Of a DNA stretch of 64,000 bases, positions 1 through 64,000 are shown one piece after another. The translations under genes and the position numbers were made by a program. Positions within the stretch are counted from its first letter, which is position 1, and each line of letters starts with the position of its first letter. This DNA is from Corynebacterium urealyticum DSM 7109. Its GTDB lineage: Bacteria; Actinomycetota; Actinomycetes; Mycobacteriales; Mycobacteriaceae. The notes beneath the pieces are model-generated. The model saw only the letters and a list, made by a program, of their open reading frames with translations, was not told the origin of the DNA and searched no databases. Location of the stretch: contig NC_010545.1 in NCBI RefSeq assembly GCF_000069945.1, positions 2,294,001 to 2,358,000 of the forward strand. The letters run 5' to 3'.

Positions 1-488
1 TCAGACCAGCGCGAACGCTCTTCGTCACTAACTTCGTCATCAAGCCGGGGAGCCAACCCGAAGCCGGCCGCATCAGCCTTCCGGTAAAGCCAGCCAATCT
101 GATGCCGGACAGAAACATGGGCCTTCACCTTGCCCCGCCCTCCCTTCCGGGGCTCGGCATACGTCGGGTTGGCCACCAGCTCAAAGCGCCACCGCTGCCC
201 ACGGGTGAGCTTTCCCAGGAACCTGGAGTAGTCCGCAGTCTGCGCAGGAAGCGTGTCCCACCCAGCCTGTTCCACTAGAACCGCGCCCGTCGGCTTCTCT
301 GGGCCCACCACATAAAGCACGTGCTCGTGCTCACCTGGATCCACGCGCCACAGCACTCTGGCGTCCGATTCGTCCAGCTCGGGAGGGAATGCGGCACGCA
401 CCGCGGCGTGCATGCGCTGCGGGTCACTCAGTAGCTTTCGCCCTTCCCTCCGGTGAGGATTGAGCTGAATTTTCGTGAATGTCGTCAT
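1..488 (-). CDS. cas6e: Cas6e/Cse3 crRNA endonuclease (partial, 3' end off the window)
   Basis: Cas6e cuts the repeat stem-loops of the pre-crRNA in type I-E systems and stays on the crRNA as part of Cascade. An open frame of 162 codons begins MTTFTKIQLNPHRR and is still open at base 1, so the C-terminal part of the usual 200-230 residues is missing. The ATG overlaps the cas5e stop by four bases (ATGA), which implies translational coupling. The start resembles the family's N-terminal strand and the segment RFLGKLTRGQRWRFELVANP fits a Cas6e core, but the call rests mainly on position as the last gene of the cas3-cse1-cse2-cas7-cas5-cas6e order. cas1, cas2 and the array would be expected further left. 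Confidence 0.88.
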   Translation of the reverse strand, partial: MTTFTKIQLNPHRREGRKLLSDPQRMHAAVRAAFPPELDESDARVLWRVDPGEHEHVLYVVGPEKPTGAVLVEQAGWDTLPAQTADYSRFLGKLTRGQRWRFELVANPTYAEPRKGGRGKVKAHVSVRHQIGWLYRKADAAGFGLAPRLDDEVSDEERSRWS

Positions 489-1207
489 GCTCGCATCACC
501 GTTTCAAAAAACACGTCACCCGTCGCGGACTTCTCGTCACCATCCGGATTGTCAATCTCCACGTCCTCGGCACGGATCACTTCCCGCCACCCGTACTTTC
601 GGTGCTCCGGGCTGAAGGACACCGGCACGTCCTGGCGGGGAACCGAGCCACCCTCACCGGGGTTGGCATCTCGGTAAATCGCCAAAGACACCTTCTTCGG
701 CGACTCCTTGCGGTGCACCGCGGTGGCGTGCCACGTGTCGTGCGCGCGCAGGGCAGACTCCGCGTCGCCATCCACCACACCGATCACAAGGCCAGGGTGC
801 ACTGGGCAAGACCGGCGACCCATGTACAGCGGGTAAGCGGGTCTGCGCAGGGCCTCCGCCATCTGGTCCAGCAGCTCCCGATCTTCCGATTCCACCGCCG
901 CGACGAACGCCGCATCTGAGAGGAAGTACCTGGTCACGAGGCTGGCGTTTGCTCCCGGGTTCTTCAGCCAGGGCTGCGCCGTCTGGTAGTCCCGCAGCAG
1001 GCTCCCCGACTGATCAACACGCACTGCCATCCGCAATTTGGCCAGGTCCTCCACGCCGTCAGTACGGCGCCGCCCCTGCGCAGCCGCGATCAGCCCCACG
1101 ATGCCGGACTTGGTTGGCGTGGTGGCCGTCGCCCGAACACTGAAGCGGGACTCGTCGCCCCAGGACTGCATGGGACCTTTGAGTAGTAGTAAGAGGGAAT
1201 GAGCCAT
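485..1207 (-). CDS. cas5e: Cas5e/CasD, Cascade subunit
   Basis: Cas5e caps the 5' handle of the crRNA in the Cascade surveillance complex. The 240-residue protein starts MAHSLLLLLKGPMQSWGDES, the typical Cas5 N-terminal strand followed by the P-Q-S-W-G signature; a G-rich segment GIVGLIAAAQGRRR follows near residue 35. Length is normal for Cas5e. The start codon overlaps the cas7e stop by one base (TAATG) and the stop overlaps the cas6e start by four, so these three genes form one tightly coupled translation unit. Confidence 0.93.
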   Translation of the reverse strand: MAHSLLLLLKGPMQSWGDESRFSVRATATTPTKSGIVGLIAAAQGRRRTDGVEDLAKLRMAVRVDQSGSLLRDYQTAQPWLKNPGANASLVTRYFLSDAAFVAAVESEDRELLDQMAEALRRPAYPLYMGRRSCPVHPGLVIGVVDGDAESALRAHDTWHATAVHRKESPKKVSLAIYRDANPGEGGSVPRQDVPVSFSPEHRKYGWREVIRAEDVEIDNPDGDEKSATGDVFFETVMRA

Positions 1208-2337
1208 TACTCATCACCCATGAGCTGATCGATGGCGCCGGCCAGCTGCTCCTTCAGCTCCGGAAGAGTCACCTGGGTCGCGATATCGGTGAACGGCTCC
1301 GCCAGCTGCCCCAGGCCCATGACGAAGGAGGCCTGCGGCTTGAATCCATAGACGTTCTCCACGTCCCGAGCCTCCTGAGCCAGTACCTCGGCACCGACCT
1401 CGCGGCGGCCCTTGTCCTCGGTTGCTTCGACAGGAGCCTCGAAGGCGTTCACCAGGGAGACGGGGCGGGTATCGCGAACCGCGACGTAGACGAGCTCCGG
1501 CAGGGTCTGGTTAGCGAAGGTGTTGATCTTTCCGGTCGGCATCGACGCGATGAAGGCCTCAACGAACTCCACGGCAGCCTGCTTCGCTGCGTCCTCGGAG
1601 TCCAGGTTCTCGGCCAGACCCTCCAGGTTGACGGTGGCGTAGCGGTACAGCGTCGAGGACATCATCTGTACCGTGCCGATCATGCCAGCACCGGTCTCTT
1701 CACCCTCCTCGGCGAGGTCATCGACGGCGGTGAAGTAGTCGAACTCCGGGGCGGAGTCGTGAATCCCGAGTGCGTGGGCGACCTGCACAGCGGCGTCGAC
1801 GTTGTATGCAGCATCGTCGGCAACCATGCGGCCGAACATGGCGATATCCACCGAGTGCTCCTGGTCGAGGATCGCCTGCGCCTCGCGCTTGGTGAAGTTC
1901 TTACCGTCGCGTTCCTGGATCGCCTTCACCGCGTTGTCGATCTGGTGAGCGCTGAGGAACAACAGGTAGCCGGTCTGTGGGTAGGCAACCTCTGCGTCGG
2001 TCTCGTCCTTATCCTTAGGCTTCTTCTCGACGGCCGTCTTAATGCCAGCTGCCTTGAAAAGCTGTTCGGTTCGCTCGATCGCGGTGCCCTGCTCCATGCC
2101 CTGCTCTTCGAGCTGACGTGCAATCTTCTCCGGGAGTCGCTTGGAACGGTCGCCGATGTTGGCGGCGTCGAAGTTTTCGAAGAAGTAGCGGCGAATCGCA
2201 CGCTTCCAGGACTGGGAGGAGACGCGCTGGCGCGGCACGCCGCCAAAGATGGCGTTCTTCGGCACGCCCGTGTCATCACGGTTAATCAGGGACGGCGGCA
2301 GGGACTGGAGAGCGTAGATATCAATGATCTTGGACAT
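1207..2337 (-). CDS. cas7e: Cas7e/Cse4/CasC, Cascade backbone subunit
   Basis: Cas7e polymerises along the crRNA spacer to form the Cascade backbone. The 376-residue protein opens with IIDIYALQSLPPSLINRDD and contains RQRVSSQSWKRAIRRYF, both characteristic of the Cse4/CasC family, and a central GAGMIGTVQMMSSTLYRYA segment. The ATG is preceded by GGAAGGAATCACC, a good ribosome binding site. It lies 48 bp after cse2, the widest gap inside the Cascade block. Confidence 0.94.
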   Translation of the reverse strand: MSKIIDIYALQSLPPSLINRDDTGVPKNAIFGGVPRQRVSSQSWKRAIRRYFFENFDAANIGDRSKRLPEKIARQLEEQGMEQGTAIERTEQLFKAAGIKTAVEKKPKDKDETDAEVAYPQTGYLLFLSAHQIDNAVKAIQERDGKNFTKREAQAILDQEHSVDIAMFGRMVADDAAYNVDAAVQVAHALGIHDSAPEFDYFTAVDDLAEEGEETGAGMIGTVQMMSSTLYRYATVNLEGLAENLDSEDAAKQAAVEFVEAFIASMPTGKINTFANQTLPELVYVAVRDTRPVSLVNAFEAPVEATEDKGRREVGAEVLAQEARDVENVYGFKPQASFVMGLGQLAEPFTDIATQVTLPELKEQLAGAIDQLMGDE

Positions 2338-2385
2338 GGTGATTCCTTCCGGATTAGTGGTCGACGGTGTCGTCGTGGTGGTTGT

Positions 2386-3081
2386 TTAGGACTCTTCGGT
2401 GTTGGCTCGGCCGCGGAATGTACCGTTGGCGAAATCTCGACCCCATCGCAGGAGCACGCCGTTACGCCGGCGGGGGTTCTGCAGGCTTCGCAGGTCCTGC
2501 GCAAGCTGCCCGTAGTCAAAGCCAATCTTCTTGTCTCGCAGCAGCGCAATGAGATTGCGCAGGTGGATCATGCGCGTGTCCTCGTTAAACGCGGACTGCA
2601 TCGCGTCAAACCTCGGTTTGATCGACTTCGATTCCACCGTGGCGTGCAGCCGACCGCAGGCCGCGGCGAAAGACTGCTCCGAGTTATGCACCTGCTGCTG
2701 GGAACTCTGCATGTGCTGGCCGAAAAGAGTGAGTGCATAGAACGCCGCGCGCTCAGACGGGGATGCGTGGTCCGACTTCCCCTGCTCCCTTTCACTCAGG
2801 GGCACGAGCAGTGCCATGAGTACGGATTCCAGCGCGAGGGGGTGGTTCTCCAGCTTGAGGGCTCCCGCCTTACGGAGCTCGGCCAGCGTCCCGCGCGCGT
2901 TTGCTGCCGCAGTGTTCCCACCCGCGAGGTAGTCGCGCTGCAGGATCTCTGCCGTGCGCCCGACCGCAAATTTTAGGTTGGGGCGCTGCTCCGCGGGGGT
3001 GGCCGCCTCCGCCGTTCCAGTGCCCGCCACGTCCGCAGCCACACCGGGTGACGGAGCGGTTGCTTTAAGATCGCTCGCCAT
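2386..3081 (-). CDS. cse2: Cse2/CasB, Cascade small subunit
   Basis: Cse2 forms the inner belly dimer of Cascade and stabilises the R-loop. I place the start at the ATG giving MASDLKATAPSP, because AAGGAGAAGGCA stands directly before it; an upstream GTG at 3099 would add six residues. The protein is then 231 residues, somewhat longer than typical Cse2 because of an Ala/Thr-rich N-terminal extension. The conserved part is helical and basic (EREQGKSDHASPSERAAF; MIHLRNLIALLRDKKIGFDYG). It overlaps the end of cse1 by 17 bases. Confidence 0.88.
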   Translation of the reverse strand: MASDLKATAPSPGVAADVAGTGTAEAATPAEQRPNLKFAVGRTAEILQRDYLAGGNTAAANARGTLAELRKAGALKLENHPLALESVLMALLVPLSEREQGKSDHASPSERAAFYALTLFGQHMQSSQQQVHNSEQSFAAACGRLHATVESKSIKPRFDAMQSAFNEDTRMIHLRNLIALLRDKKIGFDYGQLAQDLRSLQNPRRRNGVLLRWGRDFANGTFRGRANTEES

Positions 3082-4747
3082 TGCCTTCTCCTTCTTCACT
3101 CATCGTTTTCTGTGGGGCGGTAAGGGGTAATTCCTTGTTGAGTTTTCGTTTGAGTTGCTGAAATGCTGTGCCTGCATTGATGACGCGGCCGCCAGAGTCC
3201 TCGTCCAGGAGCCTGCCGATCAGCGCCTTTTGACCCGCTCCGTTTAGCAGATCCTGGGCGATGCCCAGCGCTGCCTCACGTACGGTGTGCTGCCAGGAAC
3301 TCACTTCCTGTGCCATATTCTTCGGATCCAGTCCCCGCAGCCAGTTGTGGAAACGGGGCTCCAGCTGGGCATAGAGGCGGTCGGCGGCATCGACACCGAA
3401 TTCGTATTCTCCGCCGGCAGCCACGTAGAGCTGGCCAGCGAAGGCGCCCACCGCGGTCGCCGCCCGTCCCGTGGCCTCAGCGCTGTTACGGACATCATTA
3501 CGAACCGCGCGGCTCCACTCAGAGTTCCGGAGCAGATGCACTGGAAGCCCGATGGAGGAGCTCACGATTGTGCCGTAAGTGGAGCTCTGCGGGCCATAGG
3601 CCATGGACACAATCTGCAGGTCGAGGACCTCCCGATCCTCGAGGATTCTCGCGACGTTATCGACATTCTCCGGCCTTTTCGGCGGCAGCTCCCGGCTTGA
3701 GAAGCCTGGGTCTCCGTCCACCGCAACAAGGGCATCCAGCGAGCGCCAGGTAGTTCGCTGTTCGTCGTATGGCCGCGGGTAGTAGGCCTCGAAGCCCTTC
3801 TTGGACTTGTTCTTACTGAACCTATACGGAGTCATCGGGTCGCCGAAGACGTTCAGCCCAGCATTCGGAATGCGATCGCCATTACTCACCAGCACCCGGG
3901 TGACCACACCATCTTCGGTGAAGAGCCGGATCCTGCGGGACTGCCACGTCGCCAAGTCCGCCGGCCCCTTCGGCTGAGTGGCTTCCAGGTCCTGAGGCGC
4001 GGCGGTATCGGGCTCGCGCTCCCACACCGGCTTATCCGTCTCAGCGGCAGTGGGAATACAGGACTCCGTGGTGTTCAGCACGAGGGTCTCGAGTAGATTG
4101 GCCCCCCTGATCACAGTTCCACCCGTCAGACCAGACCAGCCCTGCCCGATGGGGTAGCCCCTGCCTCCCTTGACCCGTGGATCCCCCACGGCCCCGGACT
4201 TAATACCCGAGTAGTCGTAAGCCTGGGCATGGATGAGCCAGCGTGCCGCTTCGTCATAGCTGATCGACACTCGGCCTGGCCCGGTGCGCATGGTGAAGTA
4301 GCTATCCTCCGAATCCGGCAAGATCCGGCGGATCTCGTTGCTGGTGTTCTTCGCCGTATGAAGGTCAGCTACCTGCATGAAGGGCACCGTCGGGTCCAGC
4401 AGGTCGAAGCGGTTCTCGACGTCAGCCAGGTACCCGAGCACGACCTCGTCCTTCCCCGTCTCCCGCAGTGTTTCCCTCGTATCGAGGAACCACGTTTCCC
4501 ACTCAAATTTCTTGCGCGACCGTGGGCTCGGGTAACGCCGCACAAAATCGTGGTAGTGCGCCCGCCAAAATATGGCGAGTAATACCCGCAGCACCGCGTA
4601 ATCCTGCGTGGGGGAATCCCCAACGACGGCTAGCGGCTTCGCACTGCCGTCGAACACCTGGCGGATGCTCAGCAGCTGGTTTCCCTCCGCGGTCCGGCAC
4701 TTGATCCACGGTTCATGCACGAGGTTAAAGGTCTCGTTACTTCCCAC
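3065..4747 (-). CDS. cse1: Cse1/CasA, Cascade large subunit
   Basis: Cse1 recognises the PAM and recruits Cas3. The 560-residue protein has the hallmark start FNLVHEPWIKCRTAEG and then the YAVLRVLLAIFWRAHY helix; length is normal. The start is a GTG with AAAGGAG upstream. The gene is separated from cas3 by 163 bp, so Cascade may have its own promoter: an AT-rich stretch at about 4800-4830 is the best location. The end overlaps cse2. Confidence 0.93.
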   Translation of the reverse strand: MGSNETFNLVHEPWIKCRTAEGNQLLSIRQVFDGSAKPLAVVGDSPTQDYAVLRVLLAIFWRAHYHDFVRRYPSPRSRKKFEWETWFLDTRETLRETGKDEVVLGYLADVENRFDLLDPTVPFMQVADLHTAKNTSNEIRRILPDSEDSYFTMRTGPGRVSISYDEAARWLIHAQAYDYSGIKSGAVGDPRVKGGRGYPIGQGWSGLTGGTVIRGANLLETLVLNTTESCIPTAAETDKPVWEREPDTAAPQDLEATQPKGPADLATWQSRRIRLFTEDGVVTRVLVSNGDRIPNAGLNVFGDPMTPYRFSKNKSKKGFEAYYPRPYDEQRTTWRSLDALVAVDGDPGFSSRELPPKRPENVDNVARILEDREVLDLQIVSMAYGPQSSTYGTIVSSSIGLPVHLLRNSEWSRAVRNDVRNSAEATGRAATAVGAFAGQLYVAAGGEYEFGVDAADRLYAQLEPRFHNWLRGLDPKNMAQEVSSWQHTVREAALGIAQDLLNGAGQKALIGRLLDEDSGGRVINAGTAFQQLKRKLNKELPLTAPQKTMSEEGEGNGERS

Positions 4748-4910
4748 CGTTTTCTCCTTTCCCGCTCACTGTCCCACTCCCTGCCTGTTAATCCTGTTCA
4801 TTAATCATTTTTCCGATCTAGCTAATAACCTACGTTGGGGTGCAGACACGGTTCGGTCGGCCCGAAGTGGTGTTCGAACAGCCACACTGCTCTCTCCCCG
4901 TGATCCTCGG
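4748..4910 (-). promoter_or_regulatory. cas3-cse1 gap, probable Cascade promoter region
   Basis: This 163-bp gap is the only sizeable break in an otherwise overlapping operon. Read on the minus strand it holds an AT-rich part (TTATTAGCTAGATC ... AATGATTAATGAAC) about 50-90 bp before the cse1 GTG, suitable for a promoter. A GTTCGAAC palindrome lies further upstream at about 4874-4881. No open frame here looks real. Assignment is by position only. Confidence 0.35.
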
Positions 4911-7736
4911 TCACTCCCTTGGCTTAGCCATGACCTCAAGGCCCAGTTCAGAGCTGTATCGGACCAGGAACCTCCCAATCTCGGCCTCTCCCTTCTCATC
5001 GAGGCGAAGTGCCAACTGCCCCTTGAGAAGGAAGTGCTCCTGCCACTCCGGTGGTGTTTCTTCCTCCAGCTGGGTGACGACCGCGTCGAAGTCCTCGTCC
5101 CAGCGCGTCATCCGAGTCGGGAGCCGAACAGTGCTCATGGCCAGATCCCAGGCCTGCTGGAATTCGGGCGTAACTCCGCTCAGAATCTCCACGGAGTGTT
5201 CAGCGCTCCGCGGGGTCAGGGGTCGGTAGCCATAGTCAGTGATCATCACTGGAATGACCTCGACGGTCGGCTCGCTGTCACGGACCTGTGCCGCACCCCG
5301 TTCCTCATCTCCCAGTGACTGCGCCGCAGCATTAAGGCCACGGAAGAGCGATTCGAACTCCTTCGCATCGGAGGCAGCCGGAACGCGGTACGTTGCGGAC
5401 CGCGCGTGCGCTCGCGCCTCCCGGCTTCGGCTCTCACGTTCTGCCTCTGCCCAGAGCTCAGCCCACTCCTGCGGGATCGCGTGGATATTCCCGTACACCG
5501 CCTCCACCAAGGGGGCGGTGTCGTCCGGCCGTCGGAATCTTTCCGGCAGGTGCAGCAGGGTGGCAAGGAGAATTTTGGGGTCGTAAATCGCCTGAGCTCC
5601 CTTATCGATTTCCGGCACGCCGTCACGGTCCACAACACCGCGGATAAATACCTGCGGTTCCCGCAGCGCTGCCGGCCTGTCCGACGTTGGCCGCTGGTGG
5701 CGGTGAATGCGCCCGATACGCTGAATCACCAGGTCCATGGGAGCCAGGTCGGTGATCAGAACGTCGGCATCGATGTCCAAGGACTGCTCCGCGACTTGGG
5801 TTGCGACCACGATCTTCCGCGCAGGCCTCCCGGCTCCCCGGCGCGCCGCAGGCCCAAGCTCCTCGCGCAAACGGTCCTCGCGTTGCGAGCGCTCCCAAGC
5901 CATGAAGCCCGCGTGGTGCAGCTCAACCTCATCCGGATAGGCCTCGGCGAGCTCCTGGTATGCCTGCTGTGCACGCGCGATCGTGTTGCAAATAACCAGC
6001 GCACAACCGCCCTCAGCGAGTAGCTGATCAAGCAGCGCCCGCAGCTCCACGAGCTCGTCCCCGATGACCTGCAGGCTCGCGTCGAGATTCCGCGGCGACG
6101 GTTCCGGTTCCCAGACCTCGTCTTTCTCCTCCGTGACCACCGTGATCCGCGGGTATGCGGAGGACTCGACCCTCAGCGGTTCACCGCTGTACGCCTCCGC
6201 GAGTTCCTCACGCTGCCGGGTGGGCAGCGTCGCGGTCATGACGATTACGCTCGCCCCGTAGTAGGCGAGCCAGGAGAGGGTGGTTTTGAGGTAGTCGGAG
6301 GTATAGGCGTCGTAGGAGTGAACCTCGTCGAAGATAATGACCTTCCCCGCTAGCGCGAGGTGCCGCAGCATGGAGTAACGCTGCACCAGCGCCAGCATGA
6401 GGACCTGGTCCACGGTGCCGACGACGATATTGGAGAGCAGTCCGCGCCGTCTTCCGCTCATCCACTGGCTAGCAACGACTTTCCCAGCAGCGCCGCCTGC
6501 CTCATCTTCCGCGATTCCTTTGTACTTCAACGCCCGGTAAGGTTCCGCGAGCTGGTTCTTCGAGTGCGCCAGGTACAAGGACGCCACCGTGTCGCCGGTC
6601 GTCCCCTGCGCCCAATTGATAGTGCGGTCGAGCAGCCCATTGGCGGTCGCCATCGTCGGCGCGGCGAAGTAGACGCCCTGGACGCCATCCTCGGCCCCGA
6701 GCTGATGGGCCGCAGCGAGTGCGGCTTCGGTTTTACCCACCCCGGTTTCCGCTTCCAGGATGTACAGCGCTGGCCCCTCGGTAGCCCGTGCAGCCTCGAC
6801 CATGGTGCGTTGCACGCTGCGGGCGCAGAATTCTTCTGGCCACGAGAAGGACCGCCGGAAGAACTCATCGACATCCTCAGCAGGTTCTGTGGGTTTCCAT
6901 GGCAGGGTGATGTCGGTTTTCGCCATGCCACTCTCCAAGCGTTGCGGCATGGGCTGAAGGGCAAGTGGGAAGGCGTCGACGTTGGAGGCAATCCAGTCCG
7001 CGAAGACGACGATGCCGGTGAGCAGCTGCAGCTCCGGAGCTCGAGGTGTGGACATCTTGCTCAGAACCGGTTTAATTTCCGTCAACTCAGCGAACCCGTC
7101 CAGCAGTTCCTTATGGACCGCCCTCCAGGCCTGCGGATAGTCCTTCAGGGCGTCCTCAATATCCCGACGGAGTTTCTCATCTGCCGGAATTCCATGGTGA
7201 GCACCAACGATGGAGCGCAAGCGTCTACGCATAATGCTGGACACCGAGGTCTCCGACTCAAGCCACTCCCCCAGCATCGCAGCGGAGGCCACACTGTGGG
7301 GCATGGCCGGTAAATCGGCCTCTCGATACCCAGTGTCGAGCGGTAGCCCGGCGTCCGAGACTGCGTTAAGCAGGTAGTCATATCCAGGCTTTTTCTCCAG
7401 CAACCGCTGGAAATTGACACTGGCCTTCCCGGAATCATGCAATCCAGCCAGCCACGTCACGAGGCGGCGCAACTCCCCCACGTCAATACCCAACTCGCCA
7501 CTTAGGTCATTCTTTGTCGCATCCGCGACCCAGATATCGAAAACCTCCCCGGCGGTCGCGGCCACATCCGCCAGGTGTTGCGGCAGATTGAGATACTCCC
7601 CCTCTTCCCCAGACTTCGCCCACAGTGCCGCGAGCTGAGGGCTCACTCCACGCAACCACGCATCAAGCTTGCTGATAAAAGCATCGCGCGTGTTGGGAGT
7701 GTTCGAACTCCCAAAGCCATATCCGGGGAAAGTCAT
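4911..7736 (-). CDS. cas3: Cas3 helicase-nuclease (type I-E)
   Basis: Cas3 is the HD nuclease and 3'-5' helicase that degrades DNA bound by Cascade. The 941-residue protein has an N-terminal HD domain (H54; H100-D101 in LHDSGKAS; H180-H181 in GAHHG) and then superfamily-2 helicase motifs: Walker A ETGVGKTEA near residue 330, DEVH at 470-473, MTATLP near 505 and QRIGRIHRH in the last third. All catalytic residues I looked for are present, so the gene looks intact. I chose the ATG of MTFPGYGFGSS because GAGGATTGT precedes it; a TTG 28 codons upstream (7820) also keeps the frame open. It is first in the operon and faces the mini-CRISPR region. Confidence 0.94.
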   Translation of the reverse strand: MTFPGYGFGSSNTPNTRDAFISKLDAWLRGVSPQLAALWAKSGEEGEYLNLPQHLADVAATAGEVFDIWVADATKNDLSGELGIDVGELRRLVTWLAGLHDSGKASVNFQRLLEKKPGYDYLLNAVSDAGLPLDTGYREADLPAMPHSVASAAMLGEWLESETSVSSIMRRRLRSIVGAHHGIPADEKLRRDIEDALKDYPQAWRAVHKELLDGFAELTEIKPVLSKMSTPRAPELQLLTGIVVFADWIASNVDAFPLALQPMPQRLESGMAKTDITLPWKPTEPAEDVDEFFRRSFSWPEEFCARSVQRTMVEAARATEGPALYILEAETGVGKTEAALAAAHQLGAEDGVQGVYFAAPTMATANGLLDRTINWAQGTTGDTVASLYLAHSKNQLAEPYRALKYKGIAEDEAGGAAGKVVASQWMSGRRRGLLSNIVVGTVDQVLMLALVQRYSMLRHLALAGKVIIFDEVHSYDAYTSDYLKTTLSWLAYYGASVIVMTATLPTRQREELAEAYSGEPLRVESSAYPRITVVTEEKDEVWEPEPSPRNLDASLQVIGDELVELRALLDQLLAEGGCALVICNTIARAQQAYQELAEAYPDEVELHHAGFMAWERSQREDRLREELGPAARRGAGRPARKIVVATQVAEQSLDIDADVLITDLAPMDLVIQRIGRIHRHQRPTSDRPAALREPQVFIRGVVDRDGVPEIDKGAQAIYDPKILLATLLHLPERFRRPDDTAPLVEAVYGNIHAIPQEWAELWAEAERESRSREARAHARSATYRVPAASDAKEFESLFRGLNAAAQSLGDEERGAAQVRDSEPTVEVIPVMITDYGYRPLTPRSAEHSVEILSGVTPEFQQAWDLAMSTVRLPTRMTRWDEDFDAVVTQLEEETPPEWQEHFLLKGQLALRLDEKGEAEIGRFLVRYSSELGLEVMAKPRE

Positions 7737-7821
7737 ACAATCCTCACTACTTCCGGTGGTGAACATAACCATAGCTACTTCACAGATCGAAAGCAAGCAT
7801 CTCGAACCCCTTTCTAACAAT

Positions 7822-7861
7822 CCCCAATTTCCCAGTTATTTTTTAAAGTTACGCCCGTAAC
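7822..7861 (-). promoter_or_regulatory. Probable cas3 promoter with palindromic operator
   Basis: About 85-125 bp upstream of the cas3 ATG the minus strand reads TTTAAAAAATAACT, the best -10-like AT block. Just upstream of it lies a perfect 5+5 inverted repeat GTTAC-GCCC-GTAAC at 7848-7861 (as read on the plus strand), where a regulator could cover the -35 region. TTGGG at 7827-7823 (minus) matches the first five bases of the spacer-like segment in the neighbouring mini-CRISPR. No regulator can be named. Confidence 0.4.
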
Positions 7862-7886
7862 CTTCCTGGGGCGTACTCTTGAGCAC

Positions 7887-7986
7887 GCTCCCCGCAGCTC
7901 TAGATCCGGCGGGGATGAGCCTTGGGACATTGGCGAATGCGCCACTTCCCCGCGCTAGCGGGGATCCCCAAGGCTTCTTTTCTTTT
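7887..7986 (+). CRISPR. Degenerate two-repeat CRISPR-like unit with terminator-like end (possible creR/creA-type RNA)
   Basis: Two segments carry the type I-E repeat core. The first (7887-7921) has CCCCGC pairing with GCGGGG and ends GCGGGGATGAGCC, like many I-E repeat 3' ends, but has a 13-nt loop instead of about 4. The second (about 7943-7970) contains TCCCCGC-GCTA-GCGGGGA, the classical I-E stem, followed by TCCCC instead of the usual handle. Between them is a short spacer-like stretch of about 21 nt containing its own TGGCG-AATG-CGCCA hairpin. AGCCTTGGG (7918-7926) and CCCAAGGCT (7967-7975) pair around the inner stems, and TTCTTTTCTTTT follows, as in a factor-independent terminator. It lies directly upstream of cas3. 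It could be a relic array, a Cas-guided regulatory RNA, or a structured leader of gltS. Confidence 0.5.
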
Positions 7987-8024
7987 CGACCCACCCAACC
8001 GCAAAACCTCACTCACACCCACCC

Positions 8025-8057
8025 TTCGATTTCGCATAACGCGCGTTACACCATAAT
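8025..8057 (+). promoter_or_regulatory. Candidate gltS promoter with palindrome
   Basis: CATAAT at 8052-8057 is a plausible -10 element for gltS, about 200 bp before the start codon. A perfect 12-bp palindrome TAACGCGCGTTA at 8037-8048 sits immediately upstream, where a repressor could block polymerase. A further stem-loop, CCCGCTT...AAGCGGG, follows at about 8079-8098 in the presumed leader. Confidence 0.35.
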
Positions 8058-8254
8058 GTGAGACAGCGCACGCCTTCCCGCTTTTTAGCAAGCGGGCGTT
8101 CAGGCAACACTGGTGGAATACCCAGAAACATCGTATTCTTCCCAGAAACGGCGTGATCCACGCCACATCCCCGCCCCGTTCGAGCATGACTCGCCGGGGC
8201 CCGCACTTTTCGCTCGGGAGATCCCCGCGCCGGAAACAGACCCAAGGAGGAACA

Positions 8255-9763
8255 TTGACACCCAATCAAGTCGGCCTAGCGCTGGTGCTGCTAGGCGTGA
8301 TGGTCTTGCTGGGCAAGACCATGCGCATCAAGTGGGGTTGGACCCAAAAGCTGTTCCTCCCTGCCTCCATCCTTGCTGGTTTCCTCGCACTCTTCCTCGG
8401 CCCTGAGGTCTTCGGCTCCATCGCCTCGGCTCTGGGCACGGATCGCTTCGCCGAGGGCGGCCTCTTCGGCGAGGAGACCCTCGCCGTGTGGAAGACCCTC
8501 CCCGGCCTGCTGATTTCCGTGGTCTTCGGTACCTTGTTCCTCGGCCAGAAGCTGCCGAAGCCGAAGGAAGTCGTGGAGCTTGCCGGCCCGCAGCTCTCCG
8601 TGGGTGTGGCCTTCGCCTCCGGCCAGTACGTCGTGGGTATCGCGCTGGTGACCTTCCTGCTCGCCCCACTGTTCGGCATCAACGAGGCCGCCGGTGCGCT
8701 CATCGAGATCGGCTTCGAGGGTGGCCACGGCACCGCTGCCGGTATGCAGTCTGTCTTCGAGGACATCAACTGGGCTGAGGGCTACGACCTCGCCGTCGCC
8801 GTCGCCACCGTTGGTCTGCTCTCCGGCATCGTCATCGGCGTGGCCGTCATTAACTGGGCCATCCGCACCGGCCGCACCGAGGTGATCACCGAGGTCAAGG
8901 ACCGTTCCATCGAAGAGCAGCGCGGTCTGTTCCGCCGCGATGAGCAGTACATGGCCGCGAAGATGACAACGCGCCCGTCCTCCGTCGAGCCGCTCTCCCT
9001 CCACGTCGCCTTCCTTGCTGTAGCAATCGGCGTCGGCGTGATCCTGCTGAAGGCCCTGCAGTGGGTCGAGCAGATGCTGTGGATCGACAAGATCGAGCTG
9101 CTGAGCTACGTCCCACTGTTCCCGATGGCCATGATCGGCGGCATCGTCGTCCAGCTCGGCCTGAACTTCCTGGGCTACGAGCACCTCATCGACCAGAACA
9201 TGATGCTGCGCATCCAGGGTCTGGCTCTGGACCTGCTGATCACCGCCGCCCTGGCGACGATCTCCCTGCAGGCCATCGCTAATAACTTCTGGGCATTCCT
9301 GATCCTGTGTGCCGGCGGCATCCTGTTGAACGTCTTCCTGCTGCTATGGCTGGCGCCGCGCTCCATCCCGGAGTACTGGCTCGAGCGTGGTGTCGGCGAC
9401 TTCGGCCAGTCCATGGGTGTCACCGCAACCGGCCTGATCCTCATGCGCATCGTCGACCCGCAGGCGGAGTCCCCCGCTTTCGAGTCCTTCGGCTATAAGC
9501 AGCTGGTCTTCGAACCCTTCTTCGGTGGCGGCATCATCACTGCCGTATCCATCCCGTTCATCATTGCGGTCGGACCACTCCCAGTCTTGGGTGTCATGAC
9601 GGCGCTGTTCATCTTCGCCATCGCAACCGGCCTGTTCTACTGGGGCCGTAAGTTCGGCATCGACCGGTCCAAGGCCGCTGGTGGTACCAAGGCCTTGGGC
9701 AACCACAAGGCCAACATGGAGGCCAAGGCGGCCGCCGCGGCTGCTCAGCAGCACAAGGACTAA
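8255..9763 (+). CDS. gltS: Sodium/glutamate symporter GltS
   Basis: GltS imports glutamate with sodium across the cytoplasmic membrane. The 502-residue protein is highly hydrophobic with about a dozen membrane segments. It has the family-typical pore-loop regions GFEGGHGTAAGMQSVF near residue 150 and GVGDFGQSMGVTATGLILMR near residue 385. The start is the TTG preceded by AAGGAGGAACA; the frame is open 34 codons further upstream but those codons are Arg/Pro-rich and non-membrane. The C-terminus is a charged, Ala/Lys-rich cytoplasmic tail. A strong terminator follows. Confidence 0.88.
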   Translation: MTPNQVGLALVLLGVMVLLGKTMRIKWGWTQKLFLPASILAGFLALFLGPEVFGSIASALGTDRFAEGGLFGEETLAVWKTLPGLLISVVFGTLFLGQKLPKPKEVVELAGPQLSVGVAFASGQYVVGIALVTFLLAPLFGINEAAGALIEIGFEGGHGTAAGMQSVFEDINWAEGYDLAVAVATVGLLSGIVIGVAVINWAIRTGRTEVITEVKDRSIEEQRGLFRRDEQYMAAKMTTRPSSVEPLSLHVAFLAVAIGVGVILLKALQWVEQMLWIDKIELLSYVPLFPMAMIGGIVVQLGLNFLGYEHLIDQNMMLRIQGLALDLLITAALATISLQAIANNFWAFLILCAGGILLNVFLLLWLAPRSIPEYWLERGVGDFGQSMGVTATGLILMRIVDPQAESPAFESFGYKQLVFEPFFGGGIITAVSIPFIIAVGPLPVLGVMTALFIFAIATGLFYWGRKFGIDRSKAAGGTKALGNHKANMEAKAAAAAAQQHKD

Positions 9764-9786
9764 GCCACAACAGCTACTCAAAAGCC

Positions 9787-9832
9787 AAGCCGGGTGCTCG
9801 GCGCAGAACTCTCCGCGCAGCACCCGGCTTTT
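9787..9832 (+). terminator. Intrinsic terminator after gltS
   Basis: AAGCCGGGTGCT pairs with AGCACCCGGCTT across a 20-nt loop, followed by TTTT, 24 bp after the gltS stop. Confidence 0.85.
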
Positions 9833-9900
9833 GCCTTGCCCCCTCCAGGCCCCGCCCCGGCCCTGCTCGTCCTGCTCTGCTTGCCCTATGTGACCAGCCC

Positions 9901-10030
9901 CGGCTCTGCTCCTCCCCGTGGGCCACCGGCCCCGGCACAGCTTGAGCTACGCGAGCCACCAACCCCCGGCTCCGCTTGCCCCACGTGGGCCACCGGCCCC
10001 CTGCACAGCGTGAGGCACCTACCCCCTAGG
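9901..10030. repeat. Imperfect 66-bp tandem duplication in intergenic DNA
   Basis: GTGGGCCACCGGCCCC recurs with a period of about 66 bp (about 9919 and 9985), with similar flanks (CCCGGCTC.GCT... before, CACAGC.TGAG after). It lies between the convergent ends of gltS and the MFS gene and encodes nothing I can support. Confidence 0.55.
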
Positions 10031-10039
10031 CGACCCCGT

Positions 10040-11494
10040 CTAGTTGTCGCTCTGCGCCTTCTTCTCCTTCATCGGCTTCTTCGCATCCAGAGGCACAAAC
10101 ACGGTGAACAGCACAATAACCACCGACATCACCGCACCCACCAGGAAGGCCAAGTTCAGGCCGGAGGCCAGGCCACCCACCGCGTCACCCGGGGTACTAT
10201 TCATCGCGCGCTGGGTGCCGAAAGTCATGATCGCGATAAAGATCGCGGTGCCGCCGGCAGCAGCCACCTGCTGGAAAGTATTGAGGATCGCCTGCCCATG
10301 GGAGGCCAGGGCGTCCGGCACCGCGGCCAGGGCGTTACTCATCAGCGGGGTCATCAGCAACGCGATACCGATGTGCAGCACCACCGCGACCCCCGTCAGC
10401 GCCCAGAAAGAGGAGTCCCGGCCCAACGCCACCAGGCCCAGCATCGCGGCGCTCGTCAGGATGGACCCCGGGATGGTCAACACGCGCGTACCCCGGGCGT
10501 CGTAGACCCGGCCCACGAACGGCCCCATCACGCCCATCGCCAAACCACCGGGCAGAATCGCCAGGCCCGACTGACTCTCCGAGAGCCCCATCACCTGCTG
10601 GGCGAACATCGGCATCAGGATGATGAAGCCGAAAAGCATGCTGAACGTGAGCAACATCAGAGCCAAAGAAAGCCGGTAGTTCCGCTCCCCCAGCGGGGCC
10701 AGGTCCAGCAGTGGCTCGCGCACTCGCTTGCCCGCACCCTGCTCTTCCGCAGCGGCCGACTTCCCGGCACGAGCCTCGCGGGCCAGGGCCCGTTGACGTC
10801 CGAAAAAGACGGCGAGAACCACAATGCCACCGACCATCACCGCAACGCGGGCCACCGGAATCCCATCGGCCAGGTCAGACAGACCAGCCATGCCGTACAG
10901 CGTGGCAGCGAAACCCACCGCAGAGAGGAACACCGAGGGCACGTCCAGGTACGGGCGAGTCGGCTCCTCGAAGTTGCGGACCAGCAGCAGGCCGACCACC
11001 AGGGCGAGCACTACCAGCGGCAGCATCAGGATGAAGATCCAGCGCCAGCCCAAAGAGTGCAGCACCAAACCAGAAAATGTCGGGCCCAGGGCCGGGGCCA
11101 CCGCGATGACCACAGAGACCAGGCCAAAGACCCCGCCGCGGCGCTCCAGCGGAACCAGCCGCATGATCGTCGTCATGAGCAGCGGAATCACCAGCGCGGT
11201 GCCGGAAGCCTGAATAATGCGGGCGACCAGCAGCACCGGGAAGACCGGCGCCACAACGGCGAGCACCGTGCCCGCGAGGAAGAGCAGCATCGCTGCGGCG
11301 TAGACCTGCCGCAGACTAAAACGCTGCATGATGTAGCCGGTCATCGGGATCACCACGGCCATCGTCAGCATGAAGCTGGTGACCAGCCACTGCGCGACAT
11401 CCGCGGTGATCTCGAAGTAGCCCATCAGCACCGGCAACGCGACCGAGAGAGTGGTCTCGTTGAGGATGACCACGAAGGCCGCGGCGACGAGCAC
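10040..11494 (-). CDS. MFS drug:proton antiporter, DHA2 type
   Basis: This is a multidrug efflux-type major facilitator with about 14 membrane segments over 484 residues. The N-terminal ILNETTLSVALPVLM (here N-E-T in place of the common N-V-D/N-T-A pattern), the MQRFSLRQVY loop and WRWIFILMLPL are typical of EmrB/QacA-like DHA2 transporters. The first conventional start is the GTG at 11494, which falls inside the first membrane segment. In the same frame an ATT at 11569 stands six bases after AGGAG and would add 25 residues, so the true N-terminus is uncertain. The gene follows the PspA-like gene at once; that gene's stop is part of the TAGGAG box. Substrate unknown. Confidence 0.85.
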   Translation of the reverse strand: MLVAAAFVVILNETTLSVALPVLMGYFEITADVAQWLVTSFMLTMAVVIPMTGYIMQRFSLRQVYAAAMLLFLAGTVLAVVAPVFPVLLVARIIQASGTALVIPLLMTTIMRLVPLERRGGVFGLVSVVIAVAPALGPTFSGLVLHSLGWRWIFILMLPLVVLALVVGLLLVRNFEEPTRPYLDVPSVFLSAVGFAATLYGMAGLSDLADGIPVARVAVMVGGIVVLAVFFGRQRALAREARAGKSAAAEEQGAGKRVREPLLDLAPLGERNYRLSLALMLLTFSMLFGFIILMPMFAQQVMGLSESQSGLAILPGGLAMGVMGPFVGRVYDARGTRVLTIPGSILTSAAMLGLVALGRDSSFWALTGVAVVLHIGIALLMTPLMSNALAAVPDALASHGQAILNTFQQVAAAGGTAIFIAIMTFGTQRAMNSTPGDAVGGLASGLNLAFLVGAVMSVVIVLFTVFVPLDAKKPMKEKKAQSDN

Positions 11495-11578
11495 GCCGAT
11501 CAGGAGCTTCGCGTTGGGTGCGGGTGTGTCGGCGGTGTGTGTGCCGCTGTTTTCGGCGCCGGTGCTAATGGCTTTCTC

Positions 11579-12325
11579 CTATTGTTCGAGTTCTTTATTT
11601 TTCTCCATGTCAGCGCGAATCTCCGCGAGTCGGGAGCTGGCCTTGACGTCGCGGCCAGCTTCCGCAATCTCGGTCATGCGGTCCTGAACCGAGCCCTCGA
11701 CAAGCTCCTGGGCGCCCCACGCATTCGCGTAACGGGATTCGATCTTATCCCTGACCTTGTCCAGGGTCGGGACGGCCTCATCCGGGGCGAGGGCGGCGTC
11801 GTTCATGGAGGCCATCGACTTATTCGCGGTCTCCTGCATCTTCGCCTGATCGGCCTGCGCGCGCAGCTGGTTGATCTGGTTCAGCTGGTCCTGCAGGCGG
11901 GTTTCGGACTCCTGCTGCTGACGTTGTGCTTCCTCCGCGCTCCGGGACGCCGCCGCGTGCAGCTCCTTGGTTTCCTCAAGCTGCTGCTCGACGGTGACGA
12001 GCTTAGAGGCGAAGAGTTCCGCGGTCTGGTTCAGCTCCGTGGCGCGATTGGCGTCGCCCCCGGACTGGGCCTGGTCGGCCTGCTGGAGTGCGACGCGGGT
12101 CTTTTCCTGCAGCTCGGTCGCGTCCTTCTGGAGACGGTTGAGCTTCATCTCCAGCTGGTTGCGGTTACCGATGACGCTGGCTGCGTGCTCGGTGATCTTC
12201 GCGTGCTGCTGGCGGGCGGCCTCCTCGGCCTGACGGATCTGCACCTTGGGGTCGGCGTTCTCCTCGATCTTCGTGTCGAAGGACGCCATCAGGTACTTCC
12301 AGCCCTTGGAAAATGGATTAGCCAT
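11579..12325 (-). CDS. PspA/IM30 family coiled-coil protein
   Basis: PspA/IM30 proteins bind the inner face of the membrane and guard it against stress. The 248-residue protein begins MANPFSKGWKYLMASFDTK and is almost entirely alpha-helical coiled coil, rich in Gln, Glu and Ala, with heptad-like segments through residue 180. EENADPKVQIRQAEEAAR is the usual PspA opening after helix 1. I chose the ATG at 12325 because AGGAGCGATACTT precedes it; the frame is open 18 codons further. The efflux gene follows immediately, possibly on the same transcript. The last 40 residues are a charged tail. Confidence 0.85.
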   Translation of the reverse strand: MANPFSKGWKYLMASFDTKIEENADPKVQIRQAEEAARQQHAKITEHAASVIGNRNQLEMKLNRLQKDATELQEKTRVALQQADQAQSGGDANRATELNQTAELFASKLVTVEQQLEETKELHAAASRSAEEAQRQQQESETRLQDQLNQINQLRAQADQAKMQETANKSMASMNDAALAPDEAVPTLDKVRDKIESRYANAWGAQELVEGSVQDRMTEIAEAGRDVKASSRLAEIRADMEKNKELEQ

Positions 12326-12397
12326 AAGTATCGCTCCTCTAGTAGGTCGTGCGCCCCAGAGTAGACACGAATGGCTCACCGTGACCGCGCAGCGGCC

Positions 12398-12424
12398 AAG
12401 AAAAGAGCCCGCGCGGGGCGCGGG
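12398..12424 (-). terminator. Intrinsic terminator after trxA
   Basis: On the minus strand GCCCGCGC pairs with GCGCGGGC, followed by TCTTTTCTT, about 20 bp beyond the thioredoxin stop. Confidence 0.8.
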
Positions 12425-12445
12425 CCACGGAGCGGAAAGGTGGGC

Positions 12446-12832
12446 TTAGCCCTCCTGCTGAGCCTCAGCCTGCTTCATCTGCTCCTCGACCTGCTTGCGG
12501 ACCTCGTCCATGTCCAGCTGCTCGGCCTGGGAGATGAGGTCGTTGAGGGCCTCCTTCGGCAGCATGCCAGCCTCGCGAGCCAGCAGGACGCCGTCGCGGA
12601 ACATCATGATCGTCGGGATGGACTGGATCTGCAGGGCTGCGGCGAGCTCCTGGTTAGCCTCGGTGTCCACCTTGCCGAAGGTGACCTCCGGGTGCTCCTC
12701 GGAGGTGGCCTCGAAGATCGGGCCGAAGCGCTTGCATGGGCCGCACCATTCTGCCCAGAAGTCCAGCAGGACGATGCCTTCCTTGCCGACGGTCTCCTGG
12801 AAGTTCTCGCCAGTGATTTCCTTCGTAGCCAT
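12446..12832 (-). CDS. trxA: Thioredoxin
   Basis: This is a cytoplasmic dithiol-disulfide oxidoreductase. The 128-residue protein begins MATKEITGENFQ and has the active site FWAEWCGPCKRFGP near residues 25-37 and the cis-proline segment QSIPTIMMFRDG near residue 70. The C-terminus extends about 20 residues past the usual thioredoxin end with a Glu/Gln-rich helix (MDEVRKQVEEQMKQAEAQQ). The start follows AAAGGAAAGATC; the frame is open 23 codons further upstream but without similarity. Confidence 0.93.
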   Translation of the reverse strand: MATKEITGENFQETVGKEGIVLLDFWAEWCGPCKRFGPIFEATSEEHPEVTFGKVDTEANQELAAALQIQSIPTIMMFRDGVLLAREAGMLPKEALNDLISQAEQLDMDEVRKQVEEQMKQAEAQQEG

Positions 12833-12984
12833 GATCTTTCCTTTCGCTGAATGCGTTGTATTTTCCGCCCGGGGTATCTGCCCGGCGCGGTGAGTATTCA
12901 TCGTTTCTTTCTGCCCCGTGCAACGTCGGGTGCAGTTTGCTTTATTCCACGGTCGGCGCAGAAAACATGAGTTACTTTGTTTTT

Positions 12985-13497
12985 ATGAGCATTCCGAACG
13001 CATCTTTCGCTGAAGCAGCGCCGTCTGCCACCTATAAGGCATGGAAGAAGCTAGCCAAGAAGCCGGCCGGCAACCGCCTATTCTCCGTATTCGCAGCCTT
13101 CAAGGCACCGTACTTCCTCACCGTTTTGCCATATGTCAAGGATCTGCGCCCAGGCTACTGCCAGGTCACCGCGCCGAAGTGGTGGCTGGTCCAGAACCAC
13201 ATCGGCACCTTCCACGCCATTGCTGCCTGCAACCTCGCGGAGGTCGCGATGGGCATGCTCGCCGAGGCCTCCGTGCCGAGCACCCACCGCTGGCTGCCGA
13301 TGGGCATGGAGGCGAAGTACCTGAAGAAGACCACCGGCCGGCTGACCGCCACCGCGACCGCCGAACTGCCGGACTTCTCCACCATCACCCGTGAGACCGG
13401 CGGCCAGGAGGTCCCGGTGAAGATCCACTTCGAGGACTCCGCCGGCGTGGAGTCCACCTACGCGGAGATCAAGATCTGGGTCACCGCCAAGAAGTAG
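12985..13497 (+). CDS. DUF4442 hotdog-fold protein, possible thioesterase-like
   Basis: The 170-residue protein matches the pattern of DUF4442 hotdog-fold proteins (paaI-thioesterase-like). Examples are HIGTFHAIAACNLAEVAMGM, where the H-N-G-T/H-A-A-L style helix sits, and WLPMGMEAKYLKKTTG in the following strand. Substrate and activity are unknown. A TACTTT hexamer ends six bases before the ATG at 12985, suggesting a leaderless mRNA; an in-frame ATG at 12967 is the alternative. The gene is convergent with the ABC ATPase, with only a six-base gap. Confidence 0.78.
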   Translation: MSIPNASFAEAAPSATYKAWKKLAKKPAGNRLFSVFAAFKAPYFLTVLPYVKDLRPGYCQVTAPKWWLVQNHIGTFHAIAACNLAEVAMGMLAEASVPSTHRWLPMGMEAKYLKKTTGRLTATATAELPDFSTITRETGGQEVPVKIHFEDSAGVESTYAEIKIWVTAKK

Positions 13498-13503
13498 GCC
13501 CCG

Positions 13504-14319
13504 CTAGCCCTGGAAGGCGAACCAGCGGCCACCCACCCGGTGCAGCTCGACGTCCATGTCGTAGAGCTCCCCGAGCTTCTCGGCAGTCAGCGCCTCGTCC
13601 ACCGGACCGCTAGACAAGATGCGCCCGTCCTTCATTAGCAGCACGTCCGTCGTGGACGCCGCGATCTCCTCCACATGGTGCGTGATCAGCACCGTCGCCA
13701 CCTCAGGCCGGGCCTGACGCAGCCGGTCCACGACGTGCAGCAGGGTCTCCCGCCCCGGCAGGTCCAGGCCCGTCGAGGGCTCATCCAACAACAGCAGCTC
13801 CGGCTCCGTCACTAGGGCCCGGGCGATCAGCGTGCGCGCCCGCTCCCCCTGGCTCATCTGCGGCCAGCGCCGATCGGTGCGGCTGCCCATCCCCACCAGC
13901 TCCAGCAACTGGGTGGTGCGCTGTTTCATCTTTTCGGTGTAGTCGAAGCGCTGCACATAACCATTCGATCCGGACACCCCAGAAAGCACCGCCTCGTAGG
14001 CCGTGATGTCCCCCAGGTTCTTCCGCGGGTCCACGTGCCCGATGCGTTTGCGCAGTTCCAGGGTGTTGACCTTGCCCATCTGCTCGCCGAGGATCTCGAC
14101 GGTCCCGGTGGTGGGGAAGGACTGCGCCCCCATCAGCTTGAGCATGGTCGTCTTGCCCGCCCCGTTGGGCCCGAGGATCGACCAGTGCGTGCCCACGGGG
14201 ACCTTAAGGTCAATCCCGGAGATGAGGTCCTTCCCATTGCGGGTCACGGCCACCCCCGAGATGGCGATCGCCGCCGGCCGCTCCCCCGTCGCTGCAGTGT
14301 TCGCGTCGCTGTGATCCAT
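13504..14319 (-). CDS. ABC transporter ATP-binding protein
   Basis: This is a single nucleotide-binding domain of 271 residues. It has Walker A GPNGAGKTTM near residue 50, a signature MSQGERARTL in place of LSGGQ, Walker B LLLLDEPSTGLD, and the H-loop ITHHVEEI. The SQGE signature resembles ModF-like or stand-alone ATPases. No permease is encoded beside it, so its partner and substrate are unknown. The N-terminus carries a short Ala/Thr-rich lead before the first strand. It may share a promoter region with nothing obvious upstream; crcB follows upstream on the same strand. Confidence 0.82.
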   Translation of the reverse strand: MDHSDANTAATGERPAAIAISGVAVTRNGKDLISGIDLKVPVGTHWSILGPNGAGKTTMLKLMGAQSFPTTGTVEILGEQMGKVNTLELRKRIGHVDPRKNLGDITAYEAVLSGVSGSNGYVQRFDYTEKMKQRTTQLLELVGMGSRTDRRWPQMSQGERARTLIARALVTEPELLLLDEPSTGLDLPGRETLLHVVDRLRQARPEVATVLITHHVEEIAASTTDVLLMKDGRILSSGPVDEALTAEKLGELYDMDVELHRVGGRWFAFQG

Positions 14320-14381
14320 GCCTCATAACCCTACGCGCCCGGCCAGACACGCCCGCGGGTCACCCTTCCCCTTCCCCGTTT

Positions 14382-14411
14382 CCGCGCCGGGGCGCGGTGT
14401 TTTTCTCTTTT
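14382..14411 (+). terminator. Terminator-like hairpin with T-tract on the plus strand
   Basis: CCGCGCC-GG-GGCGCGG is followed by TGTTTTTCTCTTTT on the plus strand, overlapping the crcB stop codon on the other strand. No plus-strand gene ends nearby. Confidence 0.5.
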
Positions 14412-14919
14412 ATGAGGACGTCAGGGCGAAACCCAGCCCCCATGCCGCGCAGGCCGCCCCGAGCATGCCCACGGCCACCAGGGCGGCCACCGCGTAGCGG
14501 CAAACCACCGCGTAGCGGCAAACCACGGCGTAGCGGCAGCCCGCCGGGCGCGGCGACGCGACAGGATCGTCGGCCTGAGGGGCTACCAGGAAGTCGGTGA
14601 CCAGCCCGACCGCCACGGTGGAGAAAGTGGTGAAGCCGCCCAGGAAGCCGGTGCCTGCCACCAGCACGGCCGTGGCCCCACTCACCGAGAGCGATCCCAG
14701 CGCAAGCTCGCCGAGCGCATCATGTCCCTCCCCCGCGCCAGTGGTCGCGCCCATGAGCAGGCCCAGCACAAGACTGCCGAGGGTGTTGATCACCGCGAGG
14801 CTCCCCAGGGCGGGCAGGTGGCGTTTTAGCCAGCTATCCACGCCCCATCGGGCGAGCGCGCCCAAGCCACCGGCGATGGCCATCAGCAGCACCGCACCTG
14901 TGCCAGCCCCCGCCATCAT
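14410..14919 (-). CDS. crcB: CrcB/Fluc fluoride ion channel, second subunit
   Basis: Fluc channels export fluoride; actinobacteria often encode two subunits that pair as a heterodimer. The 169-residue protein has four hydrophobic segments and the family motif GTGFLGGFTTFSTVAVG near residue 90, with GGLGALARW near the start. The ATG overlaps the upstream crcB stop by four bases. Unusually, CRYAVV is repeated nearly three times (14492-14545, an 18-bp tandem repeat) between the third and fourth membrane segments, lengthening the protein by about 12-18 residues over the norm. Confidence 0.88.
   Translation of the reverse strand: MMAGAGTGAVLLMAIAGGLGALARWGVDSWLKRHLPALGSLAVINTLGSLVLGLLMGATTGAGEGHDALGELALGSLSVSGATAVLVAGTGFLGGFTTFSTVAVGLVTDFLVAPQADDPVASPRPAGCRYAVVCRYAVVCRYAVAALVAVGMLGAACAAWGLGFALTSS
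14492..14545. repeat. 18-bp tandem repeat within crcB
   Basis: Three units begin GCGTAGCGGCA at 14492, 14510 and 14528. The first two differ only at the last base; the third diverges after eleven bases. They encode CRYAVV-CRYAVV-CRYAV in frame. Confidence 0.9.
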
Positions 14920-15527
14920 GCGTCACCCCCATGGGCGCCCTGGCCAGGCTGTCCGCCCCGCCGCTGGCTGGCGGCGCGGCCGGTAGCGATGCCGGCCGCG
15001 GCCGCGCACACGCCCAGCACGATCGTGGCCGCGAAATAGCCGAGGACGGCGGTGGCGCCGGCGTCGTCAATAAAGGCGACAGCACCGGCGAGCGCAGAGT
15101 AACTGGTGAACGCCCCGCAGAAACCGGTACCGAGCAGGAGCTTCTCCCGCCCCGCGAGGAGGCGGCCGCGGCGTGCGGAAACACCAGCTCCCGTAGCCGC
15201 ACCAGGACCCTGGAAGAACGCGCCGACAAAACCGAGCAGGCCTGCGCCGAGCACATTCGCGGCAAGCAACCCCCACTGCGCAGCCAGCCCGCCCCCATCG
15301 GTGCTGAGCGCATCGGTGAGCACCCAGCGGGCCAAAGTGCCGAGCAGGCCGCCGGTGAACACGAGCAGAGCGCCAATCACGCTGTTCAGCGTACCGGCGC
15401 CCAAAAAATGCGAAAACTCGCCCCACAGCCAACTGCGCGGCTCACTGCGCTGCAGTACACCGCGGTGCCGCTCGAGGGCACAGGCTGGCGGGGCGAGTTT
15501 CGGGGAAAGAGCGGGGGATAAACCCAC
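14916..15527 (-). CDS. crcB: CrcB/Fluc fluoride ion channel, first subunit
   Basis: This is the partner fluoride channel subunit. It has GGLLGTLARWVLTD in the first membrane segment, the central GTGFCGAFTSYSALAG motif and four hydrophobic segments. The GTG start follows AAGGAGG at a spacing of 11, which lies inside the end of yceI. This start gives a 203-residue protein with about 40 extra, non-membrane residues at the N-terminus; a later start near the SVIGALLVF segment is possible. The gene is coupled to the second crcB by a four-base overlap. Confidence 0.85.
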   Translation of the reverse strand: MGLSPALSPKLAPPACALERHRGVLQRSEPRSWLWGEFSHFLGAGTLNSVIGALLVFTGGLLGTLARWVLTDALSTDGGGLAAQWGLLAANVLGAGLLGFVGAFFQGPGAATGAGVSARRGRLLAGREKLLLGTGFCGAFTSYSALAGAVAFIDDAGATAVLGYFAATIVLGVCAAAAGIATGRAASQRRGGQPGQGAHGGDA

Positions 15528-15533
15528 CGCTAC

Positions 15534-16082
15534 TTAGGCCTCCTTGACCGCGGAGACGTCGAAGTTCAGGGTGATCTTCTCGGAGACCAGGACACCGCCG
15601 CCGTCGAGGGCGGTCTGCCAGGTCAGGCCGAAGTCCTTGCGGTTGATGGTGGTCGCACCCTCGAAGCCGATGCGGGACATGCCCCACGGGTCGGTGACCT
15701 CGCCGTTGAAGTCGAAGTCGATGGTGACGGACTTGGTGACGTCCTTGATGGTCAGGTCGCCGGTGACCTTCAGGCCGTCCTCGCCGTTGGCCTCGACCGC
15801 GGTGGAGTTGAAGGTGATCTTCGGGAACTTATCCACCTCGAAGAAATCAGAGGTGCGCAGGTGGCCGTCGCGGTCGGCGTTACCGGTATCGATGGAGGCG
15901 ACGTCGATCTCGACGTTGATTGCCGCGTCCTCGAGGTTCTCCTTGGTGCTAGCGGAGCCGGTGAACTCGGCGAAGTTGCCGCGCACCTTGGTCACCATCG
16001 CGTGGCGAGCGGTAAAGCCGATCTCGGTGTGAGTCGGGTCGATGTTGTAGGTGCCTGCGTAGTCATTCACGGACTTGGTCAT
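15534..16082 (-). CDS. YceI family polyisoprenoid-binding-like protein
   Basis: YceI proteins are lipocalin-like barrels that bind isoprenoid chains. The 182-residue protein has the family pattern YNIDPTHTEIGFTARHAMVTKVRGNF at the start (residues 10-36), then FPKITFNST and VTGDLTIKDVTKSV. No signal peptide is visible from the chosen start, so this version would be cytoplasmic. The ATG at 16082 follows AAAGGCAACACA; a longer frame to 16199 is open but unsupported. A MarR-type gene lies divergently 148 bp away. Confidence 0.9.
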   Translation of the reverse strand: MTKSVNDYAGTYNIDPTHTEIGFTARHAMVTKVRGNFAEFTGSASTKENLEDAAINVEIDVASIDTGNADRDGHLRTSDFFEVDKFPKITFNSTAVEANGEDGLKVTGDLTIKDVTKSVTIDFDFNGEVTDPWGMSRIGFEGATTINRKDFGLTWQTALDGGGVLVSEKITLNFDVSAVKEA

Positions 16083-16203
16083 TGTGTTGCCTTTCGTGGC
16101 GGCGGCTGCGTTGTTCCGCCGTAGTGATTTTTCCTTTGGGACGTCAGGCTCCAGCCTGGCGTTGATCTCAACCATAGGCCGATGTAGGTGATGTGTCAAC
16201 TAC

Positions 16204-16219
16204 TTAGAAATATGTTTAA
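16204..16219. promoter_or_regulatory. Possible MarR operator between yceI and the MarR gene
   Basis: TTAGAAATATGTTTAA is a 16-bp imperfect palindrome (six of eight pairs match) in the only AT-rich part of the divergent promoter region, 12 bp before the MarR start codon. Such a place suits autoregulation, but this is positional inference. Confidence 0.35.
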
Positions 16220-16230
16220 ATGAATGCATC

Positions 16231-16872
16231 ATGACCAGGAACAATTCACAGCTGACGCCCCAGGGTGGCACGGGAACACCGGCGCCCCTGGGAGCGAAGC
16301 ACAATGCGAAGGACGGTACGGCACAGCCCGAGACCCAGCAGGCAGTCCCGAACCCAGCACAGGACGTGCGCTGGCTCACCGACGAGGAGCAGCAGGTCTG
16401 GCGCCAATGGCTGGACCTCGGCGCCCGCATCACCAATGCGCTCAGCCGCGAACTGCAGCTCGACAGCACCATCTCGCTGGCCGATTACGAAGTGTTGGTC
16501 AACCTCTCGGAGTCGCCGGATCACCGGCAGCGCGTCGTGGCTCTCGCTGAGGCCATCAAGTGGGAGCGCTCCAGGCTCTCCCACCAGATCACCCGCATGG
16601 CCAAGCGCGGGCTCGTCCGCCGCGAGGCCTGCGATAAGGACGGCCGCGGCGCATTCGTGATCCTCGAGGAGCACGGGTTGGAGGCCATCACCGCCGCCGC
16701 ACCCGGGCACGTCGAAGCCGTGCGCCACATGATGTTCGACGGGCTGAGCGCAGAGCAGCTCGCCGCCTTCCGGGACGTGCTCGCCCACATCGAGCCGCAG
16801 GTCGCGGACCAGGAGGAACGCATCGCCGCAGCCCTGGCCACCAAGCGCAGGCGCGGCAAGGCGCAGAGCTAA
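16231..16872 (+). CDS. MarR family transcriptional regulator
   Basis: The 213-residue protein has an N-terminal 40-residue low-complexity lead and then the winged helix of MarR: SLADYEVLVNLSES, AEAIKWERSRLSHQITRMAK (recognition helix) and GLVRREACDKDGRGAFV (wing with the D-x-R-G motif). It is divergent from yceI and probably controls it and itself. The ligand is unknown. Its gene runs convergently into dnaB with only six bases between. Confidence 0.88.
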   Translation: MTRNNSQLTPQGGTGTPAPLGAKHNAKDGTAQPETQQAVPNPAQDVRWLTDEEQQVWRQWLDLGARITNALSRELQLDSTISLADYEVLVNLSESPDHRQRVVALAEAIKWERSRLSHQITRMAKRGLVRREACDKDGRGAFVILEEHGLEAITAAAPGHVEAVRHMMFDGLSAEQLAAFRDVLAHIEPQVADQEERIAAALATKRRRGKAQS

Positions 16873-16878
16873 GTAGAG

Positions 16879-18399
16879 CTAGCCAGCGCGGTACTCGGAG
16901 AACTTCGAGTACTGGAGCTGGTGAGCCACCACCACGGTGCCGATCGGGCCACCACGGTGCTTCGCGAGGATGATGTCCGCCTCGCCGGCGCGCTCGTGAT
17001 CGCGGTTCGCACTATCCGGGCGGTTGATCAGCATGACCATGTCCGCATCCTGCTCCAGCGAACCGGACTCACGCAGGTCGGAGATGCGCGGCAGTGCGTC
17101 GTCGCCACGGCTCTCCACGCCACGGTTCAGCTGGGAGATCGCCACGAGCGGGACATCCACCTCCTTGGCCAGCAGCTTCAGCTGGCGGGAGAACTCGGAA
17201 ACCTCCTGCTGGCGGGACTCGACCTTCTTACCCGAGCTCATGAGCTGCAGGTAGTCGACGACGATTAGCCCGATATCGTGCTGTTGCTTCAGGCGGCGGG
17301 CCTTCGCGCGGATCTCCATCATCGTCAGGTTCGGGGAGTCATCGATGAAGATCGGGGACTTATCGATCTCCCCGATGCGGCGGGTCAGCCGCTCCCAGTC
17401 GTCCTCCTCCATCTTGCCGCCGCGCATCGCGGAGAGGTGCACCTCCGCTTCGGCGGAAAGGATGCGCATCATCACCTCGGACTTACTCATCTCCAGGCTA
17501 AAGAGCACGGAGGCCTTGTTCTGGCGGATGGAGGCCGAACGCATGAAGTCCAGCGCCAGGGTGGACTTACCCACACCAGGGCGCGCCGCGACGATGATCA
17601 TCTGCCCGCCGTGCAGCCCATTGGTGAGGTCATCCAGATCCTGGAAGCCGGTGGCAATGCCCTTGGCAGTGCCGCCCTGGGACTCGAGCTCGTCGATCTC
17701 ATCCAGGGTGGGGTCCAGCAGGCGCTCGAATACCTCGTAGTCCTCGCTGGTCGCAGAGTTCGTCAGCGCGAACATCTCCTGCTGGGCGTTGTCCACCACG
17801 GACTCCACCTCAGCGCCCTCGATGCCGGAGTAGCCCAGCTGCACAATGCGGGTGCCCGCGGTCACGAGCCGGCGCAGCGTGGCCTTCTCCTTGACCAGGT
17901 TGGCGTAGTAGCCCACGTTCGCACTGGTCGGAGTCTTGGACATGATGGACTGCAGGTACGGCGCGCCGCCGATCTGCTCGAGCTTGCCATCCCGGTCCAG
18001 GCGCCCGGCGACGATGACCGGGTCGACCTCCTTGCCCTCGCCATAGAGGCGGACGATGACGTCGAAGATCGTCTGGTGGGCGGGACGGTAGAAGTCGTCC
18101 ATGACGAGGACCTCGACGACCTCGCTGATGGCGTCCTTGTTCATCAGCATGCCGCCGAGCACGCCCTGCTCCGCCGCGACGTTCTGTGGCATCTCGCGGC
18201 CCAGATCCTGGAATTCTTCACGACGTCCACCCGAACGCCCGGATCGGCGCTGGCCGGATCCGAAGTTATTGCGGGCGGGCGCGGCAGAGCTCCACGCACC
18301 CCCACCGCTATCCGGGTGCGGGGCGTGGTCCTCCTCCGGTGGTGGCGGCAGGAGTTCTGCGCCGTCGTCGAAAGACATTCCACCCATGTTGCTCTCCAT
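16879..18399 (-). CDS. dnaB: Replicative DNA helicase DnaB
   Basis: DnaB is the hexameric helicase that unwinds DNA ahead of the replisome. The 506-residue protein has the N-terminal primase-interacting domain (PQNVAAEQGVLGGMLMNKDAI, from residue 70), a linker, and the RecA-like domain with Walker A ARPGVGKST near residue 272, EMSKSEVMMRILSAEA, Walker B LIVVDYLQLM and the SQLNRGVESR loop. There is no intein. About 65 disordered Gly/Ser/Pro-rich residues precede the conserved part. The ATG follows GGAGGCACG. The upstream gap is filled with DnaA boxes. Confidence 0.96.
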   Translation of the reverse strand: MESNMGGMSFDDGAELLPPPPEEDHAPHPDSGGGAWSSAAPARNNFGSGQRRSGRSGGRREEFQDLGREMPQNVAAEQGVLGGMLMNKDAISEVVEVLVMDDFYRPAHQTIFDVIVRLYGEGKEVDPVIVAGRLDRDGKLEQIGGAPYLQSIMSKTPTSANVGYYANLVKEKATLRRLVTAGTRIVQLGYSGIEGAEVESVVDNAQQEMFALTNSATSEDYEVFERLLDPTLDEIDELESQGGTAKGIATGFQDLDDLTNGLHGGQMIIVAARPGVGKSTLALDFMRSASIRQNKASVLFSLEMSKSEVMMRILSAEAEVHLSAMRGGKMEEDDWERLTRRIGEIDKSPIFIDDSPNLTMMEIRAKARRLKQQHDIGLIVVDYLQLMSSGKKVESRQQEVSEFSRQLKLLAKEVDVPLVAISQLNRGVESRGDDALPRISDLRESGSLEQDADMVMLINRPDSANRDHERAGEADIILAKHRGGPIGTVVVAHQLQYSKFSEYRAG

Positions 18400-18539
18400 C
18401 GTGCCTCCGCGTGCTTAATCAGGCTCGGTTATCACCCTAGCCAGCGCTGCGGACAAACCCGATTCGGCGGCCCAGAGCGTTCTAATTCTTGTTCTTCAGA
18501 TGACTGACTCGGGGCCGATCCAGCGCGCATTCGGAGGAG

Positions 18540-18854
18540 TTATCCACAGGCGATTGTGGATAGCTCTGTGTATGGCGTGTGGATGATGTGTGGACAAATC
18601 CACAAGCCCCAGGTCAGCTTGTGGATGAACTGTGGATCAGCCTGTCCATAACCCTCTGTGCGCCCTATTTCTGCAGGTAGAGAGCTTTTCCAAAAACCTG
18701 CCGAGAAGCAGACCCCCCTGTGGATAACTCGCGAAAATGCCTATAAGTGCAGCTCAATATGGCGTGTCCCCCACAACCTTCACCCACCGCTAGACCCCCC
18801 GAAATTACAAGTTTTGGGACGCCCCGCAGGCAGTTATCCACATCCTTGCCCACA
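18540..18854. promoter_or_regulatory. Cluster of DnaA boxes upstream of dnaB
   Basis: Perfect boxes are TTATCCACA at 18540 and 18834, TGTGGATAA at 18719 and TGTGGACAA (the TTGTCCACA form) at 18589. One-mismatch boxes are TGTGGATAG at 18555, TGTGGATGA at 18578 and 18620, TGTGGATCA at 18631 and TTGCCCACA at 18846. This gives at least nine sites in 315 bp, in both orientations. The most closely packed part is 18540-18639. The cluster covers the region where the dnaB promoter should be. Confidence 0.7.
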
Positions 18855-19211
18855 CCGCGCAAGGCCCTTGAATACACCAAGCCCCCGGCGGGATCATTCC
18901 CGGCCGGGGGCCTCGTGCTTGCTGTTGTCTATGTTTGCGTTCCGGCGTTCATCGCAGCAGCGCCGCTCGCCTGTGCGGCGGCCTGCACACCAGCCAAAAC
19001 GCGGTGAAAAATGAGCCTGTCCCAACGCCATTGTGCATGGGCGGTTCCAACCCGGCCCCTGGGTGTCTAAGCCAGGGGCGTAGAAGTGTGAACCCGCCAC
19101 TGTGCCGGTTGTCTAGGCCGGCGAAGGTCAGCGAGGGCTTAAGCGCACAGCGCTCAGACGGCGCGGCGCATGCCACCCGCCTCGGCGCTGGACGCCAGGC
19201 TGCTTCTGCGA
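18855..19211. other. Gap between DnaA-box cluster and rplI, with two look-alike hairpins
   Basis: No convincing coding frame is seen. After the 18881-18911 hairpin, two stem-loops share a related loop: GCCCCTGG-gtgtctaag-CCAGGGGC at 19055-19079 and GCCGG-ttgtctagg-CCGGC at 19104-19122. A small GCGCACAGCGC hairpin lies near 19145. No tRNA fold was found. Confidence 0.5.
18881..18911 (-). terminator. Hairpin, possible end of the rpsF-ssb-rplI transcript
   Basis: GCCCCCGGC pairs with GCCGGGGGC around a partly paired loop; the minus strand continues TTGGTGTATTC. The T-tract is poor, so this may be a processing or attenuating structure. Confidence 0.4.
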
Positions 19212-19670
19212 TTACTTATCGGCGTCGACCACTGCGAACTCGAGGTTCGCGGTCATGCCGGAAACCAGCTTCACATCCACGGCGTACTTACCCGTGTTCT
19301 TGATGCTGTTCTTTGGCAGCTTGATGGCGTGCTTGTCCAGCTTCGGACCGCCTGCGCGCTCAACAGCTGCGACGACGTCTGCGGAGGTCACGGAGCCGAA
19401 CAGCTTGCCGCCCTGTGCGGTGCGCACCGGCACCTGAACAGCGGACAGCGCCTCGAGCTCTGCCTTGACCGCCTCTGCGTGCTCCTGGTCGCGGATAACG
19501 CGATCAGCCTTGGCACGCTGGATGTCCTTGATCTGCTTCTCTGCGCCGCGGGTCGCAACGATCGCGTAGCCGCGTGGCAGCAGGTAGTTACGTCCGTAAC
19601 CAGCCTTGACTTCAACGATGTCGCCGGGGACACCGAGCTTGTCAACGGCGGTGGTGAGGATCAGCTTCAT
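19212..19670 (-). CDS. rplI: 50S ribosomal protein L9
   Basis: The 152-residue protein has the L9 signature GDIVEVKAGYGRNYLLPRGYA in the N-terminal rRNA-binding domain, the long connecting helix (KQIKDIQRAKADRVIRDQEH) and the C-terminal domain with LFGSVTSADV. Length is normal. It is the last gene of rpsF-ssb-rplI; rpsR, which lies between ssb and rplI in many bacteria, is absent here. Confidence 0.98.
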   Translation of the reverse strand: MKLILTTAVDKLGVPGDIVEVKAGYGRNYLLPRGYAIVATRGAEKQIKDIQRAKADRVIRDQEHAEAVKAELEALSAVQVPVRTAQGGKLFGSVTSADVVAAVERAGGPKLDKHAIKLPKNSIKNTGKYAVDVKLVSGMTANLEFAVVDADK

Positions 19671-19765
19671 GATCCAACCCTTTCGTTGTGCATGGAGTGT
19701 TGACGTGAACAGTGATTATTGCTTCTGGCGGCCGGTCTGCCGGTCACCAGCGCTCATCAATTGGT

Positions 19766-20383
19766 TCAAAATGGCGGCTCTTCGTCGCCGACACCGAAAT
19801 CAGTTTGAGGTGCAGAGTTCCACGGGTCATCGGCATTGGAGGCATTCTGCCCACCGAAGCCACCCTGGTTCTGCTGGCCACCCATGCTCTGCCCAGAACC
19901 GGAGCCCTGGTTGAATCCGCCCTGGCCGCCCTGGTTTCCACCAAAGCCGCCCTGGCCACCCTGACCGAAGTTGGAGCCGCCGCCCTGGTTTCCACCAAAG
20001 GACTGCCCGCCACCACGGGGGTTGCGCTGTACCTGCGCGGTCGCGTACTTCAGGGACGGGCCAACCTCGTCGGCCTCCACCTCGAAGACGGTGCGCTTCT
20101 CGCCCTCACGGGTCTCGAAGCTCCGCTGGCGCAGCCGACCAGTGACGACCACGCGGTCGCCCTTGTTCAGCGAATTGGCCACGTTCTCCGCGGCCTGACG
20201 CCAGATGTTGCAGGTGAGGAACAGTGCCTCGCCGTCGACCCACTGGCCTGCCTGCGCGTCGTAGCGCCGCGGGGTGGATGCGACTCGGAAGCTGGCGACT
20301 GCGGCACCCGACTGGGTGTAACGCAGCTCCGGATCAGCAACAATGTTGCCGACCAGGGTAATTGGGGTATCTCCCGGTGCCAT
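19766..20383 (-). CDS. ssb: Single-stranded DNA-binding protein
   Basis: SSB covers single-stranded DNA in replication and repair. The 205-residue protein has the OB fold in residues 1-115 ([60 protein letters not shown]). A Gly/Gln-rich linker with repeated [14 protein letters not shown] units follows, then the acidic tip DEEPPF that recruits partner proteins. GAAAGGAACTATCA precedes the ATG. It is the middle gene of the rpsF-ssb-rplI operon. Confidence 0.97.
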
Positions 20384-20466
20384 TGATAGTTCCTTTCAGC
20401 TGGGGTTATGCAGTTAAGGCCAGGTTAATCGCCTGCGCCCCGTGCTGCATGGGTGAAGCTGATTTC

Positions 20467-20754
20467 TTACTTGTCCTTGCGGAGCACCTTGGTGCGCAGG
20501 ACGTTGTCGTTGAGGTTGAGCACGCGGTCGAGCTCGCGCACAGTGTCCGACTCGCAGGTCAGGTCGAGAACGATGTAGACGCCCTCTTCCTTCTTCTGGA
20601 TCGGGTACTCAAAGCGGCGCTTGCCCCAGACATCAACCTTGTCGACCGAGCCCTTTTCCTCGCGGACAATGTTCAGGTACTTGTCCAACGATGGGGCTAC
20701 GGTGCGCTCATCCTGGGAAGGATCGACGATGATCATGACTTCGTATTGACGCAC
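20467..20754 (-). CDS. rpsF: 30S ribosomal protein S6
   Basis: The 95-residue protein reads [19 protein letters not shown], the normal S6 start, if initiation is at the GTG at 20754. AGGAGG lies 11 bases before that GTG. An in-frame GTG-ATG pair four codons upstream (20766) sits almost on the ribosome binding site and is less likely. [18 protein letters not shown] is the conserved central segment. It is the first gene of the operon. Confidence 0.96.
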
Positions 20755-20787
20755 GGACCTCATCACCTCCTGTGGTCTAGTGTTTCG

Positions 20788-20809
20788 GCCATGCTTATTT
20801 GGGCATGGC
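20788..20809 (-). promoter_or_regulatory. Leader hairpin of the rpsF operon
   Basis: GCCATGC pairs perfectly with GCATGGC around an eight-base loop, between the likely promoter and the ribosome binding site. Autoregulatory leaders binding S6 and S18 are known for rpsF operons; I could not confirm that motif's detail here. Confidence 0.35.
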
Positions 20810-20838
20810 AGGAGGGTCGTTGCGTCAGCAACCTGGCC

Positions 20839-20844
20839 AGTGTA
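20839..20844 (-). promoter_or_regulatory. -10 element of the rpsF operon
   Basis: TACACT on the minus strand, about 85 bases before the rpsF start; no clear -35 box. Confidence 0.45.
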
Positions 20845-20929
20845 CCCCGCTGCCTGCGGAAATGGGAAATCCGCGACCGTGGCCCCCGTTGCTCCCCGCG
20901 CTCCCCCATCCGGCCTGCCCGGGGCCGGG

Positions 20930-21118
20930 TTATTTATTGATCGAGGCCCAGCCCACGGCCAGGGTGACCGGGATGATCGTCATGAACACGATCGCGATGG
21001 AAAACAGCAGGATGATGACGTTTTTGGGCTTCTGCGCGTGGAAGCTGTAGAACGCCGTGCCGAAGAAGATGAATCCGATGAGGATGCTGCCCATCCCCAG
21101 GTACAAGGACATCGACAT
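20930..21118 (-). CDS. Small membrane protein, unknown function
   Basis: The 62-residue protein has two hydrophobic segments, [20 protein letters not shown] and [20 protein letters not shown], joined by a short basic loop (HAQKPK). AAGGGAG lies upstream of the ATG. It follows the GT87-like gene on the same strand by 18 bp, so it is probably co-transcribed with the envelope genes. I do not recognise a family. Confidence 0.7.
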
Positions 21119-21136
21119 TGCCGCTCTAACTCTCCC

Positions 21137-22633
21137 TTAGTCCGTTGCGGGCGCTGCCTCGCTGCGGTTCTTCCCAGCGGGCTTCTTCTTCACCGTGGTT
21201 GCGCCGCTTTCTTTTTCCGACGTCAACCGCCTCGCGCCCGGCTCCTTAGCAGCCAGGATACCCGCGAGCGGGTCTGCTCCCGAATGCGCGGCGCGCACCA
21301 GGTCGCCCTGCCTGCCCGGCGCGGTCAGGCGCCCGTCAGTCTGCAGCATGTCGCGGATGACGATCACCGCCATCGCGACCAGCAGGCCCAGGCGCAGCAC
21401 CGTCACGCTGTCGACCAGCCAATTCGGAGCAGCCTCCTCGGCGGGGAGGAACTGCCACATCCGCAGGTACCAGTAGCCGGCCTCGATGGTGGCCCAGATG
21501 AAGTACAGCCGCCAGCGGGGCAGCGCCAGGGCGATCAGCGGCACCAGCCAAATGGAGTACTGCGGACTCCACACCTTATTGGTCAGCAGGAAGGCAAGCA
21601 CCGCAAGGAAGGCGACCTGAGCGACCCGGGGCGTCGTCCTCAAATAAAAGACGACGAACCAGCCCAGGGCGACCAGGGCGAGGAGCAGCAGGCCGGTGGT
21701 GATGTAGTTGAGGGTCTCCACGCCCTCGATGGCCTTGGAGGGCGAGCCGCCGTCCCAGGCCTCCTTGCCGGTGATGTGGGCGATGACCGCGTAGATGGTC
21801 GAACCCTCGTAGCCGCGCACGGAGTTCAGCCGGAAGAACTCGCCCCAGCCACGGGGCGCGGCGATCATCACCGGTGCGTTCAGCAGCACCCAGCTGCCCG
21901 CCGCGCCAGCCAGCATGCGGCCGAGCTCGCGCCACGCGCGGGTCTTCAGGCACAGCAAGAGCAGCGCCCCGAGGATGAACGCAGGCCACAGCTTCGCGGC
22001 CACCCCAAGCCCGCCGAGCACGCCCGCGAGCAGGGGCTTGTGATTCGCCCACGCAGTCAAGCAGCCCAGAGCGAAGACGATGGAGAGCAGGTCGAAGTTC
22101 GTGAACGCGTGGACGATGACCAGCGGGGAGGCGGCCATGAGCATCGCGTCCCAGGTGCGCGCACCCGTCAGCCGGGTCAGCAGCGCCACCCCGATCAGCC
22201 AGCACAGGGCCAGACCAATGGAGGAGACGGCGAAGAAGACCACCGAGGCGGGCACCGGGGGCAGACCCAGGGAATCCCACGCGGCATGCACCGGCCGGGC
22301 GAGTGCCGCGGCGAAGTATTGATAGAACCCGGAGAGCACCGGGTACTCCATCCACCGCTCCACCCCATCGGTGGTGATGGACTGGAAGTACGGGACGGTC
22401 AGGGTATCCAGGCCCCGGCCGCCGAACAGCGGGATCTGGTCCGAGTAGCAGGCAGCGGTGTACTGCGGGCGGCCCGACCAGTCCAGGTGGGCCTCGCCGC
22501 TTTCATTGACGTAGCCGCGCAGGCACGGGGCTTTCTGCAACCACCCGAGAATGAGGAAGAAACCCGCAGTCGCGAGGATCGCTAGCTGCGGGTTCCACCG
22601 GGGCGCCAACGCGTGGCGGTCACGGTTGGCCAT
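21137..22633 (-). CDS. Polytopic GT87-like mannosyltransferase/DUF2029 membrane protein
   Basis: The 498-residue protein has about ten membrane segments and the GT-C features of DUF2029/GT87 proteins: a long first extracytoplasmic loop holding YTAACYSDQIPLFGGRGLD and EYPVLSGFYQYFAAALARP. GVLGGLGVAAKLWPAFILGA and LTNKVWSPQYSIWLVPL are conserved features of this family. In mycobacteria a comparable protein (Rv0051) sits beside ponA1. The substrate is unknown; polyprenyl-phosphate sugar donors are the usual partners. Its ATG follows the ponA stop directly (TAAATG), implying coupling. The C-terminus is a 60-residue Lys/Ala-rich tail. Confidence 0.8.
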   Translation of the reverse strand: MANRDRHALAPRWNPQLAILATAGFFLILGWLQKAPCLRGYVNESGEAHLDWSGRPQYTAACYSDQIPLFGGRGLDTLTVPYFQSITTDGVERWMEYPVLSGFYQYFAAALARPVHAAWDSLGLPPVPASVVFFAVSSIGLALCWLIGVALLTRLTGARTWDAMLMAASPLVIVHAFTNFDLLSIVFALGCLTAWANHKPLLAGVLGGLGVAAKLWPAFILGALLLLCLKTRAWRELGRMLAGAAGSWVLLNAPVMIAAPRGWGEFFRLNSVRGYEGSTIYAVIAHITGKEAWDGGSPSKAIEGVETLNYITTGLLLLALVALGWFVVFYLRTTPRVAQVAFLAVLAFLLTNKVWSPQYSIWLVPLIALALPRWRLYFIWATIEAGYWYLRMWQFLPAEEAAPNWLVDSVTVLRLGLLVAMAVIVIRDMLQTDGRLTAPGRQGDLVRAAHSGADPLAGILAAKEPGARRLTSEKESGATTVKKKPAGKNRSEAAPATD

Positions 22634-24871
22634 TTAGCCCAGGAGATCGTCGATGATCTGGCCGAGGTCCGGGACCGGCGGTGCTCCCCCACCGGTGTTC
22701 CCGCCACCCTGGCGCGGTGGCGTGGCCGGCTCCGGCTGCGGAGCCGGGGACGGGGCCTCCTGCACTGGCTGCTCCACCTCAGGCTGCGGGTTCTGCGGCT
22801 CGACGTAGCTGCCCGAGTCCGGGACGCCGGCCGCTGCCTCGCCGCCGGAGCCCCAGTTCTCGATCGGGTCGTCGACCAGGGAGCGGTCCATCACGTTCTT
22901 CCAGATGGTGGACGGCATGCCGGAGCCGTACATGGTCCCGCCCCACTGGTTGACCAGCGGGCGGTTGTCCACGGTGCCGATCCACACGGCGGTGGCCAGC
23001 TGCGGGGTGGAGCCGATCATCCAGGCGTCCTTGTTCTGGCCGGTATCGCCAAGCTGGGCGGTACCGGTCTTCGCAGCGGACGGGCGGCCATTGGCCAGGG
23101 CGTTGCCGTTGGAGTAGGCCGCGATCGGGCCCATCGCCTCGATGACGGCGTTGGCGATCTCCTTGTCGATCACCTGGTCACCCTCCGGCTTGGTGTTGTC
23201 CAGCAGGACCTCACCATTGGAGTTCTCCACCTTCTCCACGAAGTGCGGGCGGTGGAAGACACCCTCGTTGGAGAGGGTCGCCAGGCCAGCGGCCATGTCC
23301 AGCGGGCGGGACTGGTACTGGCCCAGGAGGATGCCCTCGTACGGGGTGCCGCCGTTTTCCTGCAGGGTCTTGCCGAAGCCCGGCAGCTCCTCGGCCACGC
23401 CCAGGCGGTGGGCCATGTCGGCCACGGCCTGCGCGCCCCCGTCGAGGGAGCGAGTCAAGCGGATGAAGGGGGTGTTCAGGGACATCTTCAGAGCCTGAGC
23501 GATGGAGCAGCTGCCGCAGGATTCGCCGCCGTCGTTGGTGACCTCGGTCTGGCCGGTGGTCACCGGGGAGGAGTCGAAGTTGTCGTAAATCGACCCGCCC
23601 TGGTCCAGGTAGGCGGCGAGGCCGAAGATCTTGAACGTCGAGCCGGTCTGCATCGGCGCGTTGGCGTAGTCCCAGCCGACCGGGTCGTCGCCGCCGTAGT
23701 AGCCGCGCACTCCGCCGGTCTTCGGGTCGATGGAGACGACCGCGCCGCGGATGCCTTCCATCGCGCCCTCGAACTGCTGGTGGACCTCGTCAACGACCGA
23801 CTGCTGGACTTTCGGGTCGATCGTGGTGGTGATCTTCAGGCCGCCGGTGTTGACCTGGTTTTCGTTGATGCCGGCTTCCTCAAGCTCGCGGATGACCGCC
23901 TGCTTGATCAGCCCATTGGTGCCCTTAGCCTGGTGCACCTGCCCTGCCTTGGCCGGGTCCTGAGCCTTCGGGTATTCCGCGGTGTCGCGCTGCTCCTGGG
24001 TGATGGAGCCCATGCCGAGCATGCCGTCGAGCACGTAGTTCCAACGGGATTCCGCGCGCTCGCGGTTGGTCCACGGGTCAAGCACGCTCGGGGACTGGAT
24101 GGACGCGGCGAGCACCGCACCTTCCTCGACGGTGAGGTCCTTGACGTCCTTGTTGAAGTAGGCGTGTGCGGCGGAGTTGATGCCGTAGGCGTTGCGACCG
24201 AAGTAGATGGTGTTCAGGTAGGCGCGGAGGATCTCGTCCTTGGACCACTCGCGGGCCATCTTGGAGGAAATCACCAGCTCCTTGGCCTTACGGGTGATGC
24301 TGAGCTCATCGCCGACCATGGCGTTCTTCACGTACTGCTGCGTGATGGTGGAACCACCGCCGGCGCTGGTGTTGCCGGTGAGCTGGCCGAGCGCGGCGCG
24401 GCCGAAGCCGGTCAGGGAGAAGCCGGGGTTGTCGTAGAAGTCCCGGTCCTCCGCGGCGAGGACGGCCTCGCGGACATGCTCCGGAATCTCGGAGATCTCC
24501 ACGTTGGTTCGGTTGCCCTCGGGCGGGATGATGCGCGCGAGCTCGGTCTCATTGTCGGAGGCCATGATGTAGGAAACCTGGTTGTTGACCAGCTCCTCTG
24601 GCTCCGGGACCTTCGTCACCGAGTAGGCGGTGAAGAAGGCCACGACGGGCACGATGATGGCGACCGCGATGAGCGCGGTGAAGCCCACCAGGACTTTCTT
24701 GCGGAATTCGCTATCGCGCCAGTCGTTCTTCTTGCGTGCCCGCGCGACGTAGTTGCCGCTGCGGACAGAGCGCCCTGAGCCGGACCCGTTCTTGTTCGGG
24801 CCTGGCTTCGCGGCGTCGTTCTTGCGGTGCGGCGGCTGAGTGTTCTTACTCAACGAGCTATGTCTCCTCAT
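22634..24871 (-). CDS. ponA: Bifunctional class A penicillin-binding protein
   Basis: This enzyme polymerises and cross-links peptidoglycan outside the membrane. The 745-residue protein has a basic cytoplasmic lead (residues 1-60), one membrane anchor (FTALIAVAIIVPVVAFFTAY), and the GT51 transglycosylase domain (AAEDRDFYDNPGF near 138; GGSTITQQYVKN near 172). The transpeptidase domain follows, with S-T-F-K near residue 409, S-L-N near 465 and KTGTAQ near 600. A Pro/Glu/Gln-rich tail ends in GGGNTGGG. The ATG at 24871 lacks a good Shine-Dalgarno box; a TTG six codons later follows AGGAGACATAGCTCG and may be the true start. Confidence 0.94.
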   Translation of the reverse strand: MRRHSSLSKNTQPPHRKNDAAKPGPNKNGSGSGRSVRSGNYVARARKKNDWRDSEFRKKVLVGFTALIAVAIIVPVVAFFTAYSVTKVPEPEELVNNQVSYIMASDNETELARIIPPEGNRTNVEISEIPEHVREAVLAAEDRDFYDNPGFSLTGFGRAALGQLTGNTSAGGGSTITQQYVKNAMVGDELSITRKAKELVISSKMAREWSKDEILRAYLNTIYFGRNAYGINSAAHAYFNKDVKDLTVEEGAVLAASIQSPSVLDPWTNRERAESRWNYVLDGMLGMGSITQEQRDTAEYPKAQDPAKAGQVHQAKGTNGLIKQAVIRELEEAGINENQVNTGGLKITTTIDPKVQQSVVDEVHQQFEGAMEGIRGAVVSIDPKTGGVRGYYGGDDPVGWDYANAPMQTGSTFKIFGLAAYLDQGGSIYDNFDSSPVTTGQTEVTNDGGESCGSCSIAQALKMSLNTPFIRLTRSLDGGAQAVADMAHRLGVAEELPGFGKTLQENGGTPYEGILLGQYQSRPLDMAAGLATLSNEGVFHRPHFVEKVENSNGEVLLDNTKPEGDQVIDKEIANAVIEAMGPIAAYSNGNALANGRPSAAKTGTAQLGDTGQNKDAWMIGSTPQLATAVWIGTVDNRPLVNQWGGTMYGSGMPSTIWKNVMDRSLVDDPIENWGSGGEAAAGVPDSGSYVEPQNPQPEVEQPVQEAPSPAPQPEPATPPRQGGGNTGGGAPPVPDLGQIIDDLLG

Positions 24872-25051
24872 TGAAAAGGGCAGTCGATTTTCATTACTTT
24901 ACGCGGTCGGCCCCGGAATTCGCACCTTCCGCGCGCCACTTTCGTCACAGAGGTTTACTGCCTCCCCATCGCCACGGCTCGTTATTGCCCCGGATGTACC
25001 GCTTTCTCGGATCCCCTCCCCTACCTTTGAGGACGTCGCCCCGGGCCGGCA

Positions 25052-25086
25052 CTTGATCGGTTTACTGGCGGCTCTTGATCGGTCAA
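25052..25086 (+). promoter_or_regulatory. Candidate operator upstream of ino1
   Basis: CTTGATCGGT occurs twice (25052 and 25074, 22 bp apart), and the second copy extends into the partly palindromic TTGATCGGTCAA at 25075-25086. ino1 of C. glutamicum is controlled by the LacI-type regulator IpsA; whether this is such a site is not shown. Confidence 0.4.
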
Positions 25087-25137
25087 CCGCTTTAAGGCTC
25101 CCAATTGCCAAGGTCAGCGGCCTTAAGTTGTTCAGCT

Positions 25138-26265
25138 ATGAGCAATAATTCGACTTCCCCTGCAGCGGCCGAGGGCCGCACGGTCAACATCGCGATCGTC
25201 GGCCTCGGCAACTGCGCCACCTCCCTGGTTGAGGGCCTTGAGTTTTATAAGGACGCCGCCCCGGATGCTGACATCCCGGGCCTAATGCACACCGTTTTCG
25301 GCGACTACCACGTCGCGGACGTCAAGGTCGTCGCTGGTTTCGACGTCGACGCGGACAAGGTCGGCAAGGACGTCTCCGAGGCGCTGTACTCCGGCCAGAA
25401 CCAGACGATCAAGATCGCGGATATCCCGCACCTCGGTGTCGAGGTCAAGCGCGGACCCACCCACGACGGCCTGGGCCGTTACTACCAGGAGTCCATCGAG
25501 GAGTCCTCGGTGGAGCCGGTGGACGTCGTCGCTGAGCTAAAGAAGGCGGAGGCGGACGTCGTCGTCAGCTACCTGCCGGTCGGCTCGGAGGAGGCGGACC
25601 GCTTCTACGCGCAGTGCGCCATCGACGCGGGCTGCGCCTTCGTCAACGCCCTGCCGGTGTTCATCGCCTCGGACCCGGAGTGGGCGCAGAAGTTCCGCGA
25701 CGCGGGCCTGCCGATCATCGGCGATGACATCAAGTCCCAGGTCGGCGCCACGATCACCCACCGCGTGCTCGCCCACCTCTTCGAGGAGCGCGGCGTTCGC
25801 CTGGACCGCACGATGCAGCTGAACGTTGGCGGCAACATGGACTTCAAGAACATGCTGGAGCGCGAGCGTCTGGAGTCGAAGAAGATCTCTAAGACGCAGG
25901 CGGTGACGTCCAATCTGAAGACCTCCCCGCTGGCGGGCAAGGTGCACGATAAGAACGTGCACATCGGACCGTCGGACTACGTGGGCTGGCTGGACGACCG
26001 GAAGTGGGCCTACGTGCGCCTGGAGGGCTCCGCATTCGGTGAGGTCCCGCTGAACCTGGAGTACAAGCTCGAGGTGTGGGACTCCCCGAACTCCGCGGGC
26101 ATCATCATCGACGCTGTTCGTGCGGCGAAGATCGCCCTGGATCGCGGTGTTGCTGGTCCGGTTGAGGCGGCGTCCAGCTACCTGATGAAGTCCCCTCCGA
26201 CGCAGCTGCCGGACGATGTGGCGCGCACCCAGCTGGAGGAATTTATCTCCGGCGGGATTGGCTAA
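25138..26265 (+). CDS. ino1: Inositol-1-phosphate (myo-inositol-3-phosphate) synthase
   Basis: Ino1 turns glucose 6-phosphate into inositol 3-phosphate with NAD, feeding mycothiol and phosphatidylinositol mannoside synthesis. The 375-residue protein has the Rossmann motif [17 protein letters not shown] at residues 16-32, [18 protein letters not shown], the catalytic-region [18 protein letters not shown] and [12 protein letters not shown]. It is of the short archaeal/actinobacterial type. I chose the ATG at 25138; TAAGTT eight bases upstream suggests a leaderless or nearly leaderless mRNA. A hairpin follows the gene. Confidence 0.95.
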
Positions 26266-26315
26266 ACCCGTACGTGCATCGGCTGCGGCTTCAGCCCAGC
26301 AGGCCTCCTATACCG

Positions 26316-26350
26316 CTACCCTCGGGGTGCTACACGAGCCCCCGGGGTAG
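26316..26350 (+). terminator. Hairpin after ino1
   Basis: CTACCC(T)CGGGG pairs imperfectly with CCCCGGGGTAG, followed by ATCTTT; about 50 bp beyond the ino1 stop. Confidence 0.5.
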
Positions 26351-26424
26351 ATCTTTCCCCGCGATAGGGGAATATCTGGTAGTCGATAGTTTTGTATGGA
26401 CAACACTCAGGTAGATTGGTCTTT

Positions 26425-26889
26425 ATGCCACGTTCAAAAATGGACATCGCCCGGGATCTTCGCCCGAGCCTCACGCGCCTTTACCTGCTCTACTTCCGTA
26501 AGACGGAGCAGTCGAGCATCTCGCAGGCCCAGCTGTCGATCATGATGATCCTGGACAGCGAGGGGCCCATGCGCATCTCTCAGATCGCTGCGATGGAATC
26601 CATCCGCATGCCGACGGCCTCCAACGCCGTCAACCAGCTCGAGACGATGGGGCTGGTCCACCGCGTTCGGGACGTCAGCGACCGCCGCGGCGTACGCGTT
26701 CAGCTCACCGACAAGGGGCGGGAAGAGCTGCACAACCAGGAGGGGGCGCGCAGCATCCAGCTCGCCAGCATGCTGGAGAACCTCAGCGAGGAAGATCTGC
26801 AGACCGTCGACGATTTCATCCCGGTCATCGACACCATCCTGGAGCGCTACTCTGAGGATGATGAGAGCGCTAACCCGGCTGAGAAGTAG
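26425..26889 (+). CDS. MarR family transcriptional regulator
   Basis: The 154-residue protein is a compact MarR winged helix: AQLSIMMILDSEGPMRISQI, the recognition helix RMPTASNAVNQLETMGLV and the wing RVRDVSDRRGVRVQLTDKGR. A C-terminal dimerisation helix ends in an acidic tail. TAGATT ends seven bases before the ATG, so the mRNA is probably leaderless. It lies 159 bp after ino1 and 36 bp before the Usp gene. Ligand and targets are unknown; a role with the downstream stress protein is possible. Confidence 0.88.
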   Translation: MPRSKMDIARDLRPSLTRLYLLYFRKTEQSSISQAQLSIMMILDSEGPMRISQIAAMESIRMPTASNAVNQLETMGLVHRVRDVSDRRGVRVQLTDKGREELHNQEGARSIQLASMLENLSEEDLQTVDDFIPVIDTILERYSEDDESANPAEK

Positions 26890-26925
26890 CGCTAAACACT
26901 GATTTGGGACGGGGAGCTCAACGCT

Positions 26926-28152
26926 GTGGCACCGAAGAAGACGAAGAAGTCCCGCACCGCTAAGAAGGCATTCCGCCCGCCAACGCTCGCCAAGCCGGTG
27001 AGCGCGCCGCGCGTCAACCGCGCGCTGCGCGTCCTGGTCGCGTGGCCACCGCATGCCGGAAGCGTGGGCGAGGACCTCGCGCGCACCGTTGCCTGGCTCG
27101 CGCAGGAGAACCCGCTGGTCGTGCGGACCGCGACGGTGATCTCCCAGACCTGGCCACAGACGGACGTCCCCGCCGCGGCGGCGGATCAGGCGGACCTCTA
27201 CCCCACCGCCACCTCGGACCTCTACCCCACCAGCCCGGACACCAGCCGCAGCCACGGCACCCCAGGCACCGGGATGGGCGCGGCCGAGGCACTGGGCGCC
27301 CCGGTCGCCGGGTCCGCCACCCCCACCACCTATACGGAGGCCCGGGAGGCCTTCAACACCTGGTTGGCGGCAGAAATGACCGCCGCGGGCGAGTCCGCTC
27401 GTGCCGCGCTGCTGGCCGCCGGGGTGCCCGAGAAGATGCTCGACGAAGAGCAGCTCGCGATGGTCTACAGCGATCACTCCGAGACCAGCCGACTCATCGA
27501 GGCCGGTGAGGAGTTCGGGGCGGATGTGATCCTGCTGGGTTCGCAGGCGGATTCGCCGGACGGGCGCTACCGGATGGGCTCCACCGCGGATGCACTGCTG
27601 CACTGCTCCCCGCTACCGCTGATGCTGGTGCCGCGGAACCTGGACTTCTCTAAGGCCGGGCCGACCCGCCTGAACTGCGCTTATGTGGATACCGAGCAGT
27701 CCCAGCAGGCACTGCGCCATGCCTCGGATCTCGCGCGGCGGTGGGAGGTGCCACTGCGCCTGGTGGCCTTCTCCCCCGCCGGGGTCTCGCTGGACCCCAC
27801 GCAGGTGGCCTTCGGCGACGCGGTGGATGCCGCGGGTGCCGGCAGTGCCGGTGCTGTTGGTTCTAACAACGCCGCTGCCCCGTTGGCGGAGGCGTGGCAG
27901 GTGCAGGCCAAGGAGCTGCTGGAGCGTGGCCGGAAACGAGCGCTGTCCCGCCACCCAGAGCTGGAGGTCACGACGAAGACCGGCATCGGCGCGAGCTGGG
28001 AGGAGGCCGTCGGCGCGATCAAGTGGCGCAAGGGCGACCTGATGGTCATGGGCTCCAGCGTGCTGGGTGACTTCAACCGCGTGTTCATCGGCCCATCGAC
28101 AAACCAGATCCTGCGGCACGTGCCGGTGCCGGTGTTCCTCAGCACGGTCTAG
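26926..28152 (+). CDS. Tandem-domain universal stress protein
   Basis: The 408-residue protein holds two UspA-like folds. The first spans about residues 25-240 with an inserted Ala/Thr/Pro-rich loop and ends ADVILLGSQADSPDGRYRMGSTADALL. The second spans 245-408 and ends in GSSVLGDFNRVFIGPSTNQI, matching the G-x2-G-x9-G-S/T nucleotide-binding pattern only loosely. A basic lead (PKKTKKSRTAKKAF) precedes both. The start is a GTG after GGGGAGCTCAACGCT. It follows the MarR gene on the same strand. Confidence 0.85.
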   Translation: MAPKKTKKSRTAKKAFRPPTLAKPVSAPRVNRALRVLVAWPPHAGSVGEDLARTVAWLAQENPLVVRTATVISQTWPQTDVPAAAADQADLYPTATSDLYPTSPDTSRSHGTPGTGMGAAEALGAPVAGSATPTTYTEAREAFNTWLAAEMTAAGESARAALLAAGVPEKMLDEEQLAMVYSDHSETSRLIEAGEEFGADVILLGSQADSPDGRYRMGSTADALLHCSPLPLMLVPRNLDFSKAGPTRLNCAYVDTEQSQQALRHASDLARRWEVPLRLVAFSPAGVSLDPTQVAFGDAVDAAGAGSAGAVGSNNAAAPLAEAWQVQAKELLERGRKRALSRHPELEVTTKTGIGASWEEAVGAIKWRKGDLMVMGSSVLGDFNRVFIGPSTNQILRHVPVPVFLSTV

Positions 28153-28354
28153 GCGGTCGGGGCGAGCTAGGCGGGTCGAGCTAGCCGGATCTGGCTGCCC
28201 CTCCCCCTGTGTGCATTGCGCGCCGCAGCGCACACCCACTACCCCACCCGAGTTACGCTTCCCCGCTCGAGTGTGGCAGCGGGGTTTAGCTTTGTGGCCG
28301 GGATCTCTTAAGGTTGGGAGCTACCAGGAGTTTCACCGAAGGAAGAGGGTAATC

Positions 28355-28831
28355 GTGAGTACGTTGGGCCCGGAGCACCCGGAGAATCGCGCCGAGCTGC
28401 CACCAGAGGACCTTCCCCCGCAGACCGCCGGCCGCCCGAAACTCACCGAGCTCGATTACGAGGCCGATCCCCTCGCCCGCCTGGAGCGCAATAACCGCTC
28501 GACGAAGCAGGCGATCATCTACTTCTGCGCCGTCCCGGGCATCGCGGCGGTCCTCGCGTTGGGCACCGCGATTATCTCCCGCATCGTGGGCGGCCCTTAT
28601 TGCGACGCCGATTCTTCCGCCTGGTTGTGCACCGAGGGATTCCGGCTGTTCTTCCACATCGCCCCAGCTCTGGTGTGCTTTTTCGGGCTCTTCGGCGCGG
28701 CGTATATCTGCTACTACAAGTGGAAGCGCCACCAGCGCTGGCGCCCGTGGATCGCGGTGATCTGGTTCATCATGCCCGTGGCGATCGGCTGGTCGGTCAA
28801 CAGCGCGGCGATGCTGATCCTCAACGCCTAG
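28355..28831 (+). CDS. Conserved small membrane protein, unknown function
   Basis: The 158-residue protein has a 45-residue acidic/Pro-rich cytoplasmic lead and three membrane segments: AIIYFCAVPGIAAVLALGTA, GFRLFFHIAPALVCFFGLFG and WIAVIWFIMPVAIGWSVNS. A Cys pair (PYCDADSSAWLC) lies in the first extracytoplasmic loop and could form a disulfide. The GTG start follows GGAAGAGGGTAATC. I do not recognise the family. Confidence 0.72.
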   Translation: MSTLGPEHPENRAELPPEDLPPQTAGRPKLTELDYEADPLARLERNNRSTKQAIIYFCAVPGIAAVLALGTAIISRIVGGPYCDADSSAWLCTEGFRLFFHIAPALVCFFGLFGAAYICYYKWKRHQRWRPWIAVIWFIMPVAIGWSVNSAAMLILNA

Positions 28832-28914
28832 AACCCAGCCCCCGCCCCCACGGGCCAACGGGCCAACCCCCAACGGGCCCCGAAAAGGCAAGGCTCCAGC
28901 GCACCCCCAGATGC

Positions 28915-28944
28915 AGGCCGCCCGGTCCTCTCCCCGGGCGGCCT
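28915..28944 (+). terminator. Terminator between the membrane protein gene and leuS
   Basis: AGGCCGCCCGG pairs perfectly with CCGGGCGGCCT, followed by TTCG. It separates two convergent genes and could serve either. Confidence 0.7.
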
Positions 28945-28950
28945 TTCGCC

Positions 28951-31900
28951 TTACTTCGCGACGATATTGATCATGCGGCCCGGCACGACGATGACCTTCT
29001 GCACCGTCTTGCCCTCGATGTGGCCCTGGACGGTCTCGTCGGCCAGTGCGGCGGCCTCCAGGTCCTCGCGGGAGGCATCGGCGGCGACCATGATGCGGGC
29101 GCGAACCTTGCCCATGATCTGAACCGGCATCTCGATCTGGTCGTCGACCAGCCAGTCCTCTTCCCACGCCGGGTATGGCACGAAGGCCACGGAGGCCTCG
29201 TCCTGGGTCAGGCCAGAACCCTGACCTGCCCCGTCAGCCAGCAGGCCGGAGGCCGCAGCCCCGCCCAGCACCTGCCACAGCTCCTCGGCCAGGTGCGGGG
29301 CCACCGGGGCCAGCATCAGCGCCAGCGCCTCCGCCGCCGCACGCGGCACTGCAGCATCCGCCGCGGCACCCTGGGCGCCACCGGCACCAGCCGCGCCGTA
29401 CTGCTTCGTCAGGTAGTTGACCAGCTCGATCAGCTTCGCGACGGCCGTGTTGTTGTGCAGGTTGGTGTAGTCCTCGTGGACACCCGCCAGCGCGCGGTTC
29501 ACCGCACGGCGGTCCTCATCCGGCAGCGAGGCCAGCGTGTTGACGTCCTCATCGACGGCGGCCTTGCCGGACGTCTCGTCCACGACCAGGCGCCAGGCGC
29601 GCTGCAGGAAACGCTGCGCGCCGACGACGTCCTTCGTCGCCCACGGGCGGGAGGTATCCAGCGGCCCCATGGACATCTCGTAGACGCGCAGGGTGTCCGC
29701 GCCGTAGTTATCGCAGATCTCGTCCGGGGAGACGGAGTTCTTCAGGGACTTGCCCATCTTCCCGTACTCCTGCTGGACCGGGGTTTCCTCGCCGGTCTCC
29801 GGGTTGACGTGCACGAATGCGCCGTCGCGCTCCACGACCTCCGCGGCCGGCATGTACACGCCGCGGGAATCGGTGTAGGCGTAGGCCTGGATGTAGCCCT
29901 GGTTGAACAGGCGGTGGTACGGCTCGAAGGAGCTGACCACGCCCAGGTCGAAGAGCACCTTGTGCCAGAAGCGGGAGTACAGCAGGTGCAGCACCGCGTG
30001 CTCCACGCCGCCGACGTACAGGTCCACACCACCGGAGGGGTTGCCCTCGCGCGGGCCGACCCAGTAGCGCTCGTTGTCGATGTCTACCAGCGCGTTCTCG
30101 TTATTCGGGTCGATGTAGCGCAGCTGGTACCAGGAGGAACCGGCCCACTGCGGCATGACGTTCGCGTCGCGGTAGTAGGTCTGCGTGCCACGGCCATCGC
30201 CGAGGTCCAGCTCGACCTCGATCCACTCGCGGGCCTTCGCCAGCGGGGGCTGCGGCTCGGTGTCCTGGTCCTCCGGGTCGAAGGCGACCGGCTTGTAGTC
30301 CTCGACCTCCGGCAGCTCCACCGGGAGCATGTCCTCCGGCAGCGGGTGGGCGACACCGTCGGCGTCGTAGACGATGGGGAAGGGCTCGCCCCAGTAACGC
30401 TGGCGGGCGAACAGCCAGTCGCGCAGCTTGAACTGCACCTTGCCGTGGCCGTAGCCCTTCTCCTCGAGCCAGTCGGTGGTGGTGGCCTTCGCCTCTGCCA
30501 GGGCGAGGCCGTTGATGTCCAGACCCTCGGCGTTTGCGCTGTTCACGGCCTTGCCGCCCTCGGTGTAGGCGGCGGTGAGCTGGCCGTCCTCGCCCTTCTC
30601 GCCGCCGGCGACGACCTCGCGGATCGGCAGGCCGAAGGCGGTGGCGAAGTCGAAGTCGCGCTCGTCGTGTGCCGGGACCGCCATGATGGCGCCGGTGCCG
30701 TAGCCCATGAGGACGTAGTCGGCGATGAAGACGGGCACCTGCTCGCCGTTGACCGGGTTGGTGGCGTACGCGCCGGTGAACACACCGGTCTTTTCCTTGT
30801 TCTCCTGGCGCTCCAGGTCGGACTTCGCGGCGATGGACGCGCGGTAGGCGGCGACGGCCTCGGATGGGCTGTTCTTGCCGAAGGTCCAGCGCTCATCGGC
30901 GTCGGCGTAGGCGGCCTGCGGGGAGCCGGCGGCGTCCTCAGCTGCGGAAACGAGGGTGTCGACGAGCTTGTGCTCAGGGGCGAGCACCATGTACGTCGCA
31001 CCGAAGAGGGTGTCCGGGCGGGTGGTGAAGACCTCGATCGGGCCCGCCGCGGAGGAAAACGCGAGCTGCGCGCCGCGGGAACGGCCGATCCAGTTGCGCT
31101 GCATGGACTTGACCTTCTCCGGCCAGTCGAGGAATTCCAGGTCCTCGAGCAGGCGGTCGGAGTAGGCGGTTATGCGCATCATCCACTGCTGGAGGTTCTT
31201 GCGGAAGACCGGGAAGTTGCCGCGCTCGGAGCGGCCCTCGGCGGTGACCTCCTCGTTCGCCAGCACGGTGCCCAGGCCCGGGCACCAGTTGACGGTGGAG
31301 TTGGAGCGGTAGACCAGGCGGTAGCCGTCGATGATCTCCTGGCGCTCGGCTTCGGTCTTCTCGGCCCAGTCGGCGTGCTCGGCCTCGAGCTTCGGGATGA
31401 GCTCGGAGATCGGGCGGGCGCGGCCCTTCAGCTTGGCTGGGTAGCCCGGCGCGGGGTCGGCCTCCGGGTCGAACCAGGAGTTGTAGATCTTGAGGAAGAT
31501 CCACTGGGTCCAGCGGTAGAACTCGCGGTCAGTGGTGGCGACGGCGCGGCGTTTATCGTGGCCAAGCCCCAGGCGGCCCAGCTGGCGCTCCATGTTCTCG
31601 ATATTGGCCATGGTGGTGGTGCGCGGGTGGGTGCCGGTCTGGACGGCGTACTGCTCGGCGGGCAGGCCGAAGGCGTCGTAGCCGAGGGTGTGGAGCACGT
31701 TCTTGCCGGTCATGCGCTGGAAGCGTGCATAGACATCGGTGGCGATGTAGCCCAGCGGGTGGCCGACGTGCAGCCCGGCGCCGGAGGGGTAGGGGAACAT
31801 GTCCTGCACGAAGATGCGGTCTTCCGGCAGCTTCTGGCCGTCTTCGGCGAGGTCGCCGACGGGGTTGGGGGCGTTGAAGGTGCCGTGGTCGGCCCAGTGC

Positions 31901-31986
31901 TTCTGCCACCGCTGCTCGATATCCGCGGCGAGCGCGGGGGAGTAGCGGTACGGGGTCTGGTCGGACGTGTCAGCTGGGGTGTTCAT
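28951..31986 (-). CDS. leuS: Leucyl-tRNA synthetase
   Basis: LeuS charges tRNA-Leu. The 1011-residue protein has the class I signature HVGH at residues 73-76 followed by [17 protein letters not shown], and the second signature KMGKS near residue 742 in place of KMSKS, as in many actinobacterial enzymes. An editing domain lies between, with [18 protein letters not shown] near residue 320. Length is somewhat above the common 860-970 because of Gly/Ala-rich insertions (for example [20 protein letters not shown]). The ATG stands 41 bp from the divergent SdpI-like gene. Confidence 0.97.
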
Positions 31987-32026
31987 GGTTGGTCATTCTA
32001 ATAGACGGGGTAATAGACTGAACCGC

Positions 32027-32659
32027 ATGATCGTGCTCACCATCCTGCTGGTTATTCTCGCCCTCGCTGTTCTGACGGTGGGGCTGCTCGGCTTTCTTGA
32101 GAAACTGCCTGGTAACGGGGTGGTTGGCCTGCGTATTCCGGAGGTTCGGAAGTCCTCCGAGAACTGGGTTTTGGCGCACAAGATCGCGGGCCCGGCGTGG
32201 ATGGGTGCGGGTGCGGCACTGCTGGGCGCTGCGTTGTTGACGACGGGGATCGGCGGCTGGATGTGGCTGGTCTTCGCGCTGTTGATCGTGGGGGCGCTGT
32301 TCCTGATTGGGATGGGTTCTGCGATGGCGGCGTCCACGATGGCTCGCCTGGAGCACGTGCGTGGTCAGGAGGCCGAGGAGGCCCGGTCCGCTGCGGGTTG
32401 CTGTTCCTCTGGTTCTTCTTCCAACGACGACGCCTCGGCTGGCGGTTGTGAACCGTCGGCGGAGGAATGTGCGTCGGGGAATGCGTGCGGTAGCTGCTCG
32501 CTCAATGGCGCATGCGAAGGCGGGGGAGCGGCCTTCGACGCAGGTCGGGACGCCGGTTCTGGTGCTGGTGCTGGGCAGGGCGCTCAGCAGGCGGCGGCGA
32601 AGCCTGCGCTGGATCTGGATGCGGCACGGCGCGCGGTGGCGGAGCAGGACCGCCGCTAG
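32027..32659 (+). CDS. SdpI-like membrane protein with cysteine-rich C-terminal tail
   Basis: The 210-residue protein has an N-terminal membrane segment, then LPGNGVVGLRIPEVRKSSEN and WVLAHKIAGPAWMG, the SdpI/YhfL-type motif (N-x-x-G-I/L-R-x-P, then W-x2-A-H). Two more membrane segments end near residue 105. SdpI of Bacillus is an immunity protein and sensor for the SdpC toxin; many actinobacterial relatives have no known toxin. The last 90 residues are unusual: seven cysteines in about 45 residues (CC, C, C, C, C, C) within Ser/Gly-rich sequence, then a Gly/Ala-rich end. TAATAG lies ten bases before the ATG. Confidence 0.72.
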   Translation: MIVLTILLVILALAVLTVGLLGFLEKLPGNGVVGLRIPEVRKSSENWVLAHKIAGPAWMGAGAALLGAALLTTGIGGWMWLVFALLIVGALFLIGMGSAMAASTMARLEHVRGQEAEEARSAAGCCSSGSSSNDDASAGGCEPSAEECASGNACGSCSLNGACEGGGAAFDAGRDAGSGAGAGQGAQQAAAKPALDLDAARRAVAEQDRR

Positions 32660-32690
32660 GGGTTAACGCGGGTACACCTTAGCGCGCAGA

Positions 32691-33254
32691 CTAGCGGAGG
32701 TTCGCGCGCTTCAACTTGGGTCGCGCGATGGAAAAAATCACTAGCGAATAGGCGCTCGCGGCAAGCGTGACCCACAGCGTGGGCTTCCAAAAAAGCGGCA
32801 GGAACTTTGCTGGTAGGGCCACGATCAATAGACACTGCGCAAAGGCCAGAAAGAGTGTCGCGCTCAGCGCATGTAGTGGGGGCTGCACAAGACTTAAGGT
32901 CCAGAAGCAGGCCAGACTCAAGGCGCTAAACTGCCACAAGCCTGCGTTTCCGAACGAGGCGAGCAGAACCAGTGGGAGATACGCAGCACCGAGAAAGGCA
33001 TAATCCTGTGTCTTCCACGACCGGGGGCTGTATTCCTCCCACACCGCGAGGTCGCTGGTGTAGAAGAGCACAACAGCACTGAGAAACAGCAACGCAAAGA
33101 CGACATTGAACGGCACAACAGCGCCGTACGTGCCATCAACCCACGGCAAGGGTATTGCTGTTGTCCCCAGAACAATGGCGCCGCATACAGCGATCGCAAT
33201 TAGACCAAAGGCCTGGGGGACACGGTGGCCACGAAGGTACAGCTTGGTCATCAC
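32691..33254 (-). CDS. Membrane protein of the peptide/ABC cassette
   Basis: The 187-residue protein has about six membrane segments, for example FGLIAIAVCGAIVLGTTAIP, VVPFNVVFALLFLSAVVLFY and TLWVTLAASAYSLVIFSIA. It could be a second permease or an immunity protein; no family is recognised. Its GTG-ATG start overlaps the stop of the preceding 394-residue membrane protein by four bases, so it is translated with it. It is the last gene of the minus-strand cassette. Confidence 0.75.
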   Translation of the reverse strand: MMTKLYLRGHRVPQAFGLIAIAVCGAIVLGTTAIPLPWVDGTYGAVVPFNVVFALLFLSAVVLFYTSDLAVWEEYSPRSWKTQDYAFLGAAYLPLVLLASFGNAGLWQFSALSLACFWTLSLVQPPLHALSATLFLAFAQCLLIVALPAKFLPLFWKPTLWVTLAASAYSLVIFSIARPKLKRANLR

Positions 33255-34435
33255 GACGCCACGCAGCCCTCGTTGACCTTGCTAATGAGCGCCTCATGAT
33301 CGAGCTCTTGCCGAAGGTGACCCGATGGCTCCAACACCAAGCGCTTGAGGTCATCAGGGGAGACCCCGTCAAAGGCATCGGCGACCGGCACGGGCCCGTC
33401 CTCGCCGAACCAGCAGCTCGGGGTGCGGCGTAGTGCGTCATCTGCCTGAAGATGCTGCAGGATGAGCACGAGTTCAACCGTGTCGGGGTCGGTGGATCGC
33501 ACAAGGAGATATTGCTGTGGTTGCTCCTTCTGCAGGTCTTCCGGTGCAGCTGAGCTGTGTATGTCCCACAGGGACGCCTGCGGCTTGCCGAGAGAGCTCA
33601 GCACATCACGATTAGCAGCCACGACCTCCTCGGGCGTTTCGGGCCATAAACACTGGCTATCGCTGCAGACCAAGTCTTTCTCAGACCTTTGGACGGTCAC
33701 GTCATAACCAGCCCCTGCAACTTGCGAATAGCTAGCAAACCCTCCCAACAGCGCAACGGCTACTCCAGCGGCCACGGCGGCGGTCGTTCCTCGACACCCG
33801 GAGCTACCGACATAAATGAGCACCCACGCTGCCATGAGCAATGCGGCGAGCATCGTGGCACTCGCCGCCACGAAGGAGGAGTTCAGTTCGCGGTCAATAC
33901 CGCAGCACAGCCCTGCAGTCTGGCCGAACATGTAGCGCCATTCAGGCTGCGACAGTGCCGGCGGGTAAGCCTGCAGAACAAAGCTCAGGAACATTGCCAC
34001 GGGCAAGGCGATCAGGCTTGGAAGATAGAGGCCGCATGCCGTACCGAGTGAAGCCCAAACGAGCGCATGCAGCGCGATAATCAACACGCCTTGCGGCCAG
34101 GCCCTGGAGCCGAATCCATCGTTGAGAACAAAATGTAGAGTGACGAGCAAAAATGCAATCAGCTGGAGTGGAGCAATCGACCGCAACCATACTTTCCCGG
34201 CATAACGTGGCCTGCCCAGCTGAGTCAGGATTTCGCGAAACCGGGACGCCTCCCACGCGCTCAGGAACCCAAGCAAGGGCCCCAGGACAATGAACAACTG
34301 CCAAGACTTATGGAGCGTGGCTTGCGGGGAACTCGGGTAGGTTTCAGCACCCTCGATGCTGATGTTGAGCCACAAGCTGACAGCGAAACCCACGAGAACG
34401 ATTAGCGCATTTCGAAGTAACGCTTTTCTCATCAC
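33251..34435 (-). CDS. Membrane protein with extracytoplasmic domain, probable ABC permease partner
   Basis: The 394-residue protein has six or seven membrane segments in residues 1-235 (ALIVLVGFAVSLWLNISIEG; LFIVLGPLLGFLSAWEASRF; GTTAAVAAGVAVALLGGFAS) and a 160-residue C-terminal domain that should lie outside the cell. That domain has a Cys pair in VCSDSQCLWPE and a third Cys in PSCWFGEDGP. The organisation fits a bacteriocin- or lantibiotic-type ABC permease, but I do not recognise the sequence. Its start overlaps the ABC ATPase stop by four bases. Confidence 0.75.
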   Translation of the reverse strand: MMRKALLRNALIVLVGFAVSLWLNISIEGAETYPSSPQATLHKSWQLFIVLGPLLGFLSAWEASRFREILTQLGRPRYAGKVWLRSIAPLQLIAFLLVTLHFVLNDGFGSRAWPQGVLIIALHALVWASLGTACGLYLPSLIALPVAMFLSFVLQAYPPALSQPEWRYMFGQTAGLCCGIDRELNSSFVAASATMLAALLMAAWVLIYVGSSGCRGTTAAVAAGVAVALLGGFASYSQVAGAGYDVTVQRSEKDLVCSDSQCLWPETPEEVVAANRDVLSSLGKPQASLWDIHSSAAPEDLQKEQPQQYLLVRSTDPDTVELVLILQHLQADDALRRTPSCWFGEDGPVPVADAFDGVSPDDLKRLVLEPSGHLRQELDHEALISKVNEGCVAS

Positions 34436-35160
34436 GCCTCCGACCGGTGGACGGCAGACAACTGCAGAACAGTGGGGGAGATAGGTTCTCCTCGCCAGGT
34501 CGTATCGGAGGCGTCAGTTCGGTCATCACTGAAGCCAATGAAGTCGTCGATTCGCCCCTGAAATGCGAGACAGCCATGATCTAACACGATGACCTGCTCA
34601 AATGGTTCGCCGACTTCCAAGGGCTGGTGGCTGGAAACCCACAACCGGATGCCTCGGTTGATGACGTCGCGATAGAGCTGCCGTAGCTCCTGCTTCGCGA
34701 TTGGGTCCAGAGTCGCACTGGGTTCGTCGAGTAACAGCCAGCGCGCCTGAGAATTCAAGGCGGCGGCCAGCTGGAGCTTCGCCTGCTGCCCACCGCTCAG
34801 CTGTCGACATTCCTGGCGGGTTACATCTCCCTGCAAACCCACGAACTCGGCCCAGGTGAGGGCGTCCTTCTGGGCCTGTCGCATGGGAGCCCCTTGCAGC
34901 CAACCGACGTAAGAAATGTAATCCGCCACGTTAAAACCGCTGATGGGCATGAACTTTTGGGCAACGTAGACGGTGCCATCCGCGCTGGGCAGCTTCCCTC
35001 GTTGCAGTTTGAATTGTCCAGCGAGGCAGCGCAACATGGTCGTTTTACCTGCTCCGTTGACACCGAGAACGACTGTGGCAGCATCGTTGATGGCGAGATC
35101 GCGGATGTCGATCCGTTGGGTACTCTGCGGGTAGGCGAAGCGGAAAGAGGCTGTAGGCAT
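34432..35160 (-). CDS. ABC transporter ATP-binding protein of the peptide cassette
   Basis: The 242-residue ATPase has Walker A LGVNGAGKTTMLRCLAG near residue 33, signature QLSGGQQAKLQLAAAL, Walker B WLLLDEPSATLD and the switch histidine in WVSSHQPLEVGEPF. It lacks the usual long N-terminal strand region, so it is a short peptide/drug-export type. I chose the ATG at 35160 (MPTASFRFAYPQS), 12 bp after the secreted-protein stop; no good ribosome binding site is seen, so coupled translation is likely. The frame is open further upstream but covers the previous gene. Confidence 0.85.
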   Translation of the reverse strand: MPTASFRFAYPQSTQRIDIRDLAINDAATVVLGVNGAGKTTMLRCLAGQFKLQRGKLPSADGTVYVAQKFMPISGFNVADYISYVGWLQGAPMRQAQKDALTWAEFVGLQGDVTRQECRQLSGGQQAKLQLAAALNSQARWLLLDEPSATLDPIAKQELRQLYRDVINRGIRLWVSSHQPLEVGEPFEQVIVLDHGCLAFQGRIDDFIGFSDDRTDASDTTWRGEPISPTVLQLSAVHRSEA

Positions 35161-35171
35161 GGAGTGGCAAT

Positions 35172-35588
35172 CTAAAAGTAGAGGTTCATGATGCGGGCGC
35201 TGGTTGTCTGGTAATCCCGTGACTTTACTTGCCAGTAATACTTCGCATGACCAGGGAATCCCCACGACGCTCGGTACGGCTTTTTAAAGCAATTAGAGAC
35301 ATTTCGAAGCCCCATGTTGACATCTGGCTGGAGTCGCCGAACTTTCTTCAACATCAACTCAAGGTACGGGGTAGCCCCGGGGGCATTGGAAGTACAATCG
35401 ATCAACCCTGCCTGCACTGCATGCGCACCCACATGGTTTACGCGCTGCGATTGAAAACCGGTGCGAACGCGCTCAAGTCGTGTATTGATGACGCTAGCGT
35501 CGGCAGGGGCGGCAACGAGGCTTGTTGACAAAGCCAGGGCTGCGGCAACCGCGGTTACCCCTCGCCGGTTCTGCATAATTTTACGCAT
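35172..35588 (-). CDS. Secreted small protein, candidate bacteriocin-like peptide
   Basis: The 138-residue protein begins MRKIMQNRRGVTAVAAALAL and has a classical signal peptide likely cleaved after APADA (about residue 32). The mature part of about 106 residues is basic, has two cysteines (IDCTSN and SNCFKK) and ends with an aromatic-rich stretch (ASWGFPGHAKYYWQVKS, then IMNLYF). It heads a four-gene operon with an ABC ATPase and two membrane proteins. Size, export signal and context suggest a secreted effector with its own transport or immunity functions, though no known family is recognised. GGAGAGGAATAC precedes the ATG. Confidence 0.78.
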   Translation of the reverse strand: MRKIMQNRRGVTAVAAALALSTSLVAAPADASVINTRLERVRTGFQSQRVNHVGAHAVQAGLIDCTSNAPGATPYLELMLKKVRRLQPDVNMGLRNVSNCFKKPYRASWGFPGHAKYYWQVKSRDYQTTSARIMNLYF

Positions 35589-35631
35589 GTATTCCTCTCC
35601 GAAATCGTACGGACCGCAACTCTATCCCTCC

Positions 35632-35654
35632 TCAATTGTACTATTGATAGATTA
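35632..35654 (-). promoter_or_regulatory. Promoter and palindrome of the peptide cassette
   Basis: On the minus strand TACAAT (-10) lies inside a 16-bp inverted repeat TCAAT-AGTACA-ATTGA (35632-35647), about 50 bp before the start codon. A protein bound there would directly occlude the promoter. The -35 region is weak (CTGGTT at a spacing of 17). Confidence 0.5.
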
Positions 35655-35772
35655 CCCAACCAGGGGTATCGCGTGCCCGGAATCTGCGGCTTCTGTAATG
35701 CACCTGTGGCGTTGGCCACCCCCTTCCGAGACAACCCCAGGCAAGCCCGGGGCGTCTTCTAGACTGTGAGGC

Positions 35773-36813
35773 ATGAACCCCGGTAAGAACCCGAACACCG
35801 CGCCCACCGACGCGGCGAACACTCCTGCATCCGTCGACGCGAACAGCAACGCTGCGCCTGCCGTCCTCGTGTGCGGCAGCATCAACGTCGACACCTTCGT
35901 GGGCCTCGATGAGTTCCCGCACCCCGGCGAGACCATCATCGGCCGCCGCGGGCTGCAGGGACTCGGCGGCAAGGGCGCGAACCAGGCCGTCGCCTCCGCC
36001 CGCATGGGCGTGGAGACGATCCTGCTGGGTGCCGTGGGGGAGACCAGCGCCGATAACCCCAACCAGCCGCTCGATCCGCTGGCGCTGCTGGCGATCAAGG
36101 AGCTCGACGAGCACGGGGTGAACACCGCCCACATCGCCCGCACCAACCAGCCCACCGGCCAGGCGTTCATCATGAACGACGCGTCGGGCGAGAACATCAT
36201 CATCGTCACCTCCGGGGCCAACGAGCTGACCAGCCCGGCTGAGCTGACGGGCCTGGCCACCGAGCTGGCCGATGAGCGCCCCATCCCGGTTGTGCTGGCC
36301 CAAGGCGAGCTCACCCCGGAGCACTCCGCGGAACTGCCCGCGTTGGCCGAGGCCATCGGGGCCCGGCTGATCCTGAACCTCGCACCGGTGACGACGAAGG
36401 ACGCCGACCTGGTCGCGGCGTCCGACCCGATCATTCTCAACGAGCTGGAGGCCGCGGACATCACCGGGCTGCCCCGCGAAACCCCCACCGAGGAGCTCTT
36501 CGCCGCGCTCGAGGACCTCGCCCGCACCTGCGTGGTCACCCTGGGCCCGGCGGGCGCGGCCGTCATCGACGAGGACGGGGTCACGCGCGTGCCCGCCCCG
36601 CAGATGGAGAACATCGTGGACACCACGGGTGCCGGGGATGCGTTCTGTGGCACGCTCGCGGCCGAGGTAGCCACCGGTTCCTCCCTGGTGGACGCCACCC
36701 GCGTGGCTGTTGCGGCCGGGTCCTTGGCGACCCAGAAGGCCGGCGCGGCGGCGTCGTACGCGACGGAAGCAGAGATCCGCGACCTGGCGTTGGGACAGGA
36801 AAACCGCAGCTAG
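35773..36813 (+). CDS. rbsK: Ribokinase
   Basis: Ribokinase phosphorylates ribose at O5, here probably ribose released from nucleosides. The 346-residue PfkB-family protein has GSINVDTFVGLDEFPHPGET and GGKGANQAVASARMG near residues 37-80. The C-terminal signature DTTGAGDAFCGTLAAEVATG near residue 285 holds the catalytic Asp. The first 33 residues are an unstructured Asn/Ala/Pro-rich lead. TAGACT ends seven bases before the ATG, so the mRNA is likely leaderless. The last 25 codons and the following 42 bp are duplicated at 37499-37616. Confidence 0.93.
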   Translation: MNPGKNPNTAPTDAANTPASVDANSNAAPAVLVCGSINVDTFVGLDEFPHPGETIIGRRGLQGLGGKGANQAVASARMGVETILLGAVGETSADNPNQPLDPLALLAIKELDEHGVNTAHIARTNQPTGQAFIMNDASGENIIIVTSGANELTSPAELTGLATELADERPIPVVLAQGELTPEHSAELPALAEAIGARLILNLAPVTTKDADLVAASDPIILNELEAADITGLPRETPTEELFAALEDLARTCVVTLGPAGAAVIDEDGVTRVPAPQMENIVDTTGAGDAFCGTLAAEVATGSSLVDATRVAVAAGSLATQKAGAAASYATEAEIRDLALGQENRS

Positions 36814-36855
36814 AGGCCGAAAGTGTAGCCCTGGACTAGGATCACCACGCCCAGG
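36738..36855. repeat. 118-bp direct repeat, copy 1 (3' end of rbsK)
   Basis: This segment matches 37499-37616 without gaps and at roughly 90 percent identity. It covers the last 25 codons of rbsK, its stop and about 14 codons of a convergent gene remnant. The two copies flank about 640 bp of AT-rich sequence. Confidence 0.9.
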
Positions 36856-36956
36856 CCTTCCATGCAGCCTTCAGGCCATCGACCAGCGGAATCAGACCGA
36901 AATAGGGGATCGCGCTGGGCGGCAGGAAGGCACCCGCACCGGCGACGACAGCCAAT
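36810..36956 (-). pseudogene. Remnant of a CadD-like membrane transporter gene, copy 1
   Basis: Read on the minus strand, one frame gives a piece with FLPPSAIPYFGLIPLVDGLK, like the middle of CadD-family cadmium/cation efflux proteins. Another frame gives the tail LGVVILVQGYTFGL followed by a stop at 36810-36812. The two pieces are joined out of frame, so an internal deletion has destroyed the gene. The CadD assignment is by recall of the family pattern only. Confidence 0.45.
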
Positions 36957-37007
36957 CAATCCCAATCGCCATCTGCTTACCCCAAATACTCAAAGCAGAA
37001 TGCCGAT

Positions 37008-37382
37008 CTAACCGCATAAATCCCTTTTATCTTCAAGGGGAGATAATAGGCTGAAAAAATCTAATGTCTGAGAATTATTCAGCGCATACAGCACGCAGCT
37101 ATACACTTCGTCACTCAGTTCATCTAAATCTGAAACATTGGCACTCGCGCTGAATGAAATAGCGACCGTATTAACCTCAGTCGCATCCGGACTTCTTCCA
37201 TCATCCCCCGTCGGAAGCTCTAAATTATATTCATTCTCTCGGTCAACCCCTTGAACGCAGTCAATTATTTCCATTACCATGGGACTATTTTTCAACGCCC
37301 TCAGTAACCGTGACTTGATTACGCTAAACCTTTGTGGGGAACACCTAACGTTGAGCTCCTCTTCAAATAATTGTGTCGTCAA
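37008..37382 (-). CDS. Hypothetical protein in AT-rich insert
   Basis: The 124-residue acidic protein starts at a TTG (AAGGACTGAGGGAG upstream) and reads LFEEELNVRCSPQRFSVIKS, then SLSPLEDKRD near its end. No signal peptide or membrane segment is seen and I recognise no family. Its codons are visibly AT-richer than those of all neighbours, indicating foreign origin. It sits alone between the two 118-bp direct repeats, so it may be the cargo of a small inserted segment. An upstream part could have been lost. Confidence 0.55.
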   Translation of the reverse strand: MTTQLFEEELNVRCSPQRFSVIKSRLLRALKNSPMVMEIIDCVQGVDRENEYNLELPTGDDGRSPDATEVNTVAISFSASANVSDLDELSDEVYSCVLYALNNSQTLDFFSLLSPLEDKRDLCG

Positions 37383-37498
37383 CTCCCTCAGTCCTTAATA
37401 CAATAGGCGGATGAAGATTAACTTAGACCTTATGGCAACATCTTCTTTCGTCGTAGATGTTCTAGCACCAGCCTGAGAACCAGGCCACCGACCCCCGG

Positions 37499-37616
37499 GG
37501 CCGGCGCGGCGGCGTCGTACGCGACGGAAGCAGAGATCCGCGACCTGGCGGGGGAGCAGGACAACCGCAGCTAGAGGCCGAAAGCGTTCCCCTGGACCAG
37601 AATCACCGCGCCCAGG
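37499..37616. repeat. 118-bp direct repeat, copy 2
   Basis: Partner of 36738-36855, offset by exactly 761 bp with no insertions or deletions. In this copy the rbsK part is only a 3' fragment without its gene. Confidence 0.9.
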
Positions 37617-37690
37617 ATGATCAGCACCAGTGGGAACGGGATCTGCACGGCGACAGGGCCAACAGCCTGGGCGATCGTTGCGAACAAGGG
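37571..37690 (-). pseudogene. 3' remnant of a CadD-like transporter gene, copy 2
   Basis: The minus strand encodes ATIAQAVGPVAVQIPFPLVL and then ILGAVILVQGNAFGL before a stop at 37571-37573, a typical last membrane segment of a small transporter. The reading frame upstream continues only as Pro/Arg-rich sequence without similarity, so the gene is a fragment. Its last 14 codons match those of copy 1. Confidence 0.45.
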
Positions 37691-37796
37691 GCGTCCTGGG
37701 GGTTGGGCGCGGAGTATGCGCGGGGTGTGAAAGTGCGTGAGCAATATCCTAGCTTTCGCACCGCGTTCTCCCAGGTGCGCGTGGCACACTTGAGGT

Positions 37797-38876
37797 ATGA
37801 GCACTTCTGCAGCCAATAACACCCAGCCGCGCAAGATCATCCTCGACTGCGACCCCGGCCACGACGACGCCATCGCCATGCTCCTGGCCTGGGGAAACCC
37901 GAACCTCGAGCTGCTCGCGGTCACGACCGTCGCGGGGAACCAGACCCTCGAGAAGGTCACCAAGAACGCGCAGGCGCTGGCCCGCGTCGGCGGGATCACC
38001 GGCGTGCCCTTCGCCGCTGGTGCGCACCGTCCGCTCGTCGGGCCGCAGCTGATTCCGGATGAGATCCACGGCGAGTCCGGCCTCGACGGCCCGCAGCTGC
38101 CGGAGGCTGGCGTGGAGCTGGAGGACACCCACGCCGTCGACCTGATCGCGCAGGTCATCGAGCGGGAGGAGCCGGGCACCGTCACGCTCGTGCCGACCGG
38201 CGCGCTGACCAACATTGGGCTGTTCGCGCGCCGCTACCCGGAGCTCGTCTCCCGCGTGGCGGGTGTGACGCTGATGGGCGGTGGGCACCACACCGGCAAC
38301 ATGACCCCGTCCGCGGAGTTCAACATCCTCGCCGACCCGGAGGCCGCCGCGATAGTCTTCGACGCGGAGTGGCCGGTCACGATGGTTGGTTTGGACGTCA
38401 CCCACAAGGTGCTCGCGGTTCCGTCCCGCATGGCGCAGCTCAAGGCCGTGGGCACGGATGTTGCGGAGTTCATCGCGGAGCTTGTGGAATTCTTCGGCGG
38501 CGCGTACATGAAGGAGCGCCGCTACCCGGGGCCGCCGATGCACGACCCGCTGGCCGTTGCGGCGGTGGCCGACCCGGAGGTGCTGCGCACCGTGGCGGCC
38601 CCGGTCGTCGTGGAGACCAAGGGTGAGTACACCCGCGGCATGACCGTGGTTGACCTGCGGCGCACCTGGGGCGCGCAGGATCAGACGGCTGAGCAGCCGG
38701 GCGATCCTTCCTCGCTGTGCCGCACGGATGATTACGCCTGCGCGGGCATGGATACCTATGGCGAGCACGTGGAGCCGGTGCGCCACCGCGTCGGCGTGGA
38801 CGTGGACGTGGATCGCTTCTGGGACCTGCTGGTTGATGCGCTGACCCGCATCGGTAACACCGGCTTCCGGGGCTAG
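37797..38876 (+). CDS. Ribonucleoside hydrolase (uridine-type)
   Basis: Nucleoside hydrolases split nucleosides into base and ribose. The 359-residue protein has the calcium-binding motif ILDCDPGHDDAIAMLLAWGN near residue 15, LVPTGALTNIGLFARRYPE and MGGGHHTGNMTPSAEFNILAD. PPMHDPLAVAAVADPEV near residue 245 supplies the late active-site His/Asp. With ribokinase and an MFS permease nearby it resembles the C. glutamicum uridine cluster (rbsK1-uriT-uriH), here spread out and without its regulator. A CACACT six bases before the ATG suggests a leaderless start. Confidence 0.9.
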   Translation: MSTSAANNTQPRKIILDCDPGHDDAIAMLLAWGNPNLELLAVTTVAGNQTLEKVTKNAQALARVGGITGVPFAAGAHRPLVGPQLIPDEIHGESGLDGPQLPEAGVELEDTHAVDLIAQVIEREEPGTVTLVPTGALTNIGLFARRYPELVSRVAGVTLMGGGHHTGNMTPSAEFNILADPEAAAIVFDAEWPVTMVGLDVTHKVLAVPSRMAQLKAVGTDVAEFIAELVEFFGGAYMKERRYPGPPMHDPLAVAAVADPEVLRTVAAPVVVETKGEYTRGMTVVDLRRTWGAQDQTAEQPGDPSSLCRTDDYACAGMDTYGEHVEPVRHRVGVDVDVDRFWDLLVDALTRIGNTGFRG

Positions 38877-38953
38877 CGCCCGTTCGGGGCCGCGCGGGGA
38901 GCGGGTGTGCTTCCAGGGCGGCCCCCGCACCCGCGAGCGGGGCACGCCCCCTC

Positions 38954-39030
38954 CTTCACGTTTTGCAGAGTTTGATGTCGCTTTTGGGCGGATTTCCGGC
39001 AACAAACTCTGCAAAACACACAATCGGGGG
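38954..39030. repeat. Palindromic intergenic repeat, copy A
   Basis: The 77-bp unit runs from CTTCACG to AATCGGGGG with the perfect inverted arms TTTTGCAGAGTTTG and CAAACTCTGCAAAA around a 28-bp loop. Confidence 0.85.
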
Positions 39031-39097
39031 AGCGGGTTCCGGTGCCCGCGCGCTAACACGTCCCCACGCCCGCACTCTCCCGCACCCCCCGCACCCC

Positions 39098-39174
39098 CTT
39101 CACGTTTTGCAGAGTTTGAGGTCGGTTTTGGGCAGATTTCCGGCAACAAACTCTGCAAAACACACAATCGGGGG
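39098..39174. repeat. Palindromic intergenic repeat, copy B
   Basis: This is a second 77-bp copy with the same arms and a few changes in the loop (GAGGTCGGTTTTGGGCAG). Its left flank (CGCGCTAACACGTCCCCACG) is shared with copy C. Confidence 0.85.
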
Positions 39175-39387
39175 CCAGGGCACGGGGAAGTGGGCACCCT
39201 CGAGGGGGCCGGACAGGGGCCACCGGGGCACCGGCGCGGCCGGGATTCCGGGGCGGGGCAGGGGGCTGGCTCCCGCGCCCGCGCACGCCCTCCAAGCCCC
39301 AAAGCCCCCAAAGCCCCCACCCGCGAGCGGGGCATCCCCACGCCCGCGCGCTAACACGTCCCCACGCCCGCGCCCTCCCGCACCCCC

Positions 39388-39463
39388 TTCACGTTTTGCA
39401 GAGTTTGATGTCGCTTTTGCGGGGATTTCCGACATCAAACTCTGCAAAACACACAATCGGGGA
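39388..39463. repeat. Palindromic intergenic repeat, copy C
   Basis: This 76-bp copy has longer perfect arms: TTTTGCAGAGTTTGATGTCG pairs with its full 20-bp reverse complement. The change from GGCAACAAAC to CGACATCAAAC keeps the pairing. Confidence 0.88.
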
Positions 39464-39573
39464 GCCCGCGCACGCGCTCGCTCGCACCCTCCCGCACCAA
39501 CCAGCGCGCACGTGCAGCCAACATCACAGGAAAAAGTGTGGACTCGCACGAATCGCCCACTTATCCTGCATAT

Positions 39574-41079
39574 ATGAACGCAACTACGCCCCGCTCAGGC
39601 GGGCCAAATAACCCCGCCGGTGCGACCCCGGTCATCGACCCGGTGGATTCGCGCAAGGGCGGCCTGCCACTGCTCATGTTCGTGCTCATCACCGCGGCGG
39701 TGGCATTCCAGCTCAACGCCTCGATGCTCTCCCCGGTGCTGCGCACGATGGCCACGGAGCTCAACACCGATGAGTCCGCGGTGGGCCTGACCCAGACCGC
39801 CTTCTTCACCGGTGGCGCGATGTGCGGCCTGTTCCTCCCGCGCCTCTCGGACATTGTGGGACGCCGCCGCATCCTGGTCATCATGCTGGCCGTGATGTCC
39901 CTGGGTGGCCTGCTGGCCGCCCTCGCCCCGAATATCGGCGTGCTGATGCTGGCCCGCGCGCTGCAGGGCATTTCCGGCCCGACCATCCCGATGACGCTGA
40001 TCATCCTGCGCAGCCAGGTTAAGGACGAGGTTCGCCTCGGCACGCTGATGGGCCTGATCGCCGCGATCAACGGTGGTGTTGCGGGTATCGACGTCCTGCT
40101 CTCCGGCTGGATGGCTGAGCACTGGGGATTCCGCTCCGTGTTCTGGCTGATCTTCGCCGTCGGTGCGGTCGCCACCGTGGTGGTCGCGATGTTCGCCCCG
40201 GAGTCCAAGCCTTCCGATAACGTCCGCATGGACTGGATCGGTGCGGCCGTCCTCGTCGTTTCCGTGCTGTCCATCACGCTGGCCGCGAATGAGGCCGGTA
40301 AGGGTGCGGCCGCGGACTGGCTGTACGTCATCGGCCTGGTGGCCGCTGGTCTGATCATGTTTGCCATCTTCTGGCGCTGGGAGACCCGCCAGGAGAACAC
40401 CGCTGGTGCGGCTCCGCTGGTTGCCCCGAAGTACCTGCGCCGCCGCGAGACCTGGGGTCTGCTGCTGACCACCGTCCTGACGATGACGGGTGTGTTCGCT
40501 GCCGTCAACGGTGTGGCACCGTCCTTGGCACAGAACGCGGAGGCTGGTTTCGGCATGCGCGCGACGATGGCGTCCCTGCTGCTGTTGACCCCGTACGCAC
40601 TGATCGGTTGGGCGGTGGGCCCCTTCGCAGGTCGCCTGGCGCCGAAGGTGGGTTATGCGAACCTGCTGCGCCTCTCCAATATCGCGTCCATGCTGCTGCT
40701 GTTCCTGCTAGCTTTCGTGGGGACGCGCTCGAAGATCGTGCTGATCGTGGGCGTGATCCTGCTGGGCGTGACCTACGCAGGCATCGGCAATATCGTGCTG
40801 AACAACCTGGGTGTGGTGAACTCGCCGCAGGATAACCAGGGCTTCCTGCCGGGCATGAACTCCGCAGCCTTCAACCTGGGTGCGGGTATCTCCTTCGCGG
40901 TGCTGCCGGTGTTCCAGGTGGTGGGCTCCCCAGAGGGCTCGGATTCCGCCACGGGCTACACCACGGCTTTCCTGGTGGGTGGCATCATTCTGGGCCTGGC
41001 TGCGCTGACCAGCCTGTTTATCCCGAAGACGACCACGGCAGAGCAAGAAGCCGCAGCGCAGGAAAACGCCGCGGCTTAA
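39574..41079 (+). CDS. MFS permease, possibly uridine/nucleoside transporter
   Basis: The 501-residue protein has about 14 membrane segments. The MFS loop motif LPRLSDIVGRRRILVIMLA lies near residue 85 and LARALQGISGPTIPMTLIIL near residue 125, typical of DHA2-like facilitators. Next to nucleoside hydrolase and ribokinase genes it may be the counterpart of UriT of C. glutamicum; a drug exporter is the alternative. TATCCT ends six bases before the ATG, suggesting a leaderless mRNA. Confidence 0.82.
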   Translation: MNATTPRSGGPNNPAGATPVIDPVDSRKGGLPLLMFVLITAAVAFQLNASMLSPVLRTMATELNTDESAVGLTQTAFFTGGAMCGLFLPRLSDIVGRRRILVIMLAVMSLGGLLAALAPNIGVLMLARALQGISGPTIPMTLIILRSQVKDEVRLGTLMGLIAAINGGVAGIDVLLSGWMAEHWGFRSVFWLIFAVGAVATVVVAMFAPESKPSDNVRMDWIGAAVLVVSVLSITLAANEAGKGAAADWLYVIGLVAAGLIMFAIFWRWETRQENTAGAAPLVAPKYLRRRETWGLLLTTVLTMTGVFAAVNGVAPSLAQNAEAGFGMRATMASLLLLTPYALIGWAVGPFAGRLAPKVGYANLLRLSNIASMLLLFLLAFVGTRSKIVLIVGVILLGVTYAGIGNIVLNNLGVVNSPQDNQGFLPGMNSAAFNLGAGISFAVLPVFQVVGSPEGSDSATGYTTAFLVGGIILGLAALTSLFIPKTTTAEQEAAAQENAAA

Positions 41080-41177
41080 GCACCCGAAAGGGTTCAACGG
41101 GGGAGCAGGGGGAGAGCGCGGGGCGCTCGCAGTGGGAGGTGCGGGCCCCGGAAGGCGTGGGGGCCTCCCGCCCGGGG

Positions 41178-41753
41178 CTAGCGCCAAGTTGCTCGGTCCC
41201 AAGTGAAAGTTGTCACGCTCCTTTTGCGCAGCAGTGACACTAAATCCAAGTTGATCTGAGCATCGACGTACTGCGAAAAGGAGGATGGACGAAACTCACC
41301 ATCGTAGAACCGCTGGTTCACGAGGGGGTTTATGAAGTCCGATGGATCCCGATCCCGTTTCGCCGGCGCATTTTCTCGGTCAGCAAAGAAGCTGATATTG
41401 CCTGGATCGAGGATAAACATGTATCGCTGGGCTGAAACCAACGCTCCTACCGGCAAGGACAAGTCCCAGACGGCAAAGAGCTCCCGAATGGGGAACCGAC
41501 TGTCGCTGATCCTGGTGTTGACATGGAGATTCAACAGATCGTGGCCACGATATTCTTCAGTGGTGACATCGTTGATCTCCCACAGGCCCTTTTCCAGCCA
41601 GTAGACGTCTTGATTTCCAGTATCTGCAAATCCTAATGCCAATTCATGCTGCCGAAACCGATCGAACACGATCCAGGGGTCGAATGGCGCGTAGCCTTTT
41701 CTCAGCTCGGCTCTCAGGACGATGGAGATGAAACCGTTGACGGGGGTAAACAC
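41178..41753 (-). CDS. Hypothetical protein downstream of the aldehyde dehydrogenase
   Basis: The 191-residue protein, from a GTG six bases after the aldehyde dehydrogenase stop, reads PFDPWIVFDRFRQHELALGF near the start, YWLEKGLWEINDVTTEEYRG centrally and SLLRKRSVTTFTWDRA at the end. There is no signal peptide or membrane segment. The GC content looks lower than next door. No family is recognised. The GTG lacks a proper ribosome binding site, so translation may depend on the upstream gene, or the ORF may be a truncated remnant. Confidence 0.5.
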   Translation of the reverse strand: MFTPVNGFISIVLRAELRKGYAPFDPWIVFDRFRQHELALGFADTGNQDVYWLEKGLWEINDVTTEEYRGHDLLNLHVNTRISDSRFPIRELFAVWDLSLPVGALVSAQRYMFILDPGNISFFADRENAPAKRDRDPSDFINPLVNQRFYDGEFRPSSFSQYVDAQINLDLVSLLRKRSVTTFTWDRATWR

Positions 41754-41759
41754 TCCCGC

Positions 41760-43292
41760 CTACTTCTCCCGCTCTTCCCGTGCCTTTTGAGCATAGGATT
41801 CCAGCGAAGTCCCCAGCAGCCCGAACTTCGCGAGCTTCACCGGGGCAGGCTGCTCCGCGAAGTAGGCCTGCAGCATCTTGCTGAACTTCTCGTACTTCTT
41901 CTCCGTGTACGGGTACCAGTTCGCTTCCAGGCCAGCGCCCTGGGAGCCGTCCTTATCCACGATGACGGACTTCGGGTTACACCAGCCGCGCAGGCCCTCG
42001 GCACCCTTGTGGCGGCCCATCCCGGAGTCACCCACCCCACCGAACGGCAGCACCGGGGTGGCCTCGGTGGCCATGACGTTGTTGATGGACACCCCGCCGG
42101 CGCGCAGCGCCCCGGCCACCCGGCGCGCCCGGTCGATGTCCGCGCTCCACACGGAACCGGTCAGCCCGAAGGGCGTGTCATTCGCCCGGTCGATGACCTC
42201 CCGTTCCGAGCTGAAGCTCAGCACCGGGATCACCGGTCCGAAGGTTTCCTCCGTCACGACCAGCGCATCCTCCGGCACGTCGACCAGCAGGATCGGTGGG
42301 ATCAGCGCGGAACGGCCGTCCCAGTCCTGCCCGGTGAGCTGGCGCGCACCACGCGAAACAGCGTCCTGAACCTGCTCGTTGACCTGCTCGATCTGGAAGT
42401 CGACGGTCATGCGGCCCAGGTCGTTGTTGCGGGAATCCGTGTCCGCCTGCGTGAGCAGCCGGGCCTGCCGGACCAGCTCGGCGACGAACTCCTCCTTGAT
42501 GCTCTCGTGGACGTAGAGCCGCTCCACCGAAGTACAGGACTGGCCGGTCGCCGTCAGACCGCCGAACAGTGCGCCCGCGGCGGTGCGGGGGATGTCGACG
42601 TCCTCGAAAACGATCATGGCGTCCTTGCCACCGAGCTCGAGCTCGACGGGGATGAGCATGTCGGAGCACTGCTTCATGATCTTCCGGCCGGTCGCGCACG
42701 AGCCGGTGAACATGACGAGGTCGGGGTGCTGGTCGATGACCTCGGCGCCCACGGCACCGTCGCCGTAGACCACCTGCACCCAGTTCGGGGCGATGGCGGC
42801 TTCCTCCAGGAGGGATTCGATCAGCCCGGCCAGTGGGGTGTGCTCGGAGGGCTTGTAGACGACCGCGTTGCCGGCAGCCAGCGCCGCCACGATCGGCACG
42901 ATCGCCTGGAAGAAGGGGTAGTTCCAGGGCGCGATGATGAAGGCCACGCCGAGGGGTTCGTACCAGATCTCGGACTTCTTACCCATCATCGTCAGCGGGG
43001 TCTCGACCTTCTGCGGAGCCAGGACCTTCGCGGCGTTCTTTTCGTGCCAGCTGATAACGTCCAGCGCGCCGAACATCTCGGACATCAGGATGTCGCTGCG
43101 GGACTTGCCGGTTTCCTGCCACACGCGCTCGACGATCTCTTCGGTGCGGTTGACGATCACTCCGCGCAGGAGGCGGAGGTGTTCGAGGCGTTCCTCGACG
43201 CTCAGGGCGCGGATGGATTTCTGTGCTTCGCGTGCTCGTTCGACGACGCCCTCGACCTGGGCGTATTCGGATTCTGGGATCTGTGTTGCCAT
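41760..43292 (-). CDS. NAD(P)-dependent aldehyde dehydrogenase
   Basis: The enzyme oxidises an aldehyde to the acid. The 510-residue protein has the active-site signatures VELELGGKDAMIVFEDVD (catalytic Glu near residue 245) and TATGQSCTSVERLYVHESI (catalytic Cys near residue 279), and IIAPWNYPFFQAIVPIVAAL at the cofactor site. It is similar in style to succinate-semialdehyde and long-chain aldehyde dehydrogenases; the C-terminal YEKFSKMLQAYF extension is hydrophobic and may touch the membrane. Position after an alcohol oxidase favours a fatty aldehyde substrate. AAGGAGCACACACC precedes the ATG. Confidence 0.9.
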   Translation of the reverse strand: MATQIPESEYAQVEGVVERAREAQKSIRALSVEERLEHLRLLRGVIVNRTEEIVERVWQETGKSRSDILMSEMFGALDVISWHEKNAAKVLAPQKVETPLTMMGKKSEIWYEPLGVAFIIAPWNYPFFQAIVPIVAALAAGNAVVYKPSEHTPLAGLIESLLEEAAIAPNWVQVVYGDGAVGAEVIDQHPDLVMFTGSCATGRKIMKQCSDMLIPVELELGGKDAMIVFEDVDIPRTAAGALFGGLTATGQSCTSVERLYVHESIKEEFVAELVRQARLLTQADTDSRNNDLGRMTVDFQIEQVNEQVQDAVSRGARQLTGQDWDGRSALIPPILLVDVPEDALVVTEETFGPVIPVLSFSSEREVIDRANDTPFGLTGSVWSADIDRARRVAGALRAGGVSINNVMATEATPVLPFGGVGDSGMGRHKGAEGLRGWCNPKSVIVDKDGSQGAGLEANWYPYTEKKYEKFSKMLQAYFAEQPAPVKLAKFGLLGTSLESYAQKAREEREK

Positions 43293-43324
43293 GGTGTGTG
43301 CTCCTTGTGGTTGTTGAGCGCGGG

Positions 43325-43879
43325 TTAGTCGCGTGGGTTCTGCGCGTCGGCGGCGGCGAGGGCGGCCTCGTAGGCCTCCTGGTTGATGGTGGTCTCGTAG
43401 CCGATGGCCTGGTGGATGTTCGGCAGCTGGTTGGGGTTGCTGCCCCGGGCGATCAGTGGGGAGTCGGTGAGCTCTTCACCCAGGCGCACCCCGAGGTTGG
43501 AGTAGTAGAGGCTGTGCACGACACCCTTGATACCAAGGTTGGCCATGCGCATCAGCCCGGCGAGTGGCTCGGGGAACTTGGCATTCGCGTTGGCCATCGC
43601 GACGATCAGGCGGACCAGGGGCGTGGGTGCGTAGGCGCAGACGACGGCGAGCGCTTGGAAGGCGGTGCGGTCGTCGTCGTACATGTAGGAGAGCATGCGG
43701 TCGATGCCGGCCGCGCATCCGGACTCGGAGAAGGATGGTAGCGCCCCGCCGCCGGACGTCGACGCTGCCTGGCGGGCAGGGACGCCGGGGATGACGACGT
43801 CGCCCAGGCGCAGCAGGCCCTTCATCTGCGTGGCGGTGAGCAGCTCGGTGGAGCGGGGGTTGAGGTTCTTGCTGGTCAT
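43325..43879 (-). CDS. Small protein of the alcohol oxidation operon
   Basis: The 184-residue protein begins NPRSTELLTATQMKGLLRLG and is predicted to be helical; no membrane segment is obvious. It lies between the GMC oxidoreductase and the aldehyde dehydrogenase. In long-chain alcohol oxidases a helical domain of this kind precedes the GMC domain, and gluconate dehydrogenases have a small third subunit, so it may be a separate subunit of the oxidase. This role is inferred from position and size. Confidence 0.68.
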   Translation of the reverse strand: MTSKNLNPRSTELLTATQMKGLLRLGDVVIPGVPARQAASTSGGGALPSFSESGCAAGIDRMLSYMYDDDRTAFQALAVVCAYAPTPLVRLIVAMANANAKFPEPLAGLMRMANLGIKGVVHSLYYSNLGVRLGEELTDSPLIARGSNPNQLPNIHQAIGYETTINQEAYEAALAAADAQNPRD

Positions 43880-43897
43880 GTCTGCTTTCTTCCTTCC

Positions 43898-45511
43898 TTA
43901 GCTCGCGGCGATGATCTGCTCGGCGGCCTTGAGGGACAGGGCGGCGATCGTGAGTGCGGGGTTGATGCCCGGCGCGTTCGGGAAGATCGAGGAGTCTGCG
44001 GCGTGGATGCGCTGGCTGCCGTAGAGGGTGAACTCGGGGGAGACCACGCCCTGCTTGGCGCTCGCGCCCATCCCGAGCCCGCCCATGAGGTGCAGGCCGA
44101 TTCCGAACTGGCCGTGGAGGATCTCCTCCGCGCCGGTGGCGTTGAAGATGTTGCGGATGGCGGCCATGCCGGCGTCGCGGCGGCGGGCGTCCTCCCGGTT
44201 GAGCTTCTTCTTGATCACCGGGTTGCCCTTGCGGTTGATGGTGATTTCGCCGGGGTTGGTGTCGCGCACGCAGACCTCGATGCAGCCCAGGCGTGGGAAG
44301 TCCTGCATGATCTCCGCGTGGCGGGCCCCGAAGCCGGGCAGCAGAAGGGCGATATTGCCGGGGCCGGCGAAGACATTCTCCAGCTTGAAGCCCTGGCGGC
44401 GGAAGCTCGGGTCGTCGGACTTGTAGTTCTGCAGCGGGCCGGCGAAGGCGCGGACGTCCTCGGCGTAGCGGCCGAGGTTCATGTACTGCGGGTGGGTGAA
44501 GAAGTTCTTACCCAGGCCCGGCAGCTGCTTGCCGTAGCCGCTGCGCAGCAGGAGGGCGGTGTTACCGATCGCGCCGGAGGCCAGCACGACGCGCCGGGCG
44601 GTGAAGGTGCGCTCCACCTGGGGTTCGAAGTTGGTGGGCTTGCCGAAGCCGCGGCGGCCCTTCGGGGTGTTGTCCGCAGGCACGCGGGTGGTAACGGTGA
44701 CGCGGTCGGGGTGCTCGGTGATCGTGCGCGCTTCGGCGCAGTCGATGAGGTGGAAGCCGTGCTTTTCCGCTGCTGGTAGGGCGGTGATGGCGGTGGACTG
44801 CTTGGAGTCGATGCCGCAGCCGCTGAGGCATTCCACGCAGCAGTTGCCGTCCTCGAAGCGGCAGTCGGCCTCACCGCGGCGCAGTGGGGCGTAGCGGTAG
44901 CCGTTGGCGTCGAAGCCCTCGGCGAAGTTCTTTGCGTTGTTGTTGCGCCACTCTTCGGGCACGTTCTTGAGGCTCATGTTTCCCTCGGCCCGATCGTAGT
45001 AGTCGGCGAGGTCGTCCTCGTTGAGCCAGGAGACGCCGGACTGGTCGCGCCAGGAGGAGAAGGCGACGTCGTCGAAGCGGTCCATGAGGGCCTGGTTGAC
45101 GATGGAGCCGCCGCCGACGGCCTTGGGGCGGAGTAGGCCGAGGCCGGCGTCGGTGGTCAGTTCCACGCCGCCGCCCCAGAAGAGCTGGGAGCTGGAGTCG
45201 ATCTCGGTGCGTGGGTAGGTGTGCCGGTCGTAGCGCTTGCCGGCTTCCAGGCCGAGGACGCTGAGGCCAGCGGCGGCGAGTTCGCGGGCGATGTTCAGCC
45301 CGGAGGTGCCGGCGCCGATGATGATGACATCGTAGGTTTCTTGCGCCGCGGCGGTCGGGTCGATTCTTTCGGCGGTCGCGAGTGTGGTGCCTGCGGCGGG
45401 CGTGGTGGCGGCGGTCGCGGTGCCTGCCGTGCCCTGCGGTCCGGCGGTCGGGTTCTGTGGTGCGCGGCCAGCTGCCGCGCCGGTGCTGTGATCCCCTCGG
45501 TAGTTCGTCAT
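43898..45511 (-). CDS. GMC-type FAD-dependent alcohol oxidoreductase
   Basis: The 537-residue protein starts with a 50-residue Thr/Ala/Gly lead, then the FAD-binding YDVIIIGAGTSGLNIARELA near residue 60 and the GMC signature GGGSIVNQALMDRFDD near residue 133. Near the end IHAADSSIFPNAPGINPALT holds the family's His/Asn region. A cysteine group CRFEDGNCCVECLSGC near residue 230 is characteristic of the long-chain alcohol oxidase/choline-dehydrogenase branch and could hold a metal or iron-sulfur centre. First gene of an operon with the small protein and aldehyde dehydrogenase, it probably oxidises fatty alcohols. Confidence 0.85.
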   Translation of the reverse strand: MTNYRGDHSTGAAAGRAPQNPTAGPQGTAGTATAATTPAAGTTLATAERIDPTAAAQETYDVIIIGAGTSGLNIARELAAAGLSVLGLEAGKRYDRHTYPRTEIDSSSQLFWGGGVELTTDAGLGLLRPKAVGGGSIVNQALMDRFDDVAFSSWRDQSGVSWLNEDDLADYYDRAEGNMSLKNVPEEWRNNNAKNFAEGFDANGYRYAPLRRGEADCRFEDGNCCVECLSGCGIDSKQSTAITALPAAEKHGFHLIDCAEARTITEHPDRVTVTTRVPADNTPKGRRGFGKPTNFEPQVERTFTARRVVLASGAIGNTALLLRSGYGKQLPGLGKNFFTHPQYMNLGRYAEDVRAFAGPLQNYKSDDPSFRRQGFKLENVFAGPGNIALLLPGFGARHAEIMQDFPRLGCIEVCVRDTNPGEITINRKGNPVIKKKLNREDARRRDAGMAAIRNIFNATGAEEILHGQFGIGLHLMGGLGMGASAKQGVVSPEFTLYGSQRIHAADSSIFPNAPGINPALTIAALSLKAAEQIIAAS

Positions 45512-45636
45512 GATCGTTAGTTAACCCGACGAAACCCTCTGTGTATTCTATATCTGTGAAAAAGTTTTAAAGCTGCCCGCGGGGTGCAATTCTTCCCATC
45601 GCTGACGCAACTGTGACGCAGGCTACAATGCCAAGA
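45512..45636. promoter_or_regulatory. Divergent promoter region, alcohol oxidase operon and BASS symporter
   Basis: On the minus strand TAGAAT (within TATAGAATACAC, about 45548-45553) is a good -10 for the oxidase operon. On the plus strand TACAAT at 45624-45629 lies seven bases before the symporter ATG. Confidence 0.5.
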
Positions 45637-46665
45637 ATGAGCGCTGAGAACCCCACCCCGAAGAAGCAGACGGTCCTGCAGAAGATCCTGGGCTACCGCC
45701 CGGACTTTTTGATTGTGTTGATCGTGCTCGCGGTGATCGCGGCGGTGATCGTGCCGCTGCGGGGGCAGGGCGCGGAGATCGGCAACTGGGTGGTGACCAT
45801 CGCCATCGCCTTCCTCTTCTTCCTCTACGGTGCGCGCCTGCACCCGCGGGAGGCGCTGGAGGGCTTGATGCACTGGCGGCTGCACCTGCTGATCATCGCC
45901 TTCACCTTCGCGATCTTCCCGCTGATCGGCGTGGCGCTGCGGCCACTGTCCGGGTTGATCGGGCAGGAGATGTACCTGGGCATCTTGTTCATGACGTTGG
46001 TGCCTTCCACGGTGCAGTCCTCGGTGGCTTTTACCTCCATCGCCCGGGGTAATGTGGCTGCCTCGATTGTGGCGGCGAGTGCCTCCAGCCTGCTGGGTGT
46101 GGTTCTCACACCACTGCTGGTGCTGTTGTTGATGTCCACCGCGGAGGGTGGTTTCCATATCGACGCCAGCACCTTCTACAAGATCGGCCTGCAGCTGTTC
46201 TTGCCCTTTGTGGTGGGTCAGCTGTTGCGGCCGTGGGTGAAGGATTTCGCGGCCTCGAAGGCGACGAAGAAGGTGGACCAGATCTCCATCGGCCTGGTGG
46301 TGTATGTGTCCTTCTCTGAGGGGATCGTGGACGGGATCTGGTCGACGATCAGTTGGGTGAGCGTGGTTGGCCTGGTGCTGGGCTCGGTGGTGCTGGTGTA
46401 CCTGATGCTGTCGCTTTCCTCACTGGCAGCCCGGAAGCTGGGCTTTAACTATGAGGATCAGGTGGCGATCCAGTTCGCGGGGACGAAGAAGTCCCTGGCC
46501 TCTGGTTTGCCGATGGCGGCGGTGATGTTCGGCGGAGGCGGGCTGGGGATGATGATCCTGCCGCTGATGATCTTCCACCAGGTGCAGTTGATTATTTGTT
46601 CTTTCCGGGCCTCCAGTTATGCCGCGAAGTACGAGGAGGCCCCGGAGCGCGCCACGACCTGGTAG
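45637..46665 (+). CDS. Bile acid:sodium symporter family (BASS) transporter
   Basis: The 342-residue protein has about ten membrane segments and the SBF-like pattern of the YfeH-type branch: FLFFLYGARLHPREALEGLM, LVPSTVQSSVAFTSIARGN and QFAGTKKSLASGLPMAAVMF with the cross-over loops typical of the fold. The substrate is unknown. TACAAT seven bases upstream of the ATG indicates a leaderless mRNA; an in-frame GTG eight codons further (45613) would lie before the promoter. Confidence 0.85.
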   Translation: MSAENPTPKKQTVLQKILGYRPDFLIVLIVLAVIAAVIVPLRGQGAEIGNWVVTIAIAFLFFLYGARLHPREALEGLMHWRLHLLIIAFTFAIFPLIGVALRPLSGLIGQEMYLGILFMTLVPSTVQSSVAFTSIARGNVAASIVAASASSLLGVVLTPLLVLLLMSTAEGGFHIDASTFYKIGLQLFLPFVVGQLLRPWVKDFAASKATKKVDQISIGLVVYVSFSEGIVDGIWSTISWVSVVGLVLGSVVLVYLMLSLSSLAARKLGFNYEDQVAIQFAGTKKSLASGLPMAAVMFGGGGLGMMILPLMIFHQVQLIICSFRASSYAAKYEEAPERATTW

Positions 46666-46760
46666 CGCCGGGCTCGCCTGACTGCGCTGGGCTTGCGGGG
46701 CTTGCCTAGCTGCGCCGGGACGACGGGGCGGCGCCGGTCGCGGCGGGGGAGCGGCAGCCC

Positions 46761-47333
46761 CTAGCTGCGCTTGAAGTAGCCGATGCGGGGCCGGAAGCCC
46801 TGCGGGTGCTTTAGCTGCGCGACGGCGTCCGCGATGATGAGGCGGAACCGTGGCTTCATTGGGGGCAGTTGGGCCACGGAGAACCAACCGACGTCGGTGG
46901 ATTCTTCGTCGCCGACGATGGGTTCAGCGAGTGAATCGTAGTCGGGGAGTGTGGGGTCGAGGGGGTTGGCGTCCTTATCGGTGAGGACGCACCGCATCGC
47001 GGTATCCATGTATGCGGTCTGGTCCCCGTTGGGGTAGGTGACCTGGTCGGTAGCGCCGACGCCGAGGAGGGCGGCGACGGTGACGTACAGGCCGGTTTCC
47101 TCTTTGACTTCACGGATAGCAGCGACGTGCGGTTCCTCGCCGGGGTCGACGATGCCGCAGACGGGCGTCCATTCGCCGTTGTCGGCGCGTTTGACGAGCA
47201 GGACTTTCGGGACTTCCCAGAGTGGGGCTTCGGGCGGGACTTCTTTGAGGACGATCGCGGTGATGCCGGGGAGCCAGAGCGGGTCGGTGCCGATTTTTTC
47301 GCGCAGGTTGAGGATGAACTCGGGGGTTGCCAT
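46761..47333 (-). CDS. Nudix hydrolase
   Basis: The 190-residue protein has a Nudix box beginning GIVDPGEEP and ending REVKEETGL near residues 69-91, with all the metal-binding glutamates. The N-terminal MATPEFILNLREKIGTDPLW and the tail KHPQGFRPRIGYFKRS are typical of a common corynebacterial/actinobacterial Nudix branch of unknown substrate. TACACT lies six bases upstream of the ATG, so it is probably leaderless; the longer frame upstream is Pro/Ser-rich noise. Confidence 0.88.
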   Translation of the reverse strand: MATPEFILNLREKIGTDPLWLPGITAIVLKEVPPEAPLWEVPKVLLVKRADNGEWTPVCGIVDPGEEPHVAAIREVKEETGLYVTVAALLGVGATDQVTYPNGDQTAYMDTAMRCVLTDKDANPLDPTLPDYDSLAEPIVGDEESTDVGWFSVAQLPPMKPRFRLIIADAVAQLKHPQGFRPRIGYFKRS

Positions 47334-47441
47334 GCCTGCAGTGTAGCTGGGTGGGCGCTGGGCTTGGGCGGTGTGGCTGGAGAGTGGGTGCGAGTGCTGG
47401 CAGCGGGGCTGGGGCGGGTCGGTGCGCAGGGTTGGGGATGG

Positions 47442-47494
47442 GAAAAGGCTCCCGGGCCGCGCGAACAATGCAGTTCATGCGGCTCGGGAGCCTT
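47442..47494 (-). terminator. Terminator after the giant surface protein gene
   Basis: On the minus strand AAGGCTCCCG pairs with CGGGAGCCTT, followed by TTCCC; the hairpin lies about 100 bp beyond the surface-protein stop. Confidence 0.7.
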
Positions 47495-47595
47495 CTACCC
47501 GCGGTTAAGCGGGGTGTGCGCTAGAGCGCTGCCCTTCCGGCCTACAGGGGGGGGACCAGCTTTCGCCGGCCCATACCTGAAGCCGTGGGGGTTAT

Positions 47596-50500
47596 TTAGT
47601 TTTCGCGGCGACGACGGCCAGCCAGCAGTGCGCCACCGATAGCCAGGGCCATCGCGGCAGCACCCAGCATGATCGCCACGCCGGACACACCGGTCACTGC
47701 CAGGGAACCCTGACGACCCGCGCTAGAGCTGGAGCTAGAAGCACCAGACTGTGCCGCGCCGGACTGAGCACCGGACTGGGAGGTACCGGACTGGCCAGCA
47801 CCCTTACCGCCCTGCTGAGCACCCTTGTCGGCACCGTTGCCTGCACCCTTATCGGCGCCCTTGCCGTGGGAACCGTGGCCGGAGCCAGCGCCCTGGCCCG
47901 GGGTGGAGGAACCGTGGGAGGAGCCCAGATTGCCACCAATGATGCCACCGATGATGCCGCCACCGATCAGGCCCGGAATCAGGCCCTCCGGCAGGTCAGA
48001 GGAGCCACCCGGCTTCTCCTTTTCGGTGACCGTGACGGTGACCTCGTCGATCACGTTGCCGTCCTTGTCCTTGACAACGACCTCGATCTTGTCACCAGGC
48101 TTGGCGTCCTCATCGATATCGACAACCAGGTTGCCGTTCTCATCGATCTCAGCCTTACCCGGACCCTCGGTCTCAACCGTGGCGCCCTCCGGAACATCGC
48201 CACCGGTGTTCGGGATCTCAACCTTGTCGCCAGGCTTACCCTTATCGTCGCTCCAGTCAGGCTTCTCAGCCGGAGCGTCCGGCTGCTCAACCTCAACGAC
48301 TACACGGTCGATCTCGTTGCCGTCCTTGTCCTTGACAACGACCTCGATCTTGTCACCAGGCTTGGCGTCCTCATCGATATCGACAACCAGGTTGCCGTTC
48401 TCATCGATCTCAGCCTTACCCGGACCCTCGGTCTCAACCGTGGCGCCCTCCGGGACATCGCCGCCGGTGTTCGGGATCTCAACCTTGTCGCCAGGCTTAC
48501 CGGAATCGTCCTTCCAGTCAGGCTGCTCAGCCGGAGCATCCGGCTGCTCAACCTCAACGACTACGCGGTCGATCTCGTTGCCGTCCTTGTCCTTGACAAC
48601 GACGACGATCTTGTCACCAGGCTTAGCGTCCTTATCGATGTCGACAATCAGGTTGCCGTTCTCATCGATCTCAGCCTTACCCGGGCCCTCGGTCTCAACC
48701 GTGGCGCCCTCCGGGACATCGCCGCCGGTGTTCGGGATCTCAACCTTGTCGCCAGGCTTACCGGAATCGTCCTTCCAGTCAGGCTGCTCAGCCGGAGCAT
48801 CCGGCTGTGGCTTGTCGTTCGGGTCCTTCGGGTCGGTGCCCTTCTCCTTCTCCTCCTCGTCGGTGAAGCCGTCGCCGTCGTCGTCATCGTCCTTGGAGTC
48901 CGGCGTGCCGTCTCCATCGGTGTCGAGGTTGAACACTGCGTTCGCGGTGTCGTCGCTCGTCGCGGTGCCGTCTGGGTAGGTGACGACGATCGGAACGATG
49001 ACCTGCTCCTGGCGTGCTCCGTCCGGGCCAGCCGGGACGACCGTAGCCGTCACGGTGCCGGTCTCCGGATCGACCTCGAAGGTCCAGCCGTGCGGTGCAA
49101 CGAAGTTCTCGGCGATGGAGAACGTGGTGCCCTCAGGCTTGTCCTCGCCGGTGAAGGTCACCGGGCTCTCGACGGACTGGCCAGCCGGAACGGTCTTCTC
49201 CTCGTAGCTCGGCTGGAAGTCATTCACCGGAGCTTCTGGAGTGGAGTCCGGATCCTTCGGATCGGAGCCGTTGTCCTTCTCCTCCTGGTCAGAGACGCCG
49301 TCGCCGTCGTCATCCTCGTCCGTGATGTCAGGGATGTTGTCGCCATCGGTGTCCAGCTGGAACGTTGCGTTCGCAACGTCATTGCCGGTTGCGTTAGCGT
49401 CCTCTGGGTACTGCACCAGAACCGGGACAACCAGCTCTTCCTGACGTGCACCATTCGGGCCAGCCGGGTCGACCGTCGCAGTGACCTTGCCGGTCGTCTC
49501 GTCAACCTCAATGGTCCAGCCGTTCGGGACGGTGTAGTTCGGGTCGAGGACGTACTTGGTGCCCGCCGGTGCGGTCTGATCCGCTGGGTAAGCGATCTCC
49601 GCGGTCTTGGAGCCACCAGCCGGAACGACGACCGGGTCGCCGTAGGACGGACGGTAGTCAACCTTCGCAGGAGCGTCAGGCTCTTCAACCTCAACGACTA
49701 CACGGTCGATCTCGTTGCCGTCCTTGTCCTTGACAACGACCTCGATCTTGTCACCAGGCTTGGCGTCCTTATCGATATCGACAATCAGGTTGCCGTTCTC
49801 ATCGATCTCAGCCTTACCCGGACCCTCGGTCTCAACCGTGGTGCCCTCCGGAACATCGCCACCGGTGTTCGGGATCTCAACCTTGTCGCCAGGCTTACCC
49901 TTATCGTCGCTCCAGTCAGGCTTCTCAGCCGGAGCGTCCGGCTGCTCAACCTCAACGACTACACGGTCGATCTCGTTGCCGTCCTTGTCCTTGACAACGA
50001 CCTCGATCTTGTCACCAGGCTTGGCGTCCTTATCGATATCGACAATCAGGTTGCCGTTCTCATCGATCTCAGCCTTACCCGGACCCTCGGTCTCAACCGT
50101 GGTGCCCTCCGGAACATCGCCACCGGTGTTCGGGATCTCAACCTTGTCGCCAGGCTTACCCTTATCGTCGCTCCAGTCAGGCTTCTCAGCCGGAGCCTCT
50201 GGCTTAGAGTCCGGGTCCTTCGGGTTAGAGCCCTTCTCCTTCTCCTCCTCGTCGTTGACGCCGTCACCGTCATCATCCGGGTCCGTGACGTCAGGGTCAC
50301 CGTCACCATCGGTGTCCAGCTTGAAGTTCGCCTTAGCGTCGTCCTTGCTGCCATCCGGGTAGGTCACCGTGACAGGAACGTCGAACTCCTCGACGGTGTC
50401 CTTGTTGAGCTTGCCCCCGTCGACAGTCACCGTGATCTCACCGGTGTTCTCATCGATAGAGACTTCGTAGCCCTCGGGAGCGGTGAAGCCCTCCGGAATG

Positions 50501-53500
50501 GTGAACTTCGAACCCTCAGGAGCCTTGGCGTCCTTACCGTCCTTGTCAGTGAAGGTCGGAGAAGACTTGGTCTCCTGACCAGGAACAACCAGCTTGTCCT
50601 CGTACTTCGGCTCGTACAGGCCGGCATCCTTATCGGTCACCGTGACGGTGACCTCAACGGTGTCCTTGGAGCCATCCGGGTAAGTCACCTCAACCGGAAC
50701 GGTGATCTTGTCACCAGGGTTAGCACCCTCAGGGATCGGAACCGTGATCTCACCGGTGTTCTCGTCGATGGTCACACCCTCAGGCGCGTTCTCACCAGGG
50801 GTGAACTTGGTGCCCTCAGGAGCCTTGGTCTCGTTGCCGTCCTTGTCCTTGAAGGTCGGAGGATCGATCTTGACGTCGCTGCCCGGCTTACCCGAACCAT
50901 CTTCGTATACAGGATCGAAGTGATCGTTCGCGTTCGGAACCTTCGGGTTGCTGTCGTCTTCGTCCGGGATGCCGTCGCCGTCATCATCCGGGTCCGTGAC
51001 GTCAGGGTCACCGTCACCATCGGTGTCCAGCTTGAAGTTCGCCTTAGCGTCGTCCTTGCTGCCATCCGGGTAGGTCACCGTGACAGGAACGTCGAACTCC
51101 TCGACGGTGTCCTTGTTGAGCTTGCCCCCGTCGACAGTCACCGTGATCTCACCGGTGTTCTCATCGATAGAGACTTCGTAGCCCTCGGGAGCGGTGAAGC
51201 CCTCCGGAATGGTGAACTTCGAACCCTCAGGAGCCTTGGCGTCCTTACCGTCCTTGTCAGTGAAGGTCGGGGAAGACTTGGTCTCCTTACCAGGAACAAC
51301 CAGCTCGGACTTGTACTTCGGCTCGAAGACGCCGTTGTCCTTGTCGGTCACCGTGACAGTGACCTCGACGTTGTCCTTCGTGCCATCCGGGTAGGTCACA
51401 ACAACCGGAACCTTGATCTCATCACCCGGGTTCGCACCCTCAGGGATGGTCACGGTGATCGCACCGGTGTTCTCGTCTACCTTGACACCCTCCGGAGCAT
51501 CATCACCAGGAGTGAACTTGGTGCCCTCAGGAGCCTCGGTGTCCTTATCGTCCTTATCGGTGAAGGTCGGAGCCTCGATCTTGACATCAGAACCCGGCTT
51601 ACCCGAACCATCCTCGTACTTCGGATCGAAGTGCTCGTTAACGTTCGGAACCTTCGGGTTGCTGTCGTCCTTATCCGGGATGCCGTCGTTATCGTCGTCC
51701 TCATCCTCGGTGTCCGGCTTACCGTCACCATCGGTGTCCAGCTTGAAGTTCGCCTTAGCGTCGTCCTTGGTGCCATCCGGGTAAGTAACCGTGACAGGGA
51801 CACTGAATTCTTCGGCAGTGTCCTTGTTCAGCTTGGACTTGTCCGGGAACGTTACGGTGACCTCACCGGTGTTCTCGTCAATCTTCACTTCGTAGCCCTC
51901 AGGAGCCTTGAAGTCTTCAGGAATCGAGAACTTCGCATCCTTAGGAGCGTCGACCTTCTGACCGTCCTTGTCAGTGAAGGTCGGGGTCGACTTGGTTTCC
52001 TCACCAGGAACAACCAGCTTGTCTTCGTACTTGGGGTCCATGGAATCGGTCATCGGCTCCTTGACGATGAACGAATCAGCCAAGAACGGGGTGCCATCCG
52101 GCAGTTCCACAACTGCTGTAAAGACATCACCGGCTTTTGCCGTGTCCGGAACGGTGAACGGGCACGAAGGCACTGCGCCCAAGTCATCGCTGTCAAGCTT
52201 GCAGGTTGTGCCCACCTTCTCACCAGCAGCGTCGTACCACTGGATGGTGTACGGCGTGTTCGGAACAAGGCCGACGGTCCTGGTCTGCACCTCGGTGCCC
52301 TTGAAAGCAGGCTTGTCGGTGGTGTTGTAATCGACAACATCAAAGCCGGGCTTCGAGGGCTTCAGAGCGAAGTCAGAGTTATCAACGGCGTGCCTCTTGG
52401 GCGCTGTGGCGTATGAAATATTCCAGGTCGGGTTGGTGAACATGGCCGTCCGGAAGTTATCCGGATTGACATTGGCGCTTTCGTCCAAGATGGGCTGCAC
52501 ATAGACGTAGTCCATGTTGATGTGCTTTGAGACGTTCCCTGCCGCGCTCTGAGCAAGGTCTCCTCCCGATGTGGCCCATCGTCCAGAAGCGGCAGAGTCG
52601 GCGACAGTGTGGAAGAGTTTCTTGGCTTCCGCATTTGGCCAAGTCCCGATGTTCGTCGATGTGACTCCGTACGTACCGTTGAACTGAAGAACGTACTGTC
52701 CTTGGGCGTCCGTCGTAGCTGTCACGGTTTCGGCAATTGCCGACTGCCCCGGATTATCAGTTTCGAACTTCTTGATGGCGTCCTGCTGCGCCTGCTTAAG
52801 TTCGAGCTGCGTGTAGCCGCGGTTGTCCTTCTTCCACTGATCAAGTTCGTTTGCGACTTCATCACGCAGGTACGAACCGACAACCTTGACACCGGAAACT
52901 GCTACGTCACCGTGGCCCGTGTTGTACTGGGGGACATCTCCGGCACCAGCAAGATTTTTCTGGTCCCAGAAAACACGACCGTTAATGTAGCCGTCGCCGG
53001 TCTTTGCCTCGCTTTGCTTCCAGTCAGCTTCCGGCTTCTGCAGCCAGCTTTCCGGCGTTTCTGTCAGTGCAATGTTCTGGTCACGGACATTGCCACCGTT
53101 GACCAGGTCAAGGCTCCACACGGAGGCGTAGCGCTCAGTAGAGCCCTTGAAGACTCCATCGCCTTCCATGTACGAAATTTCGTACTTGCTGCTGTCAGGG
53201 TTTTCGATCCACACACGCAGCTTCTGGTACGGATTAGCCTTGAAAAGGTGCTTATTGCCTTGGCTGTCCGTCCACTCTGGGAAGTCGACGGTATAAGTTC
53301 CGTCTGCACGAGTGTTGGTGGTGTACACCGGCGAAACGGCATAGCCCTTGACTTTTTCGTCCATCCACTGGGCGTACACCTTGACGTTTGACAGGCCTTG
53401 GTCCTCACCCGACTTGGTCGAGTTGATGCTGGACCGGTCAACGTACACAGCACCATTGACCGTGTGGTTGGCCCTGTGATCGCCCGCCGAGTAGATAGCC

Positions 53501-53682
53501 TTCGATTCCTGCAAAACGTTGGCGGCGGCCGGGGCGTTCTGAGACTGCACCACCACGGTGCCAGTGGTTGCCAGCGCCAGGACTGCCATTGCGCCCGCCA
53601 CGGACTTCATCTTGTCGGAAAAGCCCAGCGCGAAAGCGCCGGACTTCTCACCGCGGGCGATAGGCCCCCGCAGATTTGCCAT
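47596..53682 (-). CDS. Giant repeat-rich sortase-anchored surface protein (Rib/TSP3-like adhesin)
   Basis: A protein of about 2,028 residues likely forms a fibre on the cell wall. It has a signal peptide (cleavage near APAAA, residue 50) and an N-terminal globular region of about 490 residues with SdrD B-like parts (NGAVYVDRSS; GYINGRVFWDQ). Then come alternating Rib-like modules (VTVTYPDGTKDDAKANF) and calcium-type TSP3 strings (DTDGDGDPDVTDPDDDGDGI). Five 88-residue modules follow the pattern GKPGDKVEIPNTGGDVPEG, near residues 1160-1335 and 1630-1895. The C-terminus has a Gly/Ser/His-rich stalk, LAVTG, a membrane segment and RRRREN. LAVTG is an LPXTG variant. GAAAGGAAGCAAC precedes the ATG. 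Confidence 0.92.
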   Translation of the reverse strand: MANLRGPIARGEKSGAFALGFSDKMKSVAGAMAVLALATTGTVVVQSQNAPAAANVLQESKAIYSAGDHRANHTVNGAVYVDRSSINSTKSGEDQGLSNVKVYAQWMDEKVKGYAVSPVYTTNTRADGTYTVDFPEWTDSQGNKHLFKANPYQKLRVWIENPDSSKYEISYMEGDGVFKGSTERYASVWSLDLVNGGNVRDQNIALTETPESWLQKPEADWKQSEAKTGDGYINGRVFWDQKNLAGAGDVPQYNTGHGDVAVSGVKVVGSYLRDEVANELDQWKKDNRGYTQLELKQAQQDAIKKFETDNPGQSAIAETVTATTDAQGQYVLQFNGTYGVTSTNIGTWPNAEAKKLFHTVADSAASGRWATSGGDLAQSAAGNVSKHINMDYVYVQPILDESANVNPDNFRTAMFTNPTWNISYATAPKRHAVDNSDFALKPSKPGFDVVDYNTTDKPAFKGTEVQTRTVGLVPNTPYTIQWYDAAGEKVGTTCKLDSDDLGAVPSCPFTVPDTAKAGDVFTAVVELPDGTPFLADSFIVKEPMTDSMDPKYEDKLVVPGEETKSTPTFTDKDGQKVDAPKDAKFSIPEDFKAPEGYEVKIDENTGEVTVTFPDKSKLNKDTAEEFSVPVTVTYPDGTKDDAKANFKLDTDGDGKPDTEDEDDDNDGIPDKDDSNPKVPNVNEHFDPKYEDGSGKPGSDVKIEAPTFTDKDDKDTEAPEGTKFTPGDDAPEGVKVDENTGAITVTIPEGANPGDEIKVPVVVTYPDGTKDNVEVTVTVTDKDNGVFEPKYKSELVVPGKETKSSPTFTDKDGKDAKAPEGSKFTIPEGFTAPEGYEVSIDENTGEITVTVDGGKLNKDTVEEFDVPVTVTYPDGSKDDAKANFKLDTDGDGDPDVTDPDDDGDGIPDEDDSNPKVPNANDHFDPVYEDGSGKPGSDVKIDPPTFKDKDGNETKAPEGTKFTPGENAPEGVTIDENTGEITVPIPEGANPGDKITVPVEVTYPDGSKDTVEVTVTVTDKDAGLYEPKYEDKLVVPGQETKSSPTFTDKDGKDAKAPEGSKFTIPEGFTAPEGYEVSIDENTGEITVTVDGGKLNKDTVEEFDVPVTVTYPDGSKDDAKANFKLDTDGDGDPDVTDPDDDGDGVNDEEEKEKGSNPKDPDSKPEAPAEKPDWSDDKGKPGDKVEIPNTGGDVPEGTTVETEGPGKAEIDENGNLIVDIDKDAKPGDKIEVVVKDKDGNEIDRVVVEVEQPDAPAEKPDWSDDKGKPGDKVEIPNTGGDVPEGTTVETEGPGKAEIDENGNLIVDIDKDAKPGDKIEVVVKDKDGNEIDRVVVEVEEPDAPAKVDYRPSYGDPVVVPAGGSKTAEIAYPADQTAPAGTKYVLDPNYTVPNGWTIEVDETTGKVTATVDPAGPNGARQEELVVPVLVQYPEDANATGNDVANATFQLDTDGDNIPDITDEDDDGDGVSDQEEKDNGSDPKDPDSTPEAPVNDFQPSYEEKTVPAGQSVESPVTFTGEDKPEGTTFSIAENFVAPHGWTFEVDPETGTVTATVVPAGPDGARQEQVIVPIVVTYPDGTATSDDTANAVFNLDTDGDGTPDSKDDDDDGDGFTDEEEKEKGTDPKDPNDKPQPDAPAEQPDWKDDSGKPGDKVEIPNTGGDVPEGATVETEGPGKAEIDENGNLIVDIDKDAKPGDKIVVVVKDKDGNEIDRVVVEVEQPDAPAEQPDWKDDSGKPGDKVEIPNTGGDVPEGATVETEGPGKAEIDENGNLVVDIDEDAKPGDKIEVVVKDKDGNEIDRVVVEVEQPDAPAEKPDWSDDKGKPGDKVEIPNTGGDVPEGATVETEGPGKAEIDENGNLVVDIDEDAKPGDKIEVVVKDKDGNVIDEVTVTVTEKEKPGGSSDLPEGLIPGLIGGGIIGGIIGGNLGSSHGSSTPGQGAGSGHGSHGKGADKGAGNGADKGAQQGGKGAGQSGTSQSGAQSGAAQSGASSSSSSAGRQGSLAVTGVSGVAIMLGAAAMALAIGGALLAGRRRREN
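48010..48805. repeat. Three near-identical 264-bp modules in the surface protein gene
   Basis: Three consecutive copies of an about 264-bp unit encode DAPAE(K/Q)PDW...VVVEVEQ. Boundaries recur at about 48260, 48526 and 48790. They differ at only a few bases, such as AAGGGTAAGCC versus GATTCCGGTAAGCC. Confidence 0.85.
49672..50200. repeat. Two further copies of the 264-bp module
   Basis: Two tandem copies of the same unit as at 48010-48805, here with GTTVETEG in place of GATVETEG. They are separated from the C-terminal three by other Rib-like modules, so recombination between the groups could delete about 1.4 kb in frame. Confidence 0.85.
50210..51280. repeat. Long near-identical Rib/TSP3 repeats in the surface protein gene
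   Basis: The stretch 50282-50569 recurs at 51000-51280 with almost no differences (both include the run GTCGAACTCCTCGACGGTGT), a period of about 710 bp that includes a full Rib-TSP3-Rib block. Confidence 0.85.
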
Positions 53683-53988
53683 GTTGCTTCCTTTCGACGA
53701 GTTAGCAGCGCCAACTAACAGTCGGCACTTTCTAAATACACACTGATAGTACCCACATAAGACCCCAGGTAAAGAGGGTTGCTTCGTACACCTAAGAGTG
53801 AGAACATTATGCACTTGCCATGCATGTTTAACGCCCCAACACTGCTTACATTTCAGATGCAAACATAGTGACCCTAGGCTTAAGCGACTCCCAGGCTTAG
53901 GCCCACGAAAGCACAAAGCCCCTCCCGGGAGCACCGACCACACCGGCACCCCCGGAAGGGGGGCTAAGAAACACCTAAGCGCGCAGCA
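53683..53988 (-). promoter_or_regulatory. Upstream region of the surface protein gene
   Basis: This 306-bp gap has no gene. On the minus strand TTTACC and TACTAT, 16 bases apart (about 53745-53772), form a good promoter roughly 70 bp before the start codon. Further up the gap is AT-rich (about 53790-53870), unlike the genes beside it. It ends in the pcnA terminator. Confidence 0.5.
53917..53965 (-). terminator. Intrinsic terminator after pcnA
   Basis: On the minus strand AGCCCCCCTTCCGGG pairs with CCCGGGAGGGGCT, followed by TTTGTG, 24 bp beyond the pcnA stop. Confidence 0.7.
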
Positions 53989-55560
53989 CTACCCCTGCTG
54001 CACGTCCCACCAGGCCCGCAGCTCCGCAATGGCCTCGTCCCGACCCAGCGGCCCCCGATCCAAGCGCAGCTCCTTCAAAAACGCCCACGCCTGACCCACC
54101 TCCGGGCCCGGCTTCAAACCCAGGATCTCCATGATCTCGTTGCCATCCAGGTCCGGGCGCACCGCGGCGAGGTCCTCCTTCTCCTTGAGTTCCTCAATCC
54201 GCCGCTCGAGGTCGTCGTAATTACGGCGCAGGCGCGCCCCCTTGCGCTTATTACGGGTCGTGCAATCCGCCCGCACCAGCATGTGCAGCTTCGGCAGCAG
54301 ATCACCCGCATCCGTCACATAACGGCGCACCGCCGAATCCGTCCACGCGCTATCCCCATAGCCATAGAAACGCATGTGCAGGAACACCAGCTGGGAAATA
54401 TCCTTCACCAACTGCTTAGAAAACTTCAGCTTCCGCAGACGGCGACGCACCAACTTCGCGCCCACCACCTCGTGCTGGTGGAAGGTCACCTGGCCAGATT
54501 CCGTGAACGCCCGGGTGTCCGGCTTCCCGCAGTCGTGCAGCAGGGCGGCCCAGCGCAGCTCCAGATCCGGCTCCACGCCGTAGTTCTGCTCCTGCACCAG
54601 CGCATTGCGCAGCACCGTCAGGGAGTGCCAGTACACATCCTTGTGCTGCTTGTGCTCGTCCTGGGTCATCCGCAGGCGCGGCAGCTCCGGGAGGACGTAA
54701 TCCGCCAGGCCGGCCTCCACCATCAGGTCCAGGCCCTCCCACGGGGCCGTGCCGAGCAGCAGCTTATTCAGCTCCACCGCCACGCGCTCCACCGTGATCC
54801 GCTGGATCTGATCCGCCATCGCCACCATGGCCTCAGCCACCCGAGGGGCGACCGCGAAACCCAGCTGAGAGACGAAACGGCAGGCCCGCAGCATCCGCAG
54901 CGGATCGTCCCGGAAGCTCACCTCCGGGCTATCCGGGGTGTCCAGCACCCCGGCGGCTACGTCGGCCAAACCACCCAGCGGGTCGCAGAACTCGTGCTCC
55001 CCGTCTGCGGAGAGCTTCAACGCCATCGCGTTCGCGCGGAAGTCCCGGCGCACCAGATCCCCCTCCAGGGTGTCGCCGAAGGTGACCTCCGGGTTGCGGG
55101 ACTGGCCGTCGTACTGATCCGCCCGGAAGGTAGTGATCTCCACCTCCAGGCCGCCGACCAGCGCGGAGACGGTGCCGAACTCAATGCCCGTATCCCAGAC
55201 CGTCTCGGCCATCGGCTCCAGGATCCCCATCACCGCATCGGGGCGGGCATCCGTGGTGAAGTCCAGGTCGTGGCTGAGGCGTGCCAGCATCGCGTCGCGC
55301 ACCGAACCACCCACCAGGTAGAGCTCGTGGCCCGCTTCCTCGAAGGCCTTTGCCAGCCGGCGCAGCGTGGCGTCATTGCGGCGCAGGGACTGCCACGCCG
55401 CCCCCAGCATCGCCGCCTCCTTGGCCTGCGTATCCCCGGTTACCTCGGCAGCGCCCGCCCCAGCGCCAGCCCCAGCACCGGCCGCCGTCGCACCGGCTTC
55501 CGCGGCAGCGCCAGCCGTCGCGCCATCTGCAGTCTCATTCGCCCTCGTAGTCACGCGCAA
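53989..55560 (-). CDS. pcnA: CCA tRNA nucleotidyltransferase
   Basis: The enzyme adds or repairs the CCA end of tRNAs. The 523-residue protein has the nucleotidyltransferase motif [20 protein letters not shown] near residues 82-101 (catalytic Asps), [11 protein letters not shown] and the RNA-binding domain. A fused HD domain follows, with [14 protein letters not shown] near residue 340, as in other actinobacterial enzymes. The first 45 residues are an Ala/Gly-rich low-complexity lead, and a start further in (near [13 protein letters not shown]) is possible. It is divergent from mutT4, as in mycobacteria. Confidence 0.94.
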
Positions 55561-55685
55561 TACCTTACTTCATGGCCCAACACCCCAACACCGCGCCGGT
55601 CACCCACCCGGCAGCCACCACCGGCACGCCCAACCCCCCGCCAGCGGTTCCCCCAAGCCCCGGCCAAGCAGCTACTATAAACAGA

Positions 55686-56507
55686 ATGAACACGAACGAC
55701 AGCGCCACCACGAGCAGCGGTTCGCCCCGCAGCACGCGCCGCCGTTCGCAGCACGACGAACAGCCGCAGCGCGAAAACCAGCGCCGCCCAAAAAACGCCA
55801 AGAACGCGAAGAACAACCGCAAGGGCAAGGGCCGCGGCAACCAGCAAGGCCAGCAGGGCGACAACAGCCGCAACAGCAACCGGAACAACCGCAGCTCGAA
55901 CCGCAGCAACCGCTCTAGCTCCAACCGCAACCACCCGAAGCGCACCGGCACCCGGCGCGCCAAGCAGGGCAAGCAGGGCCGCACCCACCTGGAGCACTCC
56001 GACCTGCCGCTCTCGGTGGAAACCTCCGCCGGCGGCCTCGTCCTCACCGGACTGGCCGAAGCCGTGCGCCCCAACGGCAGCGTGGACATGTCCAAGATCT
56101 ACGCCGCCCTCATCGGCCGCGTCGACCGCCGCGGACGCCTCCTGTGGTCCATGCCCAAAGGCCACGTCGAAGAACACGAATCCCACCACAGCACCGCCGA
56201 ACGCGAAGTGTGGGAGGAAACCGGCATCGCCGGAACCGTCATCGACGAGCTCGGCACCATCGACTACTGGTTCGTCTCCGAAGGCACCCGCATCCACAAG
56301 ACCGTCCACCACCACCTGCTGCGCTACGTGGACGGCGAGTTCAACGACGAAGACCCCGAGGTCACCGAAGTCACCTGGGTTCCCGTGAACAACCTGGTCG
56401 AACGCCTCGCCTACGCCGACGAGCGCCGCCTGGCCCGCCGCGCCCTCGACACGCTGCCGAAGCACGCCCGCGCGGAAGCGGAAGCAGGCCGCGCCACCCC
56501 GCGTTAG
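55686..56507 (+). CDS. Nudix hydrolase with basic N-terminal extension (MutT4-like)
   Basis: The 273-residue protein has about 110 residues of Arg/Asn/Gln/Ser-rich disordered sequence ([18 protein letters not shown]) and then a Nudix domain with the box GHVEEHES...REVWEETGI near residues 158-180. In position it matches Rv3908 (mutT4) of M. tuberculosis, between pcnA and the DUF6049 gene. The basic lead may bind RNA or membranes; this is a guess. TACTAT seven bases upstream of the ATG marks a leaderless start. Confidence 0.9.
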
Positions 56508-56516
56508 GAGGGCTGC

Positions 56517-59396
56517 ATGGCTGCCAAAATCCGCCCCGCCACCGCCCTCGCGCTCGGCTCCCTCCTCTGCGCCGGGTGGGTCACCGCCGTACCCGGCCCG
56601 TTCGCTGGCTCCGCGCTGCCTGCCGCAAACGCACTGCCCGCTGCCTCCGCACTGCCTGCCGCGGGCGCCCAAACCCCCGAGCACACCACCACCTTCCACC
56701 ACGCGGAGGCCACGGACTGGGCCAACCCGAACGCCCGCTCCACCGACCCCAATCGGGGCATTAACCTGCAGGTTCGCAACATCAGCCCGCGCTTCCTCAA
56801 CCCAGCGGACACCGACCCGCAGACCTACACCCTGCGCATCCGCAACACCAGCCCCGGCACCATCCGGGGCCTCACCCTGAGCCTCAAAACCGCGCCCGCC
56901 GCCGGCAGCCCCGCCCAGGTGCGCACCTCCCTGCTCTCCAACAGCGGCGAATACCCGCACAGCTCCCCGGCCCGCCCGCTGCAACGCAGCAACGGCAGTC
57001 AGGTCTCCCTGGGGCCGGGCGAAACCGCCGACGTGGACGTCCGCCTCGTCCGCGACCCTTCCTTTCAGGACGACGCCACCCCCCACCCCGAGACCCCCAC
57101 CGGCGAAACGGCGGGCCCAGCTGGGGCCTTGGCACCGATGAGCTTCGGGCTGCCGGATGCCGCGCAGGCCGGAACCTACCCGCTGATGTTCACCCTCGGC
57201 GGCACGCCCGGGGCCGCTGATGGTGCCGATGGTGGGGGAGAGGCCGCTGGGGAACAGGCAGCGCAGGGGGCGGAACTGCTCGCGGTGACCCGCGCGACGG
57301 CCGTCGTCACCCCGGAAGAAGATAAGGAAGAAGGGGAGGGCAGTGGCACCTCCGGCACCCCGCTGACCTTCCTGTGGCCCATCGGTGGCGAAACGCACGC
57401 CACACCCGGCGCGGTCGGGGACGCCCCCGAGCCCGCCGAGCTCTACCTCAACGAGGACTCCCTCGGTGAGCAACTGAAAGAAGGCGGGCGGCTACGCACC
57501 CTCCTCGACAGCTACCGCACCGCACTGGACGGCCCACAGGGCACCAAGATCCGCGAAGCCAGCTGCCTGGCGATCGACCCCGACCTCCTGCAGACCGTGG
57601 AGCGCATGGCCGGCGGCTACCGCGTGGGCGGGCGTGTCCCAAAGCCCGTCGAGGAGCGCAAGCGGCTCCGCGACTCCTGGGGAGACATCTTCAACACCAA
57701 GGACCGCTCCGAACCCGGCGCCCACGATAAGGCCGCCGCTACCTGGCTCAGCGACCTGCGCGACACCACCAAGGAGAGCTGCACCGTCGCGCTGCCCTAC
57801 GGCGGGGCGGACATCAACACCACCGCCCAGGCGACCGGTCCCACCAACCCGGAGGCCGCGGCAGGACAGGCCAATGGCGCCGCTGCCAGCGGAGATGCGG
57901 CCGGTGGTGCCGCTGGAGCAGATACCGGCGTGGCCGAGGAATCCACCAGCGCGGCCTGGCTCAGCATGCACGCCCTCGGCCGGGGTGCCGCCACCATCCA
58001 CGAGATCCTCGGCACCACCCCGGTGGCCAATATCGCCATCCCCAGCAGCGGCTACCTCACTCCCGAAGCCCTGCCGTACCTCGCCGCCGCGAAGGTGGAC
58101 CCCGCCTCGGAGGGGGCCGACCCGTCCCGCCGCTTCGAGAACACCCTCAAGGGCCAGGCGCTCCTGCCCACCCTTGACCCCAAGGTGCCAGTCACCGCGC
58201 TCGTCGCGAATAACACCGTGCTCACCCAGCAGCCCGCCCAGACCCCCGAGACCTCGGGGGAGGAGGGGCAGGACAGCGAATCACAGGACCCAGCTACCCA
58301 GCAGGCTGACCAGCAGTGGAACGACCGCCTGCTGAAGCTCAACGATGCCGGCAGCCTCCGCGCGCTGCGCTACTCCGGCGACCTCGGCACCGTCCTCGCC
58401 GCCACCGGCGCCCGTCCCGACACCACGGGCTACTCCAACCCCCAGGCCCGCTTCGACGCCAACGCGGACTCCGAGGCCACCCGCATGTCCACCGCCCTGG
58501 CCGTGCTCCAGCAGGAACTCGCCAGCCCCGAGCCGATCCTCGCCGTCCCGCCGGGCCAGTGGGAGGTCAACGGGCAGGACGCCACCGCCCTCCTGGACTA
58601 CATCGAGCAGGCCTTTGCCACCGGGCACGCCACCCCGGTCTCCCTGGCCGACGCGCTGCGCCCCCGCGGCCTGAAGAACTCCGAGCTGGCTCTCGGGGAG
58701 GTCACCCAGCCCTTCACGGACCCCGGGAAACCCACCGAGGCACTCGCGCCACAGCTGGCGACCCTGGCCGACCGCATCCGCAGCCTCACCCTGATGATGT
58801 CCAACTCCCGGCAGATCGCCCTGACCCGCGAACAGTTCACCCGCCCGATCCTCGCCGATCTGGCGCGAGCCACCAGCAACTACGGCACCCGCAACCCCGC
58901 CGAGCAGGACGGGGCCAGCCAGCGCGCCGCCGCGCGCGTCGCCGGTGCGGCAGAGACCGCGGACACCCTGCGCAACTCGGTGACCCTGCTGCCACCCGGC
59001 AACGTCTTCACCCGAACCTCCGAAGCCGCGCCACTGATCGTCGCCGCCCAAAACGGCCTACCGCTGCCCGTGCCGGCGAAGATCCGCTACCGCGACACCC
59101 TCGACGAGCACGCCGGGCACCCCGCCACCATCCTGGAATCCGAGTCGCAGATGATCCCGGCGCGTGGTTCCCTCACCGTGTCGATCGACCTCGGTGCCGC
59201 AAACCGCCGCAGCGACCTCGACCTGTGGCTCGCCAGCCCCAAAAACAAGCGAATCAGCGACTCCGTGCAAGTCAGCGTGCACTCCAGCCCCAATATCCCG
59301 CTGGATAAGATGATCCTCCTGCTCACCATCATCGCTGGCGCGGGCATCGGCGGGAAGCTCCTCCTGGACCGTCGGCGCCGCCGCCGCAGCCGCTAG
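56517..59396 (+). CDS. DUF6049-type secreted membrane-anchored protein
   Basis: The 959-residue protein has a signal peptide (ALALGSLLCAGWVTAVPGPF) and a long extracytoplasmic part. A C-terminal membrane segment (MILLLTIIAGAGIGGKLLL) ends in RRRRRRSR. Its place between mutT4 and murJ equals Rv3909 in M. tuberculosis, a conserved protein of unknown function probably linked to murein synthesis. LQVRNISPRFLNPADTDPQT near residue 85 and IPSSGYLTPEALPYLAAAKV near residue 505 are among the conserved-looking parts. AGGAGGGCTGC precedes the ATG, nine bases after the mutT4 stop. Confidence 0.88.
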   Translation: MAAKIRPATALALGSLLCAGWVTAVPGPFAGSALPAANALPAASALPAAGAQTPEHTTTFHHAEATDWANPNARSTDPNRGINLQVRNISPRFLNPADTDPQTYTLRIRNTSPGTIRGLTLSLKTAPAAGSPAQVRTSLLSNSGEYPHSSPARPLQRSNGSQVSLGPGETADVDVRLVRDPSFQDDATPHPETPTGETAGPAGALAPMSFGLPDAAQAGTYPLMFTLGGTPGAADGADGGGEAAGEQAAQGAELLAVTRATAVVTPEEDKEEGEGSGTSGTPLTFLWPIGGETHATPGAVGDAPEPAELYLNEDSLGEQLKEGGRLRTLLDSYRTALDGPQGTKIREASCLAIDPDLLQTVERMAGGYRVGGRVPKPVEERKRLRDSWGDIFNTKDRSEPGAHDKAAATWLSDLRDTTKESCTVALPYGGADINTTAQATGPTNPEAAAGQANGAAASGDAAGGAAGADTGVAEESTSAAWLSMHALGRGAATIHEILGTTPVANIAIPSSGYLTPEALPYLAAAKVDPASEGADPSRRFENTLKGQALLPTLDPKVPVTALVANNTVLTQQPAQTPETSGEEGQDSESQDPATQQADQQWNDRLLKLNDAGSLRALRYSGDLGTVLAATGARPDTTGYSNPQARFDANADSEATRMSTALAVLQQELASPEPILAVPPGQWEVNGQDATALLDYIEQAFATGHATPVSLADALRPRGLKNSELALGEVTQPFTDPGKPTEALAPQLATLADRIRSLTLMMSNSRQIALTREQFTRPILADLARATSNYGTRNPAEQDGASQRAAARVAGAAETADTLRNSVTLLPPGNVFTRTSEAAPLIVAAQNGLPLPVPAKIRYRDTLDEHAGHPATILESESQMIPARGSLTVSIDLGAANRRSDLDLWLASPKNKRISDSVQVSVHSSPNIPLDKMILLLTIIAGAGIGGKLLLDRRRRRRSR

Positions 59397-59483
59397 GCCC
59401 GCCGCCGAAAACACCGTGTAAAACCCGTCACAGGCAGCGAAAACCCGCCCCGGGAGCGCGTTTCTAGTTAGGAAACGCACCCA

Positions 59484-62400
59484 ATGTGGACGATGATGGA
59501 TTCTGTGACTAACCCAGACGTTCCCGAGGATTCCGCTGACAGCGCAGGCCACGGCAGCACGCCACCGACCAAGCCACCCGCAGGCCAGCGCGGCCGCTTC
59601 ATCGAAGCCCGCCCGCCCGCGCTGGCCCCCCAGGCGCGCGAAGAAGCCAATACTCCGGAAACAACGGACGACTACTCCTCACTGAGCGTCGCCCCCTCCC
59701 AGCACGGTCAGGAACCCGAAAACACCACGCCCGAGGCCCCAGCCGCCCCGGCTGTGGACTTCCGCCGGCCCGCCTCGGAGATCCACCTGGGCAACGAGCG
59801 GCACGCCTATGACCAATACGAGTTCGGCCTCGCCGGGGAGCTCGGGCACTCCGCCGACCCCGGGGCAGACCCCGCGGGCCGCCAGTACCGCGCCAGCTCC
59901 CAACCGGCCCGCACCTCCGCCCGAGCGCTCGCTGGCGCCGGGGTCGGAGCTGCCGCCTCCCGCGGCGCAGCATCCCGCGCCGCCGCATCCGCCGGAACGG
60001 CAGGCACCAACGCCCCCGAACACACCGCGACCCCCGCAGTCACCGCAACCACCGGCGGCGGCGACGTCCCACCGGAGGAAGACACCCCCACGGACCGCAC
60101 CGCCGCAGCCGCGGCGGAACAGGACAAGCAGAACGAACAACCCTCGGACGCCGACGTCGTCCGCACCGGCGGCTCCATGGCCATCGCGACCCTCCTGTCG
60201 CGCATCACCGGCTTCCTGCGCACCGTCCTCATCGGCTCCGCGCTCGGCGCCGCCGTCGCCTCCGCGTTCAACACGGCGAACACCCTGCCGAACCTCATCA
60301 CGGAGCTCGTCCTCGGCGCGGTGCTGACCTCCCTGGTCGTCCCCGTGCTCGTCCGCGCCGAGAAGGAAGACCCCGACCGCGGCGAAGCCTTCATCCGAAG
60401 ACTGCTGACGATGACGTTCAGCATCACCGTCATCATCACCCTCCTCGCCGTCGGCGCGGCACCCTGGCTGATCAGACTCACACTCGACCAAGACGGCCAG
60501 GTCAACGTCCAAATGGCGACAATGTTCGCCTACCTGGTGCTCCCGCAGATCTTCTTCTACGCCATGTTCGCCGTGTTCATGGCCGTGCTGAACACCAAGG
60601 GAGTATTCAAACCCGGCGCGTGGGCGCCCGTGGTCAACAACCTCGTGACCATCACCGTCCTCGGCGGCTACCTACTGCTCCCCGAGGACACGAAGCTCCA
60701 GCCCACCGACCACGTCACCATCAGCGACCCGCACGTGCTGCTGCTGGGGCTCGGAACCACCCTCGGCGTGGTCTTCCAAGCGCTCATCATGGTGCCCTAC
60801 CTCCGCAAGGCGGGCATCAACCTGCGGCCCCTGTGGGGCGTGGACGAGCGCCTGAAGAACTTCGCCGGCATGGGCGTGGCCATCGTGCTCTACGTGGCCA
60901 TCTCCCAGGTCGGTTGGGCCGTCAATAACCAGATCGCCTCCAGCGCGTCCGGGGACGCCCCGACGATCTACATGAACGCCTGGCAGCTGCTGCAGATGCC
61001 CTACGGCGTCATCGGCGTGACCCTGCTAACCGCCGTCATGCCGCGCCTGTCCCGCAACGCCGCCGACGGCGACGATAAGGCCGTGGTCCGGGACCTCACC
61101 GTCGCCAGCCGCCTGACCATGTTCGCGATGATCCCCATCATCGTGTTCATGACCGCATTCGGCGGGATCATCGGACCGGCACTGTTCGCCTACCGCTCCT
61201 TCTCCATGGAAACCGCGAGCGTGCTGGGATGGACCGTTTCCTTTTCCGCCTTCACGCTCATCCCGTACTCCCTGGTGCTGCTGCACCTGCGCGTGTTCTA
61301 CGCCCGCGAGGAGGTCTGGACCCCGACCTTCATCATCGCCGGCATCACGATCACCAAGATCGCGCTGGTCTCCATCGCGCCATTCATCGCCACCGAGCCG
61401 CGACTCGTCGTGGTGTTGCTGGGTGCGGCCAACGGCTTCGGCTTCGTCACCGGCGCGATCATCGGCGTGCTGCTGCTGCGCCGTTCCCTGGGCAACCTCA
61501 ACTCCGGCGAGGTGATGCGCACCAGCATCTGGGCCTTCGGCGCCTCCCTCGTCGGCGCGCTCGTCGCCTGGCTGGTGGACCTGGCTCTCACCAACACGAT
61601 CATCACCCCCGGCCAGAACCCGGGCTTCCTGATTCGCCTGCTGATCACCGGCCCGGTGTTCCTCATCGCCACCGGCGTGGTCATGGCGCGCTCCAAGCTG
61701 CCCGAGGTGCTCACCGTCGGCTCCGCGCTCTCCCGCGTCCCTGGTATCGGCCGCTTCTTTTCCGGACGTCAAGCCGAGGAGGAACTGGGCTCCGCCGCAG
61801 AGCGCATGGTTCCCGCCCCGCTGGGCCCCGCAGAGGCCGCCCGCGAGGCTGCCGTGGCCAACTCCCTGTTGCCGCCCCTGCCGCCACTGTCCGCAGGGCG
61901 CGTGCGCGGCCCACGCCTGGTGCCCGGCGCGCCGATCCTGGACGGGCGCTACCGCCTGCTCGCCGACCACGGTGGCTCCACTGCCGCCCGGTTCTGGCAG
62001 GCCCGGCGCACCGCCACCGGGGAGCTGGTTGGGCTCACCATCCTCGACCCGCTGGCAGCGGTGCGCCAGGGCAAGCGCCCCGGCGAGTACGTGCCGAACC
62101 AGTCCCGACTGGTGATGCAGATCAAGCAGGAAATGTCGCAGAAATCACGGGCCATGATGGAGGCCCAGGAGGCCGCCCTCGCACACGCCCTTGAGAACGC
62201 CGACGACGGCGCCGAGGGCGAGGAGGCGAACCCGCTGGCCGGACTCACGCAGATCCAGCAGGTCATCGACAGCCCCGGCAGCGTGGTCGTGGTGTCCGAC
62301 TGGACCGACGGCTCCGCACTCTCCGCAGTCGCGGACTCCAGCCCGGACCCGCTGGCCGTCGGCTTCGCCGTCGCCGACCTCGCCGAGGCCGCCGCGGAGA

Positions 62401-63965
62401 TGCACGACCATGGCCTGGCCCTCGGCGTGGACCACCGCGACCGCATCCGCATCAGCACCGCCGGGGGTGCTGTCCTCGCCTTCCCCGGCTACCTGCCGAA
62501 TAACTCCTCCGCGCAGGACATGCAGGGCATCGCCGCCGTCCTCGAGCTCCTGCTGGCCAACGTGCCGGTCTCGGAGATCCCGAAGGAACTCCTCGCCGAG
62601 TCGCTGGCCGCCAGCAACCTCAGCGCCGAGCAGCGCGCCGCCGTCATCAGCGGCGGGGCGGCCAACCCGGCGGCCGCACGTAGCGAGGACACCGACAAGG
62701 ACGCAGACGCAGACGCAGACCGCAACGAAGGCGACCACCGCGACGAGGGCGACGTCCCACCGAATCCGGCGGACCGCGACCCCCGCGAACTGGCGACCAG
62801 GCTGCGCTACCTCACCTCCGGGGAGCTGGCCATCAACCCGGACGAAGCGCCGACCCCGCAGGTCCAGAAGACCGGCTTCGGTGTGCGCCAGGCGCGCCTG
62901 CAGCACGTCGCCGTCATCGGCGGCATCGCCATCGGCTCCGCCCTGCTCATCGCCGCGCTCGTCGCCAGCCTGCTCAGCGTGGTCGGCGGGGGACGGGAGG
63001 ACTCGCCGCTATCCACGGACTCCATCCGCTCCGGCGCGGAGGGCATCATCAAGCGCGAGCCGACGATCGTGCCGATCCGCAACGTCCGCGAATGGATGCC
63101 CGCCGGCGCGAAGGGCACCCTCGACGCGCCTGAGGACGTCCAGCTGGTCACCGACGGGCGCGCGGCGACGAAGTGGCAGTCCGACTCCTACCTCAGCCCG
63201 CTGGGGCGCACCCCGGAGGCCACGAAGGAGGGCATCGGACTGCTCGTGGACCTGCCGACTGGCACCCGGATCCACGCACTGCAGCTGGAGGGGCTCGCCC
63301 CCGGCATGAAGGTCGAGCTGCGCCGCGTCGACGAGGCCACCGCGCCGACCGACCCGGCGGCACCACACGGGGCGGCCGTCCCGAACAAGGAGGGCGCCAA
63401 GGCCTCCGCCCAACCGACCGCCTCGGAGGAGCCGAGCGCTTCGGAGACCACGCCGGAGGGTGAGGCGACAGCCACCACGACCAGCGGAAACCAGTCCGCC
63501 AACCTGCGCAAGGTCCCGCTCACCCTGGACGAGACCACCTCCCTGGGCACCGTGACCGCCACCGAGTCCACGATGAACGTGGAATTCCACGGCGAGGACG
63601 GGCAGGACGTCCTCGTGGGCCAGGGTGCGAACCAGAAGCTGCTGAAGGCCCTGGCGGAGGCCAAGGCCAAGGAGGCGGCGAAGGCTGGCGGCGCTGATGA
63701 GGCTTCGGAGGGGGCCGAGTCTGAGGAGGAGCGCGCCGAGGACGCCGAGAAGAAGGAGCAGGGCACCAAGCCGATGAAGCAGCTGCTGATCTGGATCACC
63801 CAGCTGCCGGAGGCCGACGGCCGCGCCACCCTCGGCGAACTGCGCGTCATGGGCACCTGGCAGGGCCAGAACCGCGTGGACGAGACCAGCACCGCGCCGA
63901 GCAGTCCGACACCGAGCAGTTCGGCACGGGGGAGCGCACGCGCTTATCCACAAGAGCGGAGCTAA
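59484..63965 (+). CDS. murJ: Lipid II flippase MurJ with C-terminal pseudokinase and extracellular domain
   Basis: MurJ flips lipid II across the membrane. The 1493-residue protein has about 220 disordered residues, then the MurJ core of about 14 membrane segments (GSMAIATLLSRITGFLRTVL; residues 230-770). A kinase-like domain begins at LDGRYRLLADHGGSTAARFW near residue 818 and lacks the usual catalytic HRD and DFG motifs. A further membrane segment lies near 1145, with a C-terminal discoidin-like outer domain (WMPAGAKGTLDAPEDVQLVT) and a Glu/Ala-rich insertion. In mycobacteria this pseudokinase binds FhaA after phosphorylation by PknB. An alternative GTG start lies eight codons inside. Confidence 0.93.
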   Translation: MWTMMDSVTNPDVPEDSADSAGHGSTPPTKPPAGQRGRFIEARPPALAPQAREEANTPETTDDYSSLSVAPSQHGQEPENTTPEAPAAPAVDFRRPASEIHLGNERHAYDQYEFGLAGELGHSADPGADPAGRQYRASSQPARTSARALAGAGVGAAASRGAASRAAASAGTAGTNAPEHTATPAVTATTGGGDVPPEEDTPTDRTAAAAAEQDKQNEQPSDADVVRTGGSMAIATLLSRITGFLRTVLIGSALGAAVASAFNTANTLPNLITELVLGAVLTSLVVPVLVRAEKEDPDRGEAFIRRLLTMTFSITVIITLLAVGAAPWLIRLTLDQDGQVNVQMATMFAYLVLPQIFFYAMFAVFMAVLNTKGVFKPGAWAPVVNNLVTITVLGGYLLLPEDTKLQPTDHVTISDPHVLLLGLGTTLGVVFQALIMVPYLRKAGINLRPLWGVDERLKNFAGMGVAIVLYVAISQVGWAVNNQIASSASGDAPTIYMNAWQLLQMPYGVIGVTLLTAVMPRLSRNAADGDDKAVVRDLTVASRLTMFAMIPIIVFMTAFGGIIGPALFAYRSFSMETASVLGWTVSFSAFTLIPYSLVLLHLRVFYAREEVWTPTFIIAGITITKIALVSIAPFIATEPRLVVVLLGAANGFGFVTGAIIGVLLLRRSLGNLNSGEVMRTSIWAFGASLVGALVAWLVDLALTNTIITPGQNPGFLIRLLITGPVFLIATGVVMARSKLPEVLTVGSALSRVPGIGRFFSGRQAEEELGSAAERMVPAPLGPAEAAREAAVANSLLPPLPPLSAGRVRGPRLVPGAPILDGRYRLLADHGGSTAARFWQARRTATGELVGLTILDPLAAVRQGKRPGEYVPNQSRLVMQIKQEMSQKSRAMMEAQEAALAHALENADDGAEGEEANPLAGLTQIQQVIDSPGSVVVVSDWTDGSALSAVADSSPDPLAVGFAVADLAEAAAEMHDHGLALGVDHRDRIRISTAGGAVLAFPGYLPNNSSAQDMQGIAAVLELLLANVPVSEIPKELLAESLAASNLSAEQRAAVISGGAANPAAARSEDTDKDADADADRNEGDHRDEGDVPPNPADRDPRELATRLRYLTSGELAINPDEAPTPQVQKTGFGVRQARLQHVAVIGGIAIGSALLIAALVASLLSVVGGGREDSPLSTDSIRSGAEGIIKREPTIVPIRNVREWMPAGAKGTLDAPEDVQLVTDGRAATKWQSDSYLSPLGRTPEATKEGIGLLVDLPTGTRIHALQLEGLAPGMKVELRRVDEATAPTDPAAPHGAAVPNKEGAKASAQPTASEEPSASETTPEGEATATTTSGNQSANLRKVPLTLDETTSLGTVTATESTMNVEFHGEDGQDVLVGQGANQKLLKALAEAKAKEAAKAGGADEASEGAESEEERAEDAEKKEQGTKPMKQLLIWITQLPEADGRATLGELRVMGTWQGQNRVDETSTAPSSPTPSSSARGSARAYPQERS
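63944..63952. promoter_or_regulatory. DnaA box at the end of murJ
   Basis: A perfect TTATCCACA within the last codons of murJ; a CTGTCCACAG lies 30 bp further right. Possibly the first of the boxes approaching oriC. Confidence 0.4.
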
Positions 63966-64000
63966 CCCCGCCGAGCTGTCCACAGCTTTGAGCGCCCCGG

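Follow-up and report, generated by a model that had tools for sequence, protein, structure and literature searches.

CreR RNAs (cas-regulating RNAs) have reportedly been described by Liu et al. (2023) for CRISPR-Cas types I-B, I-E and V-A. In two reviews they are crRNA-like RNAs encoded beside a cas operon, which use the cell's own Cascade and have partial complementarity to the cas promoter region, and their repression is relieved by crRNA abundance or by anti-CRISPRs (PMC12737573, PMC12948488). The unit described here, a degenerate mini-CRISPR of Corynebacterium urealyticum, appears to share with them the place beside the cas operon, the crRNA-like RNA, the use of the cell's Cascade and the partial complementarity to the region upstream of cas. 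It also resembles CreA of the CreTA system, which in the accessible portions of its reports has two degenerate repeats, the first being the more degenerate, and a seed at positions 1-5 and 7-11 for a PAM-flanked promoter target (PMC8501985, PMC9458426); CreA requires these positions (PMC8501985). The RNA anti-CRISPR Racr is likewise a repeat-like RNA acting on Cas proteins, but is reported to consist of phage-encoded solitary repeats, whereas the present unit is chromosomal, lies beside its own cas operon and has a host target (PMC10651486). Finally, the guide of engineered short-spacer Cascades has been shortened in steps of the Cas7 footprint, and complexes of types I-F1 and I-B bind without cutting, as far as the excerpts describe (PMC7296934, PMC10989794, PMC6828817); the lengths were engineered there and are natural here. 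A 2025 review of actinomycete CRISPR-Cas systems leaves possible regulatory roles still to be found out, at least in its available text (PMC12231136).

The window, meaning the whole 64,000-nt stretch of DNA that was analysed, belongs to a genome of 2.37 Mb in a single contig (G000). The nearest named relative in the searched collection is Corynebacterium sp. HMSC27B11, with a Cas3 identity of 92%. The type I-E locus is complete and runs leftward in the order cas3, cas8e, cse2, cas7, cas5e, cas6e, cas1e, cas2e and then the array. The first gene of the operon, cas3, occupies 4911-7736 of the minus strand (start codon ATG at 7736-7734) and is followed on the same strand by cas8e, cse2, cas7 and cas5e (485-4747); cas6e, recognised by an NCBIfam match, lies with cas1e and cas2e beyond the left edge of the window. 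Left of the window lies the main array, built of 28-nt repeats GTGCTCCCCGCGCCAGCGGGGATGAGCC with a period of mostly 61 nt. The completeness of the operon and the active-looking array, both judged from the DNA, were counted in favour of assigning the unit to CreR.

The mini-CRISPR is found in the chromosome on the plus strand, divergently upstream of cas3, between cas3 and a glutamate symporter-like gene. The first-pass annotation had recognised two type I-E repeat-like stems at this place and suggested comparing them with the main-array repeat. This comparison identifies the stems as genuine relatives of that repeat, since 71 of its copies in the array region (L009) end in GCGGGGATGAGCC and the 3' end of pseudo-repeat 1 (7885-7921) is identical to it. 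Pseudo-repeat 1 has the array stem and an intact handle, ATGAGCC (7915-7921), with a loop of 13 nt instead of the 4 nt of the array. Pseudo-repeat 2 (about 7943-7969, plus strand) has kept an intact stem, CCCCGC-GCTA-GCGGGG, and has lost the array handle, its end being changed to ATCCCC. Both deviations had been noted before and are present. Two more repeats occur about 2.8 kb past the far end of the main array (G000:C1:2285285-2285358, L009), one of them with a GCTA loop like that of pseudo-repeat 2. A search of Rfam with the unit returned nothing above the gathering threshold, the only match being CRISPR-DR28 on the opposite strand at 7946-7969 (19.9 bits against 35).

By sequence the unit has the features of a Cas6 substrate, namely a handle that is the same as that of the array, two intact stems and a cas6e gene in the genome. 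The Cas6e cut sites, which we take to correspond to those of type I-E repeats, were placed by analogy, and the predicted mature RNA between them would be 49 nt long (7915-7963), compared with 61 nt for an array crRNA. The 5' handle of type I-E has 8 nt, so the guide begins one base past ATGAGCC. An E. coli crRNA is made up of 8 nt, the spacer and 21 nt; if the RNA is cut in the same way the guide has 20 nt (TGGGACATTGGCGAATGCGC, 7923-7942, plus strand), which preserves the spacer-like segment first proposed and corrects its length of about 21 nt.

This guide has a match in the cas3 leader. Read from the second base after ATGAGCC, TGGGACATTGGCGA matches TGGGAAATTGGGGA at 7834-7821 of the minus strand, behind the PAM AAC (7835-7837), the full protospacer being 7815-7834. 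Over a longer stretch, TGGGACATTGGCGAATG and TGGGAAATTGGGGATTG (minus strand from 7834) agree at 14 of 17 positions (1-5, 7-11, 13, 14, 16 and 17), with mismatches at 6, 12 and 15. Positions 6 and 12 are those whose bases are flipped out by Cascade, and at the constrained positions (1-5, 7-11, 13 and 14) the match is 12/12. Shuffled guides reached 12/12 in the surrounding intergenic region in only 8 of 300,000 cases, and in 1 of 300,000 with an AAN PAM. Moreover, an exact search of the whole 2.37-Mb genome found the pattern AANTGGGANATTGGNGA once, in the cas3 leader. The earlier suggestion of a seed-like match to TTGGG, at minus 7827-7823 after AAA, was correct as to the sequence; as a target it was rejected, for it comprises five bases only and the register one base on gives the match of 14/17, starting 7 nt upstream. 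The first base of the spacers is C in 36, G in 29 and T in 6 cases in the array of this genome, and C in 194, G in 40, T in 13 and A in 3 cases in arrays of the genus, a bias that fits an AAC-rich PAM.

As described for CreR, two degenerate repeats lie beside the cas operon, and a PAM with limited seed complementarity lies upstream of it. The unit very probably encodes a CreR, that is, an RNA guiding Cascade to autorepress the cas genes, and the first proposal of a degenerate mini-CRISPR RNA that would direct Cascade to the cas promoter region is strongly supported by sequence. We infer from the DNA that the unit is transcribed and cut by Cas6e, that it represses and that it can be titrated. 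The two degenerate repeats of the crRNA-like RNA would be cut by Cas6e and the product loaded into the cell's own Cascade. Guide bases 1-14, minus the flipped-out 6 and 12, would then pair with the AAC-flanked site in the cas3 leader, and Cascade, thereby held at its own operon's promoter region, would lower cas transcription. The fading of the pairing past position 14-16 should protect the chromosome from destruction by Cas3. The repression would be lifted once Cascade is taken up by array crRNAs or by an anti-CRISPR.

In the sister genome (G158) the unit and the leader align throughout, and guide position 5 and target position 5 have both changed from A to G. The same change is seen in L216, which is not an independent witness, as its contig coordinates are those of G158 and the two are very probably one assembly. 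A match to the N-terminal part of the window's Cas3 is present in 102 of the 242 genomes of the genus, and one upstream region was examined in 90 of these 102. A scan of the 90 loci that required neither target nor PAM (exact handle and downstream hairpin, array repeats excluded, 15 to 45 allowed from handle to second stem) yielded 65 units. For 55 of them the locus itself holds a site with one seed mismatch or none; for 10 it does not, which counts against a CreR role, and by our own arithmetic such a site, no PAM being asked, is expected by chance in about 9% of loci. The PAM is AAN in 54 of the 55 although none was required (AAC 44, AAT 6, AAG 3, AAA 1), the remaining one being CCC. With a looser handle and AAN required, a unit and a target with at most one seed mismatch were found in 58 of the 90 loci, 44 of them perfect in the seed, whereas swapped guide-region pairs gave 0/269 perfect matches and 4/269 at that tolerance. 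A stricter earlier scan had given 27 perfect loci and 37 with at most one mismatch, against 36 and 236 of 26,789 for single-guide swaps. In 51 of the 58 the unit is antisense to cas3 and the target lies on the cas3 strand.

These counts bear on a different explanation, that the unit is the decayed end of an old CRISPR array which now serves merely as a terminator between divergent genes and whose promoter match is coincidental. The degenerate repeats and the terminator-like stem would agree with such an origin, as would the arrays that stand upstream of cas3 at the same place in several relatives (e.g. G010, G142, G159 and G067). However, a coincidental match does not account for the excess of guide-target pairs over swaps, for the AAN PAM where none was asked or for the covariation in the sister, and we regard this origin as highly improbable.

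The position-by-position pattern over the 58 loci agrees with what a CreR guide would need. The match rate is near chance at positions 6 (0.34) and 12 (0.24), is 0.88 at 13 and 0.69 at 14, both unused in selection, and then fades (0.57 at 15, 0.48 at 16, 0.21 at 17). The guides form 33 sequence clusters, within which 116 of 118 pairwise seed differences are mirrored in the target, whereas at positions 6 and 12 none of 22 is; the first figure is conditioned on the admission of units with one seed mismatch or none, and the pairs drawn from a single cluster depend on one another. Of 27 differences at positions 13-14, outside the selection, 6 are matched on both sides. As a point against a CreR role, in 11 pairwise cases the target has changed with the guide unchanged.

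When the search was extended to the class, 68 of 394 genomes outside the genus gave matches, mostly weak ones, and among 29 of these loci examined there were 8 units with a perfect seed and 2 with one mismatch (swaps 0 and 8 of 588). A genus-wide pattern search matched 36 of 242 genomes and pointed to the unit of G157. The order-wide search matched 148 of 397; among the matches listed, those other than G000, G158 and G141 seem to be coincidental or to fall in coding sequence, the genomes being GC-rich, and were set aside. The comparisons of fold and RNA length given below omit G101, G208 and G005, three of the 37 units of the stricter scan, as likely false. In a later scan G101 proved to have a convincing unit, other than the one first listed, and the unit of G005 turned out to have relatives in G235 and G083; G208 is still excluded. 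The units of G083, G235 and G005 (L084, L081 and L082) have the handle ATGTTCC and are oriented like cas3, and their targets share that strand; they represent another layout of the device. Examination of the same gap in related corynebacteria, which had been recommended with the first description, shows what the other relatives examined have in common: seed, PAM and position, together with a guide in either of two lengths.

How Cascade would act at the target depends on where the cas3 promoter lies. The best predicted one, TTGCTT-17-TATGGT (7768-7796, minus strand), is uncertain, the rule of the mechanical scan does not detect it, and its place is downstream of the target, 19 bp from the 20-nt protospacer. 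Over all loci such predictions are no better than the null (mean best score 16.55 against 15.9 for shuffled sequence), for which reason a general overlap of target and promoter was dropped. A palindrome read by eye, GTTACGGGCGTAAC (7848-7861), is present between the unit and the target; the version of the sister, GTTATGGGCGTAAC, is largely kept, and it is perhaps a regulator site. With the target upstream of the best predicted promoter and adjoined by this conserved palindrome, it is conceivable that the same RNA and target have another outcome, Cascade binding activating or reshaping transcription or blocking another regulator. This seems unlikely, as the available accounts of CreR and CreA describe repression and the target covers or abuts the predicted -35 in the relatives G010, G119, G130 and G080. 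A toxin gene as the object of repression, with the match in the cas3 leader secondary, would make the RNA an antitoxin of the CreA type, whose design is indeed the same in the accessible text (PMC8501985). CreA represses a toxin, as far as that text goes, but an exact search found no toxin-promoter target here, the sole exact site in the genome being the cas3 leader, and this interpretation is extremely improbable.

Autorepression by a CreR being retained, two details set the unit apart from CreR as the reviews portray it: its guide is 12 nt below spacer length, and its handle and seed form an arm of a terminator-like stem. With regard to length, the distance from handle to second stem over the 65 units is 25-27 in 38, 37-38 in 26 and 40 in 1, and it is 38 in the array of this genome. 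Measurement in 35 units, one of them not being measurable, puts the RNA from cut to cut at about 48-50 or 60-62 nt. When the length label is mapped on a Cas3 tree of the 58 units (35 short, 23 long), which carries a long-branch warning, it needs 6 changes, at least 5 of them forced by well-supported branches, so that a step of about 12 nt appears to have recurred several times. In the units from beyond the genus the distances are again 25-27 or 37-39, plus one at 18-19. The difference of 12 nt equals two Cas7 footprints, and a guide that much below spacer length would build a Cascade with four, not six, Cas7. Interference by short complexes of E. coli is reportedly possible, to judge from how Kuznedelov 2016 is titled. 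Type I-E is in addition less length-restricted in the part of the source available (PMC7296934), so limited complementarity, and not length alone, probably spares the chromosome. For type I-F1 the same text gives a spacer length of L = 6N-4, by which 20 nt fits four Cas7, and complexes of this kind bind and form R-loops and trigger no degradation (PMC7296934). In archaeal type I-B, again from excerpts, spacers of 20-24 nt lead to no interference or priming, and repression is good with 21-24 nt and weak with 20 nt, 44-65% of the mRNA being left (PMC10989794); the last observation counts against a CreR role for a 20-nt guide. A smaller complex may be weaker in binding and outcompeted by array crRNAs.

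The second detail concerns the outer stem, which pairs GAGCCTTGGG, the handle and the first guide bases, with CCCAAGGCTT (7917-7926 with 7967-7976, plus strand) and is followed by a T-tract (7975-7986), in a terminator-like arrangement whose 5' arm comprises the handle and guide bases 1-4. Stem and T-tract had been described at the outset and stand up well. The fold of 7887-7985 has -51.9 kcal/mol and none of 200 dinucleotide shuffles is as stable (z -4.68), nor is any for 7880-7992 (z -3.44); for 7910-7958, close to the mature RNA and not exact at its ends, z is -0.61 and 50 of 200 shuffles fold equally well. A mechanical scan of 7700-8300 found no promoter-like or terminator-like site, its terminator rule admitting only loops of 3-8, which makes it blind to the branched outer stem. 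The arrangement of spacer hairpin and terminator is confirmed for this species and its sister, and the role of the handle and guide bases 1-4 as an arm is particular to these two. The predicted unpaired fraction of the handle is 0.17 in the precursor and 0.84 once cut. Cleavage by Cas6e after 7963 would remove the other arm of the stem, and the predicted folds suggest that the guide may stay inactive as long as Cas6e has not cut.

In G142, G224, G187 and G229 (L016, L028, L040 and L021) pseudo-repeat 1 has a longer 5' side, which pairs with the handle as well; the cut predicted for Cas6e would then fall within a lengthened stem. In the first three of these relatives the handle is thus masked in a different way from that of the window unit. 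A comparison of 34 units with 283 array crRNAs shows the handle of the predicted mature RNA to be more paired in the units (median unpaired 0.29, crRNAs 0.49; p 2e-5), and in the precursor the values are 0.23 and 0.41 (p 5e-5), with flanks that differ in kind. At the level of 20 clusters the masking of the mature handle gives p 0.13. As a general property, masking was kept as a secondary idea only, given this p value and the open mature handle of the window unit.

An unannotated mini-CRISPR was also seen in the Corynebacterium phages Stiles (MK977710, L217 1200-1340) and StAB (MK937613, L218 600-740), Samwavirus phages of C. xerosis. Its two spacers lie between three repeats of type I-E-like form, a terminator-like hairpin comes next, and similar matches are present in 12 Corynebacterium phage records listed, two of which were inspected. 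It may serve as an anti-CRISPR RNA or as a guide array of the phage. Its guides gave no perfect seed match in the 90 cas3 regions, and 8, 14 and 13 one-mismatch matches in three guide readings.

The first-pass annotation knew of no described example of the arrangement, which holds for its details; CreR itself is a published class and only the details are possibly new here, among them the two natural guide lengths, canonical or 12 nt shorter. Among the open-licence papers listed in literature searches nothing was recognised on CreR in Corynebacterium or on two natural guide lengths. We put forward a tentative proposal, the chances of which, taken as a whole, fall a little short of even. The corynebacterial CreRs would be a natural, length-coded guide class, essentially canonical or two Cas7 footprints shorter, giving a second, four-Cas7 Cascade for autorepression beside the six-Cas7 one for immunity. 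In this species the terminator stem of the precursor would hold the handle and the seed fast for as long as its 3' arm is not cut away by Cas6e, so that a Cascade subunit would license the guide that restrains Cascade.

That 58 of the 90 examined loci have such a unit points to RNA-guided self-regulation as a common trait of type I-E systems in corynebacteria. The 33 guide clusters supply dozens of natural co-evolving guide-target pairs, and the two guide lengths make it testable whether Cascade stoichiometry separates repression from cutting in nature.
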